Source: Anabaena sp. UHCC 0187 | GTDB taxonomy: Bacteria > Cyanobacteriota > Cyanobacteriia > Cyanobacteriales > Nostocaceae | DNA length: 64,000 nucleotides | NCBI RefSeq assembly: GCF_009712035.1 | Contig: NZ_VILB01000013.1 | Location: 85,991-149,990 of the forward strand | Direction: 5' to 3' | Part shown: positions 1 through 64,000 of the stretch, one piece after another | Numbering within the stretch: position 1 is the first letter of the stretch | Layout: every line of letters starts with the position of its first letter | Program-made: the position numbers and the translations under genes | Notes under the pieces: model-generated | What the model saw: only the letters and a program-made list of their open reading frames with translations | Database searches by the model: none | What the model was told of the DNA's origin: nothing

Positions 1-65
1 ACGGGGGCGCTACCCCTACATTAAATCCAAATCTTTTATATAATTAATTTTGCCTGCCTACTTAT

Positions 66-1169
66 CTATTTACCAATTAAAAGCGTACTATGATTATCAA
101 TTAAAGCCGTATTCCCATCATTAACCGCACTATATTCTTCAATATAACGACGGACATGAATTGGAAAGTGTGGATATTCTAACATAGCATCGCCATCGGC
201 AATAGTCGCCCAAAAATCCCGTAAACCGGGGGCTAGGGTTTGTGCCTGTGCTAGTGGTAAACTTAAAGGTGGTAAAGTCAATAATTTGAGGACAAAAGGA
301 TAAGAGCGATCGCCCATCCATTGCCGTGATAATGTTTGTAAGTTGGGAAAATCTGGAACTGATTCCACACGATGAGAAACAACTTGTAAAGATTCATTAC
401 CCAATTCATCGCGGTTAAATTCCAATACCCGATAAGGATGAGGATAGCTAACTAAAGAACCTGTGGTAATATCATATATTCCTTCTGCATAAGCCACATC
501 TTGAACGTGCAAATGCCCTGTAAATACTAATTTAACTCCATATCTTTGTAACAATGTCCGCAGTTCTGGAGCATTTTCCAGCATATAACGATTTGCCATC
601 GGATGATTTGATTGATTAGGTAAATGTTCAACCACATTGTGATGGATCATTACTAAAACCAATTCATTATCAATTGCTGCTAATTCCCGTTCTAACCACT
701 GGAATTGTTGACTATCTAACCGTCCTATTTGCTGACCTTGATCATCAAATGAGTTAGAATTAAGACCGATTAACCTCACTCCTGGGAATATCTGCCGATT
801 GTAATAATGTTGTTCAGGATTTTCATAACCAAATTGTTGGTAATAATGGGGAAAATCTGCAAAGCCAATTGATTGTTCATTAGCCATTAAAACAGGAACA
901 TCATGATTACCAGGAATAACATAAGATGGAAAAGGTAACTGGGATAACCTGTTTGCTAACCAACTGTGATTTGCTGCTTCACCATGTTGGGTTAAGTCTC
1001 CAGGGATCAAGATAAAATCTAAATCTAATTGGGTTAAATGTGCTAATACACTATCAAAAGCCGGAATACTCACTTCCACCAAATGAAACCGACTAGGGTG
1101 ATTCCAGATTGTTTCAGGAAGCGCAATGTGTAAATCGCTAACGATAGCAAAACGAAAATTAAGTTTCAT
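66..1169 (-). CDS. Calcineurin-like metallophosphoesterase
   Basis: Predicted 367-aa cytoplasmic phosphoesterase with two metal ions. All family metal-binding blocks are visible in order: DLH (D12, H14), GD at 57-58, GNHD at 87-90, HH at 176-177 and GHLH at 218-221. The length and block spacing resemble the CpdA/Icc class of cyclic-nucleotide phosphodiesterases, but the substrate cannot be read from the sequence; other phosphodiesters are equally possible. The C-terminal ~130 residues lie beyond the catalytic fold and are not recognised. ATG start; divergent from trmB with ~150 bp between. The gene contains HIP1 octamers such as the one near 304-311. Confident in the fold, not in the substrate. 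Confidence 0.9.
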   Translation of the reverse strand: MKLNFRFAIVSDLHIALPETIWNHPSRFHLVEVSIPAFDSVLAHLTQLDLDFILIPGDLTQHGEAANHSWLANRLSQLPFPSYVIPGNHDVPVLMANEQSIGFADFPHYYQQFGYENPEQHYYNRQIFPGVRLIGLNSNSFDDQGQQIGRLDSQQFQWLERELAAIDNELVLVMIHHNVVEHLPNQSNHPMANRYMLENAPELRTLLQRYGVKLVFTGHLHVQDVAYAEGIYDITTGSLVSYPHPYRVLEFNRDELGNESLQVVSHRVESVPDFPNLQTLSRQWMGDRSYPFVLKLLTLPPLSLPLAQAQTLAPGLRDFWATIADGDAMLEYPHFPIHVRRYIEEYSAVNDGNTALIDNHSTLLIGK

Positions 1170-1317
1170 TGATTTTAAGAAAATGTTAAAAATGAAATTG
1201 CAAAAATTCTTATTCTCAAAGTATAACTCTCACTGTGTATACCTGTGTAGTAATATTTAGACTTAACAATATTTGTATACATTTGTTTAGAATTGTTGTT
1301 TTTTAGGAGAGTAAATT

Positions 1318-1986
1318 TTGTCACCTGTTCGAGTTCGTCAGCACGTTAACCCCCTTTCCAGTAAGTTTCAAACCCCAGCCGCTTCTCCAGAATGGGAAAA
1401 GATTTATATCCAACAAAACCTACCTTTACATTTAGATATTGGTTGTGCGAGGGGTAGATTTGTCCTCAAAATGGCACAAGTAGAACCAAATTGGAATTTT
1501 TTAGGTTTAGAAATTCGAGAACCGCTAGTAGTAGAAGCAAATAGAATCCGCGACGAAATGGAGTTAACAAATTTGCATTATATGTTTGCAAATGTGAATA
1601 ATTCCCTGGATTCCTTATTATCAACATTACCTGTAGGAAGCTTACAAAAAGTTACAATTCAATTTCCTGATCCTTGGTTTAAAAATCGTCACGCAAAACG
1701 TCGAGTAGTACAACCGGAATTAGTCACAGAATTAGCAAAATATATAGCGGTGGGTGGAGAAGTTTTCCTCCAATCTGATATAGAATTTGTAGCAGTGGAA
1801 ATGTGCGATCGCTTTGATGAAAACCCCACATTTGAGAAGCTGGGAACAACCACATGGTTAGCTGAAAACCCTCTTCCTGTCCCCACAGAACGAGAAATAG
1901 CAACTCAGAATAAAGGTGAACCAGTTTATCGGGCTTTATTTAGAAAACTGAAATCTGATATCCCCGAACTCTCAGATAAATTGTGA
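1318..1986 (+). CDS. trmB: tRNA (guanine-N7-)-methyltransferase TrmB
   Basis: Transfers a methyl group from SAM to N7 of G46 in the variable loop of tRNAs. The 222-aa product carries the SAM-binding DIGCARG block near residue 40, the GLEIR acidic strand after it, and the TrmB signature [14 protein letters not shown] in the middle, followed by a Glu-rich tail. The start is TTG at 1318, chosen because AGGAGA lies 7 nt upstream and the N-terminal family sequence begins there. Two TGTATAC-type palindromes (about 1234 and 1274) lie in the upstream gap, of unknown meaning. A single-gene unit between divergent and convergent neighbours. Normal length for the family. Confidence 0.95.
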
Positions 1987-2027
1987 TTAAATGGGAAGAT
2001 TGGGAGAGGAAGTCGGGAATGTTTAAA

Positions 2028-2603
2028 CTAACGAATTAAACCAGCCCGTTGAAAGATAGCATTAGGAGTAATTTCTAATCCTGGTAATATTTCATGGCTG
2101 ATAATTTGATTTCCTCGAAAAGTTACAGGAAGAGAAGATGCTGTAAAAACAGTGATAGTTTGAGATATTGTATCTACTATCCAAACTAATAAAATCCCCG
2201 CTTGCAGATAATAAGTAGCTTTATCAATCATGTCTCCAAAAGTCTGACCAGGAGAAATAATTTCGATAACTAATTCTGGTGTTATAGGACAAGCTTCATC
2301 TTTAAGCCAGTCAGCAGAAAGACGGTTATAAGAAATGTATGTTAAATCAGGTACGGGTATCCAATTTTCTTGATTTCTGGTTAATTTGATTCCCCATTCC
2401 ACAACAACACGACCTTGATCTTGCGCCCATGTAGATAATAGTATAAATAATGCTCCTGTCGTTGAGCCATGAAAAAATTTAGGAGACATTTGATCATTTT
2501 TATATTTAGGTACTGCTTCACCGTCAACAAACTCATAGGCAGTATCATTTTCGGGAAGTGCGAGAAATTCTTCGACAGTAAGCTGATTTTTTAGTTGAGT
2601 CAT
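2028..2603 (-). CDS. Uma2 family (DUF820) putative endonuclease
   Basis: A 191-aa member of the Uma2/DUF820 family, hugely expanded in cyanobacteria, with a PD-(D/E)XK nuclease-like fold. The core seen here is VPDLTYI, then PELVIEIISPGQT (E-x-x-S-P motif), then KATYYLQAGI and VWIVD, as in the family. Biological role is unknown; the copies are often mobile and not in operons. Starts with ATG; convergent with trmB, and 165 bp from psb27, which points the same way. A strong family call, but no cellular function can be claimed. Confidence 0.9.
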   Translation of the reverse strand: MTQLKNQLTVEEFLALPENDTAYEFVDGEAVPKYKNDQMSPKFFHGSTTGALFILLSTWAQDQGRVVVEWGIKLTRNQENWIPVPDLTYISYNRLSADWLKDEACPITPELVIEIISPGQTFGDMIDKATYYLQAGILLVWIVDTISQTITVFTASSLPVTFRGNQIISHEILPGLEITPNAIFQRAGLIR

Positions 2604-2767
2604 AGTTAGTTTTCAGGGATGAATATTCCCGACTTTTATGATAACTAAAGCTGGGGATCTTTGGGTTTGTGAGATCCCCTAATTTGTATTTTGACTGTGT
2701 TAATTCCTGCTTTCAAGGAAGTTTATATTTAATTTTAGTTATCAAAAAACAATCCTTGAAGAACAAA

Positions 2768-3172
2768 TTAAGCACCACGTCTTAAGGATGCTTCTACTTG
2801 TTTGAATTCTGTATCTAAACGTTTTTTCAGCTTTTCAGGAACGGGACGATTAGGATAAGAACTGTAGTGTCCTGCAAGGGAGTTAAGGGCTGTTCGCATA
2901 GTTGTAAAAGAGCCAAGAGTCGCAACAGAGGTATTCCGCTGATAGCGAGCCGAAAAGTCATTGATTTTTTGACGGGCTTCTGCTTGGAGGGCGGCTTTAT
3001 CAGGAGAATCTTGTGGTAATTCTAGGGCTTGTCTCAAAGTATTGACTACAGCTAAGGTATCTTGACGATAATCTCCAGTTAAACTATCTGGACTACCATT
3101 ACAACCAACTAAGCCGATAACTAACACTAAAACTAGAGAAAGCAGACGCGACCAATAGCTTTTCATAAGCAT
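2768..3172 (-). CDS. psb27: Photosystem II assembly lipoprotein Psb27
   Basis: Psb27 binds the lumenal side of CP43 in photosystem II intermediates and keeps the manganese cluster site accessible during assembly and repair. The 134-aa product has a hydrophobic signal segment and a lipobox LVGC with Cys24, so it should be lipid-anchored on the thylakoid lumen face. The body LTGDYRQDTLAVVNTLRQ and FTTMRTALNSLAGHY matches the family four-helix domain. A second ATG two codons in (3166) is an equally possible start. The upstream gap to the next gene holds the STRR tract at 3274-3345. Single gene. Confidence 0.93.
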   Translation of the reverse strand: MLMKSYWSRLLSLVLVLVIGLVGCNGSPDSLTGDYRQDTLAVVNTLRQALELPQDSPDKAALQAEARQKINDFSARYQRNTSVATLGSFTTMRTALNSLAGHYSSYPNRPVPEKLKKRLDTEFKQVEASLRRGA

Positions 3173-3273
3173 TAAGTAAAAAAAACAAGTAAATCAAAAT
3201 CCATCCTATCTTGAATCGGTATATGGGGGAAACAAGGCAAATCAACTCAAAATTGAAAATTCCAGAAAACTCT

Positions 3274-3345
3274 TACCCATTACCCATTACCCATTACCCA
3301 GTCCCCAGTCCCCAGTCCCCAGTCCCTAGTCCCCAATCCCCATTA
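3274..3345. repeat. Composite heptamer repeat (STRR)
   Basis: Tandem 7-mers: several copies of a TTACCCA unit run into copies of a CCCCAGT unit. This is the short tandemly repeated repetitive class of heterocystous cyanobacteria. The left part lies in the gap between psb27 and cofH; the right part overlaps the last codons and stop of cofH (see findings). Confidence 0.95.
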
Positions 3346-4471
3346 CCCGATATAAAGTATCCCGTTGTTGGTAAGGTCTTTCTAAAGATGCGATCGCACT
3401 TTGTAAAGTTTCCACTTCCATACAAGTACCACCTACAGCCCCGGCCATGGTGGTAATGTGTTCTTCCATTAATGTGCCACCGATGTCATTACAACCCCAA
3501 TTTAAGGCTTCTTTAGCACCGTCTAGCCCTAATTTTACCCAGCTTGGTTGATGATTGGGGATATAATTTCCGAGGTAAATTCTGGCTATAGCCGTTAATA
3601 ACAGGGAATCAGCGAGAACCGGTTGATCTCGTCCTACCCGTCTCCGTAAAGATTTGGGTGCTTCTTGTCCCACAAATGGTAAGACAATAAATTCGGTGAT
3701 TCTCGCAGGATATCCTTTTTCGATGGCGGTTTGTTGGAGCGATCGCAATTTTTCTAAATGTCCAATTTGCTGTTCTGGGGTTTCAATATGCCCAGATAAC
3801 ATTGTGCTGGTAGTGGGTACACCTAATTGATGGGCTGTACTGACAATTTCTAGCCAAGTTGCGGTATCAATCTTTTCGGGACATAATACCCGTCTAACTT
3901 CATCATCTAAGACTTCTGCCGCTGTTCCGGGCATAGAACCGACACCAGCATCCCGCAAAGCTATAATTACATCAGTATAGGAAATTCCATCTAATCTGGC
4001 GATAAATTGGATTTCCTGGGGTGAAAAAGCGTGTAAATGTAAGTGAGGAAATTCGTCTTTGATGGTTTTTACCAGCTTGAGATAATACGGTAAAGACTTA
4101 CCATTGATTTGCGCTTGTGGGTGTAATCCCCCTTGCATACAGATTTCTGTTGCACCTCGATGCACCGCATCCGTAGACTTTTCTAAAATTTGCGCCCAGT
4201 CTAACCAGTAAGCATCAGTATCACCATCATCTCGCCGGAATGCACAAAAACTACAATGCTGCTCACAAATGTTAGTAAAATTAATATTCCGATTAATTAC
4301 GTAAGTGACCGTATTGCCAGCTTGTTTTTGCCGTAGTTGATTTGCTGTAAACTGAATTTGAGCGATCGCTTCTGGGTCAGTTTGTTTTAGTAAAAATACT
4401 CCATCATCAGGGGATATATTATACTCTGCCAAAGCCGATTGAAGAATAGATTCTAAAGTTATATTAGTCAC
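3326..4471 (-). CDS. cofH: F0 (deazaflavin) synthase subunit CofH, radical SAM
   Basis: CofH joins tyrosine and a diaminouracil in the first radical step of F0 (7,8-didemethyl-8-hydroxy-5-deazariboflavin) synthesis. Cyanobacteria use F0 as the antenna pigment of DNA photolyase. The 381-aa product has the 4Fe-4S radical SAM motif C69-x3-C73-x2-C76 followed by FCAFRRDD, then GGLHPQ and a [12 protein letters not shown] block. Start is GTG at 4471. No cofG partner lies in this window; it would have to be elsewhere. Oddity: the last residues (MGIGD) and the stop codon are encoded by heptamer-repeat DNA, so the natural C-terminus may have been overwritten. Confidence 0.92.
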
Positions 4472-4651
4472 AGGTCATTAAATATAAACGACTTATTTAA
4501 GTTTCATAATAAATTGAAATTTGTAACCTTTAAATATTATTTTGCTGATAAATATTTATCAATTGTTTCTATCATACCAAGAGTATTGTACTCTATGGAT
4601 AGTTAACTTTTATATAGACGATTTAGCAATTTAAAATTTACTACTGATTTT

Positions 4652-5887
4652 ATGAATATAAACTCATCCAATTCTTTGTTAGCAGTTCCTATTGGTGCAT
4701 TGAGGATTTCTGAATTTACATCCAAAGAAATAGCCCAAAACAATCTCATTCTCCTATCTTTAGTAATTCCTACTTATAAAGAACGTGACAATATCAAGAA
4801 TGTGGTCAATATATTAAGTGAGTTATTAGATAAGGCTATTCCTGGTAATTATGAACTTATTATAGTAGATGATGATAGCCCCGACCGGACTTGGGAAGTA
4901 GCACAATCTCTGATTTCAGATTATCCCCAATTACGGGTCATGCGTCGTCAAGAAGAACGGGGACTATCTTCAGCAGTAATACGTGGCTGGCAAGCGGCTA
5001 CAGGGCGTATATTAGGCGTGATTGATGGCGATTTGCAGCATCCTCCAGAAGTATTAACACAACTGTTGCAGAAAATAGAAGAAGGGGCAGATTTAGCCTT
5101 AGCTAGTCGTCACCTAGACGGTGGTGGTGTCAGTAGTTGGAGTGTAATTAGACGCTTTTTGTCCCGTGGGGCCCAGGTCTTGGGATTGGTGATTTTACCA
5201 GGAGTATTGGGTAGAGTTACTGACCCAATGAGTGGTTATTTTATGGTGCGACGGAGTGCAATCTCTGGGGTAACACTTAATCCTGTAGGGTATAAAATTC
5301 TCCTGGAAGTCATTGGCCGGGGACAGGTAGGAGAAATTGCTGAAGCAGCTTATGTATTCCGTGAACGCACAGAAGGTGAAAGCAAAGTCACATGGAAGCA
5401 ATATGTAGAGTATATTCAACACTTAATCCGCTTACGGATATCTACTGGTAGGTTAGGAAAAATTACTAGAAAAGTTAACTTTCCTGTTGGTCGGTTTCTC
5501 CGTTTTGGTGCAGTGGGATTTAGTGGCGTATTTGTGGATTTAACGATATTTCACGTCATGCGTACCGTGATTAATTTGGGTTTGACTCGCAGTACAATTC
5601 TCTCTGCCGAAGTAGCAATTCTCAATAATTTTCTTTGGAATGATTTGTGGACTTTTGGTGATATTTCCCGGAAACAGATAGGAAAGCGGCAGCGTTTTAA
5701 AAGATTCTTGAAATTTAATATGGTCTGTTTAGCTGGGATAATCATCCAAACCTTAGTAGTCAATTTTCTTTTTAATAGTTTGGGTATGAATCAGTATTTA
5801 GCTAAATTAGTAGCGATCGCAGTAGCCACAATTTGGAACTTTTGGGTTAACTTAAAACTAAGCTGGCGAGTAACTGAAGTCAAATAA
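4652..5887 (+). CDS. Dolichol-phosphate-mannose-synthase-like GT2 fused to GtrA domain
   Basis: A 411-aa membrane glycosyltransferase that probably moves a sugar from a nucleotide donor onto polyprenyl phosphate and helps flip it. Residues 34-260 form a GT2 domain: SLVIPTYKERDN at 36-47, the metal/donor acidic cluster DDDSPDRT at 73-80, and DGDLQHPPE from 125. Residues ~280-405 are a GtrA-like four-helix membrane domain (FLRFGAVGFSGVFVDL, then NFLWNDLWTF). The fusion is common in cyanobacteria. The sugar and acceptor are unknown. ATG at 4652 without a strong Shine-Dalgarno. Ends just before a clear terminator. Divergent from cofH. Confidence 0.9.
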   Translation: MNINSSNSLLAVPIGALRISEFTSKEIAQNNLILLSLVIPTYKERDNIKNVVNILSELLDKAIPGNYELIIVDDDSPDRTWEVAQSLISDYPQLRVMRRQEERGLSSAVIRGWQAATGRILGVIDGDLQHPPEVLTQLLQKIEEGADLALASRHLDGGGVSSWSVIRRFLSRGAQVLGLVILPGVLGRVTDPMSGYFMVRRSAISGVTLNPVGYKILLEVIGRGQVGEIAEAAYVFRERTEGESKVTWKQYVEYIQHLIRLRISTGRLGKITRKVNFPVGRFLRFGAVGFSGVFVDLTIFHVMRTVINLGLTRSTILSAEVAILNNFLWNDLWTFGDISRKQIGKRQRFKRFLKFNMVCLAGIIIQTLVVNFLFNSLGMNQYLAKLVAIAVATIWNFWVNLKLSWRVTEVK

Positions 5888-5921
5888 AATTATCAGCAAT
5901 TACCTATTTTCAAATAAATAA

Positions 5922-5951
5922 CCTGGTAGTTATTCTCAACTACCAGGCTTT
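5922..5951 (+). terminator. Hairpin terminator after the GT2-GtrA gene
   Basis: Perfect 10-bp stem CCTGGTAGTT/AACTACCAGG with a 6-nt loop (5922-5947), then CTTTG. It lies between two convergent genes and may act in both directions, since the minus-strand side is followed by TTATTTATTTG. Confidence 0.8.
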
Positions 5952-5981
5952 GAATTAATCAAAAATTATGTTACAAAAAAA

Positions 5982-6164
5982 TTACAGAATACCCCAGAAG
6001 TGAAGAAAACCTTGACCAGAAAATAGTTCAATCAAAGCTGCTGCTGAAAAACCGATCATTGCTAAACGTCCGTTCCAGATTTCTGCTTCGGGTGTAAAAC
6101 CCCAGCGCCAACCGTTGCGGTCTGTGGCTACAGGTGCGGTAGCTGTTTTTGTTGCATTAGTCAT
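5982..6164 (-). CDS. High-light-inducible protein (one-helix CAB-like)
   Basis: A 60-aa thylakoid protein of the HLIP/SCP family, which binds chlorophyll and carotenoid and protects photosystem assembly intermediates under excess light. The helix signature E-x-x-NGR-x-AMIGF is complete ([21 protein letters not shown]), followed by a short [13 protein letters not shown] tail typical of the group. ATG at 6164 is preferred over the GTG three codons upstream because GGAG sits 8 nt before it. An HLR1-like RpaB site lies ~40 bp upstream (6205-6222), which fits light-stress control. Monocistronic. Confidence 0.93.
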
Positions 6165-6204
6165 GGTTAGCACTCCAATTAGGATTTACTAAGCTTTATT
6201 GCCT

Positions 6205-6222
6205 TATGTAAATAAATATAAC
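6205..6222 (-). promoter_or_regulatory. HLR1-like (RpaB) box upstream of hli
   Basis: Read on the minus strand the site is GTTATATTTATTTACATA. The HLR1 consensus is two (G/T)TTACA(T/A)(T/A) half-sites separated by 2 nt; this matches at every defined position except C to T in the first half-site. RpaB binding to HLR1 controls hli and photosystem genes in other cyanobacteria. Confidence 0.65.
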
Positions 6223-6299
6223 AAGTTTTTGCAAAAAAAAACATTTATTTATATTTTTTTTTCAACTATGTGTATATCAGTTGCAAATATTAGGCTTTT

Positions 6300-7235
6300 T
6301 CAAACAACGTGGTCTGGTTCTAAAGCACAAGGATAAGCAGAATCGCCTGTTTCTACCTGAATAGTAGAATGTTTGATTCCGAAATGGTGTTCAAGTTCCT
6401 GAGTAACTTCCCATAGAAAAGCATCACCAGGATAGCCTCCGGGCATGACTAAATGAACCGTGAGTGCTGTTTCTGTCGTACTCATAGCCCAAATATGAAG
6501 ATCGTGGATTGTGGACACACCAGGACATTCAATTAAGTAATTTTTTACAGCCCTGGGTTCAATTCCTGCGGGTACGCCATCAAGTGCCAAATTTACGGAG
6601 TCTCGGAGTAAGTGCCACGTCCCAACCACGACAACAGCCACCAGCACCAAGCTAACTAATGGGTCAAGCCACAGCCAATTGGTAAATAAAATGGCAATTC
6701 CGGCTACCACAACTCCCAAGGATACCAAGGCATCAGCAGCCATGTGTAAAAATGCTCCCCGAATGTTTAAATCAGTTTTGCGTCCTGACATAAACATGAG
6801 TGCAGTAGCAGTATTAATGATAATACCGACCAGGGCAACACCAATAATAGTTTCTCCTGATACTGGAGCAGAATTATTGAAGCGGCGAATAGCTTCCCAG
6901 GCAATCGCACCCATAGACAAAAGCAGAACTACAGCATTTACTAGAGCAGCCAAAATTGAAGAAGCACGCAATCCATAGGTATAGCGGTGGCTGGGAGGAC
7001 GACGGGCTAGGGAACTTGCACCCCAGGCTAGGAGGAGTCCCAAGACATCACTCAGGTTGTGACCCGCATCAGCAAACAAAGCCAGGGAGTGCGCTAAGTA
7101 GCCATAGGTTGCTTCAACAATGACAAATCCTATATTCAGTGCAGTCCCAATGGCAAAAGCCCGGCTAAATGTTGCTGGGGCATGACTATGATTGTGGTGT
7201 CCATGTTCGTGGTGATGATGATGGTCGTGTGTCAT
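6300..7235 (-). CDS. Cation diffusion facilitator, Zn-type (CzcD/ZitB-like)
   Basis: A 311-aa inner-membrane metal/proton antiporter, most likely exporting Zn2+ (or Co2+/Cd2+). It opens with a His-rich metal-binding stretch (residues 3-18), followed by six hydrophobic helices. The transport-site pairs are visible: D56 with H59/D63 in FADAGHNLSD, and H164-x3-D168 in HMAADAL. The His rather than Asp in the first position of the second pair is the zinc-selective form. The C-terminal cytoplasmic domain (after ~205) has HDLHIWAM, then HLVMPG. ATG start. No regulator gene adjacent. Followed by a decayed TPR gene region upstream of it. Confidence 0.92.
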   Translation of the reverse strand: MTHDHHHHHEHGHHNHSHAPATFSRAFAIGTALNIGFVIVEATYGYLAHSLALFADAGHNLSDVLGLLLAWGASSLARRPPSHRYTYGLRASSILAALVNAVVLLLSMGAIAWEAIRRFNNSAPVSGETIIGVALVGIIINTATALMFMSGRKTDLNIRGAFLHMAADALVSLGVVVAGIAILFTNWLWLDPLVSLVLVAVVVVGTWHLLRDSVNLALDGVPAGIEPRAVKNYLIECPGVSTIHDLHIWAMSTTETALTVHLVMPGGYPGDAFLWEVTQELEHHFGIKHSTIQVETGDSAYPCALEPDHVV

Positions 7236-7358
7236 AGTGATGAATTGGGAGTAAAGAATGGATTATTTTCACTTATTAGCAAGTTACGAATCAAAAATAA
7301 TCTGGTTTAATAAATTTTAAACATTCATCGCTTTTAAAGCTCGATTTATTAGTTTTAC

Positions 7359-7541
7359 TCATTTTCTAACTTCTTTAGGATGCAAATTAATTGCTGTTTG
7401 CAGATTTTCAATTGCTTGTTCAAAATTACCTTTTAGGGGATTTATTGTACCAAGCTAGGTGATAATCTGGTTTAATTTGAATTGCTTTTTCATGAGACTG
7501 TAAAGCTTTTTCATACTGTTCTAATTTTTCAAAACAGTAAC
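7359..7541 (-). pseudogene. Relic of a TPR-repeat gene, frameshifted
   Basis: Reading the minus strand from 7541, one frame encodes CFEKLEQYEKALQSHEKAI followed by QIKPDYHLAWYNK, then stops; a second frame picks up NFEQAIENLQTAI and NLHPKEVRK and stops at 7359. Both pieces are textbook TPR helices of the kind seen in cyanobacterial TPR proteins, so a larger gene has been cut down to ~180 bp and broken by a frameshift or small deletion near 7435. No start codon or full repeat array survives. The rest of the gap 7236-7600 shows nothing else recognisable. Confidence 0.75.
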
Positions 7542-7568
7542 CCCCTCCTCGCTTGCGGGGAGGGGGTT
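7539..7568 (-). terminator. Strong GC hairpin downstream of gyrA
   Basis: AACCCCCTCC (7539-7548) pairs perfectly with GGAGGGGGTT (7559-7568), and the loop can pair further (CGC/GCG). It lies 32 bp after the gyrA stop. The minus-strand side is followed by TTACTGTTTT, a weak U tract, so it may terminate gyrA. The sequence also looks like a dispersed cyanobacterial repeat. Confidence 0.55.
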
Positions 7569-7600
7569 GGGGGTGGGGTTCTTATACCTCACTCAAAACC

Positions 7601-10120
7601 CTACTCTACCTCCACCACACCGATAATCCTCTCATCCCTGTTGAGTTGACAGACACTTTCACCCTTACTATCCTTACTGAGATTAGGAACTGCATCTACC
7701 GATACACGAATAACTCGCTCCTTATTTGTCAGTAATGCAACTTCCGAACCTGGTTTTGCTGCTACCATAGCCGCTAAATTGTCGGTTTTATTATTAAATT
7801 TCACAAGTTGTACCCCTAAATCCCCCCGACTAGCCGCCCTCAACTGATTTGCTGGCATAATTTTGCCATATCCCTCTTCAGTCACTAGCAATAATTGGTG
7901 ATCTTTGCTGACATTGACACAACCAACCATTTGCTGATTTTTCAAAAGCCGGAAAGCTTGTAACCCCATAGCAGCCCGACCCATGATCGGTAGTTGTTCA
8001 TCATTAACGGGAAACCTTAACAAACGACCGCTAGAACTCGCCAAAATTAAATGTTCCCCGCTGTTAAGTAATTGGGTAAACGCTAACTCATCCTTATCTT
8101 TAAGCTTCAAAATTGTAATTCCTCTGCGGGAGAGATTCACAAATTCTGATAAAGATAGGCGTTTAATCCGTCCTTCCTTCGTTAACAAAACCATTTCCCC
8201 TGTTTCGGGTTTTTCTGGCAGCAAGAACCGGGTAATGATACCTTCCGTGTTACCTTGGGCGGTACTGGTAAGCATCGTAATCAATGGCGTTCCTCGCGCT
8301 GAACGTCCAGTAGTTAGAGGGATATCTCCCACGGTAATCGGATAGACTTTACCACCGCTAGTGAGGATTAACAGGTCTTTGTGAGTATTAGTTAATGCGG
8401 TTTGGATCAGGAAATCATGATCTAGCAGTCCGTTTTCCCCTTTTGTTTTTTTACCGTTGGGGGAAATCCGCCGCACATAACCCCGGTGAGTAACTTCTAA
8501 AATGGTTTCCTCTAGAGGTTGTTCCGGTTTAGGAGTGGGAATTTTCGCTGGGGAAGTTTCCTCTGTGGCTACTGCTGTTTTTTTAGATTTACCCTTATCT
8601 TCGGAAACTGGTTTTTCTGTAGTGTGAACTATTTTTGTGCGTCGCGGATCATTGTATTTACGTTTGAGAGTTCGCAAATCTTTTTTCAAAGCTTTGAGTA
8701 ATTCCCGTCTGTCTTCCAGTAATGTCCGCAATAGGGTAATTTCCTGGTTAAGTTGGTCAAATTCCTGTTGTAAGTTTTGCTGTTCTAACCCAGTGAGACG
8801 ACGTAATGGCATAGACAGAATGGCATCTGCTTGGACATCAGTTAAATCTAGCCGGCTACAAAGTGTCATCTTGGCGGTACTGCCATCGGGAGCTTGCCGT
8901 AAAATAGCAATGACATCATCCAAACTTGATAAGGCTTTTAGCAATCCTGCCAGGATATTTACCCGATTTTCCGCTTTTCCTAATTCGTAACTGTAGCGAC
9001 GGTTGAGGGTATGTTCTCGGAACTTGAGAAATTCCTCTAATAGTTGTCGTAAGCTTAATTGGCGAGGTTGGCCATCAACTATAGCTAAGAGAATCGCGCC
9101 AAAGGTAGTTTGTAAAGCGGTTTGGTGATACAAATGCTGGAGCAATTCCTGGGGATTGGTATCGCGTTTGAGTTCAATAACTACGCGCATTCCCTCCCGA
9201 TCACTCTCATCTCGAATGTCAGAAATTCCGTGTAACCGACCTTGATTGACTAAATCGGCGATTTTTTCAATCCAACCAGCCTTATTAACTTGAAAAGGCA
9301 GTTCTGTGACTATTAATGCTGTGCGGCGTTTAGTTCCCCTGGTAGCAGGAATTTCTTCCATGGTGACTATACCGCGCATGACAATACCACCTTTACCAGT
9401 GGTATAGGCTTCCCTGATGCCGCCATGATCAACAATTTCCCCACCAGTAGGAAAGTCGGGACCGGGAATTAATTGAAATAATTTTTCATCCGTTAAATCT
9501 GGGTTGTCAATTAAGGCAATTAAGCCATCAACGATTTCTCCCAAATTATGGGGGGGAATGTTTGTAGCCATCCCTACGGCAATTCCTGCACAACCATTCA
9601 GTAACAAAAATGGTAATTGAGCCGGGAGTACGGTTGGTTCTTGTTGGGAATTGTCGAAATTGCCAGTAAAATCCACAGTCTCTTCGGCAATTTCTGCCAA
9701 CATTCCCTCATGTCCCACTGGTGCGAGACGGGTTTCTGTGTAACGCATGGCTGCCGGGGGGTCATTATCCACGCTACCAAAGTTACCATGTCCCCCCAGT
9801 AAGGGATAACGGCTAGAAAAGTCTTGGACTAACCGAACTAAAGCATCATAAACTGATTGATCACCGTGAGGATGATATTTACCGAGAACATCTCCCACCA
9901 CACGGGCGCATTTTCGGTAAGGTCGGTCTGGCGTTAAACCCAGTTCGTGCATGGCATATAAAATCCGCCGATGTACTGGTTTTAACCCATCTCGAACATC
10001 TGGTAAAGCCCGCCCCACAATCACACTCATGGCATATTCTAGGTATGACCGTTGCATTTCGGTGTGCAGGGCGGTGGTGATGACCTGTCCCTTGGAGAGA
10101 AGGTTTAACTGTTTTGCCAT
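7601..10120 (-). CDS. gyrA: DNA gyrase/topoisomerase IV subunit A
   Basis: An 839-aa type IIA topoisomerase A subunit that cuts and rejoins DNA with the GyrB ATPase. From ATG at 10120 (chosen because the conserved cyanobacterial N-terminus MAKQLNLLS starts there; an upstream codon at 10150 adds 10 unlikely residues) the catalytic tyrosine is Y127 in AAMRYTET. The quinolone region reads [10 protein letters not shown], with Gln88 where E. coli has Ser83 and Asp92 at the Asp87 position. A charged low-complexity linker rich in K, T, P and E precedes the C-terminal beta-pinwheel. The GyrA-box QRRGGKG is not present; [10 protein letters not shown] stands in its place. The gyrase-versus-topo IV assignment is therefore by overall resemblance only. 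Confidence 0.88.
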
Positions 10121-10334
10121 GAGGTTTTTCCCTGAATTTTCACTACACAACAGCCGCTAGAAGATAACACGCTCTGAAATCACAGCATAACGGATCAAAT
10201 AGAAATACTCACACAATCTTGATACTTACGAATATAAAAAGCAGTAGTATTATCCTTGATGTTATCTATGCTTATGGACTATTAAAAATACAATAGATAT
10301 TGATCAGATGTTAGCCCTATTAGTATAAAGTCTC

Positions 10335-10733
10335 ATGAAAACTGTTCTAATTGTCGAAGATGATTTAATTAATGCTCGCGTTTTTTCTAAAATTTTGACT
10401 AAACGCGGCGGTTTGGGGGTAAAACATACGGAAAATGTAGACGAGGTCATGGAAATTGCCCAAGCCCATGAAATTGACCTGATTTTAATGGATGTGTCTC
10501 TTTCCCGTAGTGTATACCAAGGTAAGTCCGTTGATGGTATCAAAATTACACAAATGTTAAAATCTGACCCCCAAACAGCCAACTTACCGATTATTTTAGT
10601 GACAGCACACGCTATGGAAGGGGATCGGGAGAATTTTTTGAAACAAAGCGGTGCTGATGGTTATATTTCTAAGCCTGTAGTTGATCATCAACAGTTTATT
10701 GACCAAATTATGGCTCTTTTACCACAAGAATAG
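10335..10733 (+). CDS. Stand-alone response regulator receiver (CheY-like)
   Basis: A 132-aa single receiver domain with no output domain. Acidic pocket E8-D9-D10, phosphoacceptor D53, switch Thr T90 and Lys K113 are all in place. It likely passes a phosphoryl group or signal by protein contact rather than binding DNA. Resembles the DivK/Slr-type receivers often paired with hybrid kinases in cyanobacteria. No kinase is adjacent on this strand; the nearest is the sensor kinase at 11870-13297 on the other strand, which could be a partner only by inference. ATG start, followed by a repeat hairpin that could stop transcription. Confidence 0.9.
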   Translation: MKTVLIVEDDLINARVFSKILTKRGGLGVKHTENVDEVMEIAQAHEIDLILMDVSLSRSVYQGKSVDGIKITQMLKSDPQTANLPIILVTAHAMEGDRENFLKQSGADGYISKPVVDHQQFIDQIMALLPQE

Positions 10734-10741
10734 TTGGGAAA

Positions 10742-10815
10742 TTCAATTTTGGATTTTGGATTTTGAATTTTGGATTAAGGGAAATTCAATCTAAAATCTA
10801 AAATCTAAAATCCCC
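10742..10815. repeat. Heptamer inverted repeat
   Basis: TTTGGAT-type 7-mers on the left and TAAAATC-type 7-mers on the right are near-complementary, so the tract can fold into a long AT-rich hairpin. It lies between the convergent receiver gene and the TPR gene. Confidence 0.8.
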
Positions 10816-10817
10816 TC

Positions 10818-11684
10818 TTAAGGTGTTGGTGCTTCCTCCAGCGGCTGTGAAGCTGATTTAATTTCTGGTATTTCTAAGAATTTTTTAGTGTCTGCAAGTA
10901 AGCGTTCACCCCAAAGATTCTCTTTCAGAAAATCTAAATCGGCATAACGGGAATCTATGCGAAGTGCAGATACTCCCATCTGTAAACTTTTTTGTCTATC
11001 GCCTTTATTATAGGAAGCTACGGCTAAAGCTAATAGAGGTTCTGCTGCTTTTTTGTCAATACTAACTGCTGTTTGCCATTGCTGAATTGCTCCTCCCACA
11101 TCACCCTGTTCGTATTTGATTAAACCAATATTGTTAATTGCTGGCCAAAACTTTTTATCTTGCTTGACTGCCAAATTAAATTGAGCGATCGCATCTGGAA
11201 ATTTCTGTAACATAAAGTAAGCATTGCCCAAATCAAACAACCCCCCAGAATAATTGGGTTTTAATTTCAAACCCGCTTGATAATGGGTGATAGATGCTTG
11301 GTAATCTTTTTTTTGAAACTTGGCTGAACCCAAGGCAAACTGCACTTCAGGATTTTTGGGATTGAGGGTTTGGGCTTTGTTTAAGGACGTAACAGCTTGA
11401 TCTAATTCTTTATTTTGTAAATACAAACTTCCTAGTAACCACCAGACTTTATCATTCTGCGGAGCTAGTTTAGCTGCCAACTGCGCCCTGATTAAAGCTG
11501 GTTCAACTTGCTGAAATTGAGCTAACTGAGCCGCTTCCTGCGCTAAATTTAAGCCCTGCTTCTCCAACTGTGCATTATCAATTTGCACAGTATGGGGGAT
11601 GAATGCTTGAGCATGAGCAGCTTTGGGCAAACTCCATAAACTGATTGCTACTAACAGAGAAATTAACCGAATATGTTTTAGCAC
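10818..11684 (-). CDS. Secreted TPR-repeat protein
   Basis: A 288-aa protein with an N-terminal signal peptide ending near the AHAQA motif (about residue 26), so it is exported to periplasm or lumen. From residue ~35 to 250 it consists of consecutive 34-residue TPR units (for example LGSLYLQNKELDQAVTSLNK, LGNAYFMLQKFPDAIAQFNL), a protein-binding superhelix. The C-terminal ~40 residues are not TPR. Partner unknown. ATG start. It points the same way as the kinase operon upstream, but ~185 bp with an STRR tract lies between, so it is probably a separate unit. Confidence 0.85.
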   Translation of the reverse strand: MLKHIRLISLLVAISLWSLPKAAHAQAFIPHTVQIDNAQLEKQGLNLAQEAAQLAQFQQVEPALIRAQLAAKLAPQNDKVWWLLGSLYLQNKELDQAVTSLNKAQTLNPKNPEVQFALGSAKFQKKDYQASITHYQAGLKLKPNYSGGLFDLGNAYFMLQKFPDAIAQFNLAVKQDKKFWPAINNIGLIKYEQGDVGGAIQQWQTAVSIDKKAAEPLLALAVASYNKGDRQKSLQMGVSALRIDSRYADLDFLKENLWGERLLADTKKFLEIPEIKSASQPLEEAPTP

Positions 11685-11767
11685 ACTACCACCTCCTAGT
11701 TCAAATATGGGAATCTTATGGCTAATGCCACATTACGCTATCAGATAGCTTAACAAAATCAAAGGGA

Positions 11768-11839
11768 TTGGTCATTGGTCATTAGTCAGTTGTCAGTTGT
11801 CAGTTGTCAGTTGTTAGTTGTTAGTTGTCAGTTGTCAGT
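11768..11839. repeat. STRR heptamers (GTTGTCA family)
   Basis: Starts with ATTGGTC/ATTAGTC-type units and continues with about eight GTTGTCA/GTTGTTA units. Between the histidine kinase and the secreted TPR gene. Confidence 0.9.
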
Positions 11840-11869
11840 GGGTGATTTTCTTCTGACTTCTCACTCCTG

Positions 11870-13297
11870 TTATCCGTCGGACATTGGGGGCTTTAGGGGC
11901 AGAATGACGGTGAAAGTAGTACCTTCACCCGGAGTGCTGGCTACTTGAATTTGTCCTTGATGATGTTCGATAATGGCTTGAGCGATCGCTAATCCTAATC
12001 CTGAACCAGTAGTTGTGGTTGTAGCCGTTTTCCCAGTTCTATGAGTCCGTGCTGGATCAACTCGATAAAAGCGGTCAAATAATTTTGGTAGCGCATCCGT
12101 GGGAATACCAATTCCCGTATCACTGACTTTAATTTGTAAATGAGAATTTGTGTAACGTATTCCTGTAACTCGATTTATACCCTCTATTCTTTCTAACTCC
12201 ACTTTGATTACTCCTGCCGCTGGAGTATATTGCAAAGCATTACCAATCAAATTTGTAAATAATCTCACTAATTGCTCCCAATTTCCCATGAGAGTAAACC
12301 AGTTTTCTAGTAATTCGGGATTAACTTCTGTCAATGGAGAATCAACTAAATTCAAAACCAGATTAATTTGCTTTTCCCTAGCTACAAATTGTTGTTCTTC
12401 TACAACTTCCATTAATAAAGCATCAAGAGGACAAGATGAAAATAAATCTGTGCTAATTCCGCTATCTTGCCTAGCTAAAAATAGTAAATCATTAACTAGT
12501 TTTCCTAATCTTTGGGTAAGTCGTTCTACTACTTTTAATTGTTGTTTATATTGAACTGTATGGTTTTCCTCGGCAACTAAATCTAAATCAGCCAAGGCAA
12601 TTTGGACATTAGTTTGAATTAACGCAATGGGACTTCTTAATTCATGGGAAGCATCAGCAGTAAATTGTTTTAAGCGTTGGTAAGATTCCCCTACCGGTTC
12701 CATGGCCTTTCCCGATAAAAACCAACCACTGGCCGCTACTGCCAATACCATTAAACTAATACCTAAAGCCAAATCAAAAATTAATTGTCGGCTAGGTTTT
12801 GTCACCTCAAACCAAGGATGACTTACTCGCAAATATCCTAAAACCTGTCTTCCTATTTCTATCCGTTTCGTAACTTGTCTCAATAACTGTGCAGATTCTC
12901 CCCATCCTCCCATGCCCTCTATTCGCACAGTTTCACCTGTATGATTAGTTTGAATAGGAATATCTAATCTTTCCGAAAAAGTTGACCATAGTAATTCACC
13001 ATTAGGACTAAACCATTCTAAATCAATGCGATCATCTTCGGCATTTTCAGAATTATTAGGAAAACTAGCTGCTACATTTACTCGCAGTTGGGTAGGTTGA
13101 AATTTTATTGGTTCAATGACTAAAGAACGCTCGACAACTTCCACCACATGATATAGTGTATCGTCAATTCTTTCAATTAATGTACTGCGAACATATAAAT
13201 ATACTCCACTGGCAAATAGTAATAGTAAAATCGCAGTTATAGCCGTGTACCAAATTGCCAAACGGCGACGAGTAGATTGAAATAGGTAAATGGACAT
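11870..13297 (-). CDS. Membrane sensor histidine kinase (third gene of NB-ARC operon)
   Basis: A 475-aa two-component kinase. From ATG at 13297: TM helix ~13-36, an extracytoplasmic sensor of ~135 residues with no recognised family, TM helix ~173-194, then the phosphoacceptor H218 in the DASHELRSP motif, N box around 349-353, G1 DTGIG at 393-397 and G2 GSGLGLA at 431-437. A threonine run precedes G2 in the ATP lid. The start was chosen because a perfect GGGGAGG Shine-Dalgarno stands 9 nt upstream; it is embedded in the last Gly-Gly codons of the TPR gene, so translation is probably coupled. An in-frame start 33 nt upstream would overlap the TPR gene. No cognate response regulator is adjacent in the operon. 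Confidence 0.92.
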   Translation of the reverse strand: MSIYLFQSTRRRLAIWYTAITAILLLLFASGVYLYVRSTLIERIDDTLYHVVEVVERSLVIEPIKFQPTQLRVNVAASFPNNSENAEDDRIDLEWFSPNGELLWSTFSERLDIPIQTNHTGETVRIEGMGGWGESAQLLRQVTKRIEIGRQVLGYLRVSHPWFEVTKPSRQLIFDLALGISLMVLAVAASGWFLSGKAMEPVGESYQRLKQFTADASHELRSPIALIQTNVQIALADLDLVAEENHTVQYKQQLKVVERLTQRLGKLVNDLLFLARQDSGISTDLFSSCPLDALLMEVVEEQQFVAREKQINLVLNLVDSPLTEVNPELLENWFTLMGNWEQLVRLFTNLIGNALQYTPAAGVIKVELERIEGINRVTGIRYTNSHLQIKVSDTGIGIPTDALPKLFDRFYRVDPARTHRTGKTATTTTTGSGLGLAIAQAIIEHHQGQIQVASTPGEGTTFTVILPLKPPMSDG

Positions 13298-13302
13298 ATA
13301 GG

Positions 13303-14781
13303 CTATCCTCCCCAAAATTTCTTCAACCAATTTTGACTAAATACTTGTTTTAAAGTTTTGCTAATTGTCCTAACTGTTATTTTTAAAGTCAATTTGGTAT
13401 TTGAGCTTTTCCAAGGAGGAAATATTAGCATACTTCTAATAATTAATAGCAACCCCCAAGTATGTCCCCAAATATATCCTTGATGCCAGTAGCTATTAGC
13501 TAATGTTGCTAATGCTAATGCTTTTAGTTGTTGATCACCAGTTTCATCAGCGATCTCCATAGCCTGTTTAGATTTATAAATTGCTCTCTGGTGGTCTTTT
13601 AGACAGCCGTGGCAATAAGATAAATTGATTAAAATTATGCCTACACTGGATTTTTTACCAATTTCACTGTTGGTAATTAAGGCTAATTGAAAACAATTAA
13701 TTGCCTCTTTATAGTCTTTTTTAGATATATAAATATATGCAGTACCCAAAGACGCTAGTATGTCAGCCTCTTGTTGTTTATTATTAATCTTACGAACAAG
13801 ATTTAAGGCTTCCTCGAAGGAATTAATTGCATTCTGATAATCATTCAATAAGATATAGCTAGTACCTAAATTCCTTAATGTATTACAGTATTTATAATGG
13901 TTGTAACTGGTATTAATTATTTTTAGTTGTAATCGAATATATTCTATACCTTTATAAGGTTCTCCCATATTAATATAATTAGCTGCTATACCACCTAAAG
14001 CATCATATTCTATATCTTTATCACTAATTTCTTGTGCAACTGTTAACGCATCTACATGATATTTCATTGATAATTGATAATTATATGGTGGAAGAATATT
14101 GTAACTATATCCTAATCCATGTAGTGATTTTCCTTCTATTTTTCGATTATCAATTTCACGAGAAATTTTCAACTGTTCCTTATAGTGAGTAATTGCTTCT
14201 TTAGCTTTTTCTAGACAATAAGCATAAACCCAACCCAAACCACCGTGTGCTTGAGCTTCTGCTTTGCGGTTGTTGATTTTACGAGCAATTTCTAATTGTT
14301 TTTCATGGTAATCAATAGCAATCTGAGCTTTTCCTAAATAAGAATAAGCAGTACCTAAGCCATCTAACCAAAGACAATCTAAATCTAAATTAAGCTTCGT
14401 TAAAAGTCTGCTGTATATTTCAATTTGTTCATTGTGGTAGCCCCAAATACCTAATTGTTCATGTAGTTCTTTAGTATTGGTAATAGTTAGACGAATAAGT
14501 TTACAAGCTGTTTCCCATGCTTCTACTTCACAGAGATGGTGAAACACTTTCAGGTAATGTTTTACCTGTTCTAGGTTAGAAGCATTAAGTTTAGGTTTAT
14601 ACATTAACCAGTTTTTTATCGCCATGTAATGAGCAAATTCCCAAGGAGAGCTATCAGCTAATAGAGATGTTGCTGATTTGATGCCTAATTGAGATAACAC
14701 TAATTCTCCAGATTGTGTGAAATCAATTGTTTCTAAAGGCTGTTGAGTTTTTAACTCTACTTTATTAAAGTTATTAGTCAT
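13303..14781 (-). CDS. TPR-repeat protein (second gene of NB-ARC operon)
   Basis: A 492-aa protein made mainly of TPR units of the kinesin-light-chain type (DGLGTAYSYLGKAQIAIDYHE, AHGGLGWVYAYC, LASLGTAYIYI, and others), about eight from residue ~130 to 430. The first ~110 residues are a helical region without TPR consensus. The hydrophobic segment WGLLLIIRSMLIFPPW near 440 and a basic tail could touch the membrane. Starts 2 nt after the NB-ARC stop. In many cyanobacterial proteins an NB-ARC ATPase and its TPR sensor are one chain; here they look split into two coupled genes. Its end carries the ribosome-binding site of the histidine kinase. Function unknown; a ligand-sensing arm is inferred. 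Confidence 0.85.
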   Translation of the reverse strand: MTNNFNKVELKTQQPLETIDFTQSGELVLSQLGIKSATSLLADSSPWEFAHYMAIKNWLMYKPKLNASNLEQVKHYLKVFHHLCEVEAWETACKLIRLTITNTKELHEQLGIWGYHNEQIEIYSRLLTKLNLDLDCLWLDGLGTAYSYLGKAQIAIDYHEKQLEIARKINNRKAEAQAHGGLGWVYAYCLEKAKEAITHYKEQLKISREIDNRKIEGKSLHGLGYSYNILPPYNYQLSMKYHVDALTVAQEISDKDIEYDALGGIAANYINMGEPYKGIEYIRLQLKIINTSYNHYKYCNTLRNLGTSYILLNDYQNAINSFEEALNLVRKINNKQQEADILASLGTAYIYISKKDYKEAINCFQLALITNSEIGKKSSVGIILINLSYCHGCLKDHQRAIYKSKQAMEIADETGDQQLKALALATLANSYWHQGYIWGHTWGLLLIIRSMLIFPPWKSSNTKLTLKITVRTISKTLKQVFSQNWLKKFWGG

Positions 14782-14783
14782 AC

Positions 14784-16199
14784 TTACTTTTCATTTTTTG
14801 ACTTTTTAAGGTGTTCTAAAGCTACAGTACGAATTAAATTATGTTGTCTCAATAAATAATCATTATTGCTATCAATCATTTCTTCAATTAGATAACGATC
14901 ACGTAATGTATTTAACACTCCATATTGATCTTCTTCTCCTAAACCTAAAGTTTCCAAAGTATTAAGATAAAAATTCTCTCCTACTGGACAGGAATAAACA
15001 GAGCCAAATATAAGCATAAAATAAGCATTTGGCACATCATTAGCTAGTCGTTTAAACGTCTTTTCAACGCGCTCTTTTACAGCCCTCTGTAAACTGCTAG
15101 TATATCTATCTAGCCTAATCTCATCATGATCTGACTTAACTTTTTCTTCTTCCTGACTTTGTTCAACTTTTTCTACTTCATGTCCATATTTTTTCCAGTA
15201 AGCTAAAATATTTCCATAAAAAGGATGACTGATTATTTCTCCGGTAATTACTCTCAATGCTAAGGGATGCCCTTCATAAGCAGCACCAATTCGTTTTAGA
15301 TAGGTTATACTATCTGACTTATCTAAATTTGTACCAATATCTATCCCTGCTTGTTTAAAAAATTCTAATTGCTCTGGATCAGTAAATCCTTTGAGCGGTT
15401 TACAATCCCAATAAGTCGGATAACGCGAGCCAATAATATATAATTTGTTCGGTAAATCCTGAGAAGTAATGATAATTCTACTCTTCCAAGAGTTTGCAGA
15501 CAGCAAATAATTAAAGAACTTCTCCCAATACTCATCGTGAAAATCACCATTTCCCTTGAGGATGAATTCCAAAGAGTCAATCACCAGCAAATAGGGATTA
15601 TTTTCTAAGCGGCTAACTATCCAGTTGAACAATAGCTGTGAATTGTTGCGGTCTTCTGGTGTGAGTATTTCGCCCGAACCGGTGAGTATTAAAGCCGCTA
15701 CACTTGCAAAATCTGTATTTTGGTAATGGTCAAAATTAATTTTAATAGATTTGGGGAAATTCCCTAGCAATTCTACTGCCAATCGGCCAGCAAAAGCAGT
15801 CTTACCAATACCGGTTATCCCAGTGAGTATTAATACTCGACAATCTCCCCGAAGTTTAGCAATTAGTGTAGCGATCGCACTTTCCCGACCTACAAAATGA
15901 TTGTCAATGATAGGTGGGGGTGGTTGTAGATTCCACCTTCTCTCAAAAACCACTTTAAAATTTTCTTGGGTAACTTGTTCTCCTAATGCGGTTTCAGCAC
16001 TTAGTATTTGCCATAGTTTGCTTCCCACCTTTTTGATGTAATCGTTACTATAGCCACTAAGTAATGCAATATTTTGATAAGTAAGTTCACGATTTAACCA
16101 CAGTTTACGAATAATAAGAGTTTGAGGCGTGCTTAAAGGTTTATTTGTTTGTTGATGAACTAACCTATTTGCAAAGTTAATAGCGTCTTCTACATTCAT
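14784..16199 (-). CDS. HTH-like/NB-ARC STAND ATPase (first gene of operon)
   Basis: A 471-aa STAND-class P-loop ATPase. Residues 1-90 form the helical domain found at the N-terminus of many cyanobacterial NB-ARC and NACHT proteins (SGYSNDYIKKVGSKLW-like helix-turn-helix pattern). A VGRE linker follows, then Walker A GITGIGKT at 127-134, Walker B with D208 in LLVIDSLEF, an arginine-bearing sensor strand (SRIIITSQD) and a GHPLAL (GxP) motif near 311. No repeats or effector domain are fused; the next gene supplies TPRs. ATG at 16199 preferred by family N-terminus; GTG at 16211 would add four residues. STAND proteins act as switches in signalling, transcription or phage defence; which one applies here is unknown. 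Confidence 0.87.
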   Translation of the reverse strand: MNVEDAINFANRLVHQQTNKPLSTPQTLIIRKLWLNRELTYQNIALLSGYSNDYIKKVGSKLWQILSAETALGEQVTQENFKVVFERRWNLQPPPPIIDNHFVGRESAIATLIAKLRGDCRVLILTGITGIGKTAFAGRLAVELLGNFPKSIKINFDHYQNTDFASVAALILTGSGEILTPEDRNNSQLLFNWIVSRLENNPYLLVIDSLEFILKGNGDFHDEYWEKFFNYLLSANSWKSRIIITSQDLPNKLYIIGSRYPTYWDCKPLKGFTDPEQLEFFKQAGIDIGTNLDKSDSITYLKRIGAAYEGHPLALRVITGEIISHPFYGNILAYWKKYGHEVEKVEQSQEEEKVKSDHDEIRLDRYTSSLQRAVKERVEKTFKRLANDVPNAYFMLIFGSVYSCPVGENFYLNTLETLGLGEEDQYGVLNTLRDRYLIEEMIDSNNDYLLRQHNLIRTVALEHLKKSKNEK

Positions 16200-16256
16200 G
16201 TCTGATTTCACACTGGGTAATCTAAGCTGTAGTTTATCTTATTTTTGAGTCCCAAT

Positions 16257-16293
16257 GTTACTTAATATCACTTCAAGTTACTTGATATCACTT
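16257..16293. promoter_or_regulatory. Phased 17-bp direct repeat upstream of NB-ARC operon
   Basis: GTTACTTAATATCACTT at 16257-16273 recurs with one change at 16277-16293, exactly 20 bp (two helical turns) later. It is 58-94 bp upstream of the NB-ARC start. The spacing is what one expects for two regulator subunits on the same DNA face. An operator role is inferred. Confidence 0.5.
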
Positions 16294-16478
16294 ATTAGAT
16301 TAATTCAACGCAACACTTTAAACCACTGACACACTGAATACACGGTATTAAACTTTAGACATAGAAAAAGGGAAAAATCAGTCAATTAAGAGACAAATCA
16401 TGAACAAGTTTAATGTTCTTGTATTATTTACGATAGTTAGTACCTTTATTGGTTAAGCAATAAATAAAGGTAAAAATC

Positions 16479-16640
16479 ATGGCTAATAAAGAATCATCAG
16501 ACATTCACAATACTAACAATGCCGATCTCAAAGAACAGAAAATTGAATGTTCTTCCTGTCAAGGTACAGGGAGAATTCAACCTTACGGTTCACGAAGATC
16601 ATCCAAATGTCAAAAATGCCAGGGAACAGGTTTTTGTTAA
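16479..16640 (+). CDS. Small DnaJ-type zinc-ribbon protein (53 aa)
   Basis: A 53-aa ORF below usual length cut-offs. It has two CxxCxGxG motifs: CSSCQGTG near residues 24-31 and CQKCQGTG near 44-51, separated by 12 residues. This is half of the DnaJ/BSD2 cysteine-rich zinc fold, enough to bind one zinc ion. The N-terminal 20 residues are polar and charged. AAAGG lies 8 nt upstream of the ATG, supporting translation. Similar tiny zinc-finger-like proteins occur in cyanobacteria and plastids, where BSD2 helps Rubisco assembly, but no such role can be claimed here. Confidence 0.75.
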   Translation: MANKESSDIHNTNNADLKEQKIECSSCQGTGRIQPYGSRRSSKCQKCQGTGFC

Positions 16641-16671
16641 AGTCAAAATTGATCATTAAATTCAGAGATTA

Positions 16672-17138
16672 ATGAACATGAAAAACACAAAACAAACTAT
16701 CACAGTTCTACATCATTGGGAGATTTAGCTTGGAATGATGCTTATTATGCGCCCTACAACAGTTCATGGACATCTAATCCTGTTCCTAATGTGATTGAAT
16801 CTGGTAATAAAATCGGTGATATTACCATGTTAAATAGTGCAGAATTAGCTGCTGCTGGATTTGATTTAAGTTCTTTAGGACAAAAAGGTTCTGAGACATT
16901 TGGCTTTAAATTTGCTAAATCTCTTTTACCTATTGGTCAATATCTTGCAACTTTGATTTTGGAATGTAATAATGATGCGATCGCTCTCAGAGGAGAAACA
17001 ACTAAAATTATTGTAGAACCACCCAAAGAAGTACCAGAACCTTCTTCTATTTTCGGAATAATGACAACAGCTTTAATTTTGGTAGCGAATAAATTTAGTA
17101 AGCGTTATCAAATCAAATTTAGCAAACATAAAAATTAA
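16672..17138 (+). pseudogene. Truncated PEP-CTERM protein gene
   Basis: The longest frame gives ~140 residues starting without a signal peptide (GDLAWNDAYYAPYN) and ending in a classical PEP-CTERM sorting signal: VPEPSS, a hydrophobic helix (IFGIMTTALILVANKF) and a basic tail. Just upstream, in another frame, ATG at 16672 opens a signal-peptide-like start (MNMKNTKQTITVL) that stops at 16728. The simplest reading is an exported PEP-CTERM protein that lost its middle by deletion plus frameshift. A TTG at 16716 could still start the larger piece, but without an export signal its PEP-CTERM would be useless. Confidence 0.7.
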
Positions 17139-17597
17139 ATTCAGGGAAAATTAGATACAAATTTAGTCGGGGTAAAGCGCAATGCTCAACCCTTACTAAT
17201 AAATATCCAGAAGTGTTTAATTTTGCAACAAAACTTTACAAATTTTGAGTTTCTCGCTGAGAATAGAGTCAGTAGCTGATAGAACTTAGTATCACCGACG
17301 ATGCACAACTTGGCTAATCTCCTCAAAATCGTAACATTCAACACTTCTACTCAAAAAAATAATTATTTTTGATAAAAATAGCAATTACCAGTCAGATACA
17401 ATATAATCGAGTACGGGTAAACCCTGCCCCTACAGGTTTTGCGATTTACTGACTGGATCTCACTCAAGTACATATCGCTATAAAAGCACTAAATTGAGAA
17501 CTTATCAGATTTATATACCAAGAATAGTAAAAATCTATGCAGTAGCAATTAAGATATTTATATTCATGCTTTATAGGCAATATTTGCCTTAATCTAG
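17139..17597. other. Intergenic region before ppk1
   Basis: About 460 bp without a convincing gene. It holds a fragment of a dispersed GGGTAAACCCTGCCCC repeat near 17415 and a small palindrome (AGGCAA/TTGCCT) about 20 bp before ppk1. No Pho box was recognised by eye. Confidence 0.6.
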
Positions 17598-17603
17598 GTG
17601 ATC

Positions 17604-19769
17604 ATGCCGAAACCAAAAAAAAATTCTGCTCCCATTAATCTGAGTGATCCACAATATTACATTAACCGTGAATTAAGTTGGCTAGAATTTAATAATCGGG
17701 TACTACATGAAGCTTGTGATCCCAGAACACCTCTGTTGGAAAGGCTGAAATTTTTGGCCATTTTTAGTTCCAATCTAGATGAGTTCTTTATGGTGCGAGT
17801 AGCAGCTTTAAAGCAACAGGTAGAAGCCACTGTTAATTTACTAACTCCCGATGGCCGCACACCAGAAAAACAGCTAGATGATATTCGTCTCCATCTAAAT
17901 CCCCAACTCAAAAGACTGAATACAGAATTTGAGGAAGTGCTTCGACCACTGTTAGTACAACAGGGAATCTATATTCTCGATTATATAGAACTGAATCAAA
18001 AACAGCGAAATTACTTAGATAACTATTTTGAAGAACAGGTTTTTCCGGTTCTGACTCCCCTCGCTGTCGATCCTAGTCATCCCTTTCCCCACATTTCTAA
18101 TCTCAGTTTAAATCTGGCAGTGGTGGTAAAAAATCCTGATACAGAAGAGGAATTTTTTGCCAGAGTCAAAGTTCCCAAAGTCTTACCAAGATTTTTGCCC
18201 ATACCCCCAGAGTTGGGAATTCAGGAAGATGGTAAAATTGCTCACTGGACAGGAGTTCCCTTAGAACAAGCGATCGCTCATAACTTAGAATCCCTCTTTC
18301 CAGGGATGAATATTCAAGAATATCACCCCTTCCGCATTACCCGTGACGCTGATCTGGAATTGGAAGAAGACGAAGCCGATGATCTGTTATTAGCTATTGA
18401 ACAGGAACTTCGTAAACGGCGTATGGGTGGAAATACCGTCAGGTTAGAAATTCGCTCCCAAACCCCTGCCTCAGTTCGTTCCCGTCTCTTACAGGATTTG
18501 GGATTAACCGAAAGCGATATTTACGAAGTTGATGGTCTTTTGGGACTCCGGGATTTAATGTATTTTATTGCATTACCATTACCAGAACTCAAAGATCACC
18601 CCCGTCAATCCGTCGTTCCTTTTCGCTTGCAACGGCTGAGAGAACCCTGTATTGATACTGATGTTCCTGAACTAGAAGAAGGAAAAGACTTCTTTTCTGT
18701 AATTCGAGAAAAAGATTTGCTAGTCCATCATCCCTATCAATCCTTCTCTGGTACAGTGGTGCGCTTTATTACTAATGCTGCCCATGATCCTCATGTCCTA
18801 GCGATTAAAATGACTCTTTACCGGACTTCTGGAGACTCACCCATAGTCAATGCTTTAATTGCTGCGGCGGAAAATGGTAAGCAAGTCTCGGTATTAGTAG
18901 AATTGAAAGCCCGGTTTGATGAAGAGAATAACATTTACTGGGCAAGACGGTTAGAAAGAGTTGGGGTTCATGTTGTCTATGGTTTAGTCGGCTTGAAAAC
19001 CCATAGCAAAATTGTTCTGGTAGTGCGTCGGGAAAAAGACCGGATGCGCCGTTATGTACATATTGGCACTGGTAATTACAACCCAAAAACCGCACGACTC
19101 TATACAGATTTAGGTTTATTTAGTTGTCGGGAAGAATTGGGCGCAGATTTAACAGATGTGTTTAATTTCTTAACAGGCTACTCTCGCCAGAAAGCTTATC
19201 GAGAAATCATGGTAGCACCTGTGAATATGCGCGATCGCTTTCTGGAATTAATTCGGCGCGAAATTGAAAATGTCCACAATGGATTTTCCGGCCGCATAGT
19301 TGCCAAAATGAACGCCCTTGTTGATCCACAAATCATTTCTACACTATACGAAGCTTCCCGTGCAGGTGTACAAATTGACCTGATTATTCGGGGGATATGT
19401 TGTTTGCGTCCCGGAATACCAAATCTCAGCGAGAATATTCGCATCATCAGCATTATTGGCCGCTTTTTGGAACACTCCCGAATATTTTACTTCTACAACA
19501 ATAGTCAAGAAGAAATATATATTGGTAGTGCGGACTGGATGCGTCGCAATTTAGATCGTCGAGTCGAAGTTATTACCCCCATTAAAGACCAAGATATTGC
19601 TAAAGACTTGCAAGAGATTTTAGGAATCATGTTGGCAGATAATCGTCATGCTTGGGAATTACAACCTGATGGTAGTTATATTCAAAGATGTCCTTGTGAT
19701 AACTGTCCAGAAGCTAATTCGCAAAAAACTATTATGTCTATGGCATTACGCTCTGCTGGCATAAATTAA
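17604..19769 (+). CDS. ppk1: Polyphosphate kinase 1
   Basis: Makes polyphosphate from ATP, reversibly, on the membrane. The 721-aa product has the N-terminal INRELSWLEFN helix domain, the head domain, and two phospholipase-D-like catalytic domains. Catalytic histidines are H486 in the HIGTGNYNPKTARLYTD block (the autophosphorylated one) and H624 in EHSRIFYFYN. GICCLRPGIPNLSENI and SADWMRRNLDRRVE complete the active site. ATG at 17604 is preferred over GTG six bases upstream because TAGGTGA fits as Shine-Dalgarno. No ppx phosphatase gene adjacent. Single gene. Confidence 0.96.
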   Translation: MPKPKKNSAPINLSDPQYYINRELSWLEFNNRVLHEACDPRTPLLERLKFLAIFSSNLDEFFMVRVAALKQQVEATVNLLTPDGRTPEKQLDDIRLHLNPQLKRLNTEFEEVLRPLLVQQGIYILDYIELNQKQRNYLDNYFEEQVFPVLTPLAVDPSHPFPHISNLSLNLAVVVKNPDTEEEFFARVKVPKVLPRFLPIPPELGIQEDGKIAHWTGVPLEQAIAHNLESLFPGMNIQEYHPFRITRDADLELEEDEADDLLLAIEQELRKRRMGGNTVRLEIRSQTPASVRSRLLQDLGLTESDIYEVDGLLGLRDLMYFIALPLPELKDHPRQSVVPFRLQRLREPCIDTDVPELEEGKDFFSVIREKDLLVHHPYQSFSGTVVRFITNAAHDPHVLAIKMTLYRTSGDSPIVNALIAAAENGKQVSVLVELKARFDEENNIYWARRLERVGVHVVYGLVGLKTHSKIVLVVRREKDRMRRYVHIGTGNYNPKTARLYTDLGLFSCREELGADLTDVFNFLTGYSRQKAYREIMVAPVNMRDRFLELIRREIENVHNGFSGRIVAKMNALVDPQIISTLYEASRAGVQIDLIIRGICCLRPGIPNLSENIRIISIIGRFLEHSRIFYFYNNSQEEIYIGSADWMRRNLDRRVEVITPIKDQDIAKDLQEILGIMLADNRHAWELQPDGSYIQRCPCDNCPEANSQKTIMSMALRSAGIN

Positions 19770-20262
19770 ATTATCATTAGTTGCAGCAAAGGTGAATAAT
19801 AACTTTAAATTCTGAACTTGAATTTACATACTCTTCTGTAAATTTTTCTTCAGTCAATAGATATATATAGCAATGTGATTTAATTTATAAATTTATTGTC
19901 TAGGGAGGTAACGGAAAATAAGGAAAACAAGGTACGAATATTTGTACCTATCTTATAAAAATCAAATGGAATTTCTATCCATTTTAAAATTTCAATAATC
20001 CATCGCCATCTCATTATGCAAAAAAATACTTTTTTAATGAATTTTCTGCATCAAAATCACTTTTTAGTAGCTAAAATTCACCCATAAGATAGAGTGAATC
20101 ATTTCACTTGTACTCATAAAATATAAGAAATCATACCATTTTGGATGTTAGATTTTTCGGAAACAGGGATTGTCAAAGACTTACTAAATAACCTTGACAA
20201 TTTTCTATCTGTCACAATCATTTTTCAAATTGGTATTATTTTATATTTATTATTTTCCTGGA
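19770..20262. other. Intergenic region after ppk1
   Basis: About 490 AT-rich bp. It contains a perfect-looking inverted repeat GGTACGAAT/ATTTGTACC at 19931-19948 with one mismatch. No coding region or known RNA was recognised. Confidence 0.55.
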
Positions 20263-20697
20263 ATGTTAATGTTGTCCTGTGAGTCTTCTAACTTGCGTGT
20301 TTTAGTAGTTGATGATCATGAACTCACTCGTTTAAGCCTACAATTAGTTTTTTCTGTCCAAGAAAATATCCACGTTGTTGGTTTAGCTAGTAATGGTCAA
20401 GAAGCTATAGAAATGGTTCAATGCTATCAACCTGATGTGATCATTCTCGATTTACAAATGCCAATTATGGATGGTTGGTCAGCATCTCATTACATTAAAG
20501 CTATATCTCCAAATACTCAGATTCTGGCTTATTCCTCAGTAGATGAAGTGTCTTTTGGGCAAAATAAAACTAAGCATAATTTTGATAAAGTTTGCAAAAA
20601 AGATATTCCCACAAAGGAACTCATTGCTTTAGTCAGACAGTTAGGGCAGCGACTTGGATATTCTTCATTTCCAGAAGAAATATTTAAATCTGCCTAA
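20263..20697 (+). CDS. Receiver-only NarL-like response regulator
   Basis: A 144-aa receiver domain beginning like NarL/FixJ regulators (LRVLVVDDHELTRLSL) but ending before any LuxR-type HTH. D17/D18 acidic pair, phosphoacceptor D63 in ILDLQMPIMDG, and a Lys in the KVCKKDIPTKEL segment at the usual position. The normal switch Thr/Ser is in AYSS (91-92). Start placed at ATG 20263 because the region upstream is hydrophobic junk outside the fold; ATG 20269 is equally possible. Either a natural single-domain receiver or a regulator that lost its DNA-binding half. Followed by a terminator. Confidence 0.82.
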   Translation: MLMLSCESSNLRVLVVDDHELTRLSLQLVFSVQENIHVVGLASNGQEAIEMVQCYQPDVIILDLQMPIMDGWSASHYIKAISPNTQILAYSSVDEVSFGQNKTKHNFDKVCKKDIPTKELIALVRQLGQRLGYSSFPEEIFKSA

Positions 20698-20708
20698 TAA
20701 CAAATTTA

Positions 20709-20742
20709 TGTAGGTTGGGTTGACCCTCGGAAACCCAACATC
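20709..20742. repeat. Dispersed cyanobacterial hairpin repeat
   Basis: GTAGGTTGGGTTGACC followed by GGAAACCCAACATC: an imperfect hairpin (GTTGGGTT/AACCCAAC) of a type scattered through cyanobacterial intergenic DNA. Confidence 0.7.
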
Positions 20743-20779
20743 ATTAATAATTTAAAAAGTGCAAATTAGATCAGGCAAA

Positions 20780-20810
20780 AGGCAATTGACAATTATCAAT
20801 TACCTTTTTT
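20780..20810 (+). terminator. Rho-independent terminator after receiver gene
   Basis: AGGCAATTGA (20780-20789) pairs with TCAATTACCT (20796-20805) with one mismatch, followed by a run of six T. Confidence 0.8.
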
Positions 20811-20842
20811 CCTGTCTAAATTTAGATAACTAACAACTTAGG

Positions 20843-21025
20843 TTAATTATTTCCCGCTTCAGGAAGAGTGCGTTTAAATTCATCAATTAAATCATCTAAT
20901 TCTTCCAAAGCTTGATTGACATCAACTCTTAAAGTCCCTAAGCTGGGTTGTTCTAATAAACTTAGTAACCGCTCACGTTTACCTTGAACAGTGCTAATTC
21001 GGTCTTTAATTGCCTGAATATCCAT
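20843..21025 (-). CDS. Small conserved coiled-coil protein (60 aa)
   Basis: A 60-aa helical, charged protein with heptad-like leucines (IKDRISTVQGKRERLLSLLEQ, then VNQALEELDDLIDEFKR). ATG at 21025 is chosen because upstream in-frame residues look non-coding. It resembles small cyanobacterial proteins of unknown function. Divergent from the DUF2854 gene. No domain can be assigned. Confidence 0.6.
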   Translation of the reverse strand: MDIQAIKDRISTVQGKRERLLSLLEQPSLGTLRVDVNQALEELDDLIDEFKRTLPEAGNN

Positions 21026-21162
21026 TTTTTTGCTTCCAATTTTGAAACACTTCAAATCTAAAGTTAACGCAAAAAGGAAAAATCTCCATATCCCCTTTCC
21101 CAATCTGTCACCAATCAGCGATGATAAGAAAAGATGAAAATAAATTATACTAAGCTTAAATT

Positions 21163-21705
21163 ATGCTGGGCAAAATTTCTTTGGGAACACTTGGTTTAAC
21201 AATAGGTAGTATACTCACCATCACAGGTTTTGTTGCCTACTTTGCGGATAACGCTACCCTCAATTTAGTGGGATTTTTCTATGGTTTTCCGCTATTACTG
21301 GGAGGTTTAGCCCTGAAAGCTAACGAACTTAAACCTATCCCCTTCAGCCAACCCACCACACCATCAATCCTCGAACTCAGAAAGCAACAGGCAACCGTCA
21401 CACAGACTAAAATCCGCAAGGACATCACCCGGAACTGTTATGGGCAAAAAGCTCACCTAGATGTAGCCCTTGCTTACTTAGGTTTAAGTCCCACTGACGA
21501 AGAAAGACCAATAGTAACGGGTTTGCGAGAAACCGAAATCAACGGTGCTTATACCCTAATCCTAGAATTCGATTCACCACTAATCACCTTTGATACTTGG
21601 CAACAAAAACAAGAAAAAATGACTAAGTATTTTGGCCCTGGTGTGGAAGTGAGCATTAAACAACCCAGCGAAAACTACATCGAACTGTCTTTAATGAAGC
21701 AGTAG
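21163..21705 (+). CDS. DUF2854 membrane protein
   Basis: A 180-aa protein with two N-terminal membrane helices (IGSILTITGFVAYFA near 15-30 and VGFFYGFPLLLGGLAL near 36-52) and a soluble C-terminal part containing RNCYGQKAHLDVALAYLGLSP, as in the cyanobacterial/plastid DUF2854 family. Function unknown. ATG start. Convergent with hflX; the gap is filled by a GC-rich palindrome that can serve as terminator for both. Confidence 0.82.
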   Translation: MLGKISLGTLGLTIGSILTITGFVAYFADNATLNLVGFFYGFPLLLGGLALKANELKPIPFSQPTTPSILELRKQQATVTQTKIRKDITRNCYGQKAHLDVALAYLGLSPTDEERPIVTGLRETEINGAYTLILEFDSPLITFDTWQQKQEKMTKYFGPGVEVSIKQPSENYIELSLMKQ

Positions 21706-21750
21706 GGGCGGGGTTTCCCCGCCCATTTTGAGGGTTTCCCCGCCCATTTT
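21706..21750. terminator. GC-rich palindrome between convergent genes
   Basis: GGGCGGGG/CCCCGCCC with a TTT loop (21706-21724) followed by ATTTTG; a second partial copy GGGTTTCCCCGCCCATTTT follows at 21732-21750. Probably a mobile repeat acting as a bidirectional terminator. Confidence 0.65.
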
Positions 21751-21758
21751 AAAAATCA

Positions 21759-23375
21759 TCAATCATCACTAACAGCGTACTCAATCAATAGAGACAGACG
21801 CTGACGCAGAGTTTCCAGTCCTAACCGCTGACTAGCAGAAATAAACACTGCTAAAGGAAACTCTTCCCTAGCCAAAGCCAGTGTTTCACTACTAACTTGA
21901 TCAATTTTATTAAAAGCTACCAACGCCGGTCCTGGTGTAATCGGCATTTGCGCGAGTATATCCCGAACTGCGCGAATATGATTCAACCAAGCAGGATGAG
22001 ATAAATCCACCAAATGCAATAAAGCATCCGCTTCTGTCACCTCTTCCAAAGTTGCCCGAAAAGCATCCATTAAAGATGCGGGTAACTCATGGATAAACCC
22101 TACAGTATCCGTCATCAAAGTTTCCTGGGGTGCGCCAGTTTCTGCATGAGGAATTATTAATCGTCGGGTTGTTGGGTCAAGGGTAGCAAACAGTTGGTCA
22201 GCCGTATATACTTCCGAATTGGTAAGGGCGTTGAGTAAGGTAGATTTACCAGCATTGGTATAACCTACCAATGCTACCGAGGGAACTTGTCGGTCTTGTC
22301 GTCTTTGACGTAAGCGACAACGATGAGCTTGTAATTGATTAACTTCATGTTGCAGTTGGGAAATCCGTTTTTGAATAGCCCGACGTTCTGTTTCTAGCTT
22401 GGTTTCACCAGGCCCCCTTGTGCCAATACCACCCCCTAATCTGGACATCCCCTCACCTTTGCCGGTCAGTCGTGGCAGCATATACCCTAATTGTGCCAGT
22501 TCCACCTGTAATTTACCTGCACCAGATTGAGCGCGTTGGGCAAAAATATCTAAAATTACTTCGGTGCGGTCAATTACTCTGACACCAATTTGTGCTTCTA
22601 AATTGCGAACTTGGGAGCGAGAAAGATCACGATCAAATACTACCAAATTAGCACCTAGAGTTTGCACAGCGATCGCCACTTCTTGGACTTTACCTTCACC
22701 AATCACTGTTTGGGGATGAATACGCGATCGCTTTTGTTGTAAGGTTTGTAAGACAACACCTCCAGCCGTATCCACTAATCGGCTCAATTCTACTATGATG
22801 TCCTGGAATTGTTGCGGCGTGATATTTTCTGTTAATACCCCCACAATTAACACCCGATCATGGTCTGCGTCTACTTTTTGAGCTACAAACTCCCGACTAA
22901 ATTCCTCTTCCAAACCCTCCACTAAGTCTAGAAAATCCTGGTCGGCTAAAGCATCTAAGCTCAGAGGTGGTGATATGTGGGAATAAATCCCCCCATCTGG
23001 AATACTAATGCCAGAGGATTGAGTCGCAACTAACTGTCTGCTATTAGCTACCAGATGCGCTAAATAAGCTTCTTTCACGTACCCAGTTGAACCACCACCA
23101 CGCTTTGTAAATCCTCCCCCAGTAATATTTAAAACTACTAAAGCATCCAATCTTTGTAAAGCCATCGCCGTCAAAGCCGCTTCATTTGGTGGTTCTGACT
23201 TGAGATTGGTAGATAAACAACGAATACCGCTCAAACGTTCTGCACCATAACGAGGCAGTTCTAGGGGCGGAATTTGGGTTTGACGCGGAGTACCTACACC
23301 CACTCGAATCACTTGTCCGCGACGGTTAATATAAGTACAAACAGGTTGATTAATTTCTGTACTAACTGCTGCCAA
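21759..23375 (-). CDS. hflX: GTPase HflX (start uncertain)
   Basis: HflX binds the 50S subunit and splits stalled or hibernating 70S ribosomes under stress. Counting from TTG at 23375: N-terminal HflX domain, glycine-rich linker (SRLGGGIGTRGPGETKLE at 311-328), coiled region, and a G domain with G1 GYTNAGKST 371-379, G3 DTVGF 423-427 and G4 NKID 489-492. The family-like sequence continues 40 codons further upstream, to 23495, with no ATG, GTG or TTG in that stretch; it begins ETIFGNVQGLKSSQLKQL after an ATA codon, which I recall as the usual start of cyanobacterial HflX. The true start may therefore be ATA at 23495 or the gene may have lost its ATG. Confidence 0.9.
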   Translation of the reverse strand: MAAVSTEINQPVCTYINRRGQVIRVGVGTPRQTQIPPLELPRYGAERLSGIRCLSTNLKSEPPNEAALTAMALQRLDALVVLNITGGGFTKRGGGSTGYVKEAYLAHLVANSRQLVATQSSGISIPDGGIYSHISPPLSLDALADQDFLDLVEGLEEEFSREFVAQKVDADHDRVLIVGVLTENITPQQFQDIIVELSRLVDTAGGVVLQTLQQKRSRIHPQTVIGEGKVQEVAIAVQTLGANLVVFDRDLSRSQVRNLEAQIGVRVIDRTEVILDIFAQRAQSGAGKLQVELAQLGYMLPRLTGKGEGMSRLGGGIGTRGPGETKLETERRAIQKRISQLQHEVNQLQAHRCRLRQRRQDRQVPSVALVGYTNAGKSTLLNALTNSEVYTADQLFATLDPTTRRLIIPHAETGAPQETLMTDTVGFIHELPASLMDAFRATLEEVTEADALLHLVDLSHPAWLNHIRAVRDILAQMPITPGPALVAFNKIDQVSSETLALAREEFPLAVFISASQRLGLETLRQRLSLLIEYAVSDD

Positions 23376-23560
23376 ACGTTGAGCAAAATCAGTTGTAGTA
23401 ATGTAATCACCTGATATCCGCTGGTGGTACAGCCGCTGGAGTTGTTTTAGCTGGCTGGACTTTAAACCTTGAACATTACCAAAGATAGTCTCTATAGGCG
23501 TTTATGACCAGTTACCTGGTTCCCCCTGAATCCTTACACTGTCTATTTTACAACAGCAAT

Positions 23561-23605
23561 TGGTTAGTTGTCAGTTGTCAGTTGTCGGTTGTCAGTTGTC
23601 AGGTA
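23561..23605. repeat. STRR heptamers (GTTGTCA family)
   Basis: Five to six GTTGTCA/GTTGTCG units between hflX and rplS. Confidence 0.9.
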
Positions 23606-23738
23606 AGAGTTTTTAAATTATTAATTAATTTTGAATTTGTTTGTAGTTATTATTTATAATGAGTGAAATTTATAGACTTGCAGGCGATTATAGATTTATA
23701 ATTAACGATTGTGAGTTTTTTCAAAAAACATAAAAGTA

Positions 23739-24101
23739 ATGAACGCGCAAGAAATTATCCGCTCAATTGAAGCGGAACAGATGAAATCTGATTTACCCGA
23801 TATCTATGTCGGTGACACAGTCAAGGTAGGAGTCAAAATTCAGGAAGGCACTAAATTCCGTGTGCAACCTTACGAAGGTGTAGTTATAGCTAGACGCAAT
23901 GGCGGCATCAACGAAACTATCACAGTCCGTAAGGTTTTCCAAGGTGTGGGTGTGGAACGAGTATTTTTACTCCATTCTCCCCTAGTTGAAAGCATTAAAG
24001 TAGTGCGTCGTGGTAAGGTTAGACGAGCTAAATTATACTACCTACGCAATCTCGTCGGCAAGGCAACCCGCATTAAACAAAGATTTGACCGCCCTCTATA
24101 A
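23739..24101 (+). CDS. rplS: Ribosomal protein L19
   Basis: A 120-aa 50S protein at the subunit interface. [16 protein letters not shown], then the SH3-like core [18 protein letters not shown] and [30 protein letters not shown] are diagnostic. ATG start. Lies at the head of the rplS, tRNA-Trp, secE, nusG, rplK order that is usual in cyanobacteria. A GC hairpin follows. Confidence 0.97.
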
Positions 24102-24136
24102 TTCTCAATAGTGAATTAATAGACAAAACCCAGTCT

Positions 24137-24162
24137 GCAAGCGGCATCCGCCGCTAACTTGC
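24137..24162 (+). terminator. Hairpin after rplS
   Basis: AGCGGC ATCC GCCGCT (24140-24155) with outer GCA/TGC pairing. There is no good T run, so termination is uncertain. Confidence 0.45.
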
Positions 24163-24250
24163 CAAAAGAAAAAAAATAAGTTACAATTAGAATCGAAATT
24201 GCGTTAGACTATAAAAGTTCAGCGCAATGACTGTAACAAGAAAAGCTTGT

Positions 24251-24323
24251 GCGCTCTTAGTTCAGTTGGTAGAACGCAGGTCTCCAAAACCTGATGTCGG
24301 GGGTTCAAGTCCTCCAGGGCGCG
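24251..24323 (+). tRNA. trnW: tRNA-Trp (CCA)
   Basis: A 73-nt cloverleaf: acceptor GCGCTCT with AGGGCGC (one G-U pair), anticodon arm CAGGTCTCCAAAACCTG with anticodon CCA, T arm GGGGGTTCAAGTCCTCC (GTTCAAG loop), discriminator G. The 3' CCA is not encoded. Placed before secE as in many bacteria. Confidence 0.97.
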
Positions 24324-24507
24324 CTGAAAAAAGAAAAATACTGCCCGAAGCAATAACGTCACTGCCAAGACAGCAGAAAACGTCAATTATTTCGGGTATA
24401 ATTTTTTTAAAATATAGCTTGACTGTTGCCAGTTAATTGAGGCCGAAGCTGTAGACCTTGAGAAAATCACAGGGTTGGGCTATTTAAGAAACGGGGGTAT
24501 AACGACT

Positions 24508-24729
24508 GTGGCCAAAAAAAATGAAGCAGAAATGCCAGAAACCGAAAATGGGTTTAACTTAAACAATTTTTTCCAAGGAACAAAGGAAGAACTTGAAAAA
24601 GTAATTTGGCCCAGTCGGAAACAGTTGGTGAGTGAATCAGCCGCTGTACTATTAATGGTTACACTCTCCGCATCTTTGATATATTTGGTCGATGGATTGT
24701 TCGCTTGGGCAGCAAAACAGGTGTTCTGA
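24508..24729 (+). CDS. secE: Preprotein translocase subunit SecE
   Basis: A 73-aa single-span SecE that clamps SecY in the plasma and thylakoid membranes. FFQGTKEELEKVIWPSRKQLV is the conserved amphipathic helix, followed by the TM segment SAAVLLMVTLSASLIYLVDGLF. The GTG at 24508 (MAKKNE) is taken as start; an upstream ATG-like start would add 11 residues lacking conservation. The stop overlaps the nusG start (TGATG), so the two are co-translated. Confidence 0.92.
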   Translation: MAKKNEAEMPETENGFNLNNFFQGTKEELEKVIWPSRKQLVSESAAVLLMVTLSASLIYLVDGLFAWAAKQVF

Positions 24730-25361
24730 TGACTTCTGCAACAGACGAACCACGCAACTCCGAGTTACAGTTAGAGGAAACACTCTTAACAGCGATTAAA
24801 GAAGCCCGCTGGTATGCAGTGCAAGTAGCCTCTGGCTGTGAGAAACGGGTAAAGACAAATTTAGAGCAACGTATCCAAACTTTTGATGTCGCTGACAAAA
24901 TCATCCAAGTGGAAATTCCCCACACCCCAACGGTGAAAATCCGTAAGGATGGTAAACGTCTCCCATCAGAAGAAAAGGTTTTCCCTGGTTATGTGCTAGT
25001 CCGAATGGTGATGAGTGATGATACATGGCAGGTGGTAAGAAACACCTCCCACGTTATTAACTTTGTGGGCGCAGAGCAAAAGCGTGGAAGCGGCAGAGGC
25101 CGTGGTCACGTGAAGCCAGTTCCCCTGAATCCTTCGGAAGTTGAACGCATATTCAAACAAGCCTTGGAACAAGAGCCAGTAGTCAAAATTGATATGGCTA
25201 CAGGTGATAAGATAGTTGTGCTTTCTGGTCCATTTAAGGATTTTGAGGGCGAGGTGATTGAAGTTTCCCCAGAACGGAGTAAACTAAAAGCTCTACTCTC
25301 TATCTTTGGACGAGATACACCAGTAGAATTGGAATTTAACCAGGTTCAAAAACAGAGCTAA
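24729..25361 (+). CDS. nusG: Transcription elongation/antitermination factor NusG
   Basis: A 210-aa NusG: NGN domain (EARWYAVQVASGCEKRVKTNLEQR, FPGYVLVRMVM) that binds the RNA polymerase clamp, and KOW domain (GDKIVVLSGPFKDFEGEVIEV). The ~20-residue acidic N-terminal extension is typical of cyanobacteria. Start ATG at 24729, overlapping the secE stop by one base. Six bp before rplK. Confidence 0.96.
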   Translation: MTSATDEPRNSELQLEETLLTAIKEARWYAVQVASGCEKRVKTNLEQRIQTFDVADKIIQVEIPHTPTVKIRKDGKRLPSEEKVFPGYVLVRMVMSDDTWQVVRNTSHVINFVGAEQKRGSGRGRGHVKPVPLNPSEVERIFKQALEQEPVVKIDMATGDKIVVLSGPFKDFEGEVIEVSPERSKLKALLSIFGRDTPVELEFNQVQKQS

Positions 25362-25367
25362 TTACAA

Positions 25368-25793
25368 ATGGCGAAGAAAGTAGTAGCGGTCATTAAATTG
25401 GCCCTGAATGCTGGGAAAGCCAACCCAGCACCACCAGTTGGTCCCGCATTGGGTCAACATGGTGTGAACATCATGATGTTCTGCAAAGAGTACAATGCCA
25501 AAACAGCAGACCAAGCTGGAATGGTAATACCTGTAGAAATTTCTGTTTATGAAGATAGAAGTTTTACATTTGTACTCAAAACCCCACCAGCATCAGTGTT
25601 GATTCGCAAGGCAGCGAAGATTGAACGAGGCTCAAATGAACCCAACAAAAAGAAAGTTGGTAGCATTAGCAGAACGCAATTACGCGAAATTGCTCAAACC
25701 AAGCTTCCTGACCTCAACGCTAATGATATTGATGCAGCCATGAATATCGTGGAAGGAACTGCTAAAAATATGGGCGTAACAATCACAGATTAG
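25368..25793 (+). CDS. rplK: Ribosomal protein L11
   Basis: A 141-aa protein of the GTPase-associated centre, binding 23S rRNA with L10-L12. [33 protein letters not shown] and the C-terminal RNA-binding [24 protein letters not shown] are diagnostic. ATG start. Short STRR-like units (CAACTGA) lie in the gap to rplA. Confidence 0.98.
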
Positions 25794-25888
25794 GTGACAG
25801 GTGACAGTAAATAACAACTGACAACTGACCAATAACAAAATTTTATCGGGGGAGAAGCACGACTTCGAGATTACCCCAGGAGAAAAAA

Positions 25889-26605
25889 ATGGCAAAAAAA
25901 GTATCACGCCGCTTACAGGCGTTACTAGAAAAAGTAGAAGATAGGGATTATACACCCTTAGAAGCATTAGCTCTGTTAAAAGAAACAGCAACCGCTAAAT
26001 TTGCGGAAGCGGCTGAAGCTCATATCCGTTTAGGTATTGACCCTAAATATACAGACCAACAGTTGCGGACAACGGTAGCACTACCCAAAGGCACAGGACA
26101 GATAATTCGGGTAGCAGTTATCGCCAGAGGTGAAAAAGTCACAGAAGCAACTAATGCTGGTGCTGATATAGCTGGTTCTGAAGAACTCATTGAAGATATT
26201 CAGAAAGGCATGATGGACTTTGATAAGCTGATTGCTACACCAGATGTGATGCCACAGGTAGCAAAGCTTGGTAAATTATTAGGGCCACGGGGTTTAATGC
26301 CTTCACCCAAAGGTGGAACAGTGACATTTGATGTTGCTAGTGCGATCGCTGAATTCAAAGCTGGTAAATTAGAATATCGGGCTGATCGGACTGGGATTGT
26401 CCATGTTATGTTTGGTAAGACTGCTTTTTCATCTGAAGATTTATTAACAAATCTGAAAGCATTACAAGAGTCAATTGACCGTAACCGTCCTTCAGGTGCG
26501 AAGGGTCGTTATTGGCGGTCATTGTACATATCCTCGACAATGGGCCCATCAATTTCTATTGACATAAGCGCCCTAAGAGAGTTAAAACTAACTGACGCTG
26601 CATAG
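25889..26605 (+). CDS. rplA: Ribosomal protein L1
   Basis: A 238-aa protein of the ribosomal L1 stalk; in many bacteria it also represses its own operon. [21 protein letters not shown] is the family signature; [26 protein letters not shown] is the domain I start. AGGAG lies 7 nt before the ATG. A long regulated gap to rplJ follows. Confidence 0.98.
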
Positions 26606-26669
26606 TTTGGTAATGGGTAATTGGTAATTACTGATTATATTCATCTATTACCAATGACCAAAATTAAAT

Positions 26670-26816
26670 AGGCAAGGCCGGAGACAGCAGGTGCTAATAG
26701 CTTAATACCCTGCCGAGGTTGTAATTTTAACCGTCTGAAGTTTGAACAGTGAAACTGTGACAACTACAGCATTAAAAATACCACTTTGAAACCCTGGCTA
26801 AGTTAGCTGGGGTTAA
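26670..26816 (+). promoter_or_regulatory. Ribosomal protein L10 leader
   Basis: The conserved core GAGACAGCAGGTGC, TTAATACCCTGCCGAGGTT (26681-26720) is the L10 leader that binds the L10(L12)4 complex for feedback control of rplJ-rplL. A later hairpin (AACCC at 26790 with GGGTT at 26810, inner GCTA/TAGC) followed by AATTGTTTTC looks like an attenuator. Confidence 0.9.
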
Positions 26817-26834
26817 TTGTTTTCGGTAAATCAG

Positions 26835-26942
26835 TAAAAAGGTGACAGGTAACGGGTGATAGGTGACAGGTGACAGGAAATAGAGTAACAACTAACAACT
26901 GACCACTGACCACTGACCACTGACCACTGACCACTGACATTG
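26835..26942. repeat. STRR heptamers between L10 leader and rplJ
   Basis: AGGTGAC-type units followed by at least five CTGACCA units (26900-26938) ending directly at the rplJ Shine-Dalgarno. Confidence 0.9.
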
Positions 26943-26956
26943 GAGGTGAGATAAGT

Positions 26957-27526
26957 ATGGGAAGAACGTTAGAAAACAAAAAAGAAATAGTTGCTGATCT
27001 TAAAGTTTCTTTGAGTGAATCAACTTTAGCACTGGTAATTGATTATCAGGGGCTAACAGTTGCTGAAATCACAGATTTACGTCGGCAACTCCGTCCTAGT
27101 GGTGCTATCTGTAAGGTGACAAAAAACACCTTTATGGGCATCGCTATTAAGGATCAGGAACAATGGCAGCCAATGTCAGAATTACTTAACGGTTCTTCTG
27201 CATTTTTGCTAGTTAAAGAAGATTTATCTGCGATCAAAGCTTACCAAGCATTCCAAAAAGCCACCAAGAAATCAGAAATTCGCGGTGGTGTCATGGAAGG
27301 TCGTGTCCTGAGTGAAGCTGATGTCAAGGCTCTAGGAGACTTGCCATCTAAGGAACAACTCATGGCTCAAATTGCTGGTGCTATCAACGGTGTGGCTACC
27401 AAGCTGGCTGTTGGTATCAACGAAGTTCCCAGTTCCTTGGCTCGCGCTTTGCAAGCTGTCGCTGAAAAAGAAAATAGCGATAGTTCTGAAAGTGCTGCTG
27501 AATTAGCGGTAGTTAGTGAAGATTAA
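26957..27526 (+). CDS. rplJ: Ribosomal protein L10
   Basis: A 189-aa base of the ribosomal stalk, carrying L7/L12 dimers. [39 protein letters not shown] and [12 protein letters not shown] are typical. The C-terminal helix that binds L12 is followed by a Ser/Glu-rich tail. Strong GGAGGTGA 7 nt upstream of ATG. Controlled by the L10 leader upstream; co-transcribed with rplL. Confidence 0.97.
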
Positions 27527-27585
27527 TCACTGACAACTCACAACTAAAAAACTAACAAATCAAAAATTCTTTAGGAGTTATATCC

Positions 27586-27975
27586 ATGTCTGCTGCAACC
27601 GAACAAATTTTAGACCAGTTGAAATCTTTGACCTTATTAGAAGCTTCTGAATTAGTTAAGCAAATCGAAGAAGCCTTTGGTGTTAGTGCTGCTGCTACTG
27701 GTGGTGGCATGATGATGATGGCTGCTCCTGGTGCTGCTGCTGCTGAAGCAGTAGAAGAGAAGACCGAATTTGATGCAATTTTGGATTCCGTACCAGCAGA
27801 CAAGAAGATTGCTGTACTGAAAATCGTTCGTGAAATCACAGGTCTAGGTCTGAAAGAAGCTAAGGACTTGGTAGAAGCCGCTCCTAAAGCAGTTAAAGAA
27901 GCTGTAACTAAGGAAGCTGCTGAGGATATCAAGAAGCGGATTGAAGAAGCTGGTGGTAAGGTAACAGTTAAGTAA
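27586..27975 (+). CDS. rplL: Ribosomal protein L7/L12
   Basis: A 129-aa stalk protein that recruits translation factors. N-terminal dimerisation helices ([22 protein letters not shown]), an Ala/Gly/Met-rich hinge, then the factor-binding domain [44 protein letters not shown] lies 9 nt before ATG. Last gene of the unit; an STRR tract follows. Confidence 0.98.
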
Positions 27976-27984
27976 TTGTTATTA

Positions 27985-28060
27985 GGTGATTGGTGATTGG
28001 TGATTGGTGATTGGTGATTGGTGATTGGGAAGAATTTTTACCCAGTCCCCAGTCCCCATT
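27985..28060. repeat. Composite STRR (GGTGATT + CCCCAGT)
   Basis: Six GGTGATT heptamers, a ~17-nt spacer with TTTTTACCC, then CCCCAGT heptamers. Same architecture as the tract at 44033-44141. It separates the convergent rplL and nnr genes. Confidence 0.9.
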
Positions 28061-28061
28061 A

Positions 28062-29582
28062 TCATCGCTTCAAAACTGGTAGTAAATATTGAGTTAGTGT
28101 GAAAGCATCAACTCCTAATTCTGTTCTCGTTTGTGCTGCTAAAATTCCTGCTTGGGAATGCCACCAAGCCGCAGTTGCGACTATATCTTCTATAACAATT
28201 TCTTTATTCATAATTTGCGCTAATAGTCCACCTAATAAACCAGTTAATACATCTCCGCTGCCTCCACGGGCTAATGCCGGGGTGCTTTCGGGATTTATCC
28301 AAACACCACCTTGAGGATTAGAGATAGCCGTTCTTGCCCCTTTTAATAGGACTACAGCCCCACTTTCTTGGGCTGCTGTTTGTACGGCTTTGATTCTATC
28401 TGTGTGGTCAATATTCGGAAATAACCGCTGAAATTCTCCAGTATGGGGTGTGAGTACGGTGGATGATTTCCGTTGTTTCAAGGTGGGGATAGTTCCTAAT
28501 TGTGCCAAAATATTTAAGGCATCAGCATCAAGAATTAGGGGACATTCACATTTAATTATTTCGGGAATAATAGATATATTATCTTTAGTTAAACCAGGTC
28601 CGCAAGCGATTGTCGTAAATGAATTTAAATCTGTATTTTCTGGTAATTGTAAATTAGCAATTGCTCCTGTTTCGGTTTCGGGACAACCAATAATTAAGGC
28701 TTCTGGTAACTGGGAAACTAACAACATTTTCAGAGATTCTGGGACAGCAATTGATAGCATTCCTATACCAGAAGCTCGCGCACCTAAACCTGTTAAAATT
28801 GCTCCACCGGCATAACGTTGAGAACCACAAATTAATAGTAAATGTCCTTGTTTGTATTTGTGGGTAATGAGAGGACGAGGTAAAGGTAAAGTTGATAATG
28901 CTGTGGTTTTAGTAATACGTTTGATTTTGGGAATATCACCGATAACAGCATGAATATCTGCTAAAGGAATATCAAAGTCAATTAATTCAACTTTACCAAC
29001 ATAAGGTAATGCTTGTTCTTGTAATAAACCTTGTTTCCATAAACCCAAGCAAAATGTATAATTTGCCTGAATAGCTGTTCCTAAAACTTCTCCTGTATCT
29101 GTATGTAAACCCGAAGGTATATCAATACTAATAATAGGTTGATTTTTGCCATTAAAATAATTAATTGCCCCAGCGATAGAATCAGTAATTTCTCTTTCTA
29201 ATCCAAAGCCAAATAAACCATCAATTAAAAAATCATAACTTGGTAATTGGGAAAGTTCTTGATAACAGGGAATTCCTAAATTTTGAATATATTGAAAATG
29301 CTGGGAAGTTAATTCTTTTAACTTAGCAAAAGGTTGATAAATCCAAACTTCATAACCTCGAAAATGTAATTCACGGGCTACTACTAAAGCATCTCCTCCA
29401 TTATGACCAGGACCAACTAAAATTCCCACACATTTTCCTGGGGAAATAATAGCCTGTAAGCGGTGGAAAATTAATCCTGCTACCTTTTCCATTAAAGCTG
29501 CTACAGGCATTCCCGCACTAAATATCCTGGTTTCAATCTCCCGCATTTGGGTTGCGGTAACAACAAATTGTTCTTTAGTCAT
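28062..29582 (-). CDS. nnr: Bifunctional NAD(P)HX epimerase/dehydratase
   Basis: Repairs hydrated NADH/NADPH. The 506-aa product fuses a YjeF-N epimerase domain (about 1-215: MREIETRIFSAGMP, GPGHNGGDALVVARELHFRG, DGLFGFGLEREI) to a ribokinase-like ADP-dependent dehydratase (about 230-500: KYKQGHLLLICGS, GPGL, DADALNILAQL, TPHTGEFQRL, ARGGSGDVLTGLLGGLLAQ). Normal size for the fused family. The ATG start lies inside the ATGACTA heptamer array, and no Shine-Dalgarno precedes it (see findings). Single gene. Confidence 0.94.
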   Translation of the reverse strand: MTKEQFVVTATQMREIETRIFSAGMPVAALMEKVAGLIFHRLQAIISPGKCVGILVGPGHNGGDALVVARELHFRGYEVWIYQPFAKLKELTSQHFQYIQNLGIPCYQELSQLPSYDFLIDGLFGFGLEREITDSIAGAINYFNGKNQPIISIDIPSGLHTDTGEVLGTAIQANYTFCLGLWKQGLLQEQALPYVGKVELIDFDIPLADIHAVIGDIPKIKRITKTTALSTLPLPRPLITHKYKQGHLLLICGSQRYAGGAILTGLGARASGIGMLSIAVPESLKMLLVSQLPEALIIGCPETETGAIANLQLPENTDLNSFTTIACGPGLTKDNISIIPEIIKCECPLILDADALNILAQLGTIPTLKQRKSSTVLTPHTGEFQRLFPNIDHTDRIKAVQTAAQESGAVVLLKGARTAISNPQGGVWINPESTPALARGGSGDVLTGLLGGLLAQIMNKEIVIEDIVATAAWWHSQAGILAAQTRTELGVDAFTLTQYLLPVLKR

Positions 29583-29687
29583 TAGTCATTAGTCATTAGT
29601 CATTAGTCATTAGTCATTAGTCATTAGTCATTAGTCATTAGTCATTAGTCATTAGTCAGTTGTCAGTTGTCAGTTGTCAGTTGTCAG
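29575..29687. repeat. STRR array: 12 TTAGTCA + 4 GTTGTCA heptamers
   Basis: Twelve perfect TTAGTCA units (29575-29658) run without a break into four perfect GTTGTCA units (29659-29686). The left end supplies the start codon of nnr. Confidence 0.97.
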
Positions 29688-29723
29688 GATAAAGACAAAT
29701 ATTTTCTCCAATTACCAATTACC

Positions 29724-30524
29724 TTATTTTCCATAATAAACTCTAGCATTGCCATAACCTGAATTTTTTAAATAGCTATTCCATTGTTCTGCTTCTAATT
29801 TATCGCTAAAAGGGCCTACAGCTATATGCGGTCCTCTTGGTTGATTTCTCCTAAATACATTAATGTTTATGTTAACCTTCTGACGAATTTCTGTACCCAA
29901 AGAACGTAAATTATTAGCATTGCCAGGAATAACTATATAGTAATATTTACTTCTTTGCTCTTGAAAGTTATTTGTATAGTTCTGCGGATTATATACAGTG
30001 CTATTATCAATTATTACTTGTGGGGAAGAACTAGTTACTTCTATATTATTAGAATTAACAATTCTCGCGCCAGGAATACCATTGAACTCCAATTCTCTTA
30101 CCCGTCTTTGAGCATTGGATTGTCCATTAAAAACGCCAGATTGAATAACATTACGTCCATTATAATTGCGAATATATGCACTACTTTCAATCTGGCGAAC
30201 TTGTTGTAACATTTGGGAATTACTGCTATCAACATAAACAAAATAACGATCAAAATCTGGGTTATTTTGACTATATTTTCTGCCCTGAGAAGGCTGATTA
30301 TATTGATTAAATTCCACTGATTGGATTTGTTGTAACTCTGTTAATGGCTGCTGAGTGGCGGAAATATCATAGAGATATGGCAGTGTTGCTTGTGCCAAGA
30401 ATAGATTATTTTCAGGTATTTGAGCCTGAACTGGAATATATTCTGACATTAGCACCCAACATCCACTCACAAGCAAGGAAAATATGGGAAAAGGAGTAAA
30501 GTGATTTATTCTTAAATTAGGCAT
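29724..30524 (-). CDS. Exported SPOR-like domain protein
   Basis: A 266-aa protein with a signal peptide (PIFSLLVSGCWVLMSEYIPVQA) and two regions with SPOR-like pattern: residues ~70-140 (FVYVDSSNSQMLQQVRQI, SGVFNGQSNAQRRVRELEFNG) and ~175-266 (YYIVIPGNANNLRSLGTEI, IAVGPFSDKLEAEQWNSYL). SPOR domains bind denuded peptidoglycan at septa, so a periplasmic cell-wall role is likely. ATG at 30524 is preferred to a TTG 21 nt upstream. No operon partner. Divergent from mnmA. Confidence 0.75.
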   Translation of the reverse strand: MPNLRINHFTPFPIFSLLVSGCWVLMSEYIPVQAQIPENNLFLAQATLPYLYDISATQQPLTELQQIQSVEFNQYNQPSQGRKYSQNNPDFDRYFVYVDSSNSQMLQQVRQIESSAYIRNYNGRNVIQSGVFNGQSNAQRRVRELEFNGIPGARIVNSNNIEVTSSSPQVIIDNSTVYNPQNYTNNFQEQRSKYYYIVIPGNANNLRSLGTEIRQKVNININVFRRNQPRGPHIAVGPFSDKLEAEQWNSYLKNSGYGNARVYYGK

Positions 30525-30742
30525 ATTTGTCCCCAGTTTTGGCAAAAGTTTTTTACTAGCTATTATTGTAATCAGTTAATTGAACATTACGAATATATAA
30601 TCAGAACCCAAAAAGGAAAATTCCTGACTATTCAGGCTGGATGCGTATGTGTGCTACAATTGGACAGTCTTGCACCTTGTGGTCAGATAAAAAACATCGT
30701 TGTCGCAAAAATAAGCCGCAAGCACTTTGAAAAGTGTGAATT

Positions 30743-31798
30743 ATGAAAAAAGTTGTCGTTGGTCTTTCTGGTGGAGTTGATAGTTCTGTAGCCGCTGCTA
30801 TTCTACATAATCAGGGGTATGATGTAATTGGTTTAACCCTTTGGCTGATGAAAGGCAAGGGGCAATGTTGCTCTGAAGGAATGATTGACGCGGCTGATAT
30901 TTGTGAACAATTGGGCATTCCCCATGAAATTGTGGATATTCGGGATGTCTTTCAAACAGAAATTATTGACTTTTTGGTAACTGGCTACAGTGTGGGAATT
31001 ACGCCGTTGCCTTGTTCCCAATGTAACAAAACGGTGAAATTTGGTCCAATGGTGGAATATGCACGGGAAAAATTGGCATCAACAAAAATCGCCACAGGTC
31101 ATTATGCCCAAATTTGTTACGACGGGGCTACTAATCGTTACCAATTGTTACGAGCAGTTGATCGCAACAAAGATCAATCTTATTTCCTCTATGACTTATC
31201 CCAAGACTTATTAGGGGCGACAATTTTTCCCCTGGGTGAACTAAATAAAACCGATACTCGCAGAATTGCTACTGAATACAATTTAAAAACCGCCGATAAA
31301 CCAGAAAGTCAAGATTTATGCTTGGTGGAAAGTAACGGTTCCATGCGGGCATTTTTAGATAAATATTTAGCTCCCAAACCCGGTGATATTGTTGATGAAA
31401 CGGGTAAAGTCTTGGGACAACATGATGGTGTTCATCATTACACCATTGGTCAGCGAAAAGGCTTAGGAATTGCTGCGGCTGAACCCTTGTATGTGATTGA
31501 ACTGGATGCAGCTAATAACAGGGTAGTTGTAGGCGATCGCACCAAAGGAACTCAATCAGAATGTACAGTAAACCGGATAAATTGGGTTTCCATTGCTGAA
31601 CCCGTTACCCCCATTCGTGCAGAAGTGCAAATTCGTTATCGTTCTCAACCCGTACCCGTGACAGTAATTCCCTTAGCAGATTCCCGCGTCCGGTTAGTAT
31701 TTGATGAACCTCAGTTCAGTATCACACCTGGACAAGCTGCGGTTTGGTACGACGGAGACAAGGTATTAGGTGGGGGAATTATTGAACAATTTAGTTAA
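30743..31798 (+). CDS. mnmA: tRNA 2-thiouridylase MnmA
   Basis: Adds sulfur to U34 of tRNA-Lys, -Glu and -Gln. The 351-aa product has the PP-loop SGGVDSS at 9-15, the paired catalytic cysteines C94 (in [12 protein letters not shown]) and C193 (in ESQDLCLVE), and the C-terminal beta-barrel with [15 protein letters not shown] start, single gene. Normal family length. Confidence 0.97.
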
Positions 31799-31892
31799 GT
31801 TTGCTCGTATTCCTACTTACTAATTAGCAATTTGTGTTATTAGTTGAAAAGCAGATCATGGTAAATGTACTAGGGCATCTCCAAAAATCCGT

Positions 31893-32876
31893 ATGAAAAA
31901 ACAACTTTTAACAGCAGGGTTTGTTCTCCTGTCTTTCATGTTACCCGTGAAAGCTTCCGCCGCTAATTTTACGCAAATTTATGCTTTCGGTGACAGCCTT
32001 GTTGATAATGGTAATGTGTTGGCAGCAGCTACAGCCGCTGATGTCCCTTTTCCGCCATATTACTATCAAGGACGATTTTCCAATGGTCCTGTGTGGACGG
32101 AATATTTAGCCCAGGATATGGGTGTACAACTCAATAATTTAGCTTTCGGTGGTGCTACTACAGGTACTAATAATACAATATCACCCGCATTTCCAGGACT
32201 AACTCAGGAAATTCAAGGTTTTGTAGCAACTAATCCATCTGTTGATAATCAGGCGCTATATATAATATCAGCCGGTGCTAATGATTATTTGAATGTTACT
32301 GATTTTAGCCAAGCAATTAATAATGCAGTTAGTAATTTAGCAAATGCAATAATATCTTTATCTGCTGTCGGTGCTAAAAACTTCTTAATAGCTAATTTAC
32401 CTAACTTGGGAGGTATTCCTGCTAATAATCAGACTTCCATAGTTAATGATCTCAACTTTTTAACTGGAATTCATAATTCAGCTTTGAGTCAAACTGTCAA
32501 CGGTTTGAGTCAGCTACAGCCAAACCTCAATATCAAAGTTTTCGATGTTAATTCTCTTGTCAGTCAGATTATAGCATCACCAGGAAAATTCGGTTTCACA
32601 AATGTCACTGATGCTTGTCTAAACATTGTTGCACAAACTATTTGTTCTAACCCCAATGAATATTTATTTTGGGATGACTTGCATCCTACAAGTTATGCTC
32701 ATAGTATAGTTGCCAGATCAGCACAAGCAACTATTCCTGAACCTTCAACAACTTTAAGTTTGTTAGGAATTGCGGCTTTAAGTGCAACAGGAGTTATCAA
32801 ACGCAAACGCAAGACATTTAATCCAGAAAATCTGGTTCTTGCCGGACAATCATCTCATACAAAGGTTGAAAACTAA
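31893..32876 (+). CDS. SGNH/GDSL hydrolase with PEP-CTERM anchor
   Basis: A 327-aa secreted esterase/lipase-like enzyme. Signal peptide to about residue 23 (ASAA), nucleophile block YAFGDSLVDNG with Ser35, SAGANDYL (the Asn block), and the D-x-x-H catalytic block WDDLHPTSYAHS with D261 and H264. The C-terminus has a PEP-CTERM signal: IPEPSTT, hydrophobic helix LSLLGIAALSATGVI and KRKRK, for exosortase sorting. Unusually ~22 residues follow the basic cluster, and this tail overlaps the 3' end of the convergent aldolase gene by 59 bp; the original stop was probably lost. Substrate unknown. Confidence 0.9.
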   Translation: MKKQLLTAGFVLLSFMLPVKASAANFTQIYAFGDSLVDNGNVLAAATAADVPFPPYYYQGRFSNGPVWTEYLAQDMGVQLNNLAFGGATTGTNNTISPAFPGLTQEIQGFVATNPSVDNQALYIISAGANDYLNVTDFSQAINNAVSNLANAIISLSAVGAKNFLIANLPNLGGIPANNQTSIVNDLNFLTGIHNSALSQTVNGLSQLQPNLNIKVFDVNSLVSQIIASPGKFGFTNVTDACLNIVAQTICSNPNEYLFWDDLHPTSYAHSIVARSAQATIPEPSTTLSLLGIAALSATGVIKRKRKTFNPENLVLAGQSSHTKVEN

Positions 32877-33594
32877 ACCAACCCAACTCATGAGAACCAA
32901 CTTGACTATGAGCTATTTTCGCATATTCTGGCTTAATCGGGCTAGGTTCTCCGGCCGCTTCTGCTAATAGTTGGGATTGACAAGAACGCTCCATTGTGAT
33001 AAACCACCAAGCAGCCTCATCAATAGTATTACCGACAGTCAGTAAGCCGTGATTTTTGAGAATGACGGCTTTATTTTTCCCCAAAGTTTGAGCAATGCGC
33101 TTACCTTCTTGGGTATCTAAAACAACACCTGTATAATCAATAAATATACTATGGTCTTGGTAAAAAGCACAAGCATCTTGGGTGAGAGGGTCAAGGAGAC
33201 GGCCAAGACTCGACCAGCTTTTACCATAGATAGAATGGGCGTGGGCAGCGGCTACTGCGTCAGGACGGGCGGCATGAACTTGAGAATGAATGGCAAAAGC
33301 TGCGCGATTTACTGGAAGATTACCGTAAATTACATCACCTTGCTGATTAACTAAAATTAGGTCACTAACTCGAATTAAACCAAAGTGCATTCCAAAGGGA
33401 TTTACCCAAAAATGTTCGGGGTTTTCGGGGTCACGGGCTGTAATGTGTCCAGCGACACCTTCATCAAATCCAAATCGGGAAAATAGCCGTAATGCTGCTG
33501 CTAGTCGCTGTTGACGGTGCAATCTTTCTGCGGTAATTGAAGTGAAAGTGGGAATTTGGGGAATATTTGGCTTTTCTATGGGTTTTTCTATCAT
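32818..33594 (-). CDS. Class II aldolase/adducin family protein
   Basis: A 258-aa zinc-dependent aldolase-like protein. GFDEGVAGHITARDPENPEHFWVNPFG is the N-terminal substrate loop, AAAHAHSIYGKSWSSLG carries the His-x-His zinc ligands, and KNHGLLTVGNTIDEAAWW the third ligand and C-terminal helix. These proteins act on phosphorylated or free sugar-like hydroxy-ketones; the exact substrate is not readable. ATG start; no operon partner. Its last ~20 codons overlap the convergent hydrolase gene. Confidence 0.88.
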   Translation of the reverse strand: MIEKPIEKPNIPQIPTFTSITAERLHRQQRLAAALRLFSRFGFDEGVAGHITARDPENPEHFWVNPFGMHFGLIRVSDLILVNQQGDVIYGNLPVNRAAFAIHSQVHAARPDAVAAAHAHSIYGKSWSSLGRLLDPLTQDACAFYQDHSIFIDYTGVVLDTQEGKRIAQTLGKNKAVILKNHGLLTVGNTIDEAAWWFITMERSCQSQLLAEAAGEPSPIKPEYAKIAHSQVGSHELGWFSFQPLYEMIVRQEPDFLD

Positions 33595-33643
33595 ATAAAA
33601 ATCCGATTTATAGGTTATTCTAGCAAATTACCCAAATTAGAAA

Positions 33644-33720
33644 AGAAAAACCGCAAAATATTACATTTCACGGTTTTAAGTATGGTGTGAGGAGTTAAAC
33701 TCTCTATCATCATAGAGTAT
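33644..33720 (-). ncRNA. yfr1: Yfr1 small RNA (copy A)
   Basis: On the minus strand: 5' hairpin CTCTAT-GATG-ATAGAG, then the ultraconserved unpaired motif ACTCCTCACACC (33684-33695), then a 10-bp terminator stem AACCGTGAAA/TTTTGCGGTT (two G-U pairs) and TTTTTC. This is the full Yfr1 architecture. Yfr1 is a cyanobacterial sRNA reported to pair with outer-membrane porin mRNAs. Ends are approximate; no promoter was assigned. Confidence 0.87.
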
Positions 33721-33870
33721 TAGCCCGATAAAAATGCTCTCGTAACAGTTTTAGTAACAAGATTTTTTATTTCTTACTTTTTACTTATAATTACCAACGC
33801 AAATTATACCATTTGTGAGATTTTTGATCTTACTAACATGATTAATTATCCTAAAAAATAGCCATAAAAA

Positions 33871-33955
33871 AATAAAAACCGTGAAAAAACAAATTCACGG
33901 CTTAATAAAAATGTGGTGTGAGGAGACTTAACTCTCACTTCATCATACTTCACCT
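33871..33955 (-). ncRNA. Yfr1-like small RNA (copy B, diverged)
   Basis: Same design ~230 bp further along: motif CTCCTCACACC (33915-33925) preceded by T rather than A, and a terminator stem CCGTGAA/TTCACGG with a following T-rich run. The 5' part aligns with copy A (TATGATGA, GAGAGTT shared) but lacks the perfect first hairpin; it can instead pair GTGAG with the CTCAC of the motif. Either a diverged paralogue or a decaying copy. Confidence 0.72.
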
Positions 33956-34032
33956 GACAATTAGAACTTCAATTACCCCAAATTTCTTTACAAGATAGTT
34001 ATTTGATGACATATATATTTTCTTAATCTTTG

Positions 34033-35025
34033 TTAATTTATACTAATAGCACCACCACAACTAGAACCACAACCCGCAGTACAACCATAGCAATATTCAG
34101 CAGTTTGGATTTCATAAATTATATCTAAACTACCAACTTCTAACAATTTGCTCACAGTCAACTTTTCACCATTGCTAGTTTTTGCAGGTAAATTCATCAT
34201 TTGGTTAAAGTCACAATCATAAATATTCCCTAAATAATCAATAGAAAGTTGCTCACGACACATTAAACCATCAATTGTATTTGCATTAAAGTGAGACTCT
34301 AAAAAATGCAAATAGCTAGAATAAAGCTGTTTTCGTTCTAAATGAAACTTTGTTCTTCCCACAGGTATATTAGTAATTGTGAAAAGATGATTAAATCGAA
34401 TATCAAACTTTTCCACCAAAAAGGTTTTATAAGCCTTTTCTAAATTTTCCTGTGCAGGAGTTAAAGAAAAATCCTCACCATTTGGTAATGGAGGATTATA
34501 CACCAAATCTAAAACTAAATCTGGGTTTTGACCATAACCAATTTTATTTAACCATTGTAAAGCTTTAATTGATTGATCAAAAACACCATCTCCTCGCATT
34601 TTATCCACATTATCTGCCAAATAACAGGGAAGAGAAGCAACAATCTTCACTTGATGTTGAGCAAAGAAATCTGGTAAATCTTCAAATCCCTCCACAAAAT
34701 AAATTGTCAGATTTGATCTCACAATTACCTGTTTACTTGCCTTTCTAGCAGCTTCTACCAATGGCTTAAATCCATAATTCATTTCTGGAGCGCCACCAGT
34801 TAAATCAACAGTTTTGATTTCTGGAAACCTCTCAATTAACGTAATTAACTGTTGACATATTTCCGGTGTTAGTTCCTCAGTTCTCTTGGGACTAGCCTCT
34901 ACATGGCAATGGTTACAGGCTAAATTACAACGTTTTCCCAAATTAATTTGTAAAACGTTAATTTCTTTTTTTGTTAAAGGTGAATTTAGCTGCTGATGAA
35001 AAGGTGTAATTGCTGTTTGTAACAT
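34033..35025 (-). CDS. arsS: Radical SAM protein ArsS (arsenosugar biosynthesis)
   Basis: Works after ArsM: transfers the adenosyl group to dimethylarsenic on the way to oxo-arsenosugars. The 330-aa product has the radical SAM cluster motif C33-x3-C37-x2-C40 in KRCNLACNHCHVEASP, DLTGGAPE, RSNLTIYF, and the family C-terminal cysteine-rich end CYGCTAGCGSSCGG. ATG at 35025 is used; the open frame runs 63 nt further but through a dispersed repeat. Second gene of a two-gene unit with arsM. Confidence 0.92.
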   Translation of the reverse strand: MLQTAITPFHQQLNSPLTKKEINVLQINLGKRCNLACNHCHVEASPKRTEELTPEICQQLITLIERFPEIKTVDLTGGAPEMNYGFKPLVEAARKASKQVIVRSNLTIYFVEGFEDLPDFFAQHQVKIVASLPCYLADNVDKMRGDGVFDQSIKALQWLNKIGYGQNPDLVLDLVYNPPLPNGEDFSLTPAQENLEKAYKTFLVEKFDIRFNHLFTITNIPVGRTKFHLERKQLYSSYLHFLESHFNANTIDGLMCREQLSIDYLGNIYDCDFNQMMNLPAKTSNGEKLTVSKLLEVGSLDIIYEIQTAEYCYGCTAGCGSSCGGAISIN

Positions 35026-35037
35026 AATAGATATAAA

Positions 35038-35100
35038 TATCTCTTCCTCTCTGTGTCCTCTGCGCCTCTGCGGTGATGCCTCCGGCACGCTGCGCGAACG
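35038..35100. repeat. Dispersed repeat between arsM and arsS
   Basis: Contains TCTGTGTCCTCTGCGCCTC and GATGCCTCCGGCACGCTGCG, pieces of repeat families common in Nostocales intergenic DNA. GC-rich relative to its surroundings. It opens the frame upstream of the arsS ATG without being part of the protein. Confidence 0.7.
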
Positions 35101-35109
35101 ATAAAAAAA

Positions 35110-36078
35110 TCAACAACATCCCCCACCATCATAATACCATGTAGAATCAGTAATAAAAATTTCTTCGGAATTTGAATTTGCTAAATTACCCGCTGTTTTA
35201 TCACAAACCGCTGCAGGAATTCCTCTTTGTAAAATATGTCCAGCATGATCATCAAAAAATGCTTCCTTACCCGCATAAATCGCTGTTTTACCAGTGAAGA
35301 TACAAGCACCGTCGGGGGGAATATCCACTTTAAAAGCCACAGAATCCAGACTTTCTAAAAGCAGATTTTCTGCTAATTGATAATTGTGTTTATCTAATAA
35401 CCGATAAGGACGACGAGCGCGAATTTCAATTTGTCCAAAACCAGCATTAATAATTAGGTTAGTATACTCTTGATATGTGAGTGCGCCAGATAAACACAAA
35501 GCGCGTAAATGTTCATTTTGTTGTAAATGAGCAGGAATTGGACTTGTAGCAATTGGGTCACTCATCTGCAAGCGTCCACCTGGTTTCAATACCCGATATG
35601 CTTCCTTTAAAGCGCGAGTTAAATCTGCTGGTTCAAAAATATTAAACAGGCAATTTTGCGCTACTACATCTACAGAAGCATCCGCCACAGGTAAATTAAA
35701 AGCATCTCCCGGATGAATCTCGACAAAGCTCGTATCAAACCAAGGATTTTCCTTTGCAGCAATTTGTAAATTACGTGTTGCAGCTTCTCTCATGGCTTCC
35801 ACAGGTTCAACAGCAATAATCGCACCAGGGCGACGAGAAAAATAAGCAAATTGCAAAGCTTCTAAACCACCACCAACACCAACATATAAAACTGTAGGTT
35901 CATTATTAAGTTCATTATGATGAACTGTAGTTCCACAACCATAGTTCATTTCCTGCATAGCCAGAGGAATTTTCAGCCCTGGTAATTGTAAAGGTGTACT
36001 TTGGACACAACAAAGACCTATTTCTGGTGTTTGGGCAACTTGGCTGTAAAATTGGGCTGCGGTTTCTAAATATGTCAT
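35110..36078 (-). CDS. arsM: Arsenite methyltransferase ArsM (arsenosugar type)
   Basis: SAM-dependent methylation of arsenite to dimethylarsenic. The 322-aa product has the Rossmann motif VGVGGG at 66-71, GDAFNLP, and cysteines at 23-24 (GLCC), 48, 143 (QNCLFNIFEP) and 195 (ALCLSG); ArsM uses several such cysteines to hold As(III). The C-terminal half and terminal GGGCC are typical of the arsenosugar-type ArsM. Faces arsS directly downstream. ATG start. No ArsR site was recognised in the 60 bp between its start and the Mn riboswitch that faces the other way. Confidence 0.92.
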   Translation of the reverse strand: MTYLETAAQFYSQVAQTPEIGLCCVQSTPLQLPGLKIPLAMQEMNYGCGTTVHHNELNNEPTVLYVGVGGGLEALQFAYFSRRPGAIIAVEPVEAMREAATRNLQIAAKENPWFDTSFVEIHPGDAFNLPVADASVDVVAQNCLFNIFEPADLTRALKEAYRVLKPGGRLQMSDPIATSPIPAHLQQNEHLRALCLSGALTYQEYTNLIINAGFGQIEIRARRPYRLLDKHNYQLAENLLLESLDSVAFKVDIPPDGACIFTGKTAIYAGKEAFFDDHAGHILQRGIPAAVCDKTAGNLANSNSEEIFITDSTWYYDGGGCC

Positions 36079-36142
36079 AATCTTAACTTAGGGTTTCTGC
36101 CTTGACTTTTAATATCAAAAAGAGTATTATACATAACTAATA

Positions 36143-36315
36143 GAAGGGGAGTAGCTGCTGACAGTAAAATAAAATTTTCTGTTCAGTATATCTAAGTCAA
36201 CATACTGGTGATGAACCTGGTTTAGATAGCGAATAAATAAAGTATTTGAAAGCGAGACCTTCACTGACTACACATTTAACTATGTGGAGTTCAGTGAGGT
36301 TTGATTGCTCTCATT
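36143..36315 (+). promoter_or_regulatory. yybP-ykoY manganese riboswitch
   Basis: Shows the conserved pieces in order: GGGGAGTAG (36147-36154 area), GTCAACATACTGG, AGCGAGACCTTCACTG, a paired arm closing with CAGTGAGGTTTGATTGCTCTC. This class senses Mn2+ and turns expression on. Downstream ACTCC (36319-36323) can pair with GGAGT (36345-36349) that forms the ribosome-binding site, so control is probably translational. Confidence 0.92.
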
Positions 36316-36357
36316 GATACTCCACACAGGTAAAAAATCCTTTAGGAGTTTGAGAGA

Positions 36358-36975
36358 GTGTTAACAGCTTTTACCGCAGGTTTATTACTAATTACCATTT
36401 CCGAACTAGGTGATAAAACATTTTTTATTGCTGTAATATTGTCCATGCACCACTCGCGGCGCTTGGTATTTGCTGGTGTGGTGGCTGCTTTGGCGGCTAT
36501 GACTGTCTTATCTGTAACGTTTGGGCAGGTATTATCTTTTTTGCCAAAAATCTATATTCATTATGCCGAAATAGTTTTGTTTATTGCCTTTGGTTTGAAG
36601 TTAATTTATGATGCCAATAAAATGGCTGTATCTGCTACGGAAGAAGTCGCAGAAGAGGCACAAGAGGCTGTAGAAAAAGCAGATTTAGATAATTCCCAGC
36701 AAAAAAGCGTTTGGTCAATTTTACTGAAATCCTTCGTATTAACATTTATAGCAGAATGGGGCGATCGCACACAAATAGCCACCATAGCTTTAGCTGCTGG
36801 AAATAACCCCATTGGTGTGACAGCCGGCGCAATATTAGGACACGCAATTTGTGCAGCGATCGCCGTTATCGGTGGTAGATTAATTGCAGGTAAAATTTCC
36901 GAACGGCAAATTACCTTTATCGGCGGCTTCCTGTTTATAATTTTCGGTATAGTCGCCGCCATAGAAGGAAAATAA
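36358..36975 (+). CDS. mnx: GDT1/TMEM165-family Mn2+ exporter (Mnx-like)
   Basis: A 205-aa membrane transporter of the UPF0016/GDT1 family; cyanobacterial Mnx moves Mn2+ out of the cytoplasm, probably into the thylakoid lumen or periplasm. It has the two family motifs in inverted halves: ELGDKT at 16-21 and EWGDRT at 133-138, each beginning a three-helix bundle, with an acidic cytoplasmic loop (about 93-112) between. GTG start at 36358 with AGGAG 9 nt before. The Mn riboswitch directly upstream gives independent support for the substrate. A relic of a second copy lies at 37710-37769. Confidence 0.94.
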   Translation: MLTAFTAGLLLITISELGDKTFFIAVILSMHHSRRLVFAGVVAALAAMTVLSVTFGQVLSFLPKIYIHYAEIVLFIAFGLKLIYDANKMAVSATEEVAEEAQEAVEKADLDNSQQKSVWSILLKSFVLTFIAEWGDRTQIATIALAAGNNPIGVTAGAILGHAICAAIAVIGGRLIAGKISERQITFIGGFLFIIFGIVAAIEGK

Positions 36976-36996
36976 TTAACATTGAAAACAGATGTT

Positions 36997-37036
36997 AGAA
37001 CCCCGATTTCTTTAAGAAGTCGGGGTTCTGGGTTTT
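36997..37036 (+). terminator. Terminator after mnx
   Basis: AGAACCCCGA (36997-37006) pairs with TCGGGGTTCT (37020-37029), inner TTCTTTAAGAA also pairs, then GGGTTTTTG. A near-copy of this hairpin follows the mnx relic. Confidence 0.85.
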
Positions 37037-37132
37037 TGTGTGTTTTCTTGGTCGCTGAATGTTAAGTGTATTACCCCCCACTATTTATGTTCCTATAAAG
37101 TAGGAAAAATATAATTACCTTTTGGTAATACT

Positions 37133-37357
37133 ATGCAAGCTGAAAAACTTTCCATTTCTTTACCATCCTCTTTGGTGCAGTTTATTGAAAATTATAAATT
37201 GACTAAAGGCTGTAAATCTCGTTCTCAAGTAATTGAGTTAGCCATAGAATTACTGCGTTATCAGGAGCTAGAGCAAGCTTATCGGGAGGCTGCGGCAGAA
37301 TTTAACCCAGAATGGGATTTAACTGTAGGAGATGGGCTAACAGATGAAACGTGGTGA
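37133..37357 (+). CDS. Ribbon-helix-helix antitoxin of MazF module
   Basis: A 74-aa CopG/MazE-like antitoxin. N-terminal RHH DNA-binding strand and helices (KLSISLPSSLVQFIENYKLTKGCKSRSQVIELAIELL), then an acidic flexible tail (EFNPEWDLTVGDGLTDETW) that should block MazF. Overlaps the toxin gene by 14 bp, a usual TA layout with translational coupling. ATG start. It most likely represses its own promoter. Confidence 0.88.
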   Translation: MQAEKLSISLPSSLVQFIENYKLTKGCKSRSQVIELAIELLRYQELEQAYREAAAEFNPEWDLTVGDGLTDETW

Positions 37358-37682
37358 AATATACCTTGCAAATCTCAGTCCCGCAGTGGGGTCAGAAATG
37401 GATAAACGCCGTCCTGTACTCATTGTTAGCAATGATGCTAATAATAATGCCTCTACTACGGTGACGATTTTACCGATTACATCTAATATGAGTCGTGTAT
37501 ATCCTTTTGAGGTTTTATTAAATCCAGAAGATTCCGGTTTATCTAAAACTTCTAAAGTACAAGCGCAACAAATACGGACAATTTCTAAACAGCGCATTTT
37601 AGGATATATGGTAGGGTGTTTAAGTCAAGAGTTGATAGATTTAGTCAATGATGCTATTAAGTTACATTTAGCGTTGGAGTAG
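37344..37682 (+). CDS. mazF: MazF/PemK-family endoribonuclease toxin
   Basis: A 112-aa mRNA-cutting toxin. KRGEIYLANLSPAVGSEMDKRRPVLIVSND is the family start, with the conserved Arg-Pro at 23-24, TILPITSN supplies the catalytic Thr/Ser strand, and KVQAQQIRTISKQRI the conserved basic edge. Starts inside the end of the antitoxin gene. Complete and apparently functional. Sits between mnx and a relic of an mnx paralogue. Confidence 0.92.
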   Translation: MKRGEIYLANLSPAVGSEMDKRRPVLIVSNDANNNASTTVTILPITSNMSRVYPFEVLLNPEDSGLSKTSKVQAQQIRTISKQRILGYMVGCLSQELIDLVNDAIKLHLALE

Positions 37683-37709
37683 CATGACTTCCTGTAATTT
37701 CCGCATCTA

Positions 37710-37769
37710 CACGCAATTTATGCTGCGATCGCCGTCATCGGTGGTAAATTAATAGCAGGTAAAATTGAT
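37710..37769 (+). pseudogene. Relic of a second GDT1/mnx gene
   Basis: Fifty-seven bp from 37710 match the 3' part of mnx with five differences, encoding HAIYAAIAVIGGKLIAGKI where mnx has HAICAAIAVIGGRLIAGKI. The frame runs into a hairpin and stops. No other part of the second gene remains. Cyanobacteria often carry two adjacent GDT1 genes, so this is best read as the stump of a tandem paralogue. Confidence 0.85.
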
Positions 37770-37773
37770 ATTA

Positions 37774-37815
37774 GATTCCCGACTTCTTAAAGAAGTCGGG
37801 AATCTGGGTTTTGTG
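37774..37815. terminator. Hairpin after mnx relic, facing the RM gene
   Basis: AGATTCCCGACTTCTT pairs with AAGAAGTCGGGAATCT (37774-37806), followed by GGGTTTTGTGG. Similar in design to the terminator after mnx; may serve the MazF unit and the convergent restriction gene. Confidence 0.8.
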
Positions 37816-37828
37816 GGTTTTGTGGTGT

Positions 37829-40800
37829 TTATCCTTCTATAATTTTAATCTCTTCTGCTGTTAGTTCATAAAGTTGATAAACAAGTTGATCAATTTCTGT
37901 TTCTAATGCGGTTGTATCTGCATTGGGATCTGATTTTTTTGCTGTGAGAATTTTCTCAACTAATAAAATGATAGGTTTTTGATCTTGTTTGTTTATATCT
38001 TTGATTGGTAGTTGTTCAACCTTATATTTTAGCCAGCGATTAGTTCCCATTCCTGAACTTGTGGAAATTTCATTAAAATACCACTTTGCAACTTGAGAAT
38101 TAAGAATGGCTAATAAATATTTGAGATTATTTCCTGTAATAAAAAAGATAGTATTATTTGAATAATATCCCTGATCATCAAAAGCAAACTTTTGTTGATC
38201 TGATAATTCTCCCCAAATTATTTTCTCTTGTTCAAACTCATCATAATACGCGCATGATCTTAACTCCCACCAATAGTTACCTTGATCATCTCTTGCAAAT
38301 AGTCCTTTTCCTTTACCTGTGATAGATTCACCTATCATTTTTAAGTGTTGATATATTTCTGGATGTTGTTGACTAAAAAAAGTTTCAGCATCAATATTTC
38401 CCCGATTGATATTAGTCCAACCTGTTTTTATAATTATGACCCAAATATCTTTCCATAAATAACCATACTTAAAAATATCTTTACCTCTTATTGCTGGTTC
38501 AATGAAATTAGCACTTTGAGGATTTTTATGAATTATGTTATTTCTCTGTTCTGTGTTGATATAAAATGCTTCGTTAAACCCAGTTTTTAAGCCATAGTTT
38601 ATTTGAATATTTAAATCCTTAATCAGCTTTGAATCAGTTTCAAGTTTATGCTTTAAACTTACGACTGATTGAGTTCCTATTGTCCAACCTGTGTCGGGAA
38701 GTTCAGAAATAGTATTGGCATTTTTGGAAATATATTTTTCTAAAGAAATGCTAATTATAAATCCTTGGGTAATTGCAGCAGCAATAAGTTTTTTTCCCCA
38801 ATCGGCCTTTTCAACTATAATAATATTCGATTCTACAGTAGCTTCTTTGAAAATTTGAGCATCTTCAATATTTAATAATAAAACAGGATTAGCTTTTGTA
38901 GTTAGAAATTTTCTGAGTAGATTTCCATATTGAGTTTTTATCCATGAGTTAGATGTAATATACGTCAATAAACCTTTATTTTTTAGAATCTGTAGTCCTT
39001 TTTCATAAAACAAGCAATAAATATCTGAACCTTTTGTATAAGTTTGATATTTATTTTCAAAATAAGTAGTTTGATATTTATCTTTAATTTTAGATAGTGA
39101 AAAATACGGAGGATTACCAATAACCACATCAAAACCAACAAAAACACCATCATTATTCAAAACTTCAGGAAACTCAAATCTCCACTCAAAAGCATTTTCA
39201 TAAATCTTACCACTTACTATATCTTCAATCTCAACCCGTAACTTATCAATTTCATTATTTAACTTAGCAATCTTTTTCTCCCGCGCTTTCTTCTCAGCTT
39301 TAGTTTCCTCAAATAAAGAAGTTTGAGTTTCCAAATTCTCAACCTCACCCTCTAACTTTCTTAACTTAGTTTTATTTGGATCACTTGATCCCAATATTGT
39401 CTTTAAATTCCCTTTAATATCATTAATAAATCTTTCCATTTCCCGCTTTTGCTCCTTATTTTCAGCATTGCGGTAGGTTTGTACAGCATTTCTATAACTT
39501 TCTATAGTGCATTTACTTCTATTTAAAGCAACTCGCAAATCAGTATCTAAAGAAAAACGACTAATTAAAGAATTACCACATTTGATATTAATATCAATAT
39601 TAGGTAAAGTCTCCAACTCCAACTCTTGCATTTTCTCTTCTTTGTTCCCCTCTCCTCCCAGGAGAGGGGTTAGGGGAGAGGTTTTATAATAAGCATTTTT
39701 TAAAAGTTCAATCCATAAACGCAATCGACATATTTTGACAGAATTGGGGTTAATATCCACACCAAATAAACAACTTTCAATAATCGTCTGTTTTTCATGA
39801 AAGAGAGTTTCTTGTACTCGTTGACTTTCTTTGCTTTTGGGATTATATTCAAATAATAAACCATCTTCATCAAGAATAATTAACTCATCATTGACAACTT
39901 CAATATCATATTCTTTTAATCTTTTACCTTCCCTATCAAGTAAAATCTTCAATTCGCTTTTTATCGTAATAATTTCATTCAAAGCAGAAACTAAAAAATG
40001 TCCTGAACCCACAGCAGGATCACATATTTTTAAACTATTGATAATAGTATTAGCTTCTTTTCTATCTTCTATTTTTTCATACAAATCATTAATATTTTCA
40101 CAACTCCAATTTTTAACATCATTAAACTTCTGTACAACCGCTCTTCTAATGGTTTCTCGACACATATACATAGTAATGAAACCAGGAGTAAAGAAAGAAC
40201 CATCTTTATAACCATTGATTTTCTCAAAGATTAAACCCAGTACAGCAGCATTAATTAATCTTTTATTCTCTTCCTGAATTTCCTCCCCAGTTTCACTACT
40301 AAAATCATAAGCATTGAGAAATTCAAACAGATATTCTAAAGCATTAATTTCACCAATACGTTTTTTTCCGTTGCTATCTTTTAAGATAGTAGAAGAGAAA
40401 ATTTGCAGATTCTCATTTCTAAGATTATTAATACAAATAGTTACTTGTTCATTATCCGTCAGTTCAAATAGAGAACTATTCAAATAAGGAACATGAGAGA
40501 ATATATTTTTTACAGATTCGATTCTTTCTTCTTGCTTGCAAGCTAATACGCTGACGAAAAGACTGTTTAGATCATCATAATTTTGGACTTTCTGCAAATT
40601 CAAAAATCCCCAAGATAGATCATTTTTGTGATATTTAATTAATTGCGCTTCTAATAATTTCAGAAACAGGATTCTATTTACCCAAGTAATTGCTAATTCT
40701 AAACCAACGTTAAAAAGTTGTTCTTGATAGGTTTCTCCAAATAGTTCTGGTTTTGGTAAACGGTAAATTTTGTCTGAGCTATGAAGTTGATTAATAGCAT

Positions 40801-41662
40801 TTTCTATCAATGAACCGATATTTCTCTCATTTTCTTGTTTGCGTTGAATGAGTTTTTTACCACCTTCCTTAGTTTCCGTTAAACCGATAATATGTAATAA
40901 CTCGCTATAAAATCCTTTATCAAGAGTATTACTATCATTTGCAAAAGGTAACTTTAATAAATGTTCTGGTGAAAATAACTTAAACAGAGGAATTAATTTA
41001 TGATCATTAAGATTTTCCCCAGGTTGTAAATATTGCTGATATTCTCGAATATCAAAATGTGTAAAAGTGATGTTGTCTACAATTTCATCAATAGCAGGTT
41101 TAGCAATTTCCTTATAAAAAAAATCAGTTTTTCTATTGCTTAATCTTCCAGCTTCAAAATCCGTGAATTGCTGAACTAGGGTTTTATTTTCTACAAATGC
41201 TTTCTCAAAACTATTAGCATCAAAAATAAACCATTCATAAATATTAGTAGCTATTAAATATTTAATTTCTAAATTTTTCTCTGTTAGACGTTCCCGCAGA
41301 AAATATAAAACCAATTCTTGCAAAGCTTTGGTATTTAAATTATCAGCTTTAAGCATTTCGCTTTTATTGGTGGGCTTTTTAGCTTCTAGAATCACACCAA
41401 CTTTACTTTTAGCATCTTTACCATTATGAATAACAAAATCATTTCTGCCTTTAGTATTAATAAAATGATTTGCACCATAATATGTACCCTTTAAAAAATC
41501 CCCAATCAGATTTTTATGAAACTCTTCTGATTCCGATTCATTAATTTTCTCAATTAAACTATGCAGATTTTTTTTAAAATTCTCAATATCATTTCTATTA
41601 GGTTTAACTTTGAGAAAAGCCTTATTTAATGATTCTCTAGGTTGCATTTTATGAAAATTCAT
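37829..41662 (-). CDS. Type IIG restriction-modification enzyme (Eco57I-like)
   Basis: A single-chain enzyme that both cuts and methylates (adenine-N6). Counting from the in-frame codon at 41716 (ATG 41662 is residue 19 and the likelier start): nuclease-like region with D93 and E111-x-K113 in VILEAKK, helical connector, methyltransferase motif I DPAVGSG at 566-572 and catalytic NPPY at 868-871, then a TaqI-like target-recognition domain ending in a coiled C-terminus. The chain is 1277 aa, normal for the class. An acidic coiled coil (~760-840) separates motif I and NPPY regions. A palindromic dispersed repeat is inserted in frame at 39644-39681, encoding SPLTPLLGGEG. No separate S or M gene; with mazF it forms a small defence patch. 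Confidence 0.88.
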   Translation of the reverse strand: MNFHKMQPRESLNKAFLKVKPNRNDIENFKKNLHSLIEKINESESEEFHKNLIGDFLKGTYYGANHFINTKGRNDFVIHNGKDAKSKVGVILEAKKPTNKSEMLKADNLNTKALQELVLYFLRERLTEKNLEIKYLIATNIYEWFIFDANSFEKAFVENKTLVQQFTDFEAGRLSNRKTDFFYKEIAKPAIDEIVDNITFTHFDIREYQQYLQPGENLNDHKLIPLFKLFSPEHLLKLPFANDSNTLDKGFYSELLHIIGLTETKEGGKKLIQRKQENERNIGSLIENAINQLHSSDKIYRLPKPELFGETYQEQLFNVGLELAITWVNRILFLKLLEAQLIKYHKNDLSWGFLNLQKVQNYDDLNSLFVSVLACKQEERIESVKNIFSHVPYLNSSLFELTDNEQVTICINNLRNENLQIFSSTILKDSNGKKRIGEINALEYLFEFLNAYDFSSETGEEIQEENKRLINAAVLGLIFEKINGYKDGSFFTPGFITMYMCRETIRRAVVQKFNDVKNWSCENINDLYEKIEDRKEANTIINSLKICDPAVGSGHFLVSALNEIITIKSELKILLDREGKRLKEYDIEVVNDELIILDEDGLLFEYNPKSKESQRVQETLFHEKQTIIESCLFGVDINPNSVKICRLRLWIELLKNAYYKTSPLTPLLGGEGNKEEKMQELELETLPNIDINIKCGNSLISRFSLDTDLRVALNRSKCTIESYRNAVQTYRNAENKEQKREMERFINDIKGNLKTILGSSDPNKTKLRKLEGEVENLETQTSLFEETKAEKKAREKKIAKLNNEIDKLRVEIEDIVSGKIYENAFEWRFEFPEVLNNDGVFVGFDVVIGNPPYFSLSKIKDKYQTTYFENKYQTYTKGSDIYCLFYEKGLQILKNKGLLTYITSNSWIKTQYGNLLRKFLTTKANPVLLLNIEDAQIFKEATVESNIIIVEKADWGKKLIAAAITQGFIISISLEKYISKNANTISELPDTGWTIGTQSVVSLKHKLETDSKLIKDLNIQINYGLKTGFNEAFYINTEQRNNIIHKNPQSANFIEPAIRGKDIFKYGYLWKDIWVIIIKTGWTNINRGNIDAETFFSQQHPEIYQHLKMIGESITGKGKGLFARDDQGNYWWELRSCAYYDEFEQEKIIWGELSDQQKFAFDDQGYYSNNTIFFITGNNLKYLLAILNSQVAKWYFNEISTSSGMGTNRWLKYKVEQLPIKDINKQDQKPIILLVEKILTAKKSDPNADTTALETEIDQLVYQLYELTAEEIKIIEG
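39644..39681. repeat. Palindromic repeat inside the RM gene
   Basis: TTCCCCTCTCCTCCCAGGAG and the following GGGGTTAGGGGAGAGG form an interrupted palindrome. The repeat is commonly intergenic in cyanobacteria; here it is translated. Confidence 0.8.
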
Positions 41663-41762
41663 TATTCTCAACTCAAACGTGATAAAGTGTAGGTAATAAT
41701 TGATAATTACTCGCACTTTATCACAAATTCTTCCGTAATGTACCGTTAAAATTAAAAAGGTC

Positions 41763-42653
41763 TTATGGAGTAGGTGAAGGTGTAGCAGATTCCGTTGGTG
41801 ATGAAGTGGGAGTAGGATTAGATGCTGCTGCTTTATTGATTTCGTCCTTATACTGAGCCGGTGCTAAAGCCGTCGCACTATCAAACAAAGGTTTTGCTTC
41901 ATCAAGCTTACCTTGTTCCTTAAACAGCATTGCTTTTGCTAAAACGGGACGAAAATCTTGAGCATCTTTCTTAATTGCTTGATCATAAGCAGAAATAGCC
42001 AAAGTGTCATTTTTTTGGAAAGCATAGACACTACCCAAAAGCACTTGCACAGCAACCACATCCACGCTGCCCGGCTGAATAGTATTAGCTTGGGTAGCAG
42101 CAGCCAAACTTTCTTGTAATAAACCAATAGCTGCTTCTGGACGCTTTTCGCTTAATTGCAAATTCACCATTCCCTGCAAAGCCTTCAAATCGCCGGGTTT
42201 TGTGGTTAAAATATTTCGGTAAGTTTGGGCTGCTCCTTCCTTATCGCCAATTTGTTGTTTAGCTTGTGCCAATAAAACCCCATACTCTGACTGTTGGGGA
42301 TTGAGTTTAGCAAGTTTTTCCAAAGGTTCAATCACAGCTTGAATATCCGCTGGTTTAACTTCCCCTTGTCCTTTTTGACTCAACAGCCCTAAACGCGCTT
42401 GTAAAACTCCCTTGAGTGCAGTTTGATTTTCTGGGTCCTTTTGTAAAACTAATTCATAACCCCGGACTTGATCTTCCAGTTTTGACTTTTGCTCCGATGA
42501 AGATACTTTAGTGTCACCGTTGGCCTGATTTTGTGGTGATGATTCCGGTTGATTAACCGCTGTAATGATGGGCATAATAGAAACACCCAAAAAAGCAACC
42601 ACAGCGAAAGCTAACACTACTCGGACTATCCAGCGATTACGCGATTCAGACAC
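41763..42653 (-). CDS. Membrane-anchored TPR protein
   Basis: A 296-aa protein with one N-terminal membrane helix (VRVVLAFAVVAFLGVSIMPIITAV, residues ~10-33), a Gln/Ser-rich linker, about five TPR units (YELVLQKDPENQTALKGVLQARLGL, YGVLLAQAKQQIGDKEGAAQTYR and others) from ~65 to 265, and a low-complexity Pro/Ser/Thr tail. The layout suggests a scaffold at the membrane, with the TPRs in periplasm or lumen. Function unknown. ATG start, single gene. Confidence 0.83.
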   Translation of the reverse strand: MSESRNRWIVRVVLAFAVVAFLGVSIMPIITAVNQPESSPQNQANGDTKVSSSEQKSKLEDQVRGYELVLQKDPENQTALKGVLQARLGLLSQKGQGEVKPADIQAVIEPLEKLAKLNPQQSEYGVLLAQAKQQIGDKEGAAQTYRNILTTKPGDLKALQGMVNLQLSEKRPEAAIGLLQESLAAATQANTIQPGSVDVVAVQVLLGSVYAFQKNDTLAISAYDQAIKKDAQDFRPVLAKAMLFKEQGKLDEAKPLFDSATALAPAQYKDEINKAAASNPTPTSSPTESATPSPTP

Positions 42654-42812
42654 AATATTATTCTGCTCCTAAATGGGAATGAGATAAATTGCAAAGTTAA
42701 AAATTTCCAAAACTTTGCGGAATACGGTCATTTGTCTGTGAATTTTATAACAAATAAATATCTATCCTGCTAAAGTAAGTGATGACTTTAGGAAGATCCG
42801 TCAGAATTATCG

Positions 42813-42853
42813 CTATGCTATGCTTCCGATAGCGTAGCTTGGCGTAAGCCATA
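42813..42853. repeat. Dispersed repeat, copy 1
   Basis: CGATAGCGTAGCTTGGCGTAAGCCATA-type element in the gap before the 43044 gene. Related copies occur at 48891-48914 (reverse) and 60158-60180. Confidence 0.7.
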
Positions 42854-43043
42854 ACTGGATTAAAGACGCTAAATTACACATTTAGTGTATAAATGTGAGA
42901 TTTTGCGTCTTGATTTTCGTACAGAGCATCAAGGGAGTGGCCAGATTAAAAGGAAATATACTTTGATCAGCCACACACTTGCTCTTTTCAATCGCTTTAT
43001 TAAATCCCACAATGGGGTATGTCTTGTGCCGCAAGGAGTTTTT

Positions 43044-44030
43044 ATGAATTCCGACCTGATGCCGTCTTCTGAATCCGCAAATTTAACAGCCTCTAACCAA
43101 GGCATAAAAGAGATTGAATCCCCTGTTAATGCTAATACATTAGCAGACCAATCCTCTAAACTGGAAAAATCCCTGACTGACTCTAATGGGCATTTGCCTA
43201 ATCGAGAACAACCAATTCCACCTCCCAGCGAACCGACTCAATACCGAGCTATTGGGTTAATTCGGGGATGTTACCATGCTAGTGATGAACAGTTTACCCA
43301 AGGAACACTGATCACCGCTGATGGGGTTGAACTTAATGCCGTCCTCTTAGGTCGGATTATGAGTTTAGTCAAAAATCACTTAGACCTAGAAAAAGAACAT
43401 CTATGGGTAGTTTATCCCCGCACTAGACAAGAAAATGACGCATTGCACCTGCAAATTGTTGGTGTTTGGGAACCAGAAAATCTGGCAAAATATGAACTAG
43501 ATGAAGCTGGTACAGATTCGACAGCAGTTTCTGATAACGGTAGTGTAGCGTCAACCATTCATCCAAAACCTTCATCAGCAGTCCCTGATGGTGGTTTTTC
43601 TGTGCGTGGTGAGGTAGTTTACCAGTCTTTTGACGAAAAGAGTTTGGTTGTGAAAATCAAACAAGCTCCCCGTAAACCTACTGATAAAGCTAAATATTTT
43701 AAGTTGAAACTCAAGGGCGTATTAACCACCAAAGCTGTAGGTAAGTTCTGGGACTTCAATGTTAAACGGGAAGATGACGCATTAGTAGTAATTAATGCCG
43801 AAGCGATCGCCGATTTACCCAAAAAACGCAAACCACCCTTCAAAGGAGCGCCTCGTGGTGCCGGTGGTGGTGGTGGTGGTAGAAGGCCATTCCCTGCCAG
43901 ACGCAATGCAAATGGAGATGCCCCACGTCCCATTAGAAAGACAGCGGGTGATCCCACAGTCATCACCAAACCCGTACCAAAAACCCCCACTCCTATGCCA
44001 GTTAAGAAGCCTAAACCTGCTGGGGAATAG
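43044..44030 (+). CDS. Cyanobacterial conserved protein with RGG-like tail
   Basis: A 328-aa protein with no named family. Residues ~65-145 form a conserved block (YRAIGLIRGCYHASDEQFTQG, LLGRIMSLVKNHLDL, WVVYPRTR) and ~180-270 a second globular block (FSVRGEVVYQSFDEKSLVVKIKQ, VGKFWDFNVKREDDALVV). The last ~70 residues are Gly/Arg/Pro/Lys-rich (GAPRG, a seven-Gly run, RRPF), like RNA-binding RGG tails. ATG at 43044 is chosen because AAGGAG lies 5 nt upstream; the frame is open 53 codons further. RNA association is inferred from the tail only. Confidence 0.75.
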   Translation: MNSDLMPSSESANLTASNQGIKEIESPVNANTLADQSSKLEKSLTDSNGHLPNREQPIPPPSEPTQYRAIGLIRGCYHASDEQFTQGTLITADGVELNAVLLGRIMSLVKNHLDLEKEHLWVVYPRTRQENDALHLQIVGVWEPENLAKYELDEAGTDSTAVSDNGSVASTIHPKPSSAVPDGGFSVRGEVVYQSFDEKSLVVKIKQAPRKPTDKAKYFKLKLKGVLTTKAVGKFWDFNVKREDDALVVINAEAIADLPKKRKPPFKGAPRGAGGGGGGRRPFPARRNANGDAPRPIRKTAGDPTVITKPVPKTPTPMPVKKPKPAGE

Positions 44031-44032
44031 GT

Positions 44033-44141
44033 AATTGGTGATTGGTGATTGGTGATTGGTAATTGGTAATTGGTGATTGGTAATTGGTAATTGATAAAAA
44101 CTATTACCCAGTCCCCAGTCCCCAGTCCCCAGTCCCCAATC
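44033..44141. repeat. Composite STRR (GGTGATT/GGTAATT + CCCCAGT)
   Basis: About eight ATTGGTG/ATTGGTA heptamers, a short spacer ending in TATTACCC, then five CCCCAGT heptamers. Same composite design as 27985-28060; separates two convergent genes. Confidence 0.95.
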
Positions 44142-45311
44142 TCAAAACTCCGTCCAACGGTCTTGGGGTAGAAAAGAACGTTCCATAGGAATTGGAGCTA
44201 CTGGTTCAGTTAGAGTAAAGATCCCTTCTGTAATCCATTGTTTCAACTCTTGGGCTACCTGTCGGGAAAGAAATAAACTAGCTAAAGAAGCTACTCGTAC
44301 CGTCCTGCCGTCAATAGTGATGCGTCCAGATTTAAGTTGAGCGTAACTCACTAAACCGAAGGTAGGACGGACACGACGAGGAATCGAAAAATCTACAATT
44401 GGTGCTACTAAGTCCTTATCTTGGACAGCACAGCGTTCTACCACACCAGCATTTAAAACTGGCAATGGTACACCCACACCCATCATTAAAGATGGGCCAT
44501 AGCTTTTAAAATAACAGCCTCGTATCCATCGGGCATCCATTTGTTTAGCATCACCAATTAAAGCTAAAGTTGCCGAAGGTCCAATAGGTGTCCGATTTTC
44601 CAACCGCTTTTGCAAGGGAAAATGTTGTGTCCCTTCCCAAGCCACATAACCAATACCCCCAGCTAAAAAAATCTTTGTCCCAATACCAACGAGTTGTAAA
44701 TCGGGGTCATTGAGCAGGGGTGACAGCGAACCGGGGTTAGAATAAACCGCATTTCCTAAGCGGGGTTGCAATGGGCCTAGATAGGTATGCAGTGGGCGAT
44801 CGCCTCCATTCACACCAACAATAAAATTTTGATAAAGATTGCGCGGATTAAATAAATAAAACTGATTGATAGTATCACGGGTAACGGTGGTTTCAAATGT
44901 GGCTCTGGGGTAGCAATCGGTAACTTGTCCCACAGCGCGAACTTGGATAGATTTACCGGCAATTAAATCCTCAATCACATGACCACCACCACGTTCCCGC
45001 ACGTCTTCCCCATCCAGGGAGTCAACTGGACAACTAGCACCTAAGTATAAATCCACCGCCCCAAAACCAGCATAAGCGGGGACTCCATCTAACCAGCAAC
45101 GCCGAATTTTAATCGGTGGGTCAGTATGTCCTAAGTTAATAATTGCACCACTTGATTCCATTGGCTCAAATGTGCCAGTGGTAATTACATCTACTTCCTT
45201 GGCAGCTTTACTAACACCAATTTCGGCAACTCGCGTTTTTAACTCTTCAGCAGTCCAGACTACCGCCCGTTTTCGGCTGATTTTCTCATTAATTTCCGCA
45301 ATTGTTCGCAT
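44142..45311 (-). CDS. DUF39 homocysteine biosynthesis protein
   Basis: A 389-aa member of the DUF39 family, which in methanogens takes part in sulfur insertion into aspartate semialdehyde to form homocysteine. Typical parts: RTIAEINEKI, TTGTFEPMESSGAIIN, GYVAWEGTQHFP, and cysteines at C94 (ASCPVD), about C132, C267 (RGCYF) and C295. The CBS domains and ferredoxin partner of the archaeal system are not seen here. ATG start, single gene. The family call is good; the reaction in cyanobacteria is untested as far as I know. Confidence 0.88.
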   Translation of the reverse strand: MRTIAEINEKISRKRAVVWTAEELKTRVAEIGVSKAAKEVDVITTGTFEPMESSGAIINLGHTDPPIKIRRCWLDGVPAYAGFGAVDLYLGASCPVDSLDGEDVRERGGGHVIEDLIAGKSIQVRAVGQVTDCYPRATFETTVTRDTINQFYLFNPRNLYQNFIVGVNGGDRPLHTYLGPLQPRLGNAVYSNPGSLSPLLNDPDLQLVGIGTKIFLAGGIGYVAWEGTQHFPLQKRLENRTPIGPSATLALIGDAKQMDARWIRGCYFKSYGPSLMMGVGVPLPVLNAGVVERCAVQDKDLVAPIVDFSIPRRVRPTFGLVSYAQLKSGRITIDGRTVRVASLASLFLSRQVAQELKQWITEGIFTLTEPVAPIPMERSFLPQDRWTEF

Positions 45312-45413
45312 TTTAAATTTATTTGAAGGACTATCGGTACACTGGGGGCGTTGACGATAGCCTGCGTAACGACGGAGGAGTAATTTTAAGACCGTATTTT
45401 CAACCTAAGTGTG

Positions 45414-46709
45414 TCAATCCTCTACCCTGAGTTTAACGGAATCAGCATGAGAAGGTAAACCCTCCGTAGTTGCTAAGATATCAATGGCAGATGCCACTTT
45501 TTCCAAAGCAGTTTGTGAGTATTGGATAATACTTGAGTGTTTTAAAAATGTTTCTACCCCTAAAGCCGAAGCATAACGGGCGGCACCAGAAGTAGGTAAG
45601 GTATGGTTAGGACCTGCTAAATAATCTCCTACAGCTTCTGGTGTGGAACTACCCAGGAATATTGCCCCTGCATGACGAATCTGGTTAATTAAAGCCCAAG
45701 GATCGGCAACTTCTAATTCTAGGTGTTCTGGTGCAAACTCGTTGGAAAGTTCGGCGGCAGCTTCCAGGGATTCCACCACGACGATTAAACCATAATGGGC
45801 GATCGCTTTTTCCGTATCTATCCGGCGCGGGTGATCTACCAATTGTCTTTCCACCTCAATTTGCACTTTTTTTGCCAAACCAGCGTCTGTTGTCAGCAGA
45901 ATTGCGGCAGCCATGGGATCATGTTCTGCTTGAGCTAACAAGTCCGCCGCCACATAAGCAGGATTGGCTGTTTCATCAGCAATCACCAGCACTTCGCTAG
46001 GACCTGCTAAAGAATCAATGCCCACAGTTCCGTAAACTAACTTTTTCGCCAAGGTGACATAAATATTACCCGGTCCGGTAATCACATTCACCTTGGGGAT
46101 AGTTTCTGTGCCATAAGCTAAAGCCGCAATGGCTTGAGCGCCCCCTATACGGTAAATTTCCTGAACTCCTGCTTCTTGGGCCGCTACCAAAACCGCAGGA
46201 TTCACCATTTTACCGTCTCTAACTGGTGTTACCATCACCACACGAGGGACACCTGCCACTTTTGCCGGGATGGCATTCATTAACACTGTACTGGGATAAC
46301 AAGCCCGACCGCCGGGTATATATAAACCTGCACGGTCTACGGGGGTGTAGCGTTTGCCCAAAACTACTTCATCATCGCCAAATTGTACCCAGCTTTTGGG
46401 AACTCGCTGACGGTGAAAAGCTTCTATTTTTTGGCAAGCTAGGCGAATTGCCTGGAGCAAATCCTTGGATACCTGTTGGTAGGCTGCATCCAGTTCCGAT
46501 CCTGTTACCTTGAGTTCTTCTGGTTTGAGAATTTGGTGATCAAATTCGGCTGTATAATGTAGTACAGCTTTGTCACCTTGGCGCTTCACCGCTTGCAACA
46601 CTTCGCGGACTGTTGCTTCTTTATGAAGTACCTGTTCATCCTGGGTGCGTTCGCAGATCCGTTGAAGTTCTGATCTAACGTCTGCCTGCTGAGTAATGAT
46701 TCGCAGCAT
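45414..46709 (-). CDS. hisD: Histidinol dehydrogenase
   Basis: Last two oxidations of histidine synthesis, L-histidinol to L-histidine with NAD+. The 431-aa product (ATG 46709; the open frame upstream is not conserved) has GGRACYPSTVLMNAIPAKVAGV, ITGPGNIYVTLAKKLVYG, AGPSEVLVIADETA, LAQAEHDPMA with zinc ligands Gln and His, and GPNHTLPTSGAARY. Not in a his operon, as usual for cyanobacteria. Divergent from rpsT. Confidence 0.97.
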   Translation of the reverse strand: MLRIITQQADVRSELQRICERTQDEQVLHKEATVREVLQAVKRQGDKAVLHYTAEFDHQILKPEELKVTGSELDAAYQQVSKDLLQAIRLACQKIEAFHRQRVPKSWVQFGDDEVVLGKRYTPVDRAGLYIPGGRACYPSTVLMNAIPAKVAGVPRVVMVTPVRDGKMVNPAVLVAAQEAGVQEIYRIGGAQAIAALAYGTETIPKVNVITGPGNIYVTLAKKLVYGTVGIDSLAGPSEVLVIADETANPAYVAADLLAQAEHDPMAAAILLTTDAGLAKKVQIEVERQLVDHPRRIDTEKAIAHYGLIVVVESLEAAAELSNEFAPEHLELEVADPWALINQIRHAGAIFLGSSTPEAVGDYLAGPNHTLPTSGAARYASALGVETFLKHSSIIQYSQTALEKVASAIDILATTEGLPSHADSVKLRVED

Positions 46710-47073
46710 GGAGTAATGACAATGCCAAATTTTACAATATTCACAAGACAAGAACTACTTGGGCTTTTTACCTGCTAGGGTATAAAGCTGAATGTAATTC
46801 TCTTCTCTAGCTTAACCTGGATTTTTTTTGATACTACTTCATAAAACTCAGACAACCCTAGAAATTTAATCATCCCTGTGTCTGAATTGCTGGAAACTGG
46901 TCTGTTTTCCTTGTCAATAAATCATTCTAATCTATTTTTTGAGCCGCAAGCATCAGCTTTTACGCCCAAATAAAATATTTTTCTTCAAAAATTATCACAT
47001 CAGCAAAAATAATGCTATATTTAGTAAACCTAGTAGTGTGTGTACATAATTAATAGTCTTTTTTGGAATTACT
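46710..47073. other. Intergenic region hisD-rpsT
   Basis: About 360 bp of AT-rich divergent promoter DNA. No hairpin, RNA or repeat recognised apart from short A/T runs. Confidence 0.5.
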
Positions 47074-47361
47074 GTGGCGAATACAAAATCTGCTCTTAAA
47101 CGCGCTCAAATCGGAGAACGAAACCGACTGCGTAACAAAGCGTATAAATCAGCAGTAAAAACGCTGATGAAGAAATACTTTAGTTCTGTGGAAGCTTGTG
47201 CTGCCAATCCGACAACAGAACTCAAGCAAGAGGTGGAAGTAAGAATGTCCGAGGCTTACAGCAAAATTGATAAAGCTGTAAAAAATGGCGTGCTTCATCC
47301 CAACAATGGAGCCAGGAAAAAGTCAAGTTTGGCTCATAAACACAAAACCCTTACCGCTTAG
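47074..47361 (+). CDS. rpsT: Ribosomal protein S20
   Basis: A 95-aa helical protein that binds 16S r[34 protein letters not shown] and [19 protein letters not shown] are family typical. Start is GTG at 47074. tatD follows 50 bp downstream with STRR-like units (CCACTGA) in the gap. Confidence 0.97.
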
Positions 47362-47411
47362 TCAATAGTTCAGTGGTTTGTTTACCACTGACCACTGACA
47401 ACCGACAAGCT

Positions 47412-48197
47412 ATGCAACTTATAGATACCCACGTACACATTAACTTTGACATTTTTCAGCCAGATTTAGCAGCCGTTCGTTCTCGGTGGCAAGAAGCAGG
47501 AGTAGTCCGATTAGTCCACTCCTGTGTTCACCCCCAAGAATTTGCGAGTATTAGCTGCATAGCCGAGCAGTTTCCTGAACTTAGCTTTGCTGTGGGGCTG
47601 CATCCTCTAGATGCTCATAAATGGGATGACCAAACAGCCACCCAAATCAAGTCTTTAGCCAGTTCTCATTCTCAAGTGGTAGCAATCGGAGAAATGGGGT
47701 TGGATTTTTACAAAGCAGATAATTATGAGCATCAGCACGAGGTATTTGCATCACAATTAGCGATCGCTTGTGAACTGAATTTACCAGTGATCATCCATTG
47801 TCGTGATGCTGCACCTGCGGTGAGAGATGTATTGCAAAAATGGCGGGATTTGCATGGGGAAAGGGTACGGGGTGTCATGCACTGTTGGGGAGGGACACCA
47901 GAAGAAACTCAATGGTTTCTAGATTTAGGTTTCTATATTAGCTTTAGCGGAACTGTGACATTTAAGAATGCTCAAACTATTCAAGCAAGTGCCGCCATGG
48001 TGGATAGTGATCGCCTACTTATAGAAACAGATTGTCCATTTCTGTCACCTGTTCCTAAACGGGGTGAAAAACGCAATGAACCTGCCTATGTTCGCTATGT
48101 AGCAGAAGCACTAGCAAAGCTACGAGAAGAAACTATCGAGGAAATTGCCCAGAAAACCACCCAAAACGCCTGTAGATTATTCGGTCTATCATTGTAA
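47412..48197 (+). CDS. tatD: TatD-family metal-dependent DNase
   Basis: A 261-aa TIM-barrel hydrolase, 3'-5' exonuclease type. Metal ligands: H7 and H9 in THVHINF, Glu in [11 protein letters not shown], His in VIIHCRDA, His in VMHCWGG, Asp in [15 protein letters not shown] 47412 gives the family N-terminus. Probably transcribed with rpsT; this rpsT-tatD-rpoB order is common in cyanobacteria. Confidence 0.95.
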
Positions 48198-48954
48198 ACG
48201 ACAATCAAATCCACAAGCTTTAGTGCTGATTTAAGAAAGAAGATCCGAATGGATGATAAAAATGTGCTAAAATTATTCCCTCCAAAACATTTAGGTCAAG
48301 CCATAATGGTAAAGGAAGGATAATAACTTCTAAAACTCAATTTGTGCTGTTATCAAGCTGATACTAGCCAGTTTGAGAATTTGTGGTTTTAGCCCGCTTA
48401 ATGAATCGAAGCGACCCAAATCTAAAATCCAACATTGTCTGCCCATCCACTTAAATCTCTACAAACGGATGCTCTCAATAGATAACAAGCAGTGGCAACC
48501 AAGGTTTGACTAGAAAAAATTTGAAAAGGTGAAAACAGCAATCCTTTGGTATATCAAACCTATAGAAAATCGTTAAAAGTAATTGTCTTGCCTGTGACAA
48601 TCATAGCAATATCAAATCCATAGTGCAGCATTAAACGCAACGTTGTGCTATCAAATCCTCCGAAGAGTCCCAATTCCCAGTTTTGGGATCTGACAGCAAG
48701 GATCAAGTATCAGGCAGAAAGTGTGAAGTGTGAAATATGAAGAAGTGTGAAGTAGAAAGAAACTTTATGGCTAACGCTATTGCAGCACCATTAGTCAGAA
48801 ACCTAGCAGCAGATGATTGCCTCTTTCTTATGGACTTCATCACCTGTAAATTCATATTTTAGCACAAAGCCCTTATGGCAGACTCTCAGCTATGGCTGCG
48901 CCACGCAAGCTATCGGCTTCCCCAAAGTTTAACCAGGTTGATAAAGGTAAAGGC
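48198..48954 (+). other. Long leader/intergenic region before rpoB
   Basis: About 750 bp. Contents: AGTGTGA-type short repeats (48719-48755), a possible 31-codon ORF (48767-48862), and a reverse copy of a dispersed repeat (48891-48914). A frame continuous with rpoB is open from ATG 48892 through this repeat. No known riboswitch or ribosomal-protein leader was recognised. Confidence 0.6.
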
Positions 48955-51900
48955 ATGACTAACGACGATAAATACATGGAATCCGCCTTTCTGTTACCCG
49001 ACTTGATTGAAATTCAGCGTTCTAGTTTTCGCTGGTTTCTAGAAGAAGGGCTAATAGAAGAACTGAACTCCTTTAGTCCAATTACAGACTACACTGGCAA
49101 ACTAGAACTGCACTTTTTAGGCAATAACTATAAACTCAAAGAACCTAAATACAGCGTTGAAGAATCCAAGCGTAGAGACAGCACCTATGCAGTGCAGATG
49201 TACGTCCCTACTCGTCTACTGAACAAAGAGACAGGAGACATTAAAGAACAAGAAGTATTTATTGGCGATTTGCCCTTGATGACAGATAGAGGCACCTTTA
49301 TTATCAACGGAGCCGAGCGCGTCATTGTCAATCAAATTGTGCGATCGCCTGGAGTTTACTATAAATCAGAAATTGATAAAAACGGACGACGGACTTATTC
49401 TGCCAGCTTAATTCCTAACCGGGGGGCATGGCTGAAATTTGAAACAGATCGTAATGACTTAGTTTGGGTACGGATAGATAAAACCCGGAAACTATCAGCC
49501 CAGGTACTGCTGAAAGCCCTAGGATTATCAGACAACGAAATCTTTGATTCCCTGCGCCATCCAGAATACTTCCAAAAAACCATTGAAAAAGAAGGGCAAT
49601 TTTCCGAAGAAGAAGCCCTGATGGAATTATATCGGAAACTGCGTCCAGGTGAACCGCCTACAGTTTTGGGTGGACAACAGCTTTTAGACTCCCGCTTCTT
49701 TGATCCTAAACGCTATGACCTGGGTAAAGTTGGTCGTTATAAACTCAACAAAAAACTCCGCCTTTCCGCCCCCGACACCATGCGTGTCCTCACTCCGGGG
49801 GATATCCTCGCCGCCATTGATTACCTGATTAACCTAGAATACGACATCGGTAGTATTGATGACATTGACCACCTCGGAAACCGCCGAGTCAGAAGCGTTG
49901 GTGAATTACTGCAAAACCAAGTCCGAGTCGGGTTAAATCGTTTAGAAAGAATTATTCGAGAACGGATGACAGTATCCGATGCTGAAGTTCTCACCCCTGC
50001 ATCCTTAGTTAACCCCAAACCCTTAGTGGCAGCCATCAAAGAATTCTTTGGTTCTAGCCAACTCAGTCAGTTCATGGATCAAACCAATCCTTTGGCAGAA
50101 TTGACCCATAAACGCCGCCTCAGTGCCTTGGGACCAGGTGGTTTGACTAGAGAAAGAGCCGGGTTTGCAGTGCGAGATATTCACCCCAGCCACTACGGAC
50201 GCATCTGCCCCATTGAAACTCCCGAAGGACCAAACGCCGGACTCATCGGTTCACTGGCTACCCATGCCCGCGTTAACCTCTATGGTTTCCTAGAAACACC
50301 CTTCCGACCCGTAGAAAACGGCAAAGTCTTATTCGATGTTGCGCCTGTTTACATGACAGCAGACGAAGAAGATGACCTGCGGACAGCCACCGGCGACGTT
50401 CCTTTAGACGAAAATGGTTACATCAAGGGGCCCCAAGTTCCAGTGCGCTATCGCCAAGACTGGACAACCACCGGACCCGAACAGGTGGATTATGTGGCAG
50501 TTTCCCCAGTGCAGATTGTCTCAGTTGCCACCAGCATGATTCCTTTCTTGGAACATGATGACGCTAACCGGGCGTTGATGGGGTCTAATATGCAGCGCCA
50601 AGCTGTACCGCTGTTGAAACCAGAACGCCCCTTGGTGGGAACTGGTTTGGAAGCCCAAGCCGCGAGAGACTCCGGTATGGTCATAGTTTCCCGGACTCAT
50701 GGCGATGTCATCTATGTGGATGCCACAGAAATTCGTGTCCGTGTCAGTGGTCAGATATCCGCAGCCAGTGGCAGCCAAGTGATTGAAAAAGGGCAAGAAA
50801 TTAGATACACCCTGTCTAAGTACCAGCGTTCTAACCAAGACACCTGCTTAAACCAAAAACCATTGGTGAGAATTGGCGAAAAGGTCGTGGCTGGTCAGGT
50901 ATTGGCTGATGGATCTTCCACCGAAGGGGGAGAACTGGCCTTGGGACAAAACATCGTTGTCGCCTATATGCCCTGGGAAGGCTACAACTACGAGGATGCG
51001 ATTCTCATTTCCGAACGGTTGGTGCAGGAAGATGTCTATACTTCTATCCACATCGAAAAGTATGAAATCGAAGCCAGACAAACCAAACTGGGGCCAGAAG
51101 AAATCACCAGAGAAATTCCCAACGTCGGTGAAGATGCCCTCAGACAGTTAGACGAACAAGGCATTATCCGCATTGGCGCATGGGTAGATGCTGGGGATAT
51201 TCTCGTTGGTAAGGTAACACCCAAGGGTGAATCTGACCAACCCCCCGAAGAAAAACTCCTCCGGGCTATCTTTGGGGAAAAAGCCCGCGATGTCCGCGAC
51301 AACTCCCTGCGAGTTCCCAACGGTGAAAAAGGTCGGGTAGTTGATGTCCGGCTGTTCACCCGCGAACAAGGTGACGAACTGCCACCAGGGGCAAATATGG
51401 TTGTCCGGGTTTATGTGGCTCAAAAGCGCAAAATCCAAGTTGGCGACAAAATGGCAGGGAGACACGGTAACAAAGGGATTATTTCCCGGATTCTCCCCGC
51501 TGAGGATATGCCCTATTTGGCTGACGGTTCACCAGTGGATATAGTTCTCAATCCCTTGGGTGTACCCAGCCGGATGAATGTTGGTCAAGTATTTGAATGT
51601 CTCCTCGGTTGGGCAGGGCATAACCTGGGGGTCAGGTTCAAGATTACTCCCTTTGACGAAATGTATGGGGAAGAAACTTCCCGCCGCCTAGTTCATGGCA
51701 AGCTCCAAGAAGCTAGGGACGAAACTACTAAAGACTGGATATATAACCCCGACAATGCGGGCAAAATCATGGTCTACGATGGTCGGACTGGTGAACCCTT
51801 TGACCGGGCTATTACCGTCGGTGTGGCCTATATGCTCAAGCTGGTGCATTTGGTTGATGACAAAATTCACGCCCGTTCCACAGGTCCTTACTCTTTGGTG

Positions 51901-52293
51901 ACTCAGCAACCTCTGGGTGGTAAAGCCCAACAAGGTGGTCAAAGATTTGGAGAAATGGAAGTTTGGGCATTGGAAGCCTTCGGCGCAGCTTACATCTTGC
52001 AAGAACTGCTCACGGTGAAATCCGATGATATGCAAGGACGCAACGAAGCCCTCAACGCTATTGTTAAGGGCAAAGCTATTCCTCGTCCTGGTACTCCCGA
52101 ATCCTTCAAAGTATTGATGCGCGAGTTGCAATCTTTGGGCTTAGATATTGCTGTTCATAAGGTGGAAACCCAAGCCGACGGCAGTTCCCTAGATGTGGAA
52201 GTAGACCTGATGGCAGACCAAGCCGCCCGCCGCACTCCTCCCAGACCTACCTACGAGTCACTGTCTCGTGAGTCCTTGGAAGAGGAAGAGTAA
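48955..52293 (+). CDS. rpoB: RNA polymerase beta subunit
   Basis: The 1112-aa catalytic beta subunit. [26 protein letters not shown] is the N-terminus; the rifampicin region [33 protein letters not shown] keeps the sensitive Asp, His and Ser; [15 protein letters not shown] and the C-terminal [25 protein letters not shown] are complete. ATG at 48955 is chosen over ATG 48892 because of AAAGG just upstream and the known cyanobacterial N-terminus; the extra 21 codons fall in a dispersed repeat. First gene of rpoB-rpoC1-rpoC2. Confidence 0.97.
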
Positions 52294-52416
52294 CAATTAA
52301 AAATTATCAATTAAAAATTAAAAATTTAAGAGGTTTTTCGCTCTTCATTTTTAATTTTTAATTCTTAATTAATTTGTTCTCCTTTTTTAATTTTTAATTT
52401 TTCATTTTTAATTCTC
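52294..52416. repeat. AT heptamer inverted repeat between rpoB and rpoC1
   Basis: TAAAAAT-type units on the left and ATTTTTA-type units on the right are complementary and could form a long hairpin in the operon mRNA. Confidence 0.8.
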
Positions 52417-54309
52417 ATGAGATCCCCCCAAACTAATCAATTTGACTACGTAAAAATTGGTATAGCCTCACCAGAACGCATTCGCCAATGGGGTGAACGC
52501 ACTTTGCCTAATGGACAACTGGTGGGTGAAGTTACCAAGCCAGAAACTATTAACTACCGCACCCTCAAACCAGAAATGGATGGGTTGTTTTGTGAAAGGA
52601 TTTTTGGACCAGCGAAGGATTGGGAGTGCCATTGCGGTAAATATAAACGGGTGCGCCATAGAGGTATTGTTTGCGAGCGCTGCGGTGTGGAAGTTACTGA
52701 GTCCCGCGTGCGTCGTCACCGCATGGGCTTTATTAAGCTGGCTGCTCCGGTGGCTCACGTTTGGTATCTGAAAGGGATTCCTAGCTATATTGCTATTTTG
52801 CTAGATATGCCTTTGCGGGATGTGGAGCAGATTGTTTATTTCAACTCCTACTGTGTTTTAGCACCGGGGAATGCGGATACTCTCAGTTACAAACAATTGC
52901 TGAGTGAAGACCAGTGGCTAGAAATCGAGGATGCTATCTACAGCGAAGACTCTCAGCTAGAGGGCGTGGAAGTTGGCATTGGGGCTGAGGCACTGCTACG
53001 GCTGTTGGCTGATATTAACTTGGAGCAGGAAGCCGAAACCCTGCGGGAAGAAATCGAAAAAGCCAAGGGTCAGAAGCGGGCAAAATTAATTAAACGGCTG
53101 CGGGTAATTGACAACTTCATCGCTACCGGTTCCAAGCCAGAATGGATGGTCATGGAAATTATCCCCGTCATTCCCCCAGACTTGCGCCCCATGGTGCAGC
53201 TAGACGGGGGCAGGTTTGCCACTAGCGATCTCAATGATTTGTACCGGCGGGTAATTAACCGTAACAATCGTCTGGCTAGGCTTCAGGAAATTCTCGCCCC
53301 AGAAATTATTGTCCGTAACGAAAAACGGATGTTGCAAGAAGCTGTGGATGCCCTGATTGATAATGGTCGCCGGGGACGGACTGTGGTGGGGGCTAACAAC
53401 CGTCCCCTCAAATCCTTGTCCGATATTATTGAGGGAAAACAGGGACGGTTTAGACAAAACCTGTTGGGTAAACGGGTGGACTATTCGGGACGGTCGGTAA
53501 TTGTCGTCGGTCCCAAGTTGAAAATCCACCAGTGCGGACTACCTAGGGAAATGGCCATTGAACTGTTTCAGCCCTTCGTGATCAATCGCCTAATTCGTTC
53601 GGGCATGGTCAACAATATTAAGGCGGCGAAAAAACTGATTTCTCGCAATGATCCTAGTGTGTGGGATGTGCTAGAAGAGGTGATAGAAGGGCATCCAGTG
53701 ATGCTAAACCGTGCGCCCACACTGCACAGGTTGGGAATTCAGGCTTTTGAACCAATTTTGGTAGAAGGAAGAGCAATTCAACTGCATCCTTTGGTCTGTC
53801 CGGCTTTTAACGCTGACTTTGACGGTGACCAAATGGCGGTTCACGTACCCTTGTCCTTGGAAAGCCAAGCTGAGGCGCGGCTGCTGATGTTGGCTTCTAA
53901 TAATATTCTCTCACCAGCAACAGGTAAACCCATTGTCACCCCTAGCCAAGATATGGTTTTGGGAGCGTATTATTTGACAGCGGAAAACCCCAATGCCACC
54001 AAGGGCGCGGGTAAGTATTTCTCCTCTTTGGATGATGTAATTATGGCCTATGAGGCGAAACAGGTGGAGCTTCATGCCTATATTTACGTCCGGTTTGATG
54101 GGGAAATTGACTCTGGTGAACCAGATACAGATCCTTTGGAGGTGATTGAAGACAAGGACGGTAAGGGCAAGTTAATCAGTCGGACCTTGATTTATAAATT
54201 CCGTCGTGTCCGGGAAGATGCCCAAGGAAATTTAATTTCTCAGTACATTTATACGACTCCTGGCAGGGCAATTTATAACAAAGCGATTCAGGAAGCGATA
54301 GACGCGTAG
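52417..54309 (+). CDS. rpoC1: RNA polymerase gamma subunit (RpoC1)
   Basis: N-terminal half of beta-prime; split in cyanobacteria and plastids. The 630-aa chain has zinc ligands C71, C73, C86 and C89, the clamp and lid, and the active-site triad NADFDGD at 465-471 holding catalytic Mg2+. Ends in ...[11 protein letters not shown], the usual split point. ATG start at 52417 after AT repeats, no clear Shine-Dalgarno. Confidence 0.98.
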
Positions 54310-54533
54310 AGAAAGGAGTCAGGAGTCACCGAGTCAGAATGAAGAATGAAGAATGAAGAATGAAGAAGGAGGTAGGGGCGCAGGGCGTGCGCCCAGTCAG
54401 GAGAATGTTTCTTCTTTATCCTCTTCTTTCCTCTTTCTCCTCTTTTTTCCTCTTCTTTCTTCTTTATTCTCCTTCTTTCTCCTGACTCCTGACTCCTGAC
54501 TCCTTCTACTAACAACTAACAACTGACAAAATT
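54310..54533. repeat. Repeat-filled gap between rpoC1 and rpoC2
   Basis: Contains four GAATGAA heptamers (54339-54366), a GTAGGGGCGCAGGGCGTGCG dispersed repeat, a C/T-rich tract of TCTTCTTT and TCCTGAC units, and ACAACTA units just before rpoC2. It could weaken transcription coupling; no terminator was seen. Confidence 0.85.
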
Positions 54534-57500
54534 ATGACTAAAGCAGTTTTTCGCAATCTGGTGGTGAACAAGGCTAAACTAAGAGACTTGATTTCTTGGT
54601 CTTTTACCCATTATGGTACGGCGCGGACGGCGGTAATGGCGGATAAACTCAAGGAGTTGGGTTTCCGCTATGCGACTAAGGCGGGGGTATCTATTAGTGT
54701 GGATGACTTGATGATTCCTCCTTCCAAGAAGGAATTGTTGGAGGCGGCGGAAACGGAAATTCTGGCCACAGAGGAACGTTACCAACGGGGGGAAATTACT
54801 GAAGTTGAACGTTTCCAAAAGGTAATTGACACTTGGAACAGTACCTCAGAGGCCTTGAAAGATGAAGTAGTTGTCCATTTCCAGAAGACAGATCCCCTCA
54901 ACTCTGTGTACATGATGGCTTTTTCGGGAGCGCGGGGGAATATTTCCCAGGTGCGGCAGTTGGTGGGGATGCGAGGACTGATGGCAGATCCCCAGGGGGA
55001 AATTATAGATTTACCAATTAAAACCAATTTCCGCGAAGGATTGACGGTTACAGAATATATTATTTCTAGTTATGGAGCGCGGAAAGGGCTGGTGGATACG
55101 GCGCTGCGGACTGCGGACTCTGGGTATTTGACCCGGCGGTTGGTGGATGTATCCCAGGATGTGATTGTCCGGGAGTTTGACTGTGGAACTACCAGGGGTT
55201 TGACCATTGGGGCCATGGTGGAAGGCAGCAAAACCCTGATTAAACTAGCCACGCGGTTAATGGGCAGGGTGGTAGGTGAGGATGTGGTGCATCCGGAGAC
55301 GGGAGAGATGATTGCACCGAGGAATACACCCATTGATGATGATTTAGCGATCGCTATTCAAAAAGCCGGGGTGAAAAAGGTGACAGTCCGCAGTCCTTTG
55401 ACCTGTGAAGCTGCCCGGTCTGTGTGTCAGCATTGCTATGGTTGGAGTTTAGCCCATGCCAAGATGGTGGATTTGGGGGAAGCGGTGGGGATTATTGCCG
55501 CCCAAAGTATTGGCGAACCGGGAACCCAGTTGACCATGCGGACATTCCACACTGGAGGTGTATTCACGGGGGAAGTGGCGCAACAGGTGCGGTCTAAGGT
55601 GTCAGGAACAGTGAAGATTCCTCGCAAGTTGCAAACCCGTCCCTATCGAACTCGTCATGGTGAGGACGCGCTGTATGTGGAAGCCAACGGGACATTGATG
55701 ATTGAGGGCGATAAAAAGCAGGGAACGGGGGAAAGCCAGGAGATTGCTGTTACCCAGGGTTCAACTCTGTATATTCACAATGGTCAGCAGGTATTGGCGG
55801 AGCATTTGGTAGCAGAAGTAGCACTGGGAGGCAGAACTACCAGAACCAATACAGAAAAAGCCGTGAAGGATGTGGCTTCTGACTTGGCTGGTGAGGTGAA
55901 GTTTGCCGATGTGGTGGCAGAACAAAAAACCGACCGTCAGGGCAACACGACGGTGACAGCATCGCGGGGGGGTCTGATTTGGATTCTGTCGGGAGATGTT
56001 TATAATTTGCCACCTGGAGCGGAGTTGATTGTTAAAAATGGCGATGCCATCGCTACCAATGGAGTATTGGCTCAAACCAAGCTGACTACGGTTCATGGTG
56101 GTGTGGTACGGTTGCCAGAGGCGATTCCAGGGAAGGCCACCAGGGAAATTGAGATTATTACGGCTTCTGTGGTGCTAGACCAAGCGGCAATTACAGTGCA
56201 AAGTTCCCAAGGACGCAACAGCTACCTCATTACTACGACTAATAACCAAGAGTTTAACCTGCGGGCAACTCCGGGAACCAAGGTACAAAATGGTCAAGTG
56301 GTGGCAGAACTGATTGATGACCATTACCGGACGACCACGGGGGGCTTGTTGAAGTTTGCCGAAGTGGAAGTGCAGAAGAAGGGTAAGGCCAAGTTGGGCT
56401 ATGAGGTGGTAACTGGAGGAACTCTGCTATGGATTCCGGAGGAAACCCACGAAGTCAATAAGGATATTTCTCTGTTGCTGGTGGAAGATGGGCAGTATGT
56501 GGAAGCGGGTACGGAGGTAGTTAAGGATATTTTCTGCCAAACCGGTGGGGTAGTGGAAGTTACCCAAAAGAATGACATTTTACGGGAAGTAGTGATTAAA
56601 CCCGGTGAACTGTTGATGGTGGATGATCCGGAAACAGCGATTCCTACGGAGCGCTTGGCTATCGCCCATGATAATATTTTCCTGAAGCCAGGGGAAGAGT
56701 TGCAAGGGATGGTGGCGACGGAGTTGCGGTATATCCAGTATGTGGAAACTCCTGAAGGCCCGGCGTTGTTGAGCCGTCCCGTAGTCGAGTTTGCTGTGCC
56801 AACTAATCCAGATGTGCCGGCGACTACTTCTGTGAGTCAGCACACGGGGCGTTCGATTCAACTCCGGGCGGTGCAAAGGATTCCTTACAAGGATTCGGAA
56901 CGGGTGAAGTCTGTGGAAGGGGTGGAACTGCTGCGGACACAGATTGTGTTGGAAATTGAGCAGGAGACAGACGGTGAGCATGGGGCTTCGCCTTTGGCGG
57001 CAGACATTGAACTGATTACTGATCCTGACAATGAGGAAATTCAGCGGTTACAGTTGGTGATTTTGGAATCTTTGGTGGTGCGGCGCGATATTGCTGCTGA
57101 TGCGACTCAAGGCAGTACGGAAACTAACTTAGAAGTTACCGATGGTGACACAATTGCGCCGGGGGCTGTAGTTGCCCGCACCAAGATTCTCTGTAAGGAA
57201 GGGGGAATTGTCAGAGGTGTGCAGCAGGGTGCAGAAACGGTGCGCCGCTGTTTGGTGTTGCGACCCAATGATTTGGTAACGGTAGGGACAAATGTTGCGC
57301 CTAAGATTAAAGGGGCAGATTTGGTAGTGGAAGGTAGCGAAATTGCGCCGGGGGTATTTGCTGCTGAATCGGGGCAGGTGGTGGAAGTTGTCAGTGGTCA
57401 GTTGCCAGCGGTCAGTGGTCAAACAGCGGACAATGGACAACTAACTAAGGACAATTACTCTATTACTCTCCGGGTTGGTCGTCCGTATCGGGTCAGTCCG

Positions 57501-58649
57501 GGGGCGGTGTTGCAGGTAGAGGATGGGGATTTGGTGCAGCGGGGTGATAACCTGGTGTTGCTGGTGTTTGAACGGGCGAAAACTGGAGACATTATCCAAG
57601 GTCTGCCACGGATTGAGGAGTTGCTGGAGGCACGGAAGCCGAAGGAAGCTTGTATTTTGGCCCGTCGTCCTGGGGAAGTGAAGATTGTCTATGGTGATGG
57701 GGACGAGATAACATCTATTACCCGTGAGGCATATTCTATTAAAATCGTGGAGGCCAATGGAACGGTAACAGATTATCCCCTTGGGCCTGGGCAAAATCTG
57801 ATTGTTCCTGACGGGGCGCAGATTGTGGCGGGACAACCAATGACAGACGGACCATCTAACCCCCATGAAATCTTGGAAATATTCTTCAGTTTAGGCTCGG
57901 AGGATGGGGTTTATGCCTGTGCCAGCCATGCTTTACAGAAGGTACAAACTTTCTTGGTGAATGAGGTGCAGATGGTGTACCAATCTCAAGGGATTGAGAT
58001 TTCTGACAAGCACATTGAGGTGATTGTGCGGCAGATGACGAATAAGGTACGAATTGACGATGGTGGCGACACTACTATGCTACCGGGCGAGTTGGTGGAA
58101 CTACGGCAAGTGGAGCAGGTGAATGAGGCGATGTCTATTACTGGTGGAGCAAGGGCGGAATATACCCCCATGCTGCTGGGGATTACGAAGGCATCGTTGA
58201 ATACAGACAGTTTCATCTCTGCGGCATCGTTCCAAGAAACTACCAGGGTATTAACTGAAGCTGCCATTGAGGGTAAATCTGATTGGCTGCGAGGTTTGAA
58301 GGAAAACGTGATCATTGGGCGATTAATTCCAGCGGGAACTGGGTACAATACCTATGAAGAACCTGGGGTAATTGAGGATTACGTCACAGATATAGGCAGT
58401 GGTGTATTGGATGAGGTTGATGATCCTCTGGACATGGTATTAGATGACCGCACTGCAAAACTCTATAATCTGGATGCACCCGGAATGGGAGACGGCGGTT
58501 TTGGTAGCAAAATAGGAGAACGTCTGATTTTAGATGATGATGATGATGATCTCATTGCTGATGAAATTACTGATCTCGTTGTCGAAGATGATGAATTCGA
58601 GGAAGATGATGACGAAGAGGAAGATGATGATGATTTTGATGATGAATAA
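54534..58649 (+). CDS. rpoC2: RNA polymerase beta-prime subunit (RpoC2)
   Basis: The 1371-aa C-terminal half of beta-prime: bridge helix and trigger loop ([27 protein letters not shown], about 322-348), then the long SBHM insertion typical of cyanobacteria, and the rest of the clamp and jaw. Two odd parts: residues 953-973 (57391-57453) are encoded by nine degenerate heptamers of the STRR type inserted in frame, and the last ~45 residues are an Asp/Glu-rich tail made largely of GAT/GAA codons. Otherwise complete. Co-directional with rpoC1. Confidence 0.97.
57391..57453 (+). repeat. In-frame STRR tract within rpoC2
   Basis: Nine consecutive 7-mers (TCAGTGG, TCAGTTG, CCAGCGG, TCAGTGG, TCAAACA and four further diverged units) total 63 nt, a multiple of both 7 and 3, so the frame is kept. 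Encodes 21 residues beginning [10 protein letters not shown]. Confidence 0.8.
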
Positions 58650-58668
58650 AATCTAATCATCAGGTAAT

Positions 58669-58745
58669 GGGGACTGGGGACTGGGGACTGGGGACTGGGG
58701 ACTGGGGACTGGGGACTGGGGACTGGGGACTGGGGACTGGGGACT
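58669..58745. repeat. STRR array: 11 perfect GGGGACT heptamers
   Basis: Eleven identical GGGGACT units right after rpoC2. Confidence 0.98.
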
Positions 58746-58805
58746 GGGGTGGGGAATCAGAAGAAAAATATTCTCCCCTACACCCCTACTTCTTCTGTTC
58801 AATTC

Positions 58806-59204
58806 TTAAAAATCACCAAGTTTGATCTTAATTCCTGAATCAAGGGAAGGTACTTTTAGATACTCAACTGGCTCATACAGTCGGCGATTTGAGTTATTTT
58901 CGTCTTGACATGATTGAAAGAAAGATTCTGGATTATTGATGTAATTGAGAGGATTTATTTTTTGACATTTGGCCATGACTCCGCTGTCGTTACCCAGGCT
59001 ATCGTTTATGCTTAAAGGTGATTCAGTATTTAGTTTAAGCGTATGATTCCAATAGCTGTTAATTGTGACGGGTTGTGTAATTAGATTCGCTGCTTGATTC
59101 TGTTCAACTATGATGTTAGAAACTGGCTGTGGTTTAGCATTTGCACTCTTATGGTATAGAGATTCACATAAGAAAAAAGTCAGGATGATAAAAGGTAATT
59201 TCAT
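58806..59204 (-). CDS. Hypothetical exported protein
   Basis: A 132-aa protein with an N-terminal signal peptide (PFIILTFFLCESLYHKSANA). The mature part is Asn/Ser-rich with two cysteines (AKCQK, QSCQDE) that may form a disulfide. No family recognised. ATG start; no operon. Could be strain- or group-specific. It is convergent with rpoC2. Confidence 0.6.
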   Translation of the reverse strand: MKLPFIILTFFLCESLYHKSANAKPQPVSNIIVEQNQAANLITQPVTINSYWNHTLKLNTESPLSINDSLGNDSGVMAKCQKINPLNYINNPESFFQSCQDENNSNRRLYEPVEYLKVPSLDSGIKIKLGDF

Positions 59205-59486
59205 GGTATACCAGTGAATAGGGTTGAAAGTTTTTTGGTTTCTGATTACAGTTCTATCTATAAAAATTTTCCATCCTCCTAATCCTCATTAATATATAAC
59301 ATTTCACTTGATGGTTAAAAGTTAGTAAAACTCCAAAGTTCTTAATTTTACTCTTTGACTATAATCTAATATACTAATTCTCAGTAAACATATAGGAATC
59401 ATCTTTGATTTTGAAAATATGGGTAAGATGAATATTGCCCACCCTAGGCTGCTATACTCAATTATCAATCACTATCTTTAACCACA
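59205..59486. other. Intergenic region, divergent
   Basis: About 280 AT-rich bp between two divergent hypothetical genes; no motif or RNA recognised. Confidence 0.5.
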
Positions 59487-59810
59487 ATGTCTTTAAAAAT
59501 AGTTGAAAGTTTTGATGCCAGTTTTACCCTAGAACCTCAATGGCAAGAGTCTCTATTTATATTATTAAGGGGTGAGGTGTTTTTAAGCCAAGTTTGCCAA
59601 AATTTACAATGGCAGAAAGTTGAATTTACAGAACTACTATTTCAACCAGTTCCCTACAGTTTAATTACCCCTAAAGGAATGCCAGCAGAGTTTGAACAAT
59701 ATCACGAATCGGTGGATTACGCCATTATCAATGTCCCACCAAATTTCATGTTTAATGCTAAAATATTTAAACCGAGTCGTCTGTGTGCAATTTACAAGAA
59801 ACTTGGGTAA
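59487..59810 (+). CDS. Hypothetical cytoplasmic protein
   Basis: A 107-aa soluble protein without signal or membrane segment (SLKIVESFDASFTLEPQWQ at the start). No domain recognised. It lies 35 bp upstream of the GIY-YIG gene in the same direction and may be co-transcribed with it. ATG start. Confidence 0.6.
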   Translation: MSLKIVESFDASFTLEPQWQESLFILLRGEVFLSQVCQNLQWQKVEFTELLFQPVPYSLITPKGMPAEFEQYHESVDYAIINVPPNFMFNAKIFKPSRLCAIYKKLG

Positions 59811-59845
59811 GTAATCATTACTATCACTAAATCTTTAATTCATTT

Positions 59846-60412
59846 ATGACACCAGAAATAAGTTTACCAATCTTAGCTAGTCTGGAATACTATGCTTATA
59901 TTGATGATTATGGTGAGGTAATAGCAGATTTTCAGGGGAAAATTGGAGTTTATGCTATTTTTAATCAAGATAAAATTATCCAATTTGTTGGCTATTCCCG
60001 TGATATTTATCTGAGTTTGAAACAACATTTAGTCCGTCAACCTCAAAATTGTTATTGGGTAAAAGTCCAAACTATAGACCGTCCTAACCGCACAATTTTA
60101 GAAAATATTGAAAATGCTTGGATTAATGAAAATCCTCATCCTCCTCTGACTAATGCTGATAGCCTGGGTGGCGTAGCCATGGATAAACAAAAGTGGATTA
60201 ATGCCATTGATGTGAAAGGATTAATGACACCAGAAGAACAAAATAATTATCAGAACATAGCAATTGATGAATTTGCCAAAAGCAAAGTCTTGAAAAATGT
60301 GGCGCGACGCGTTGAAGAAGAAATTTTAGCTATTCTAGAAGCACGAGGCGTAAAAACACAAATCCGCTTTAACCCTAAATTAAAAGAAGCGGGATTATTA
60401 GATTTGAAGTGA
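59846..60412 (+). CDS. GIY-YIG domain protein
   Basis: A 188-aa protein with a GIY-YIG nuclease fold: GVY at 34-36, FVGYSRDIYLSLKQHL from 47 (the YIG strand and catalytic Arg helix), and the Glu helix ILENIENAWINEN after it. The C-terminal ~80 residues are a helical domain (VARRVEEEILAILEARG). This type is widespread in cyanobacteria and plastids; DNA or RNA cleavage has not been shown to my knowledge. A piece of a dispersed repeat at 60158-60180 is translated as DSLGGVAM. ATG start. Confidence 0.78.
   Translation: MTPEISLPILASLEYYAYIDDYGEVIADFQGKIGVYAIFNQDKIIQFVGYSRDIYLSLKQHLVRQPQNCYWVKVQTIDRPNRTILENIENAWINENPHPPLTNADSLGGVAMDKQKWINAIDVKGLMTPEEQNNYQNIAIDEFAKSKVLKNVARRVEEEILAILEARGVKTQIRFNPKLKEAGLLDLK
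60158..60180 (+). repeat. Dispersed repeat, copy 3 (within GIY-YIG gene)
   Basis: GATAGCCTGGGTGGCGTAGC plus CAT. Aligns with the reverse copy at 48891-48914 and the copy at 42813-42853. Confidence 0.65.
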
Positions 60413-60523
60413 ATGGGGTAAGAGTGACAAACTGTAATTTTTCTGATTAAGAATACTGACAATTGAGACATTAAGGCTGTACACTGTATAACAAAATATC
60501 CTTTCCCTGACTGGCGCTAATTT

Positions 60524-61987
60524 ATGCAAACTCTGCTAAATAATCGCTATCAAGTTATTCGTACACTAGCATCTGGTGGATTTGGCGAAACCTTCCTCGC
60601 CACAGATTCGTATATGCCATCTAAGCGGATGTGCGTGGTCAAACAGTTAAAACCAGTCCACAATAATCCCCAGATTTATCAGTTAGTACAAGATAGATTC
60701 CAACGGGAAGCAGCTATTTTAGAAACACTTGGTGGTCATTGTAACCAAATTCCTGCTTTATATGCTTATTTCTGTTCTGAAGGACAATTTTACTTAGTAC
60801 AAGAATGGATTGAAGGTGATACTTTAACAAAAAAGTTCCAAAAACAAGGATTATTTACAGAAACTGCGGTTCGAGAAATATTAATAAATATATTACCTAT
60901 TCTGGATTATATTCATTCAGAACATATCGTTCACCGCGATATTAAGCCGGATAATATTATTTTGCGTCATCATGATGGTAAACCTGTGCTGATTGATTTT
61001 GGTGCGGTGCGAGAATCTATGGGAACGGTTTTGAATACCCAAGGGAATCTAACGAGTTCCATTGTTATTGGGACACCTGGATTTATGTCCAGTGAACAAG
61101 CAGCAGGTAGACCGATTTATTCTAGTGATTTATATAGTTTAGGGTTAACAGCAATTTTTTTATTGACTGGGAAAAGACCACAAAAATTAGAGACGGATTC
61201 CCAAACAGGTGAGATATTATGGCGACATTATACTAGTAATGTAGATCCAATTATAGCCAGAGTAATTGATAAAGCGATCGCCTATCATCCACGCGATCGC
61301 TATTCTACGGCCAAAGATATGCTTATTGCCTTGGAAAGTCCAGAAAATTCTCTTTCTATCAGCCAAGTACCATCTATCGTTAATAACCTCATATCTACAG
61401 TACAACAATCAACTATTTCTCACTCCAATAACAGTCAAACTCATACTCAACAGACTATTATTCTGGGTAGTTTAATTGCAGGTGGGTTAATTGGAGCATC
61501 GGTAATTATTAGTCAATTATTAACACAATCTTTTCAATCTACAACAGAAACTGAGATGTCAAATTCTGCAATCAGAACGATACAAACACCAGCAGTTACT
61601 GATACTCCTGTGGTTGTATCAACTGGAGAACCACCGACAAATCCTGAATTCATCGCACCAAGTCTTACCCCACAAGTAACACCAGAAACTAATCCAACTG
61701 TCAATAATTATGCTTGGCTATCAGAAAGACCAGTAACAGATATAGATTTAATGAATAAAAATGGTTATGAATTAGATATTATGCGGAACACGATTTTTGC
61801 TATCTATGGTCGTCGTTTTGAAAATCCAGGTTTACAAGATTACTTTAATAAACAGTCTTGGTATATTCCCCAATATGCACCAGAGGAATTTCCCATAAAT
61901 AAATTATTATCAAAGTTAGAAATAGATAATATTGCCTATATTGACAAATTTCAAAACCAGTATCAATTGAGATACTTTCAGAAATGA
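60524..61987 (+). CDS. Ser/Thr protein kinase with YARHG sensor domain
   Basis: A 487-aa Hanks-type kinase: Gly loop GSGGFGET-like (ASGGFGETF at 16-24), K40, HRDIKPDN with D139 and N144, DFG at 158-160, activation segment GTPGFMSSEQ, all complete and so probably active. Membrane helix 311-333, a Pro/Thr-rich extracytoplasmic linker, then a YARHG domain at ~398-475 (ELDIMRNTIFAIYGRRFENPGLQDYF), an extracellular domain thought to bind peptidoglycan or ligands. Suggests cell-envelope sensing with phosphorylation inside. ATG start; followed by a terminator. Confidence 0.92.
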   Translation: MQTLLNNRYQVIRTLASGGFGETFLATDSYMPSKRMCVVKQLKPVHNNPQIYQLVQDRFQREAAILETLGGHCNQIPALYAYFCSEGQFYLVQEWIEGDTLTKKFQKQGLFTETAVREILINILPILDYIHSEHIVHRDIKPDNIILRHHDGKPVLIDFGAVRESMGTVLNTQGNLTSSIVIGTPGFMSSEQAAGRPIYSSDLYSLGLTAIFLLTGKRPQKLETDSQTGEILWRHYTSNVDPIIARVIDKAIAYHPRDRYSTAKDMLIALESPENSLSISQVPSIVNNLISTVQQSTISHSNNSQTHTQQTIILGSLIAGGLIGASVIISQLLTQSFQSTTETEMSNSAIRTIQTPAVTDTPVVVSTGEPPTNPEFIAPSLTPQVTPETNPTVNNYAWLSERPVTDIDLMNKNGYELDIMRNTIFAIYGRRFENPGLQDYFNKQSWYIPQYAPEEFPINKLLSKLEIDNIAYIDKFQNQYQLRYFQK

Positions 61988-61999
61988 GTTTTCTATTAA

Positions 62000-62034
62000 T
62001 TAGTGGTGGGTATGAATCCCCCACTAATTTATTT
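62000..62034 (+). terminator. Terminator between kinase and FN3K genes
   Basis: TTAGTGGTGGG (62000-62010) pairs with CCCCCACTAA (62018-62027), followed by TTTATTTT. Confidence 0.8.
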
Positions 62035-62053
62035 TGACTCCTTCTTCAATCTA

Positions 62054-62920
62054 TTAGTTTAAAATTTTCTCAATCATCCGATTAGCTTGAGAAGCATAAC
62101 CACCACCAAATAAATTAAAATGATTCAAAACGTGATATAAATTATAAAGTGTTTTTCGTGTTTCATATCCTTTATCTAAAGGAAATACTTCTTCATAACC
62201 TTCATAAAAAGTTGGTGGAAAACCTCCAAATAATTCTGTCATTGCAATATCAACTTCTCTATCTCCAAAATAAGTTGCGGGATCAAATATTACTGGTTCA
62301 CCTTCAACAGTACAACCAGCATTTCCTCCCCATAAATCTCCATGAACTAAAGAGGGTTGAACTTGATAATTTGCTAATAATTTGGGAATAGTTGCTAATA
62401 ACTGATCTTCTAACGGAAAACTACCACCGCGTTTTTTTGCTAACTTAAATTGATAACCTAGACGGTGTTGAGTATAAAATTCAATCCAAGACTTAGATAA
62501 GTTGTTGATTTGGGGTGTAGAACCGATGGTATTATTCACATCCCAGCCAAAACCTTGATTACTGGTAGTTTTGTGCATGGCTGCTAATTTACGCCCCATT
62601 TCTTGCCAAGATTTGTGATTACCAGTTGTCATTTCCAGCCATTCCAGAACTATATAGCTAGAATTTCCTGTAGTTCCCCAACATAGTGGTTTAGGAACGC
62701 GGATAGTTCCCGTGCTATACATTTGCTGTAACCCCAGCATCTCTGCTGCAAACATTGACGCTTGAGAAGCTTGATTAAGTTTGACAAAGTAAGTCAGTTT
62801 ACCATCACTGACAGCATAACCTTGGTTAATACATCCACCACTGATAGATAAATGCTGCTGACTTACAAATTTTTCGTCAGTAATCTGAGTAATATGGGTA
62901 TCAATTTCAGTCCAAATCAT
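62054..62920 (-). CDS. Fructosamine kinase family protein
   Basis: A 288-aa aminoglycoside-phosphotransferase-like kinase of the fructosamine/ketosamine-3-kinase group, which phosphorylates sugars attached to protein amines and so reverses glycation. Kinase signs: YFVKLN with K48, HGDLWGGNAG with catalytic D195 and N200, and FDPATYFGDREVD with metal-binding D213. Full family length. ATG start. Possibly co-transcribed with the upstream M16 peptidase on the same strand, but ~70 bp of STRR-like DNA lies between. Confidence 0.92.
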   Translation of the reverse strand: MIWTEIDTHITQITDEKFVSQQHLSISGGCINQGYAVSDGKLTYFVKLNQASQASMFAAEMLGLQQMYSTGTIRVPKPLCWGTTGNSSYIVLEWLEMTTGNHKSWQEMGRKLAAMHKTTSNQGFGWDVNNTIGSTPQINNLSKSWIEFYTQHRLGYQFKLAKKRGGSFPLEDQLLATIPKLLANYQVQPSLVHGDLWGGNAGCTVEGEPVIFDPATYFGDREVDIAMTELFGGFPPTFYEGYEEVFPLDKGYETRKTLYNLYHVLNHFNLFGGGYASQANRMIEKILN

Positions 62921-62929
62921 AGTTTGTCA

Positions 62930-62988
62930 ATGGTTAGTGGTCAGTGGTCAGTTGTTAAGAATAGATTACCAATAACTAATGACTAATA
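62930..62988. repeat. STRR-like units between FN3K and peptidase genes
   Basis: A few AGTGGTC/AGTTGTT and AACTAAT/GACTAAT heptamers on either side of a short spacer. Confidence 0.75.
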
Positions 62989-62989
62989 A

Positions 62990-64000
62990 CTAAACAGGTT
63001 TAATGACAACGACAGCATAAGCATCAGTCGAAAGATAGTTTTTTGCAGCTTGCATTAAATCAGTTGCTTCCTGTGCTTGAATATATTGGGGGTAATTAAA
63101 AGCTGGTTCTAAATCACCAATTAATGACTGATAATAACCATACAACCCAGCGCGATCACTTGGTGTTTCATTCCCAAATATAAACCGATTAGCTACACGT
63201 TGTCGAACACGGGCAATTTCTGATTCTTTGACTAATTCTGTTTGTAATCTGCGAAGATGTTGAACGATAACTTCTTCCACAACAGCTAAATTTTCGACAT
63301 CACATTTAGCGGAAATCGAAAAAATACCCTGCAATAAATTACTCATATTACTCACAGAAACTGAAGATACCAATCCTCGTTCTTCCCGTAAATCCTGCAC
63401 TAGTCTAGATGTTCTGCCATGTCCTAAAATTCCGGCTAAAACATCAAGTGCATAAGTTTCATCCAATTCCATTAATCCAGGTACTCGCCACATTATCATT
63501 AATCTGGCTTGTTGGAGAGTTTCGTCAACAAATTCCCGGCGCACAACTTCTGTAAATGCAGGTTCAGGAATTGCTGCTATTGGTGTTAGTTTGTTGATTG
63601 TTTGTTGATGATTTTTACTAAATTCTTCCGCAATAATTTCTACTAATTCTTCTACTGGTAAATTACCTACAGCTACGGCTGTAATTGATTGTGGTTGATA
63701 CCAATGAGCATGAAATTCTCGCATTTGTTGCGGTTTAACTTGAGAAATAACTGCTTCAGGTCCAAGGACAGCACGACGATAAGGTAAGGAATCAAAAGCG
63801 GTTTCCATAGCATGACGATAAATCCGTCGGCGGGGGTTATCCTCAGAACGCCTAATTTCTTCCAAAACTACTAAACGTTCTCTCTCAAAAGCATCATCAG
63901 GAATACTAGGATTACAGACAACATCTATTTGTAAAGGTGCTAATTCTGCAAAATCTTTAGGGGCAGTTGTGGTATAATAGTGAGTATAATCTTGGCTAGT
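62990..64000 (-). CDS. M16 (insulinase-like) peptidase, N-terminus outside the window
   Basis: Partial gene running off the right edge; the frame is open to 64000. The visible ~336 residues include ERLVVLEEIRRSEDNPRRRIY, with the Glu that completes the HxxEH zinc site; the HxxEH motif itself lies beyond the edge. After it come HAHWYQPQSITAVAVGN-like and the second M16 domain (RREFVDETLQQARLMIMWRVPG, DVLAGILGHGRTSRLVQDLREERGLVSSVS), where the R/Y substrate-binding residues sit. Cyanobacteria usually encode two adjacent M16 proteins; the neighbour cannot be seen. Confidence 0.9.
   Translation of the reverse strand, partial: TSQDYTHYYTTTAPKDFAELAPLQIDVVCNPSIPDDAFERERLVVLEEIRRSEDNPRRRIYRHAMETAFDSLPYRRAVLGPEAVISQVKPQQMREFHAHWYQPQSITAVAVGNLPVEELVEIIAEEFSKNHQQTINKLTPIAAIPEPAFTEVVRREFVDETLQQARLMIMWRVPGLMELDETYALDVLAGILGHGRTSRLVQDLREERGLVSSVSVSNMSNLLQGIFSISAKCDVENLAVVEEVIVQHLRRLQTELVKESEIARVRQRVANRFIFGNETPSDRAGLYGYYQSLIGDLEPAFNYPQYIQAQEATDLMQAAKNYLSTDAYAVVVIKPV

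Follow-up and report, generated by a model that had tools for sequence, protein, structure and literature searches.

The targeting motif of the small RNA (sRNA) Yfr1 is found twice in close succession at this locus, an arrangement that the initial annotation interpreted as two tandem Yfr1 genes, one of them diverged, and that raises the question of whether these are Yfr1 genes at all. Within the window, by which we mean the whole 64-kb stretch of DNA analysed, the sequence CTCCTCACACC was present exactly twice, both times on the minus strand (33684..33694 and 33915..33925) and at a distance of 231 nt, in agreement with the 230 bp or so first estimated. Two matches with at most one mismatch were reached in 7 of 100 shuffled versions of the window, and both real matches are exact. 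Each motif is followed on the minus strand by a hairpin and a T-run, predicted to be intrinsic terminators at 33647..33677 and 33876..33903, respectively. The scan of positions 33500-34100 returned three terminator-like sites, the third of them elsewhere on the plus strand, against a mean of 0.1 in shuffled sequences. The presence of two Yfr1-type motifs, each with a terminator, was thus confirmed.

We designate the two predicted transcripts sRNA A, the downstream copy (minus strand, 33645..33701, +1 at 33701), with the seed near its 5′ end and the terminator at its 3′ end, and sRNA B, the upstream copy (minus strand, 33874..33933, +1 at 33933). Both were delimited from the alignment A1, the predicted fold and the score with R1, a covariance model described below whose training set includes sRNA A and sRNA B themselves; for sRNA A the letters were also checked. 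The predicted 56- and 60-nt RNAs are more stable than their shuffled counterparts (z −3.47 and −4.80), and the sole helix in their folds is the terminator, with the motif unpaired near the 5′ end; the motif becomes partly paired once 21 or 27 nt of upstream sequence are added to the fold. The full two-hairpin layout first attributed to copy A was not recovered. Its 5′ hairpin (CTCTAT/ATAGAG) does not form in the minimum-energy structure of the 77-nt stretch, includes the −10 box TATGAT and is complete in 6 of 67 A-type relatives, across which its pairing (248 of 402) equals that of a control slid by −3 (248 of 402). The internal pairing of the motif proposed for copy B fared no better, relying on a GTGAG just 5′ of the predicted start with a comparable partner in 8 of 39 B-type relatives (5 of 23 in a smaller B set).

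The layout described for Yfr1 in the available part of the published account consists of two stem-loops around an unpaired motif, and its genomic place is described there as well (PMC2190773). Judged from the predicted start site, copy A does not have this two-stem-loop layout. The undecanucleotide ACUCCUCACAC of Yfr1 is present in copy A, and copy B has a U at its first position; this replacement of the first A by T, already recorded in the initial annotation, is a true difference and is usual in the B lineage. In the covariance search that had been proposed as a check of the Yfr1 assignment, the Yfr1 model (RF01116) gave zero matches at E up to 10 on positions 33400-34200 or on five loci of the sRNA family, an outcome that the initial annotation had counted as refuting its reading; no Rfam family exceeded its gathering score in the stretch that holds the pair. 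Over the whole window, the only Rfam matches above cut-off corresponded to tRNA and to an L10 ribosomal protein leader (RF00557, plus strand, 26660-26827, 66.5 bits), the latter being ordinary. The genome itself, a draft assembly of 5.1 Mb in 57 contigs, contains the motif six times and a sole RF01116 match, located at locus L001 (62.2 bits, cut-off 38), which is the true Yfr1. This locus is flanked by guaB-like and trxA-like frames, named from their translations, and scores 15.9 bits with R1. RF01116 exceeded its cut-off in 189 of 192 genomes of the bacterial family, with one match each in 188 of the 189; only one genome (G151) had two. Yfr1 and the pair have in common the seed CUCCUCACACC, the short size and the 3′ terminator, and likely the same target word. 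Unlike Yfr1, however, which possesses an additional stem-loop on its 5′ side, is located at guaB-trxA and occurs once per genome in those 188 genomes, the pair shows no conserved 5′ hairpin, lies by arsS and fails the Yfr1 model. We conclude that sRNA A and sRNA B carry the Yfr1 targeting word yet are not Yfr1, and that, as predicted transcripts, they constitute a separate sRNA family.

The extent of this family was examined with the DNA of the pair, which found relatives in 147 of the 192 family genomes, and with R1, which was built from 34 aligned transcripts (20 A-type and 14 B-type) of the 36 extracted from the best loci. Members are about 56-60 nt long, begin at a predicted AGUUAA or AGUUUAA located 7-8 nt after a TATGAT box, carry the seed near the 5′ end and contain a single hairpin, the terminator. 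The ten pairs of the R1 helix are formed in 99.1% of cells, against 41-59% when the helix is slid, and four of the ten are changed on both sides among the 34 relatives; such both-sided changes also back the terminator of sRNA A. In its own genome, sRNA A scored 69.2 bits (E 1.3e-13) and sRNA B 63.8 bits (E 2.9e-12), being the only two strong matches; a third (C4:506835, locus L119; 21.6 bits, E 0.10) was discarded because it does not contain the seed. At E 0.01, R1 matched 163 of the 192 family genomes and 29 gave no match under strict filters, a count that is not independent for the genomes that supplied training sequences, since those sequences match by construction. About 117 of the 163 had at least two matches, some of which are weak terminator echoes on the opposite strand. 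Three genomes (G022, G098 and G157) had five to six matches each, more than the tandem pair accounts for, and some of these may be further copies elsewhere. Among 26 named loci, from genomes that overlap with the family sample, R1 matched 25, including those of Fischerella muscicola PCC 7414, Chlorogloeopsis fritschii PCC 6912, Westiellopsis prolifica IICB1 and Calothrix sp. PCC 7103; the sole exception was Cuspidothrix issatschenkoi CHARLIE-1. In a sample of 386 genomes of the phylum, analysed at E 0.001, matches were found in 46, of which 35 belong to the same family, two to the sister family f10 of the same order and nine, all weak, to other groups. Eight of the latter belong to f31, a distant family, and one to f28; all were set aside as probable chance.

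Two copies were seen at 21 of 57 loci, always on one strand, and in 19 of the 21 the order is B then A with a spacing of 159 to 701 nt. A-type RNAs mostly start with AGUUAAGCUCC (AGUUUAACUCC in the genome studied here) and B-type RNAs with AGUUAAGUCUCC. A tree was calculated from 108 sequences, each comprising 62 nt of upstream DNA plus the transcript; it rests on few columns and has long branches, as the treekit warning states. One branch with support 100/99 holds on one side 66 of the 68 A-labelled rows along with one B-labelled row (L164), which has an A-type box, and the two A-labelled rows off that side are weak, long-branched matches. Because of these two stray rows and L164, the labels as given need three changes on the tree. 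Since the tree separates A from B at this support, the duplication looks ancient, and neither copy has the appearance of a recent duplicate or of one in decay; instead of one diverged copy, we find two lineages, each conserved across genera. The tandem is, by these comparisons of predicted transcripts, an old and widely conserved feature of its bacterial family. For the study of the promoters, L148_1365 and L174_1295 were dropped as weak and L164 was moved to A, which left 67 A and 39 B copies. The exact seed is present in 38 of these B copies and in 45 of the A copies (22 of the 67 are without it).

Analysis of the upstream regions revealed that the two lineages differ in their putative control sequences. 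A −10 box TATGAT precedes the predicted start of sRNA A by 7 nt (minus strand, 33709..33714) and that of sRNA B by 8 nt (minus strand, 33942..33947). In the A lineage (67 copies), 37 copies have this box at the same distance of 7 nt and 4 have it at 6 nt, a run of TATCATGAT occupies the −10 position in 13 more, and TATGAT or TATCAT occurs within the last 20 nt upstream in 57; in the B lineage, 32 of the 39 copies have TATGAT at a distance of 5-8 nt from the start. Further upstream, sRNA A is preceded by the box GTTACTAAAACTGTTAC (about −57 to −41; minus strand, 33742..33758), conserved in A-type copies. Its general form, GTTAC-N7-G(T/A)(T/A)AC starting 56-58 nt before the start, is shared by 64 of the 67 A copies, compared with 2 of the 39 B copies and 1 of 1340 letter-shuffled upstream regions. 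Boxes of the HLR1 type, recognised by RpaB, have a spacing of 10; the spacing here is 12, and this reading of the box was abandoned. B-type copies have a different conserved element, represented at this locus by TGTCATCAAA (about −69 to −78; minus strand, 34002..34011), and TGTCA-N2-AAA occurs within 110 nt upstream of 33 of 39 B vs 1 of 67 A copies. A and B have, as predicted from these conserved elements, two different promoters, and the earlier suggestion of two genes with a Yfr1 targeting motif and room for different regulation is upheld for these predicted sRNAs.

The immediate neighbours of the pair are arsS and a class II aldolase gene. The former encodes an arsenosugar biosynthesis radical SAM protein (minus strand, 34033..35088; TIGR04167, 428 bits, cut-off 300) and is preceded by arsM, for an arsenosugar biosynthesis arsenite methyltransferase (minus strand, 35110..36078; NF038099, 572.2 bits, cut-off 400). 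A co-oriented ArsS match ending 100-659 nt before the first sRNA was detected in 41 of the 57 loci; the 16 others comprise two non-members (L119 and L140), two loci that are too short (L015 and L038) and 12 with room for the gene. When the named loci, some of the same species, were added and the two non-members excluded, ArsS was upstream in 60 of 79 loci, all co-oriented. Downstream genes, compared for most of 21 chosen loci, vary. The adjoining aldolase protein shares 98% identity with a protein of an uncultured cyanobacterium, 93% with one of Anabaena sp. UHCC 0204 and 91% with one of Dolichospermum sp. LEGE 00240, so that the host most likely belongs to the heterocystous Anabaena/Dolichospermum group. 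The aldolase gene was rejected as a conserved neighbour, the exact motif being present only at L037 and L038 among 80 aldolase loci, some of which end at contig ends. Beyond arsM, the window contains two small overlapping frames on the plus strand (37133-37682) that resemble an antitoxin and a MazF-type toxin, and a 1295-aa frame on the minus strand (37829-41716) with an NPPY motif that resembles a large restriction/methylation protein, as read by eye from the translations.

To get insight into the function of the pair, we considered the conservation of the seed and its candidate targets. The seed is exact in 83 of 106 copies. Of 32 substitutions, 30 replace C by T and preserve the pairing with GGTGTGAGGAG through G-U; the two others break it. 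These counts refer to cells rather than to independent changes, and C to T replacements are common in any case. A seed kept in this way fits direct pairing, and the regulated decoy contemplated in the initial annotation found no positive support, although a sponge would keep its seed too. Across the genus (16 genomes), GGTGTGAGGAG-N3-14-ATG was matched 21 times and the reversed pattern 0 times, one of the 21 being the antisense of an A copy. Fifteen of the matches, distributed over 15 of the 16 genomes, have the spacer AAAAGGAAA(A/G), one of them with a single change, and in the genome studied here this site precedes the start of an OprB/SLH porin gene by 10 nt, a gene identity that comes from this genome only. 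Across 41 genomes the pattern gave 76 matches vs 15 in the control, with at least 18 of the 76 corresponding to the antisense of Yfr1, A or B.

The pattern GTGAGGAG-N3-14-ATG gave 16 sites in the genome studied here vs 6 for its reversed form; as 10 of the 16 open into fewer than 100 codons, many are probably due to chance. Pfam searches on five of the six longer frames identified two OprB/SLH porins, one Cache domain and one sub-threshold match, the fifth frame being without a match, and in the second porin gene (L209) GTGAGGAG is placed 5 nt before the ATG. The lowest duplex energy over the 16 sites was given by the Yfr1 piece at 13, by B at one and by A at one, with one tie, in a comparison of pieces of unequal length (34 nt for Yfr1 vs 25 and 29 nt). 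As the Yfr1 piece prevails at 13 of 16 sites, the sites do not single out A or B, and the predicted target site at the porin gene is equally a Yfr1 target. Target prediction within the genome, recommended at the outset against porin mRNAs, did lead to two OprB/SLH porin genes with sites and did not assign them to either copy. In Nostoc PCC 7120, Yfr1 represses porin and peptidoglycan mRNAs by means of the motif, according to the accessible text of PMC6974561.

We consider it likely that the locus encodes two adjacent sRNAs, predicted to be independently transcribed, of a Nostocaceae-wide family with the Yfr1 seed, which would act as a pair of differently controlled repressors. Of the readings considered, the most likely is that the two sRNAs, under different regulation, repress outer-membrane mRNAs in the manner of Yfr1. 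Transcription of each sRNA would start at AGUUAA (AGUUUAA in the copy A of this genome), directly downstream of a dedicated TATGAT box, and stop at a dedicated terminator, leaving CUCCUCACACC unpaired and exposed close to the 5′ end. Both could bind GGUGUGAGGAG-like ribosome-binding regions, such as that of the OprB/SLH porin gene of this genome, and binding would lower translation, as constitutive Yfr1 does. The difference between A and B would reside in the timing of their production, with the conserved GTTAC-N7-GTTAC-type box as a possible activator site for A, and with the different conserved element TGTCA-N2-AAA and the location in the 3′ region of arsM-arsS for B.

Additional sRNAs with the Yfr1 motif are already known, and the closest competitor of this proposal, to which we grant an appreciable chance that still falls short of even, is that A and B belong to the Yfr10 group in a broad sense and are functionally unrelated to the arsM-arsS operon, the synteny being historical only. 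Yfr10, Yfr12 and Yfr18 were described in Prochlorococcus (PMC2518516), and the available part of PMC6778093 names further sRNAs that resemble the present pair in occurring beside a true Yfr1, among them Syr5 and the RNAs starting at TSS 2515196r and 3750139f of Nostoc PCC 7120. With a motif and a terminator each and a separate Yfr1 in the genome, the predicted transcripts A and B are candidates for this broad group. Judging from the gene numbering, TSS 3750139f may lie near alr3095. This gene is NsarsM of Nostoc PCC 7120 (PMC5258700, as far as consulted), and one of the Yfr1-motif RNAs of that strain may be an ortholog of sRNA A or B. The functional independence from arsM-arsS is favoured by the 12 member loci with room for ArsS and without it, and by its absence from 19 of 19 loci of the sister family. 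Membership in the Yfr10 group, on the other hand, has to be set against the Yfr10 model (RF02362), which gave 19.3 bits with copy B (cut-off 43), no match with copy A (33400-34200, E up to 10) and none on five loci of the sRNA family at E up to 10; Yfr1 and Yfr10 membership as such were rejected on these covariance results, below cut-off or without a match. Prochlorococcus Yfr10 displays its motif in the loop of a hairpin and adjoins Yfr2, in the sources at hand, whereas in the predicted folds of the A and B transcripts the motif is not in such a loop and lies unpaired near the 5′ end, and the pair forms a conserved tandem after arsS. Sequence, order and promoter elements are conserved here, in contrast to the low conservation of Yfr10 homologs and to the statement that neither sequence outside the motif nor synteny is conserved among the extra Yfr1-motif sRNAs (PMC6778093, in its available part), a statement that the present tandem qualifies. 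We found no description of an arsS-linked tandem, nor of a link between arsM-arsS and a small RNA, in the paper listings and text passages that the literature search covered. A partial analogy is offered by AbcR1 and AbcR2 of Sinorhizobium, which are also tandem, similar sRNAs, with independent activity, in unrelated hosts (PMC3712013, from its description only). The arsS-linked tandem of predicted Yfr1-seed sRNAs is real and conserved, with an inferred architecture unlike those of Yfr1 and Yfr10.

Two other interpretations appear improbable to us, to a similar degree. The first sees in B chiefly a processing product of the arsM-arsS mRNA, comprising its 3′ end and terminator, and in A the only copy with a promoter of its own. 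Downstream of arsS, the B hairpin does come first among the minus-strand terminator-like sites in the scanned stretch (33500-34100), and the B start lies about 100 nt past the gene; against this reading stand the TATGAT box and the TGTCA-N2-AAA element, which precede the start in 32 and 33 of the 39 B copies, respectively. The second is that A and B are sponges for Yfr2, the Yfr1 antagonist, and not direct repressors. Cyano-2 (RF01702), which we take to be related to Yfr2, was not matched in this genome, and the control genomes were likewise without a match, so this search was uninformative. A sponge would agree with the binding of Yfr1 and Yfr10 to Yfr2 via the same motif, reported in the part of PMC6778093 available to us. 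Finally, a pair of genuine Yfr1 genes, one of them decaying, with an effect through dosage or as a decoy, is very improbable: in spite of the 11-nt seed and terminator in common, A and B have neither an RF01116 match at E up to 10 nor a conserved 5′ hairpin, a single canonical Yfr1 lies elsewhere, the supposedly diverged B has the better kept seed, and both form separate lineages in the tree.

Returning to a differently controlled pair of repressors, its possible significance lies in the control of the Yfr1 regulon. For Yfr1, an abundant and almost constitutive RNA, the authors of PMC6974561 ask in the text available what modulates its control. A conserved pair with the same seed and with its own, different promoter elements would offer a testable answer to this question and a concrete lead on switching, of relevance for nitrogen-fixing, partly bloom-forming cyanobacteria. 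As a tentative and rather doubtful extension, the tandem might be an ancient two-gene switch for the Yfr1 regulon in heterocystous cyanobacteria, in which 5′-seed sRNAs placed behind arsM-arsS, with their own promoter elements (GTTAC-N7-GTTAC for A and TGTCA-N2-AAA for B) and putative regulators, would add signal-dependent inputs to Yfr1-repressed targets and couple the synthesis of porins and cell wall to arsenic or envelope stress.

In the sister family f10, R1 matches were found in 14 of 20 genomes and were mostly weaker. ArsS and the aldolase are absent from all 19 f10 loci tested (of 21). The ten f10 copies listed have kept the hairpin and the GTTAC-type upstream box, whole or in part, and the seed is changed in eight of the ten (CTCCTCATGCC, CTCCTTAGACC). 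It is as if the sRNA of a putative regulator had been re-aimed while box and hairpin persisted; the loci L215, L218-L221 and L226-L228, with a GTTAC-type box, a hairpin and changed seeds, possibly correspond to such re-aimed sRNAs.
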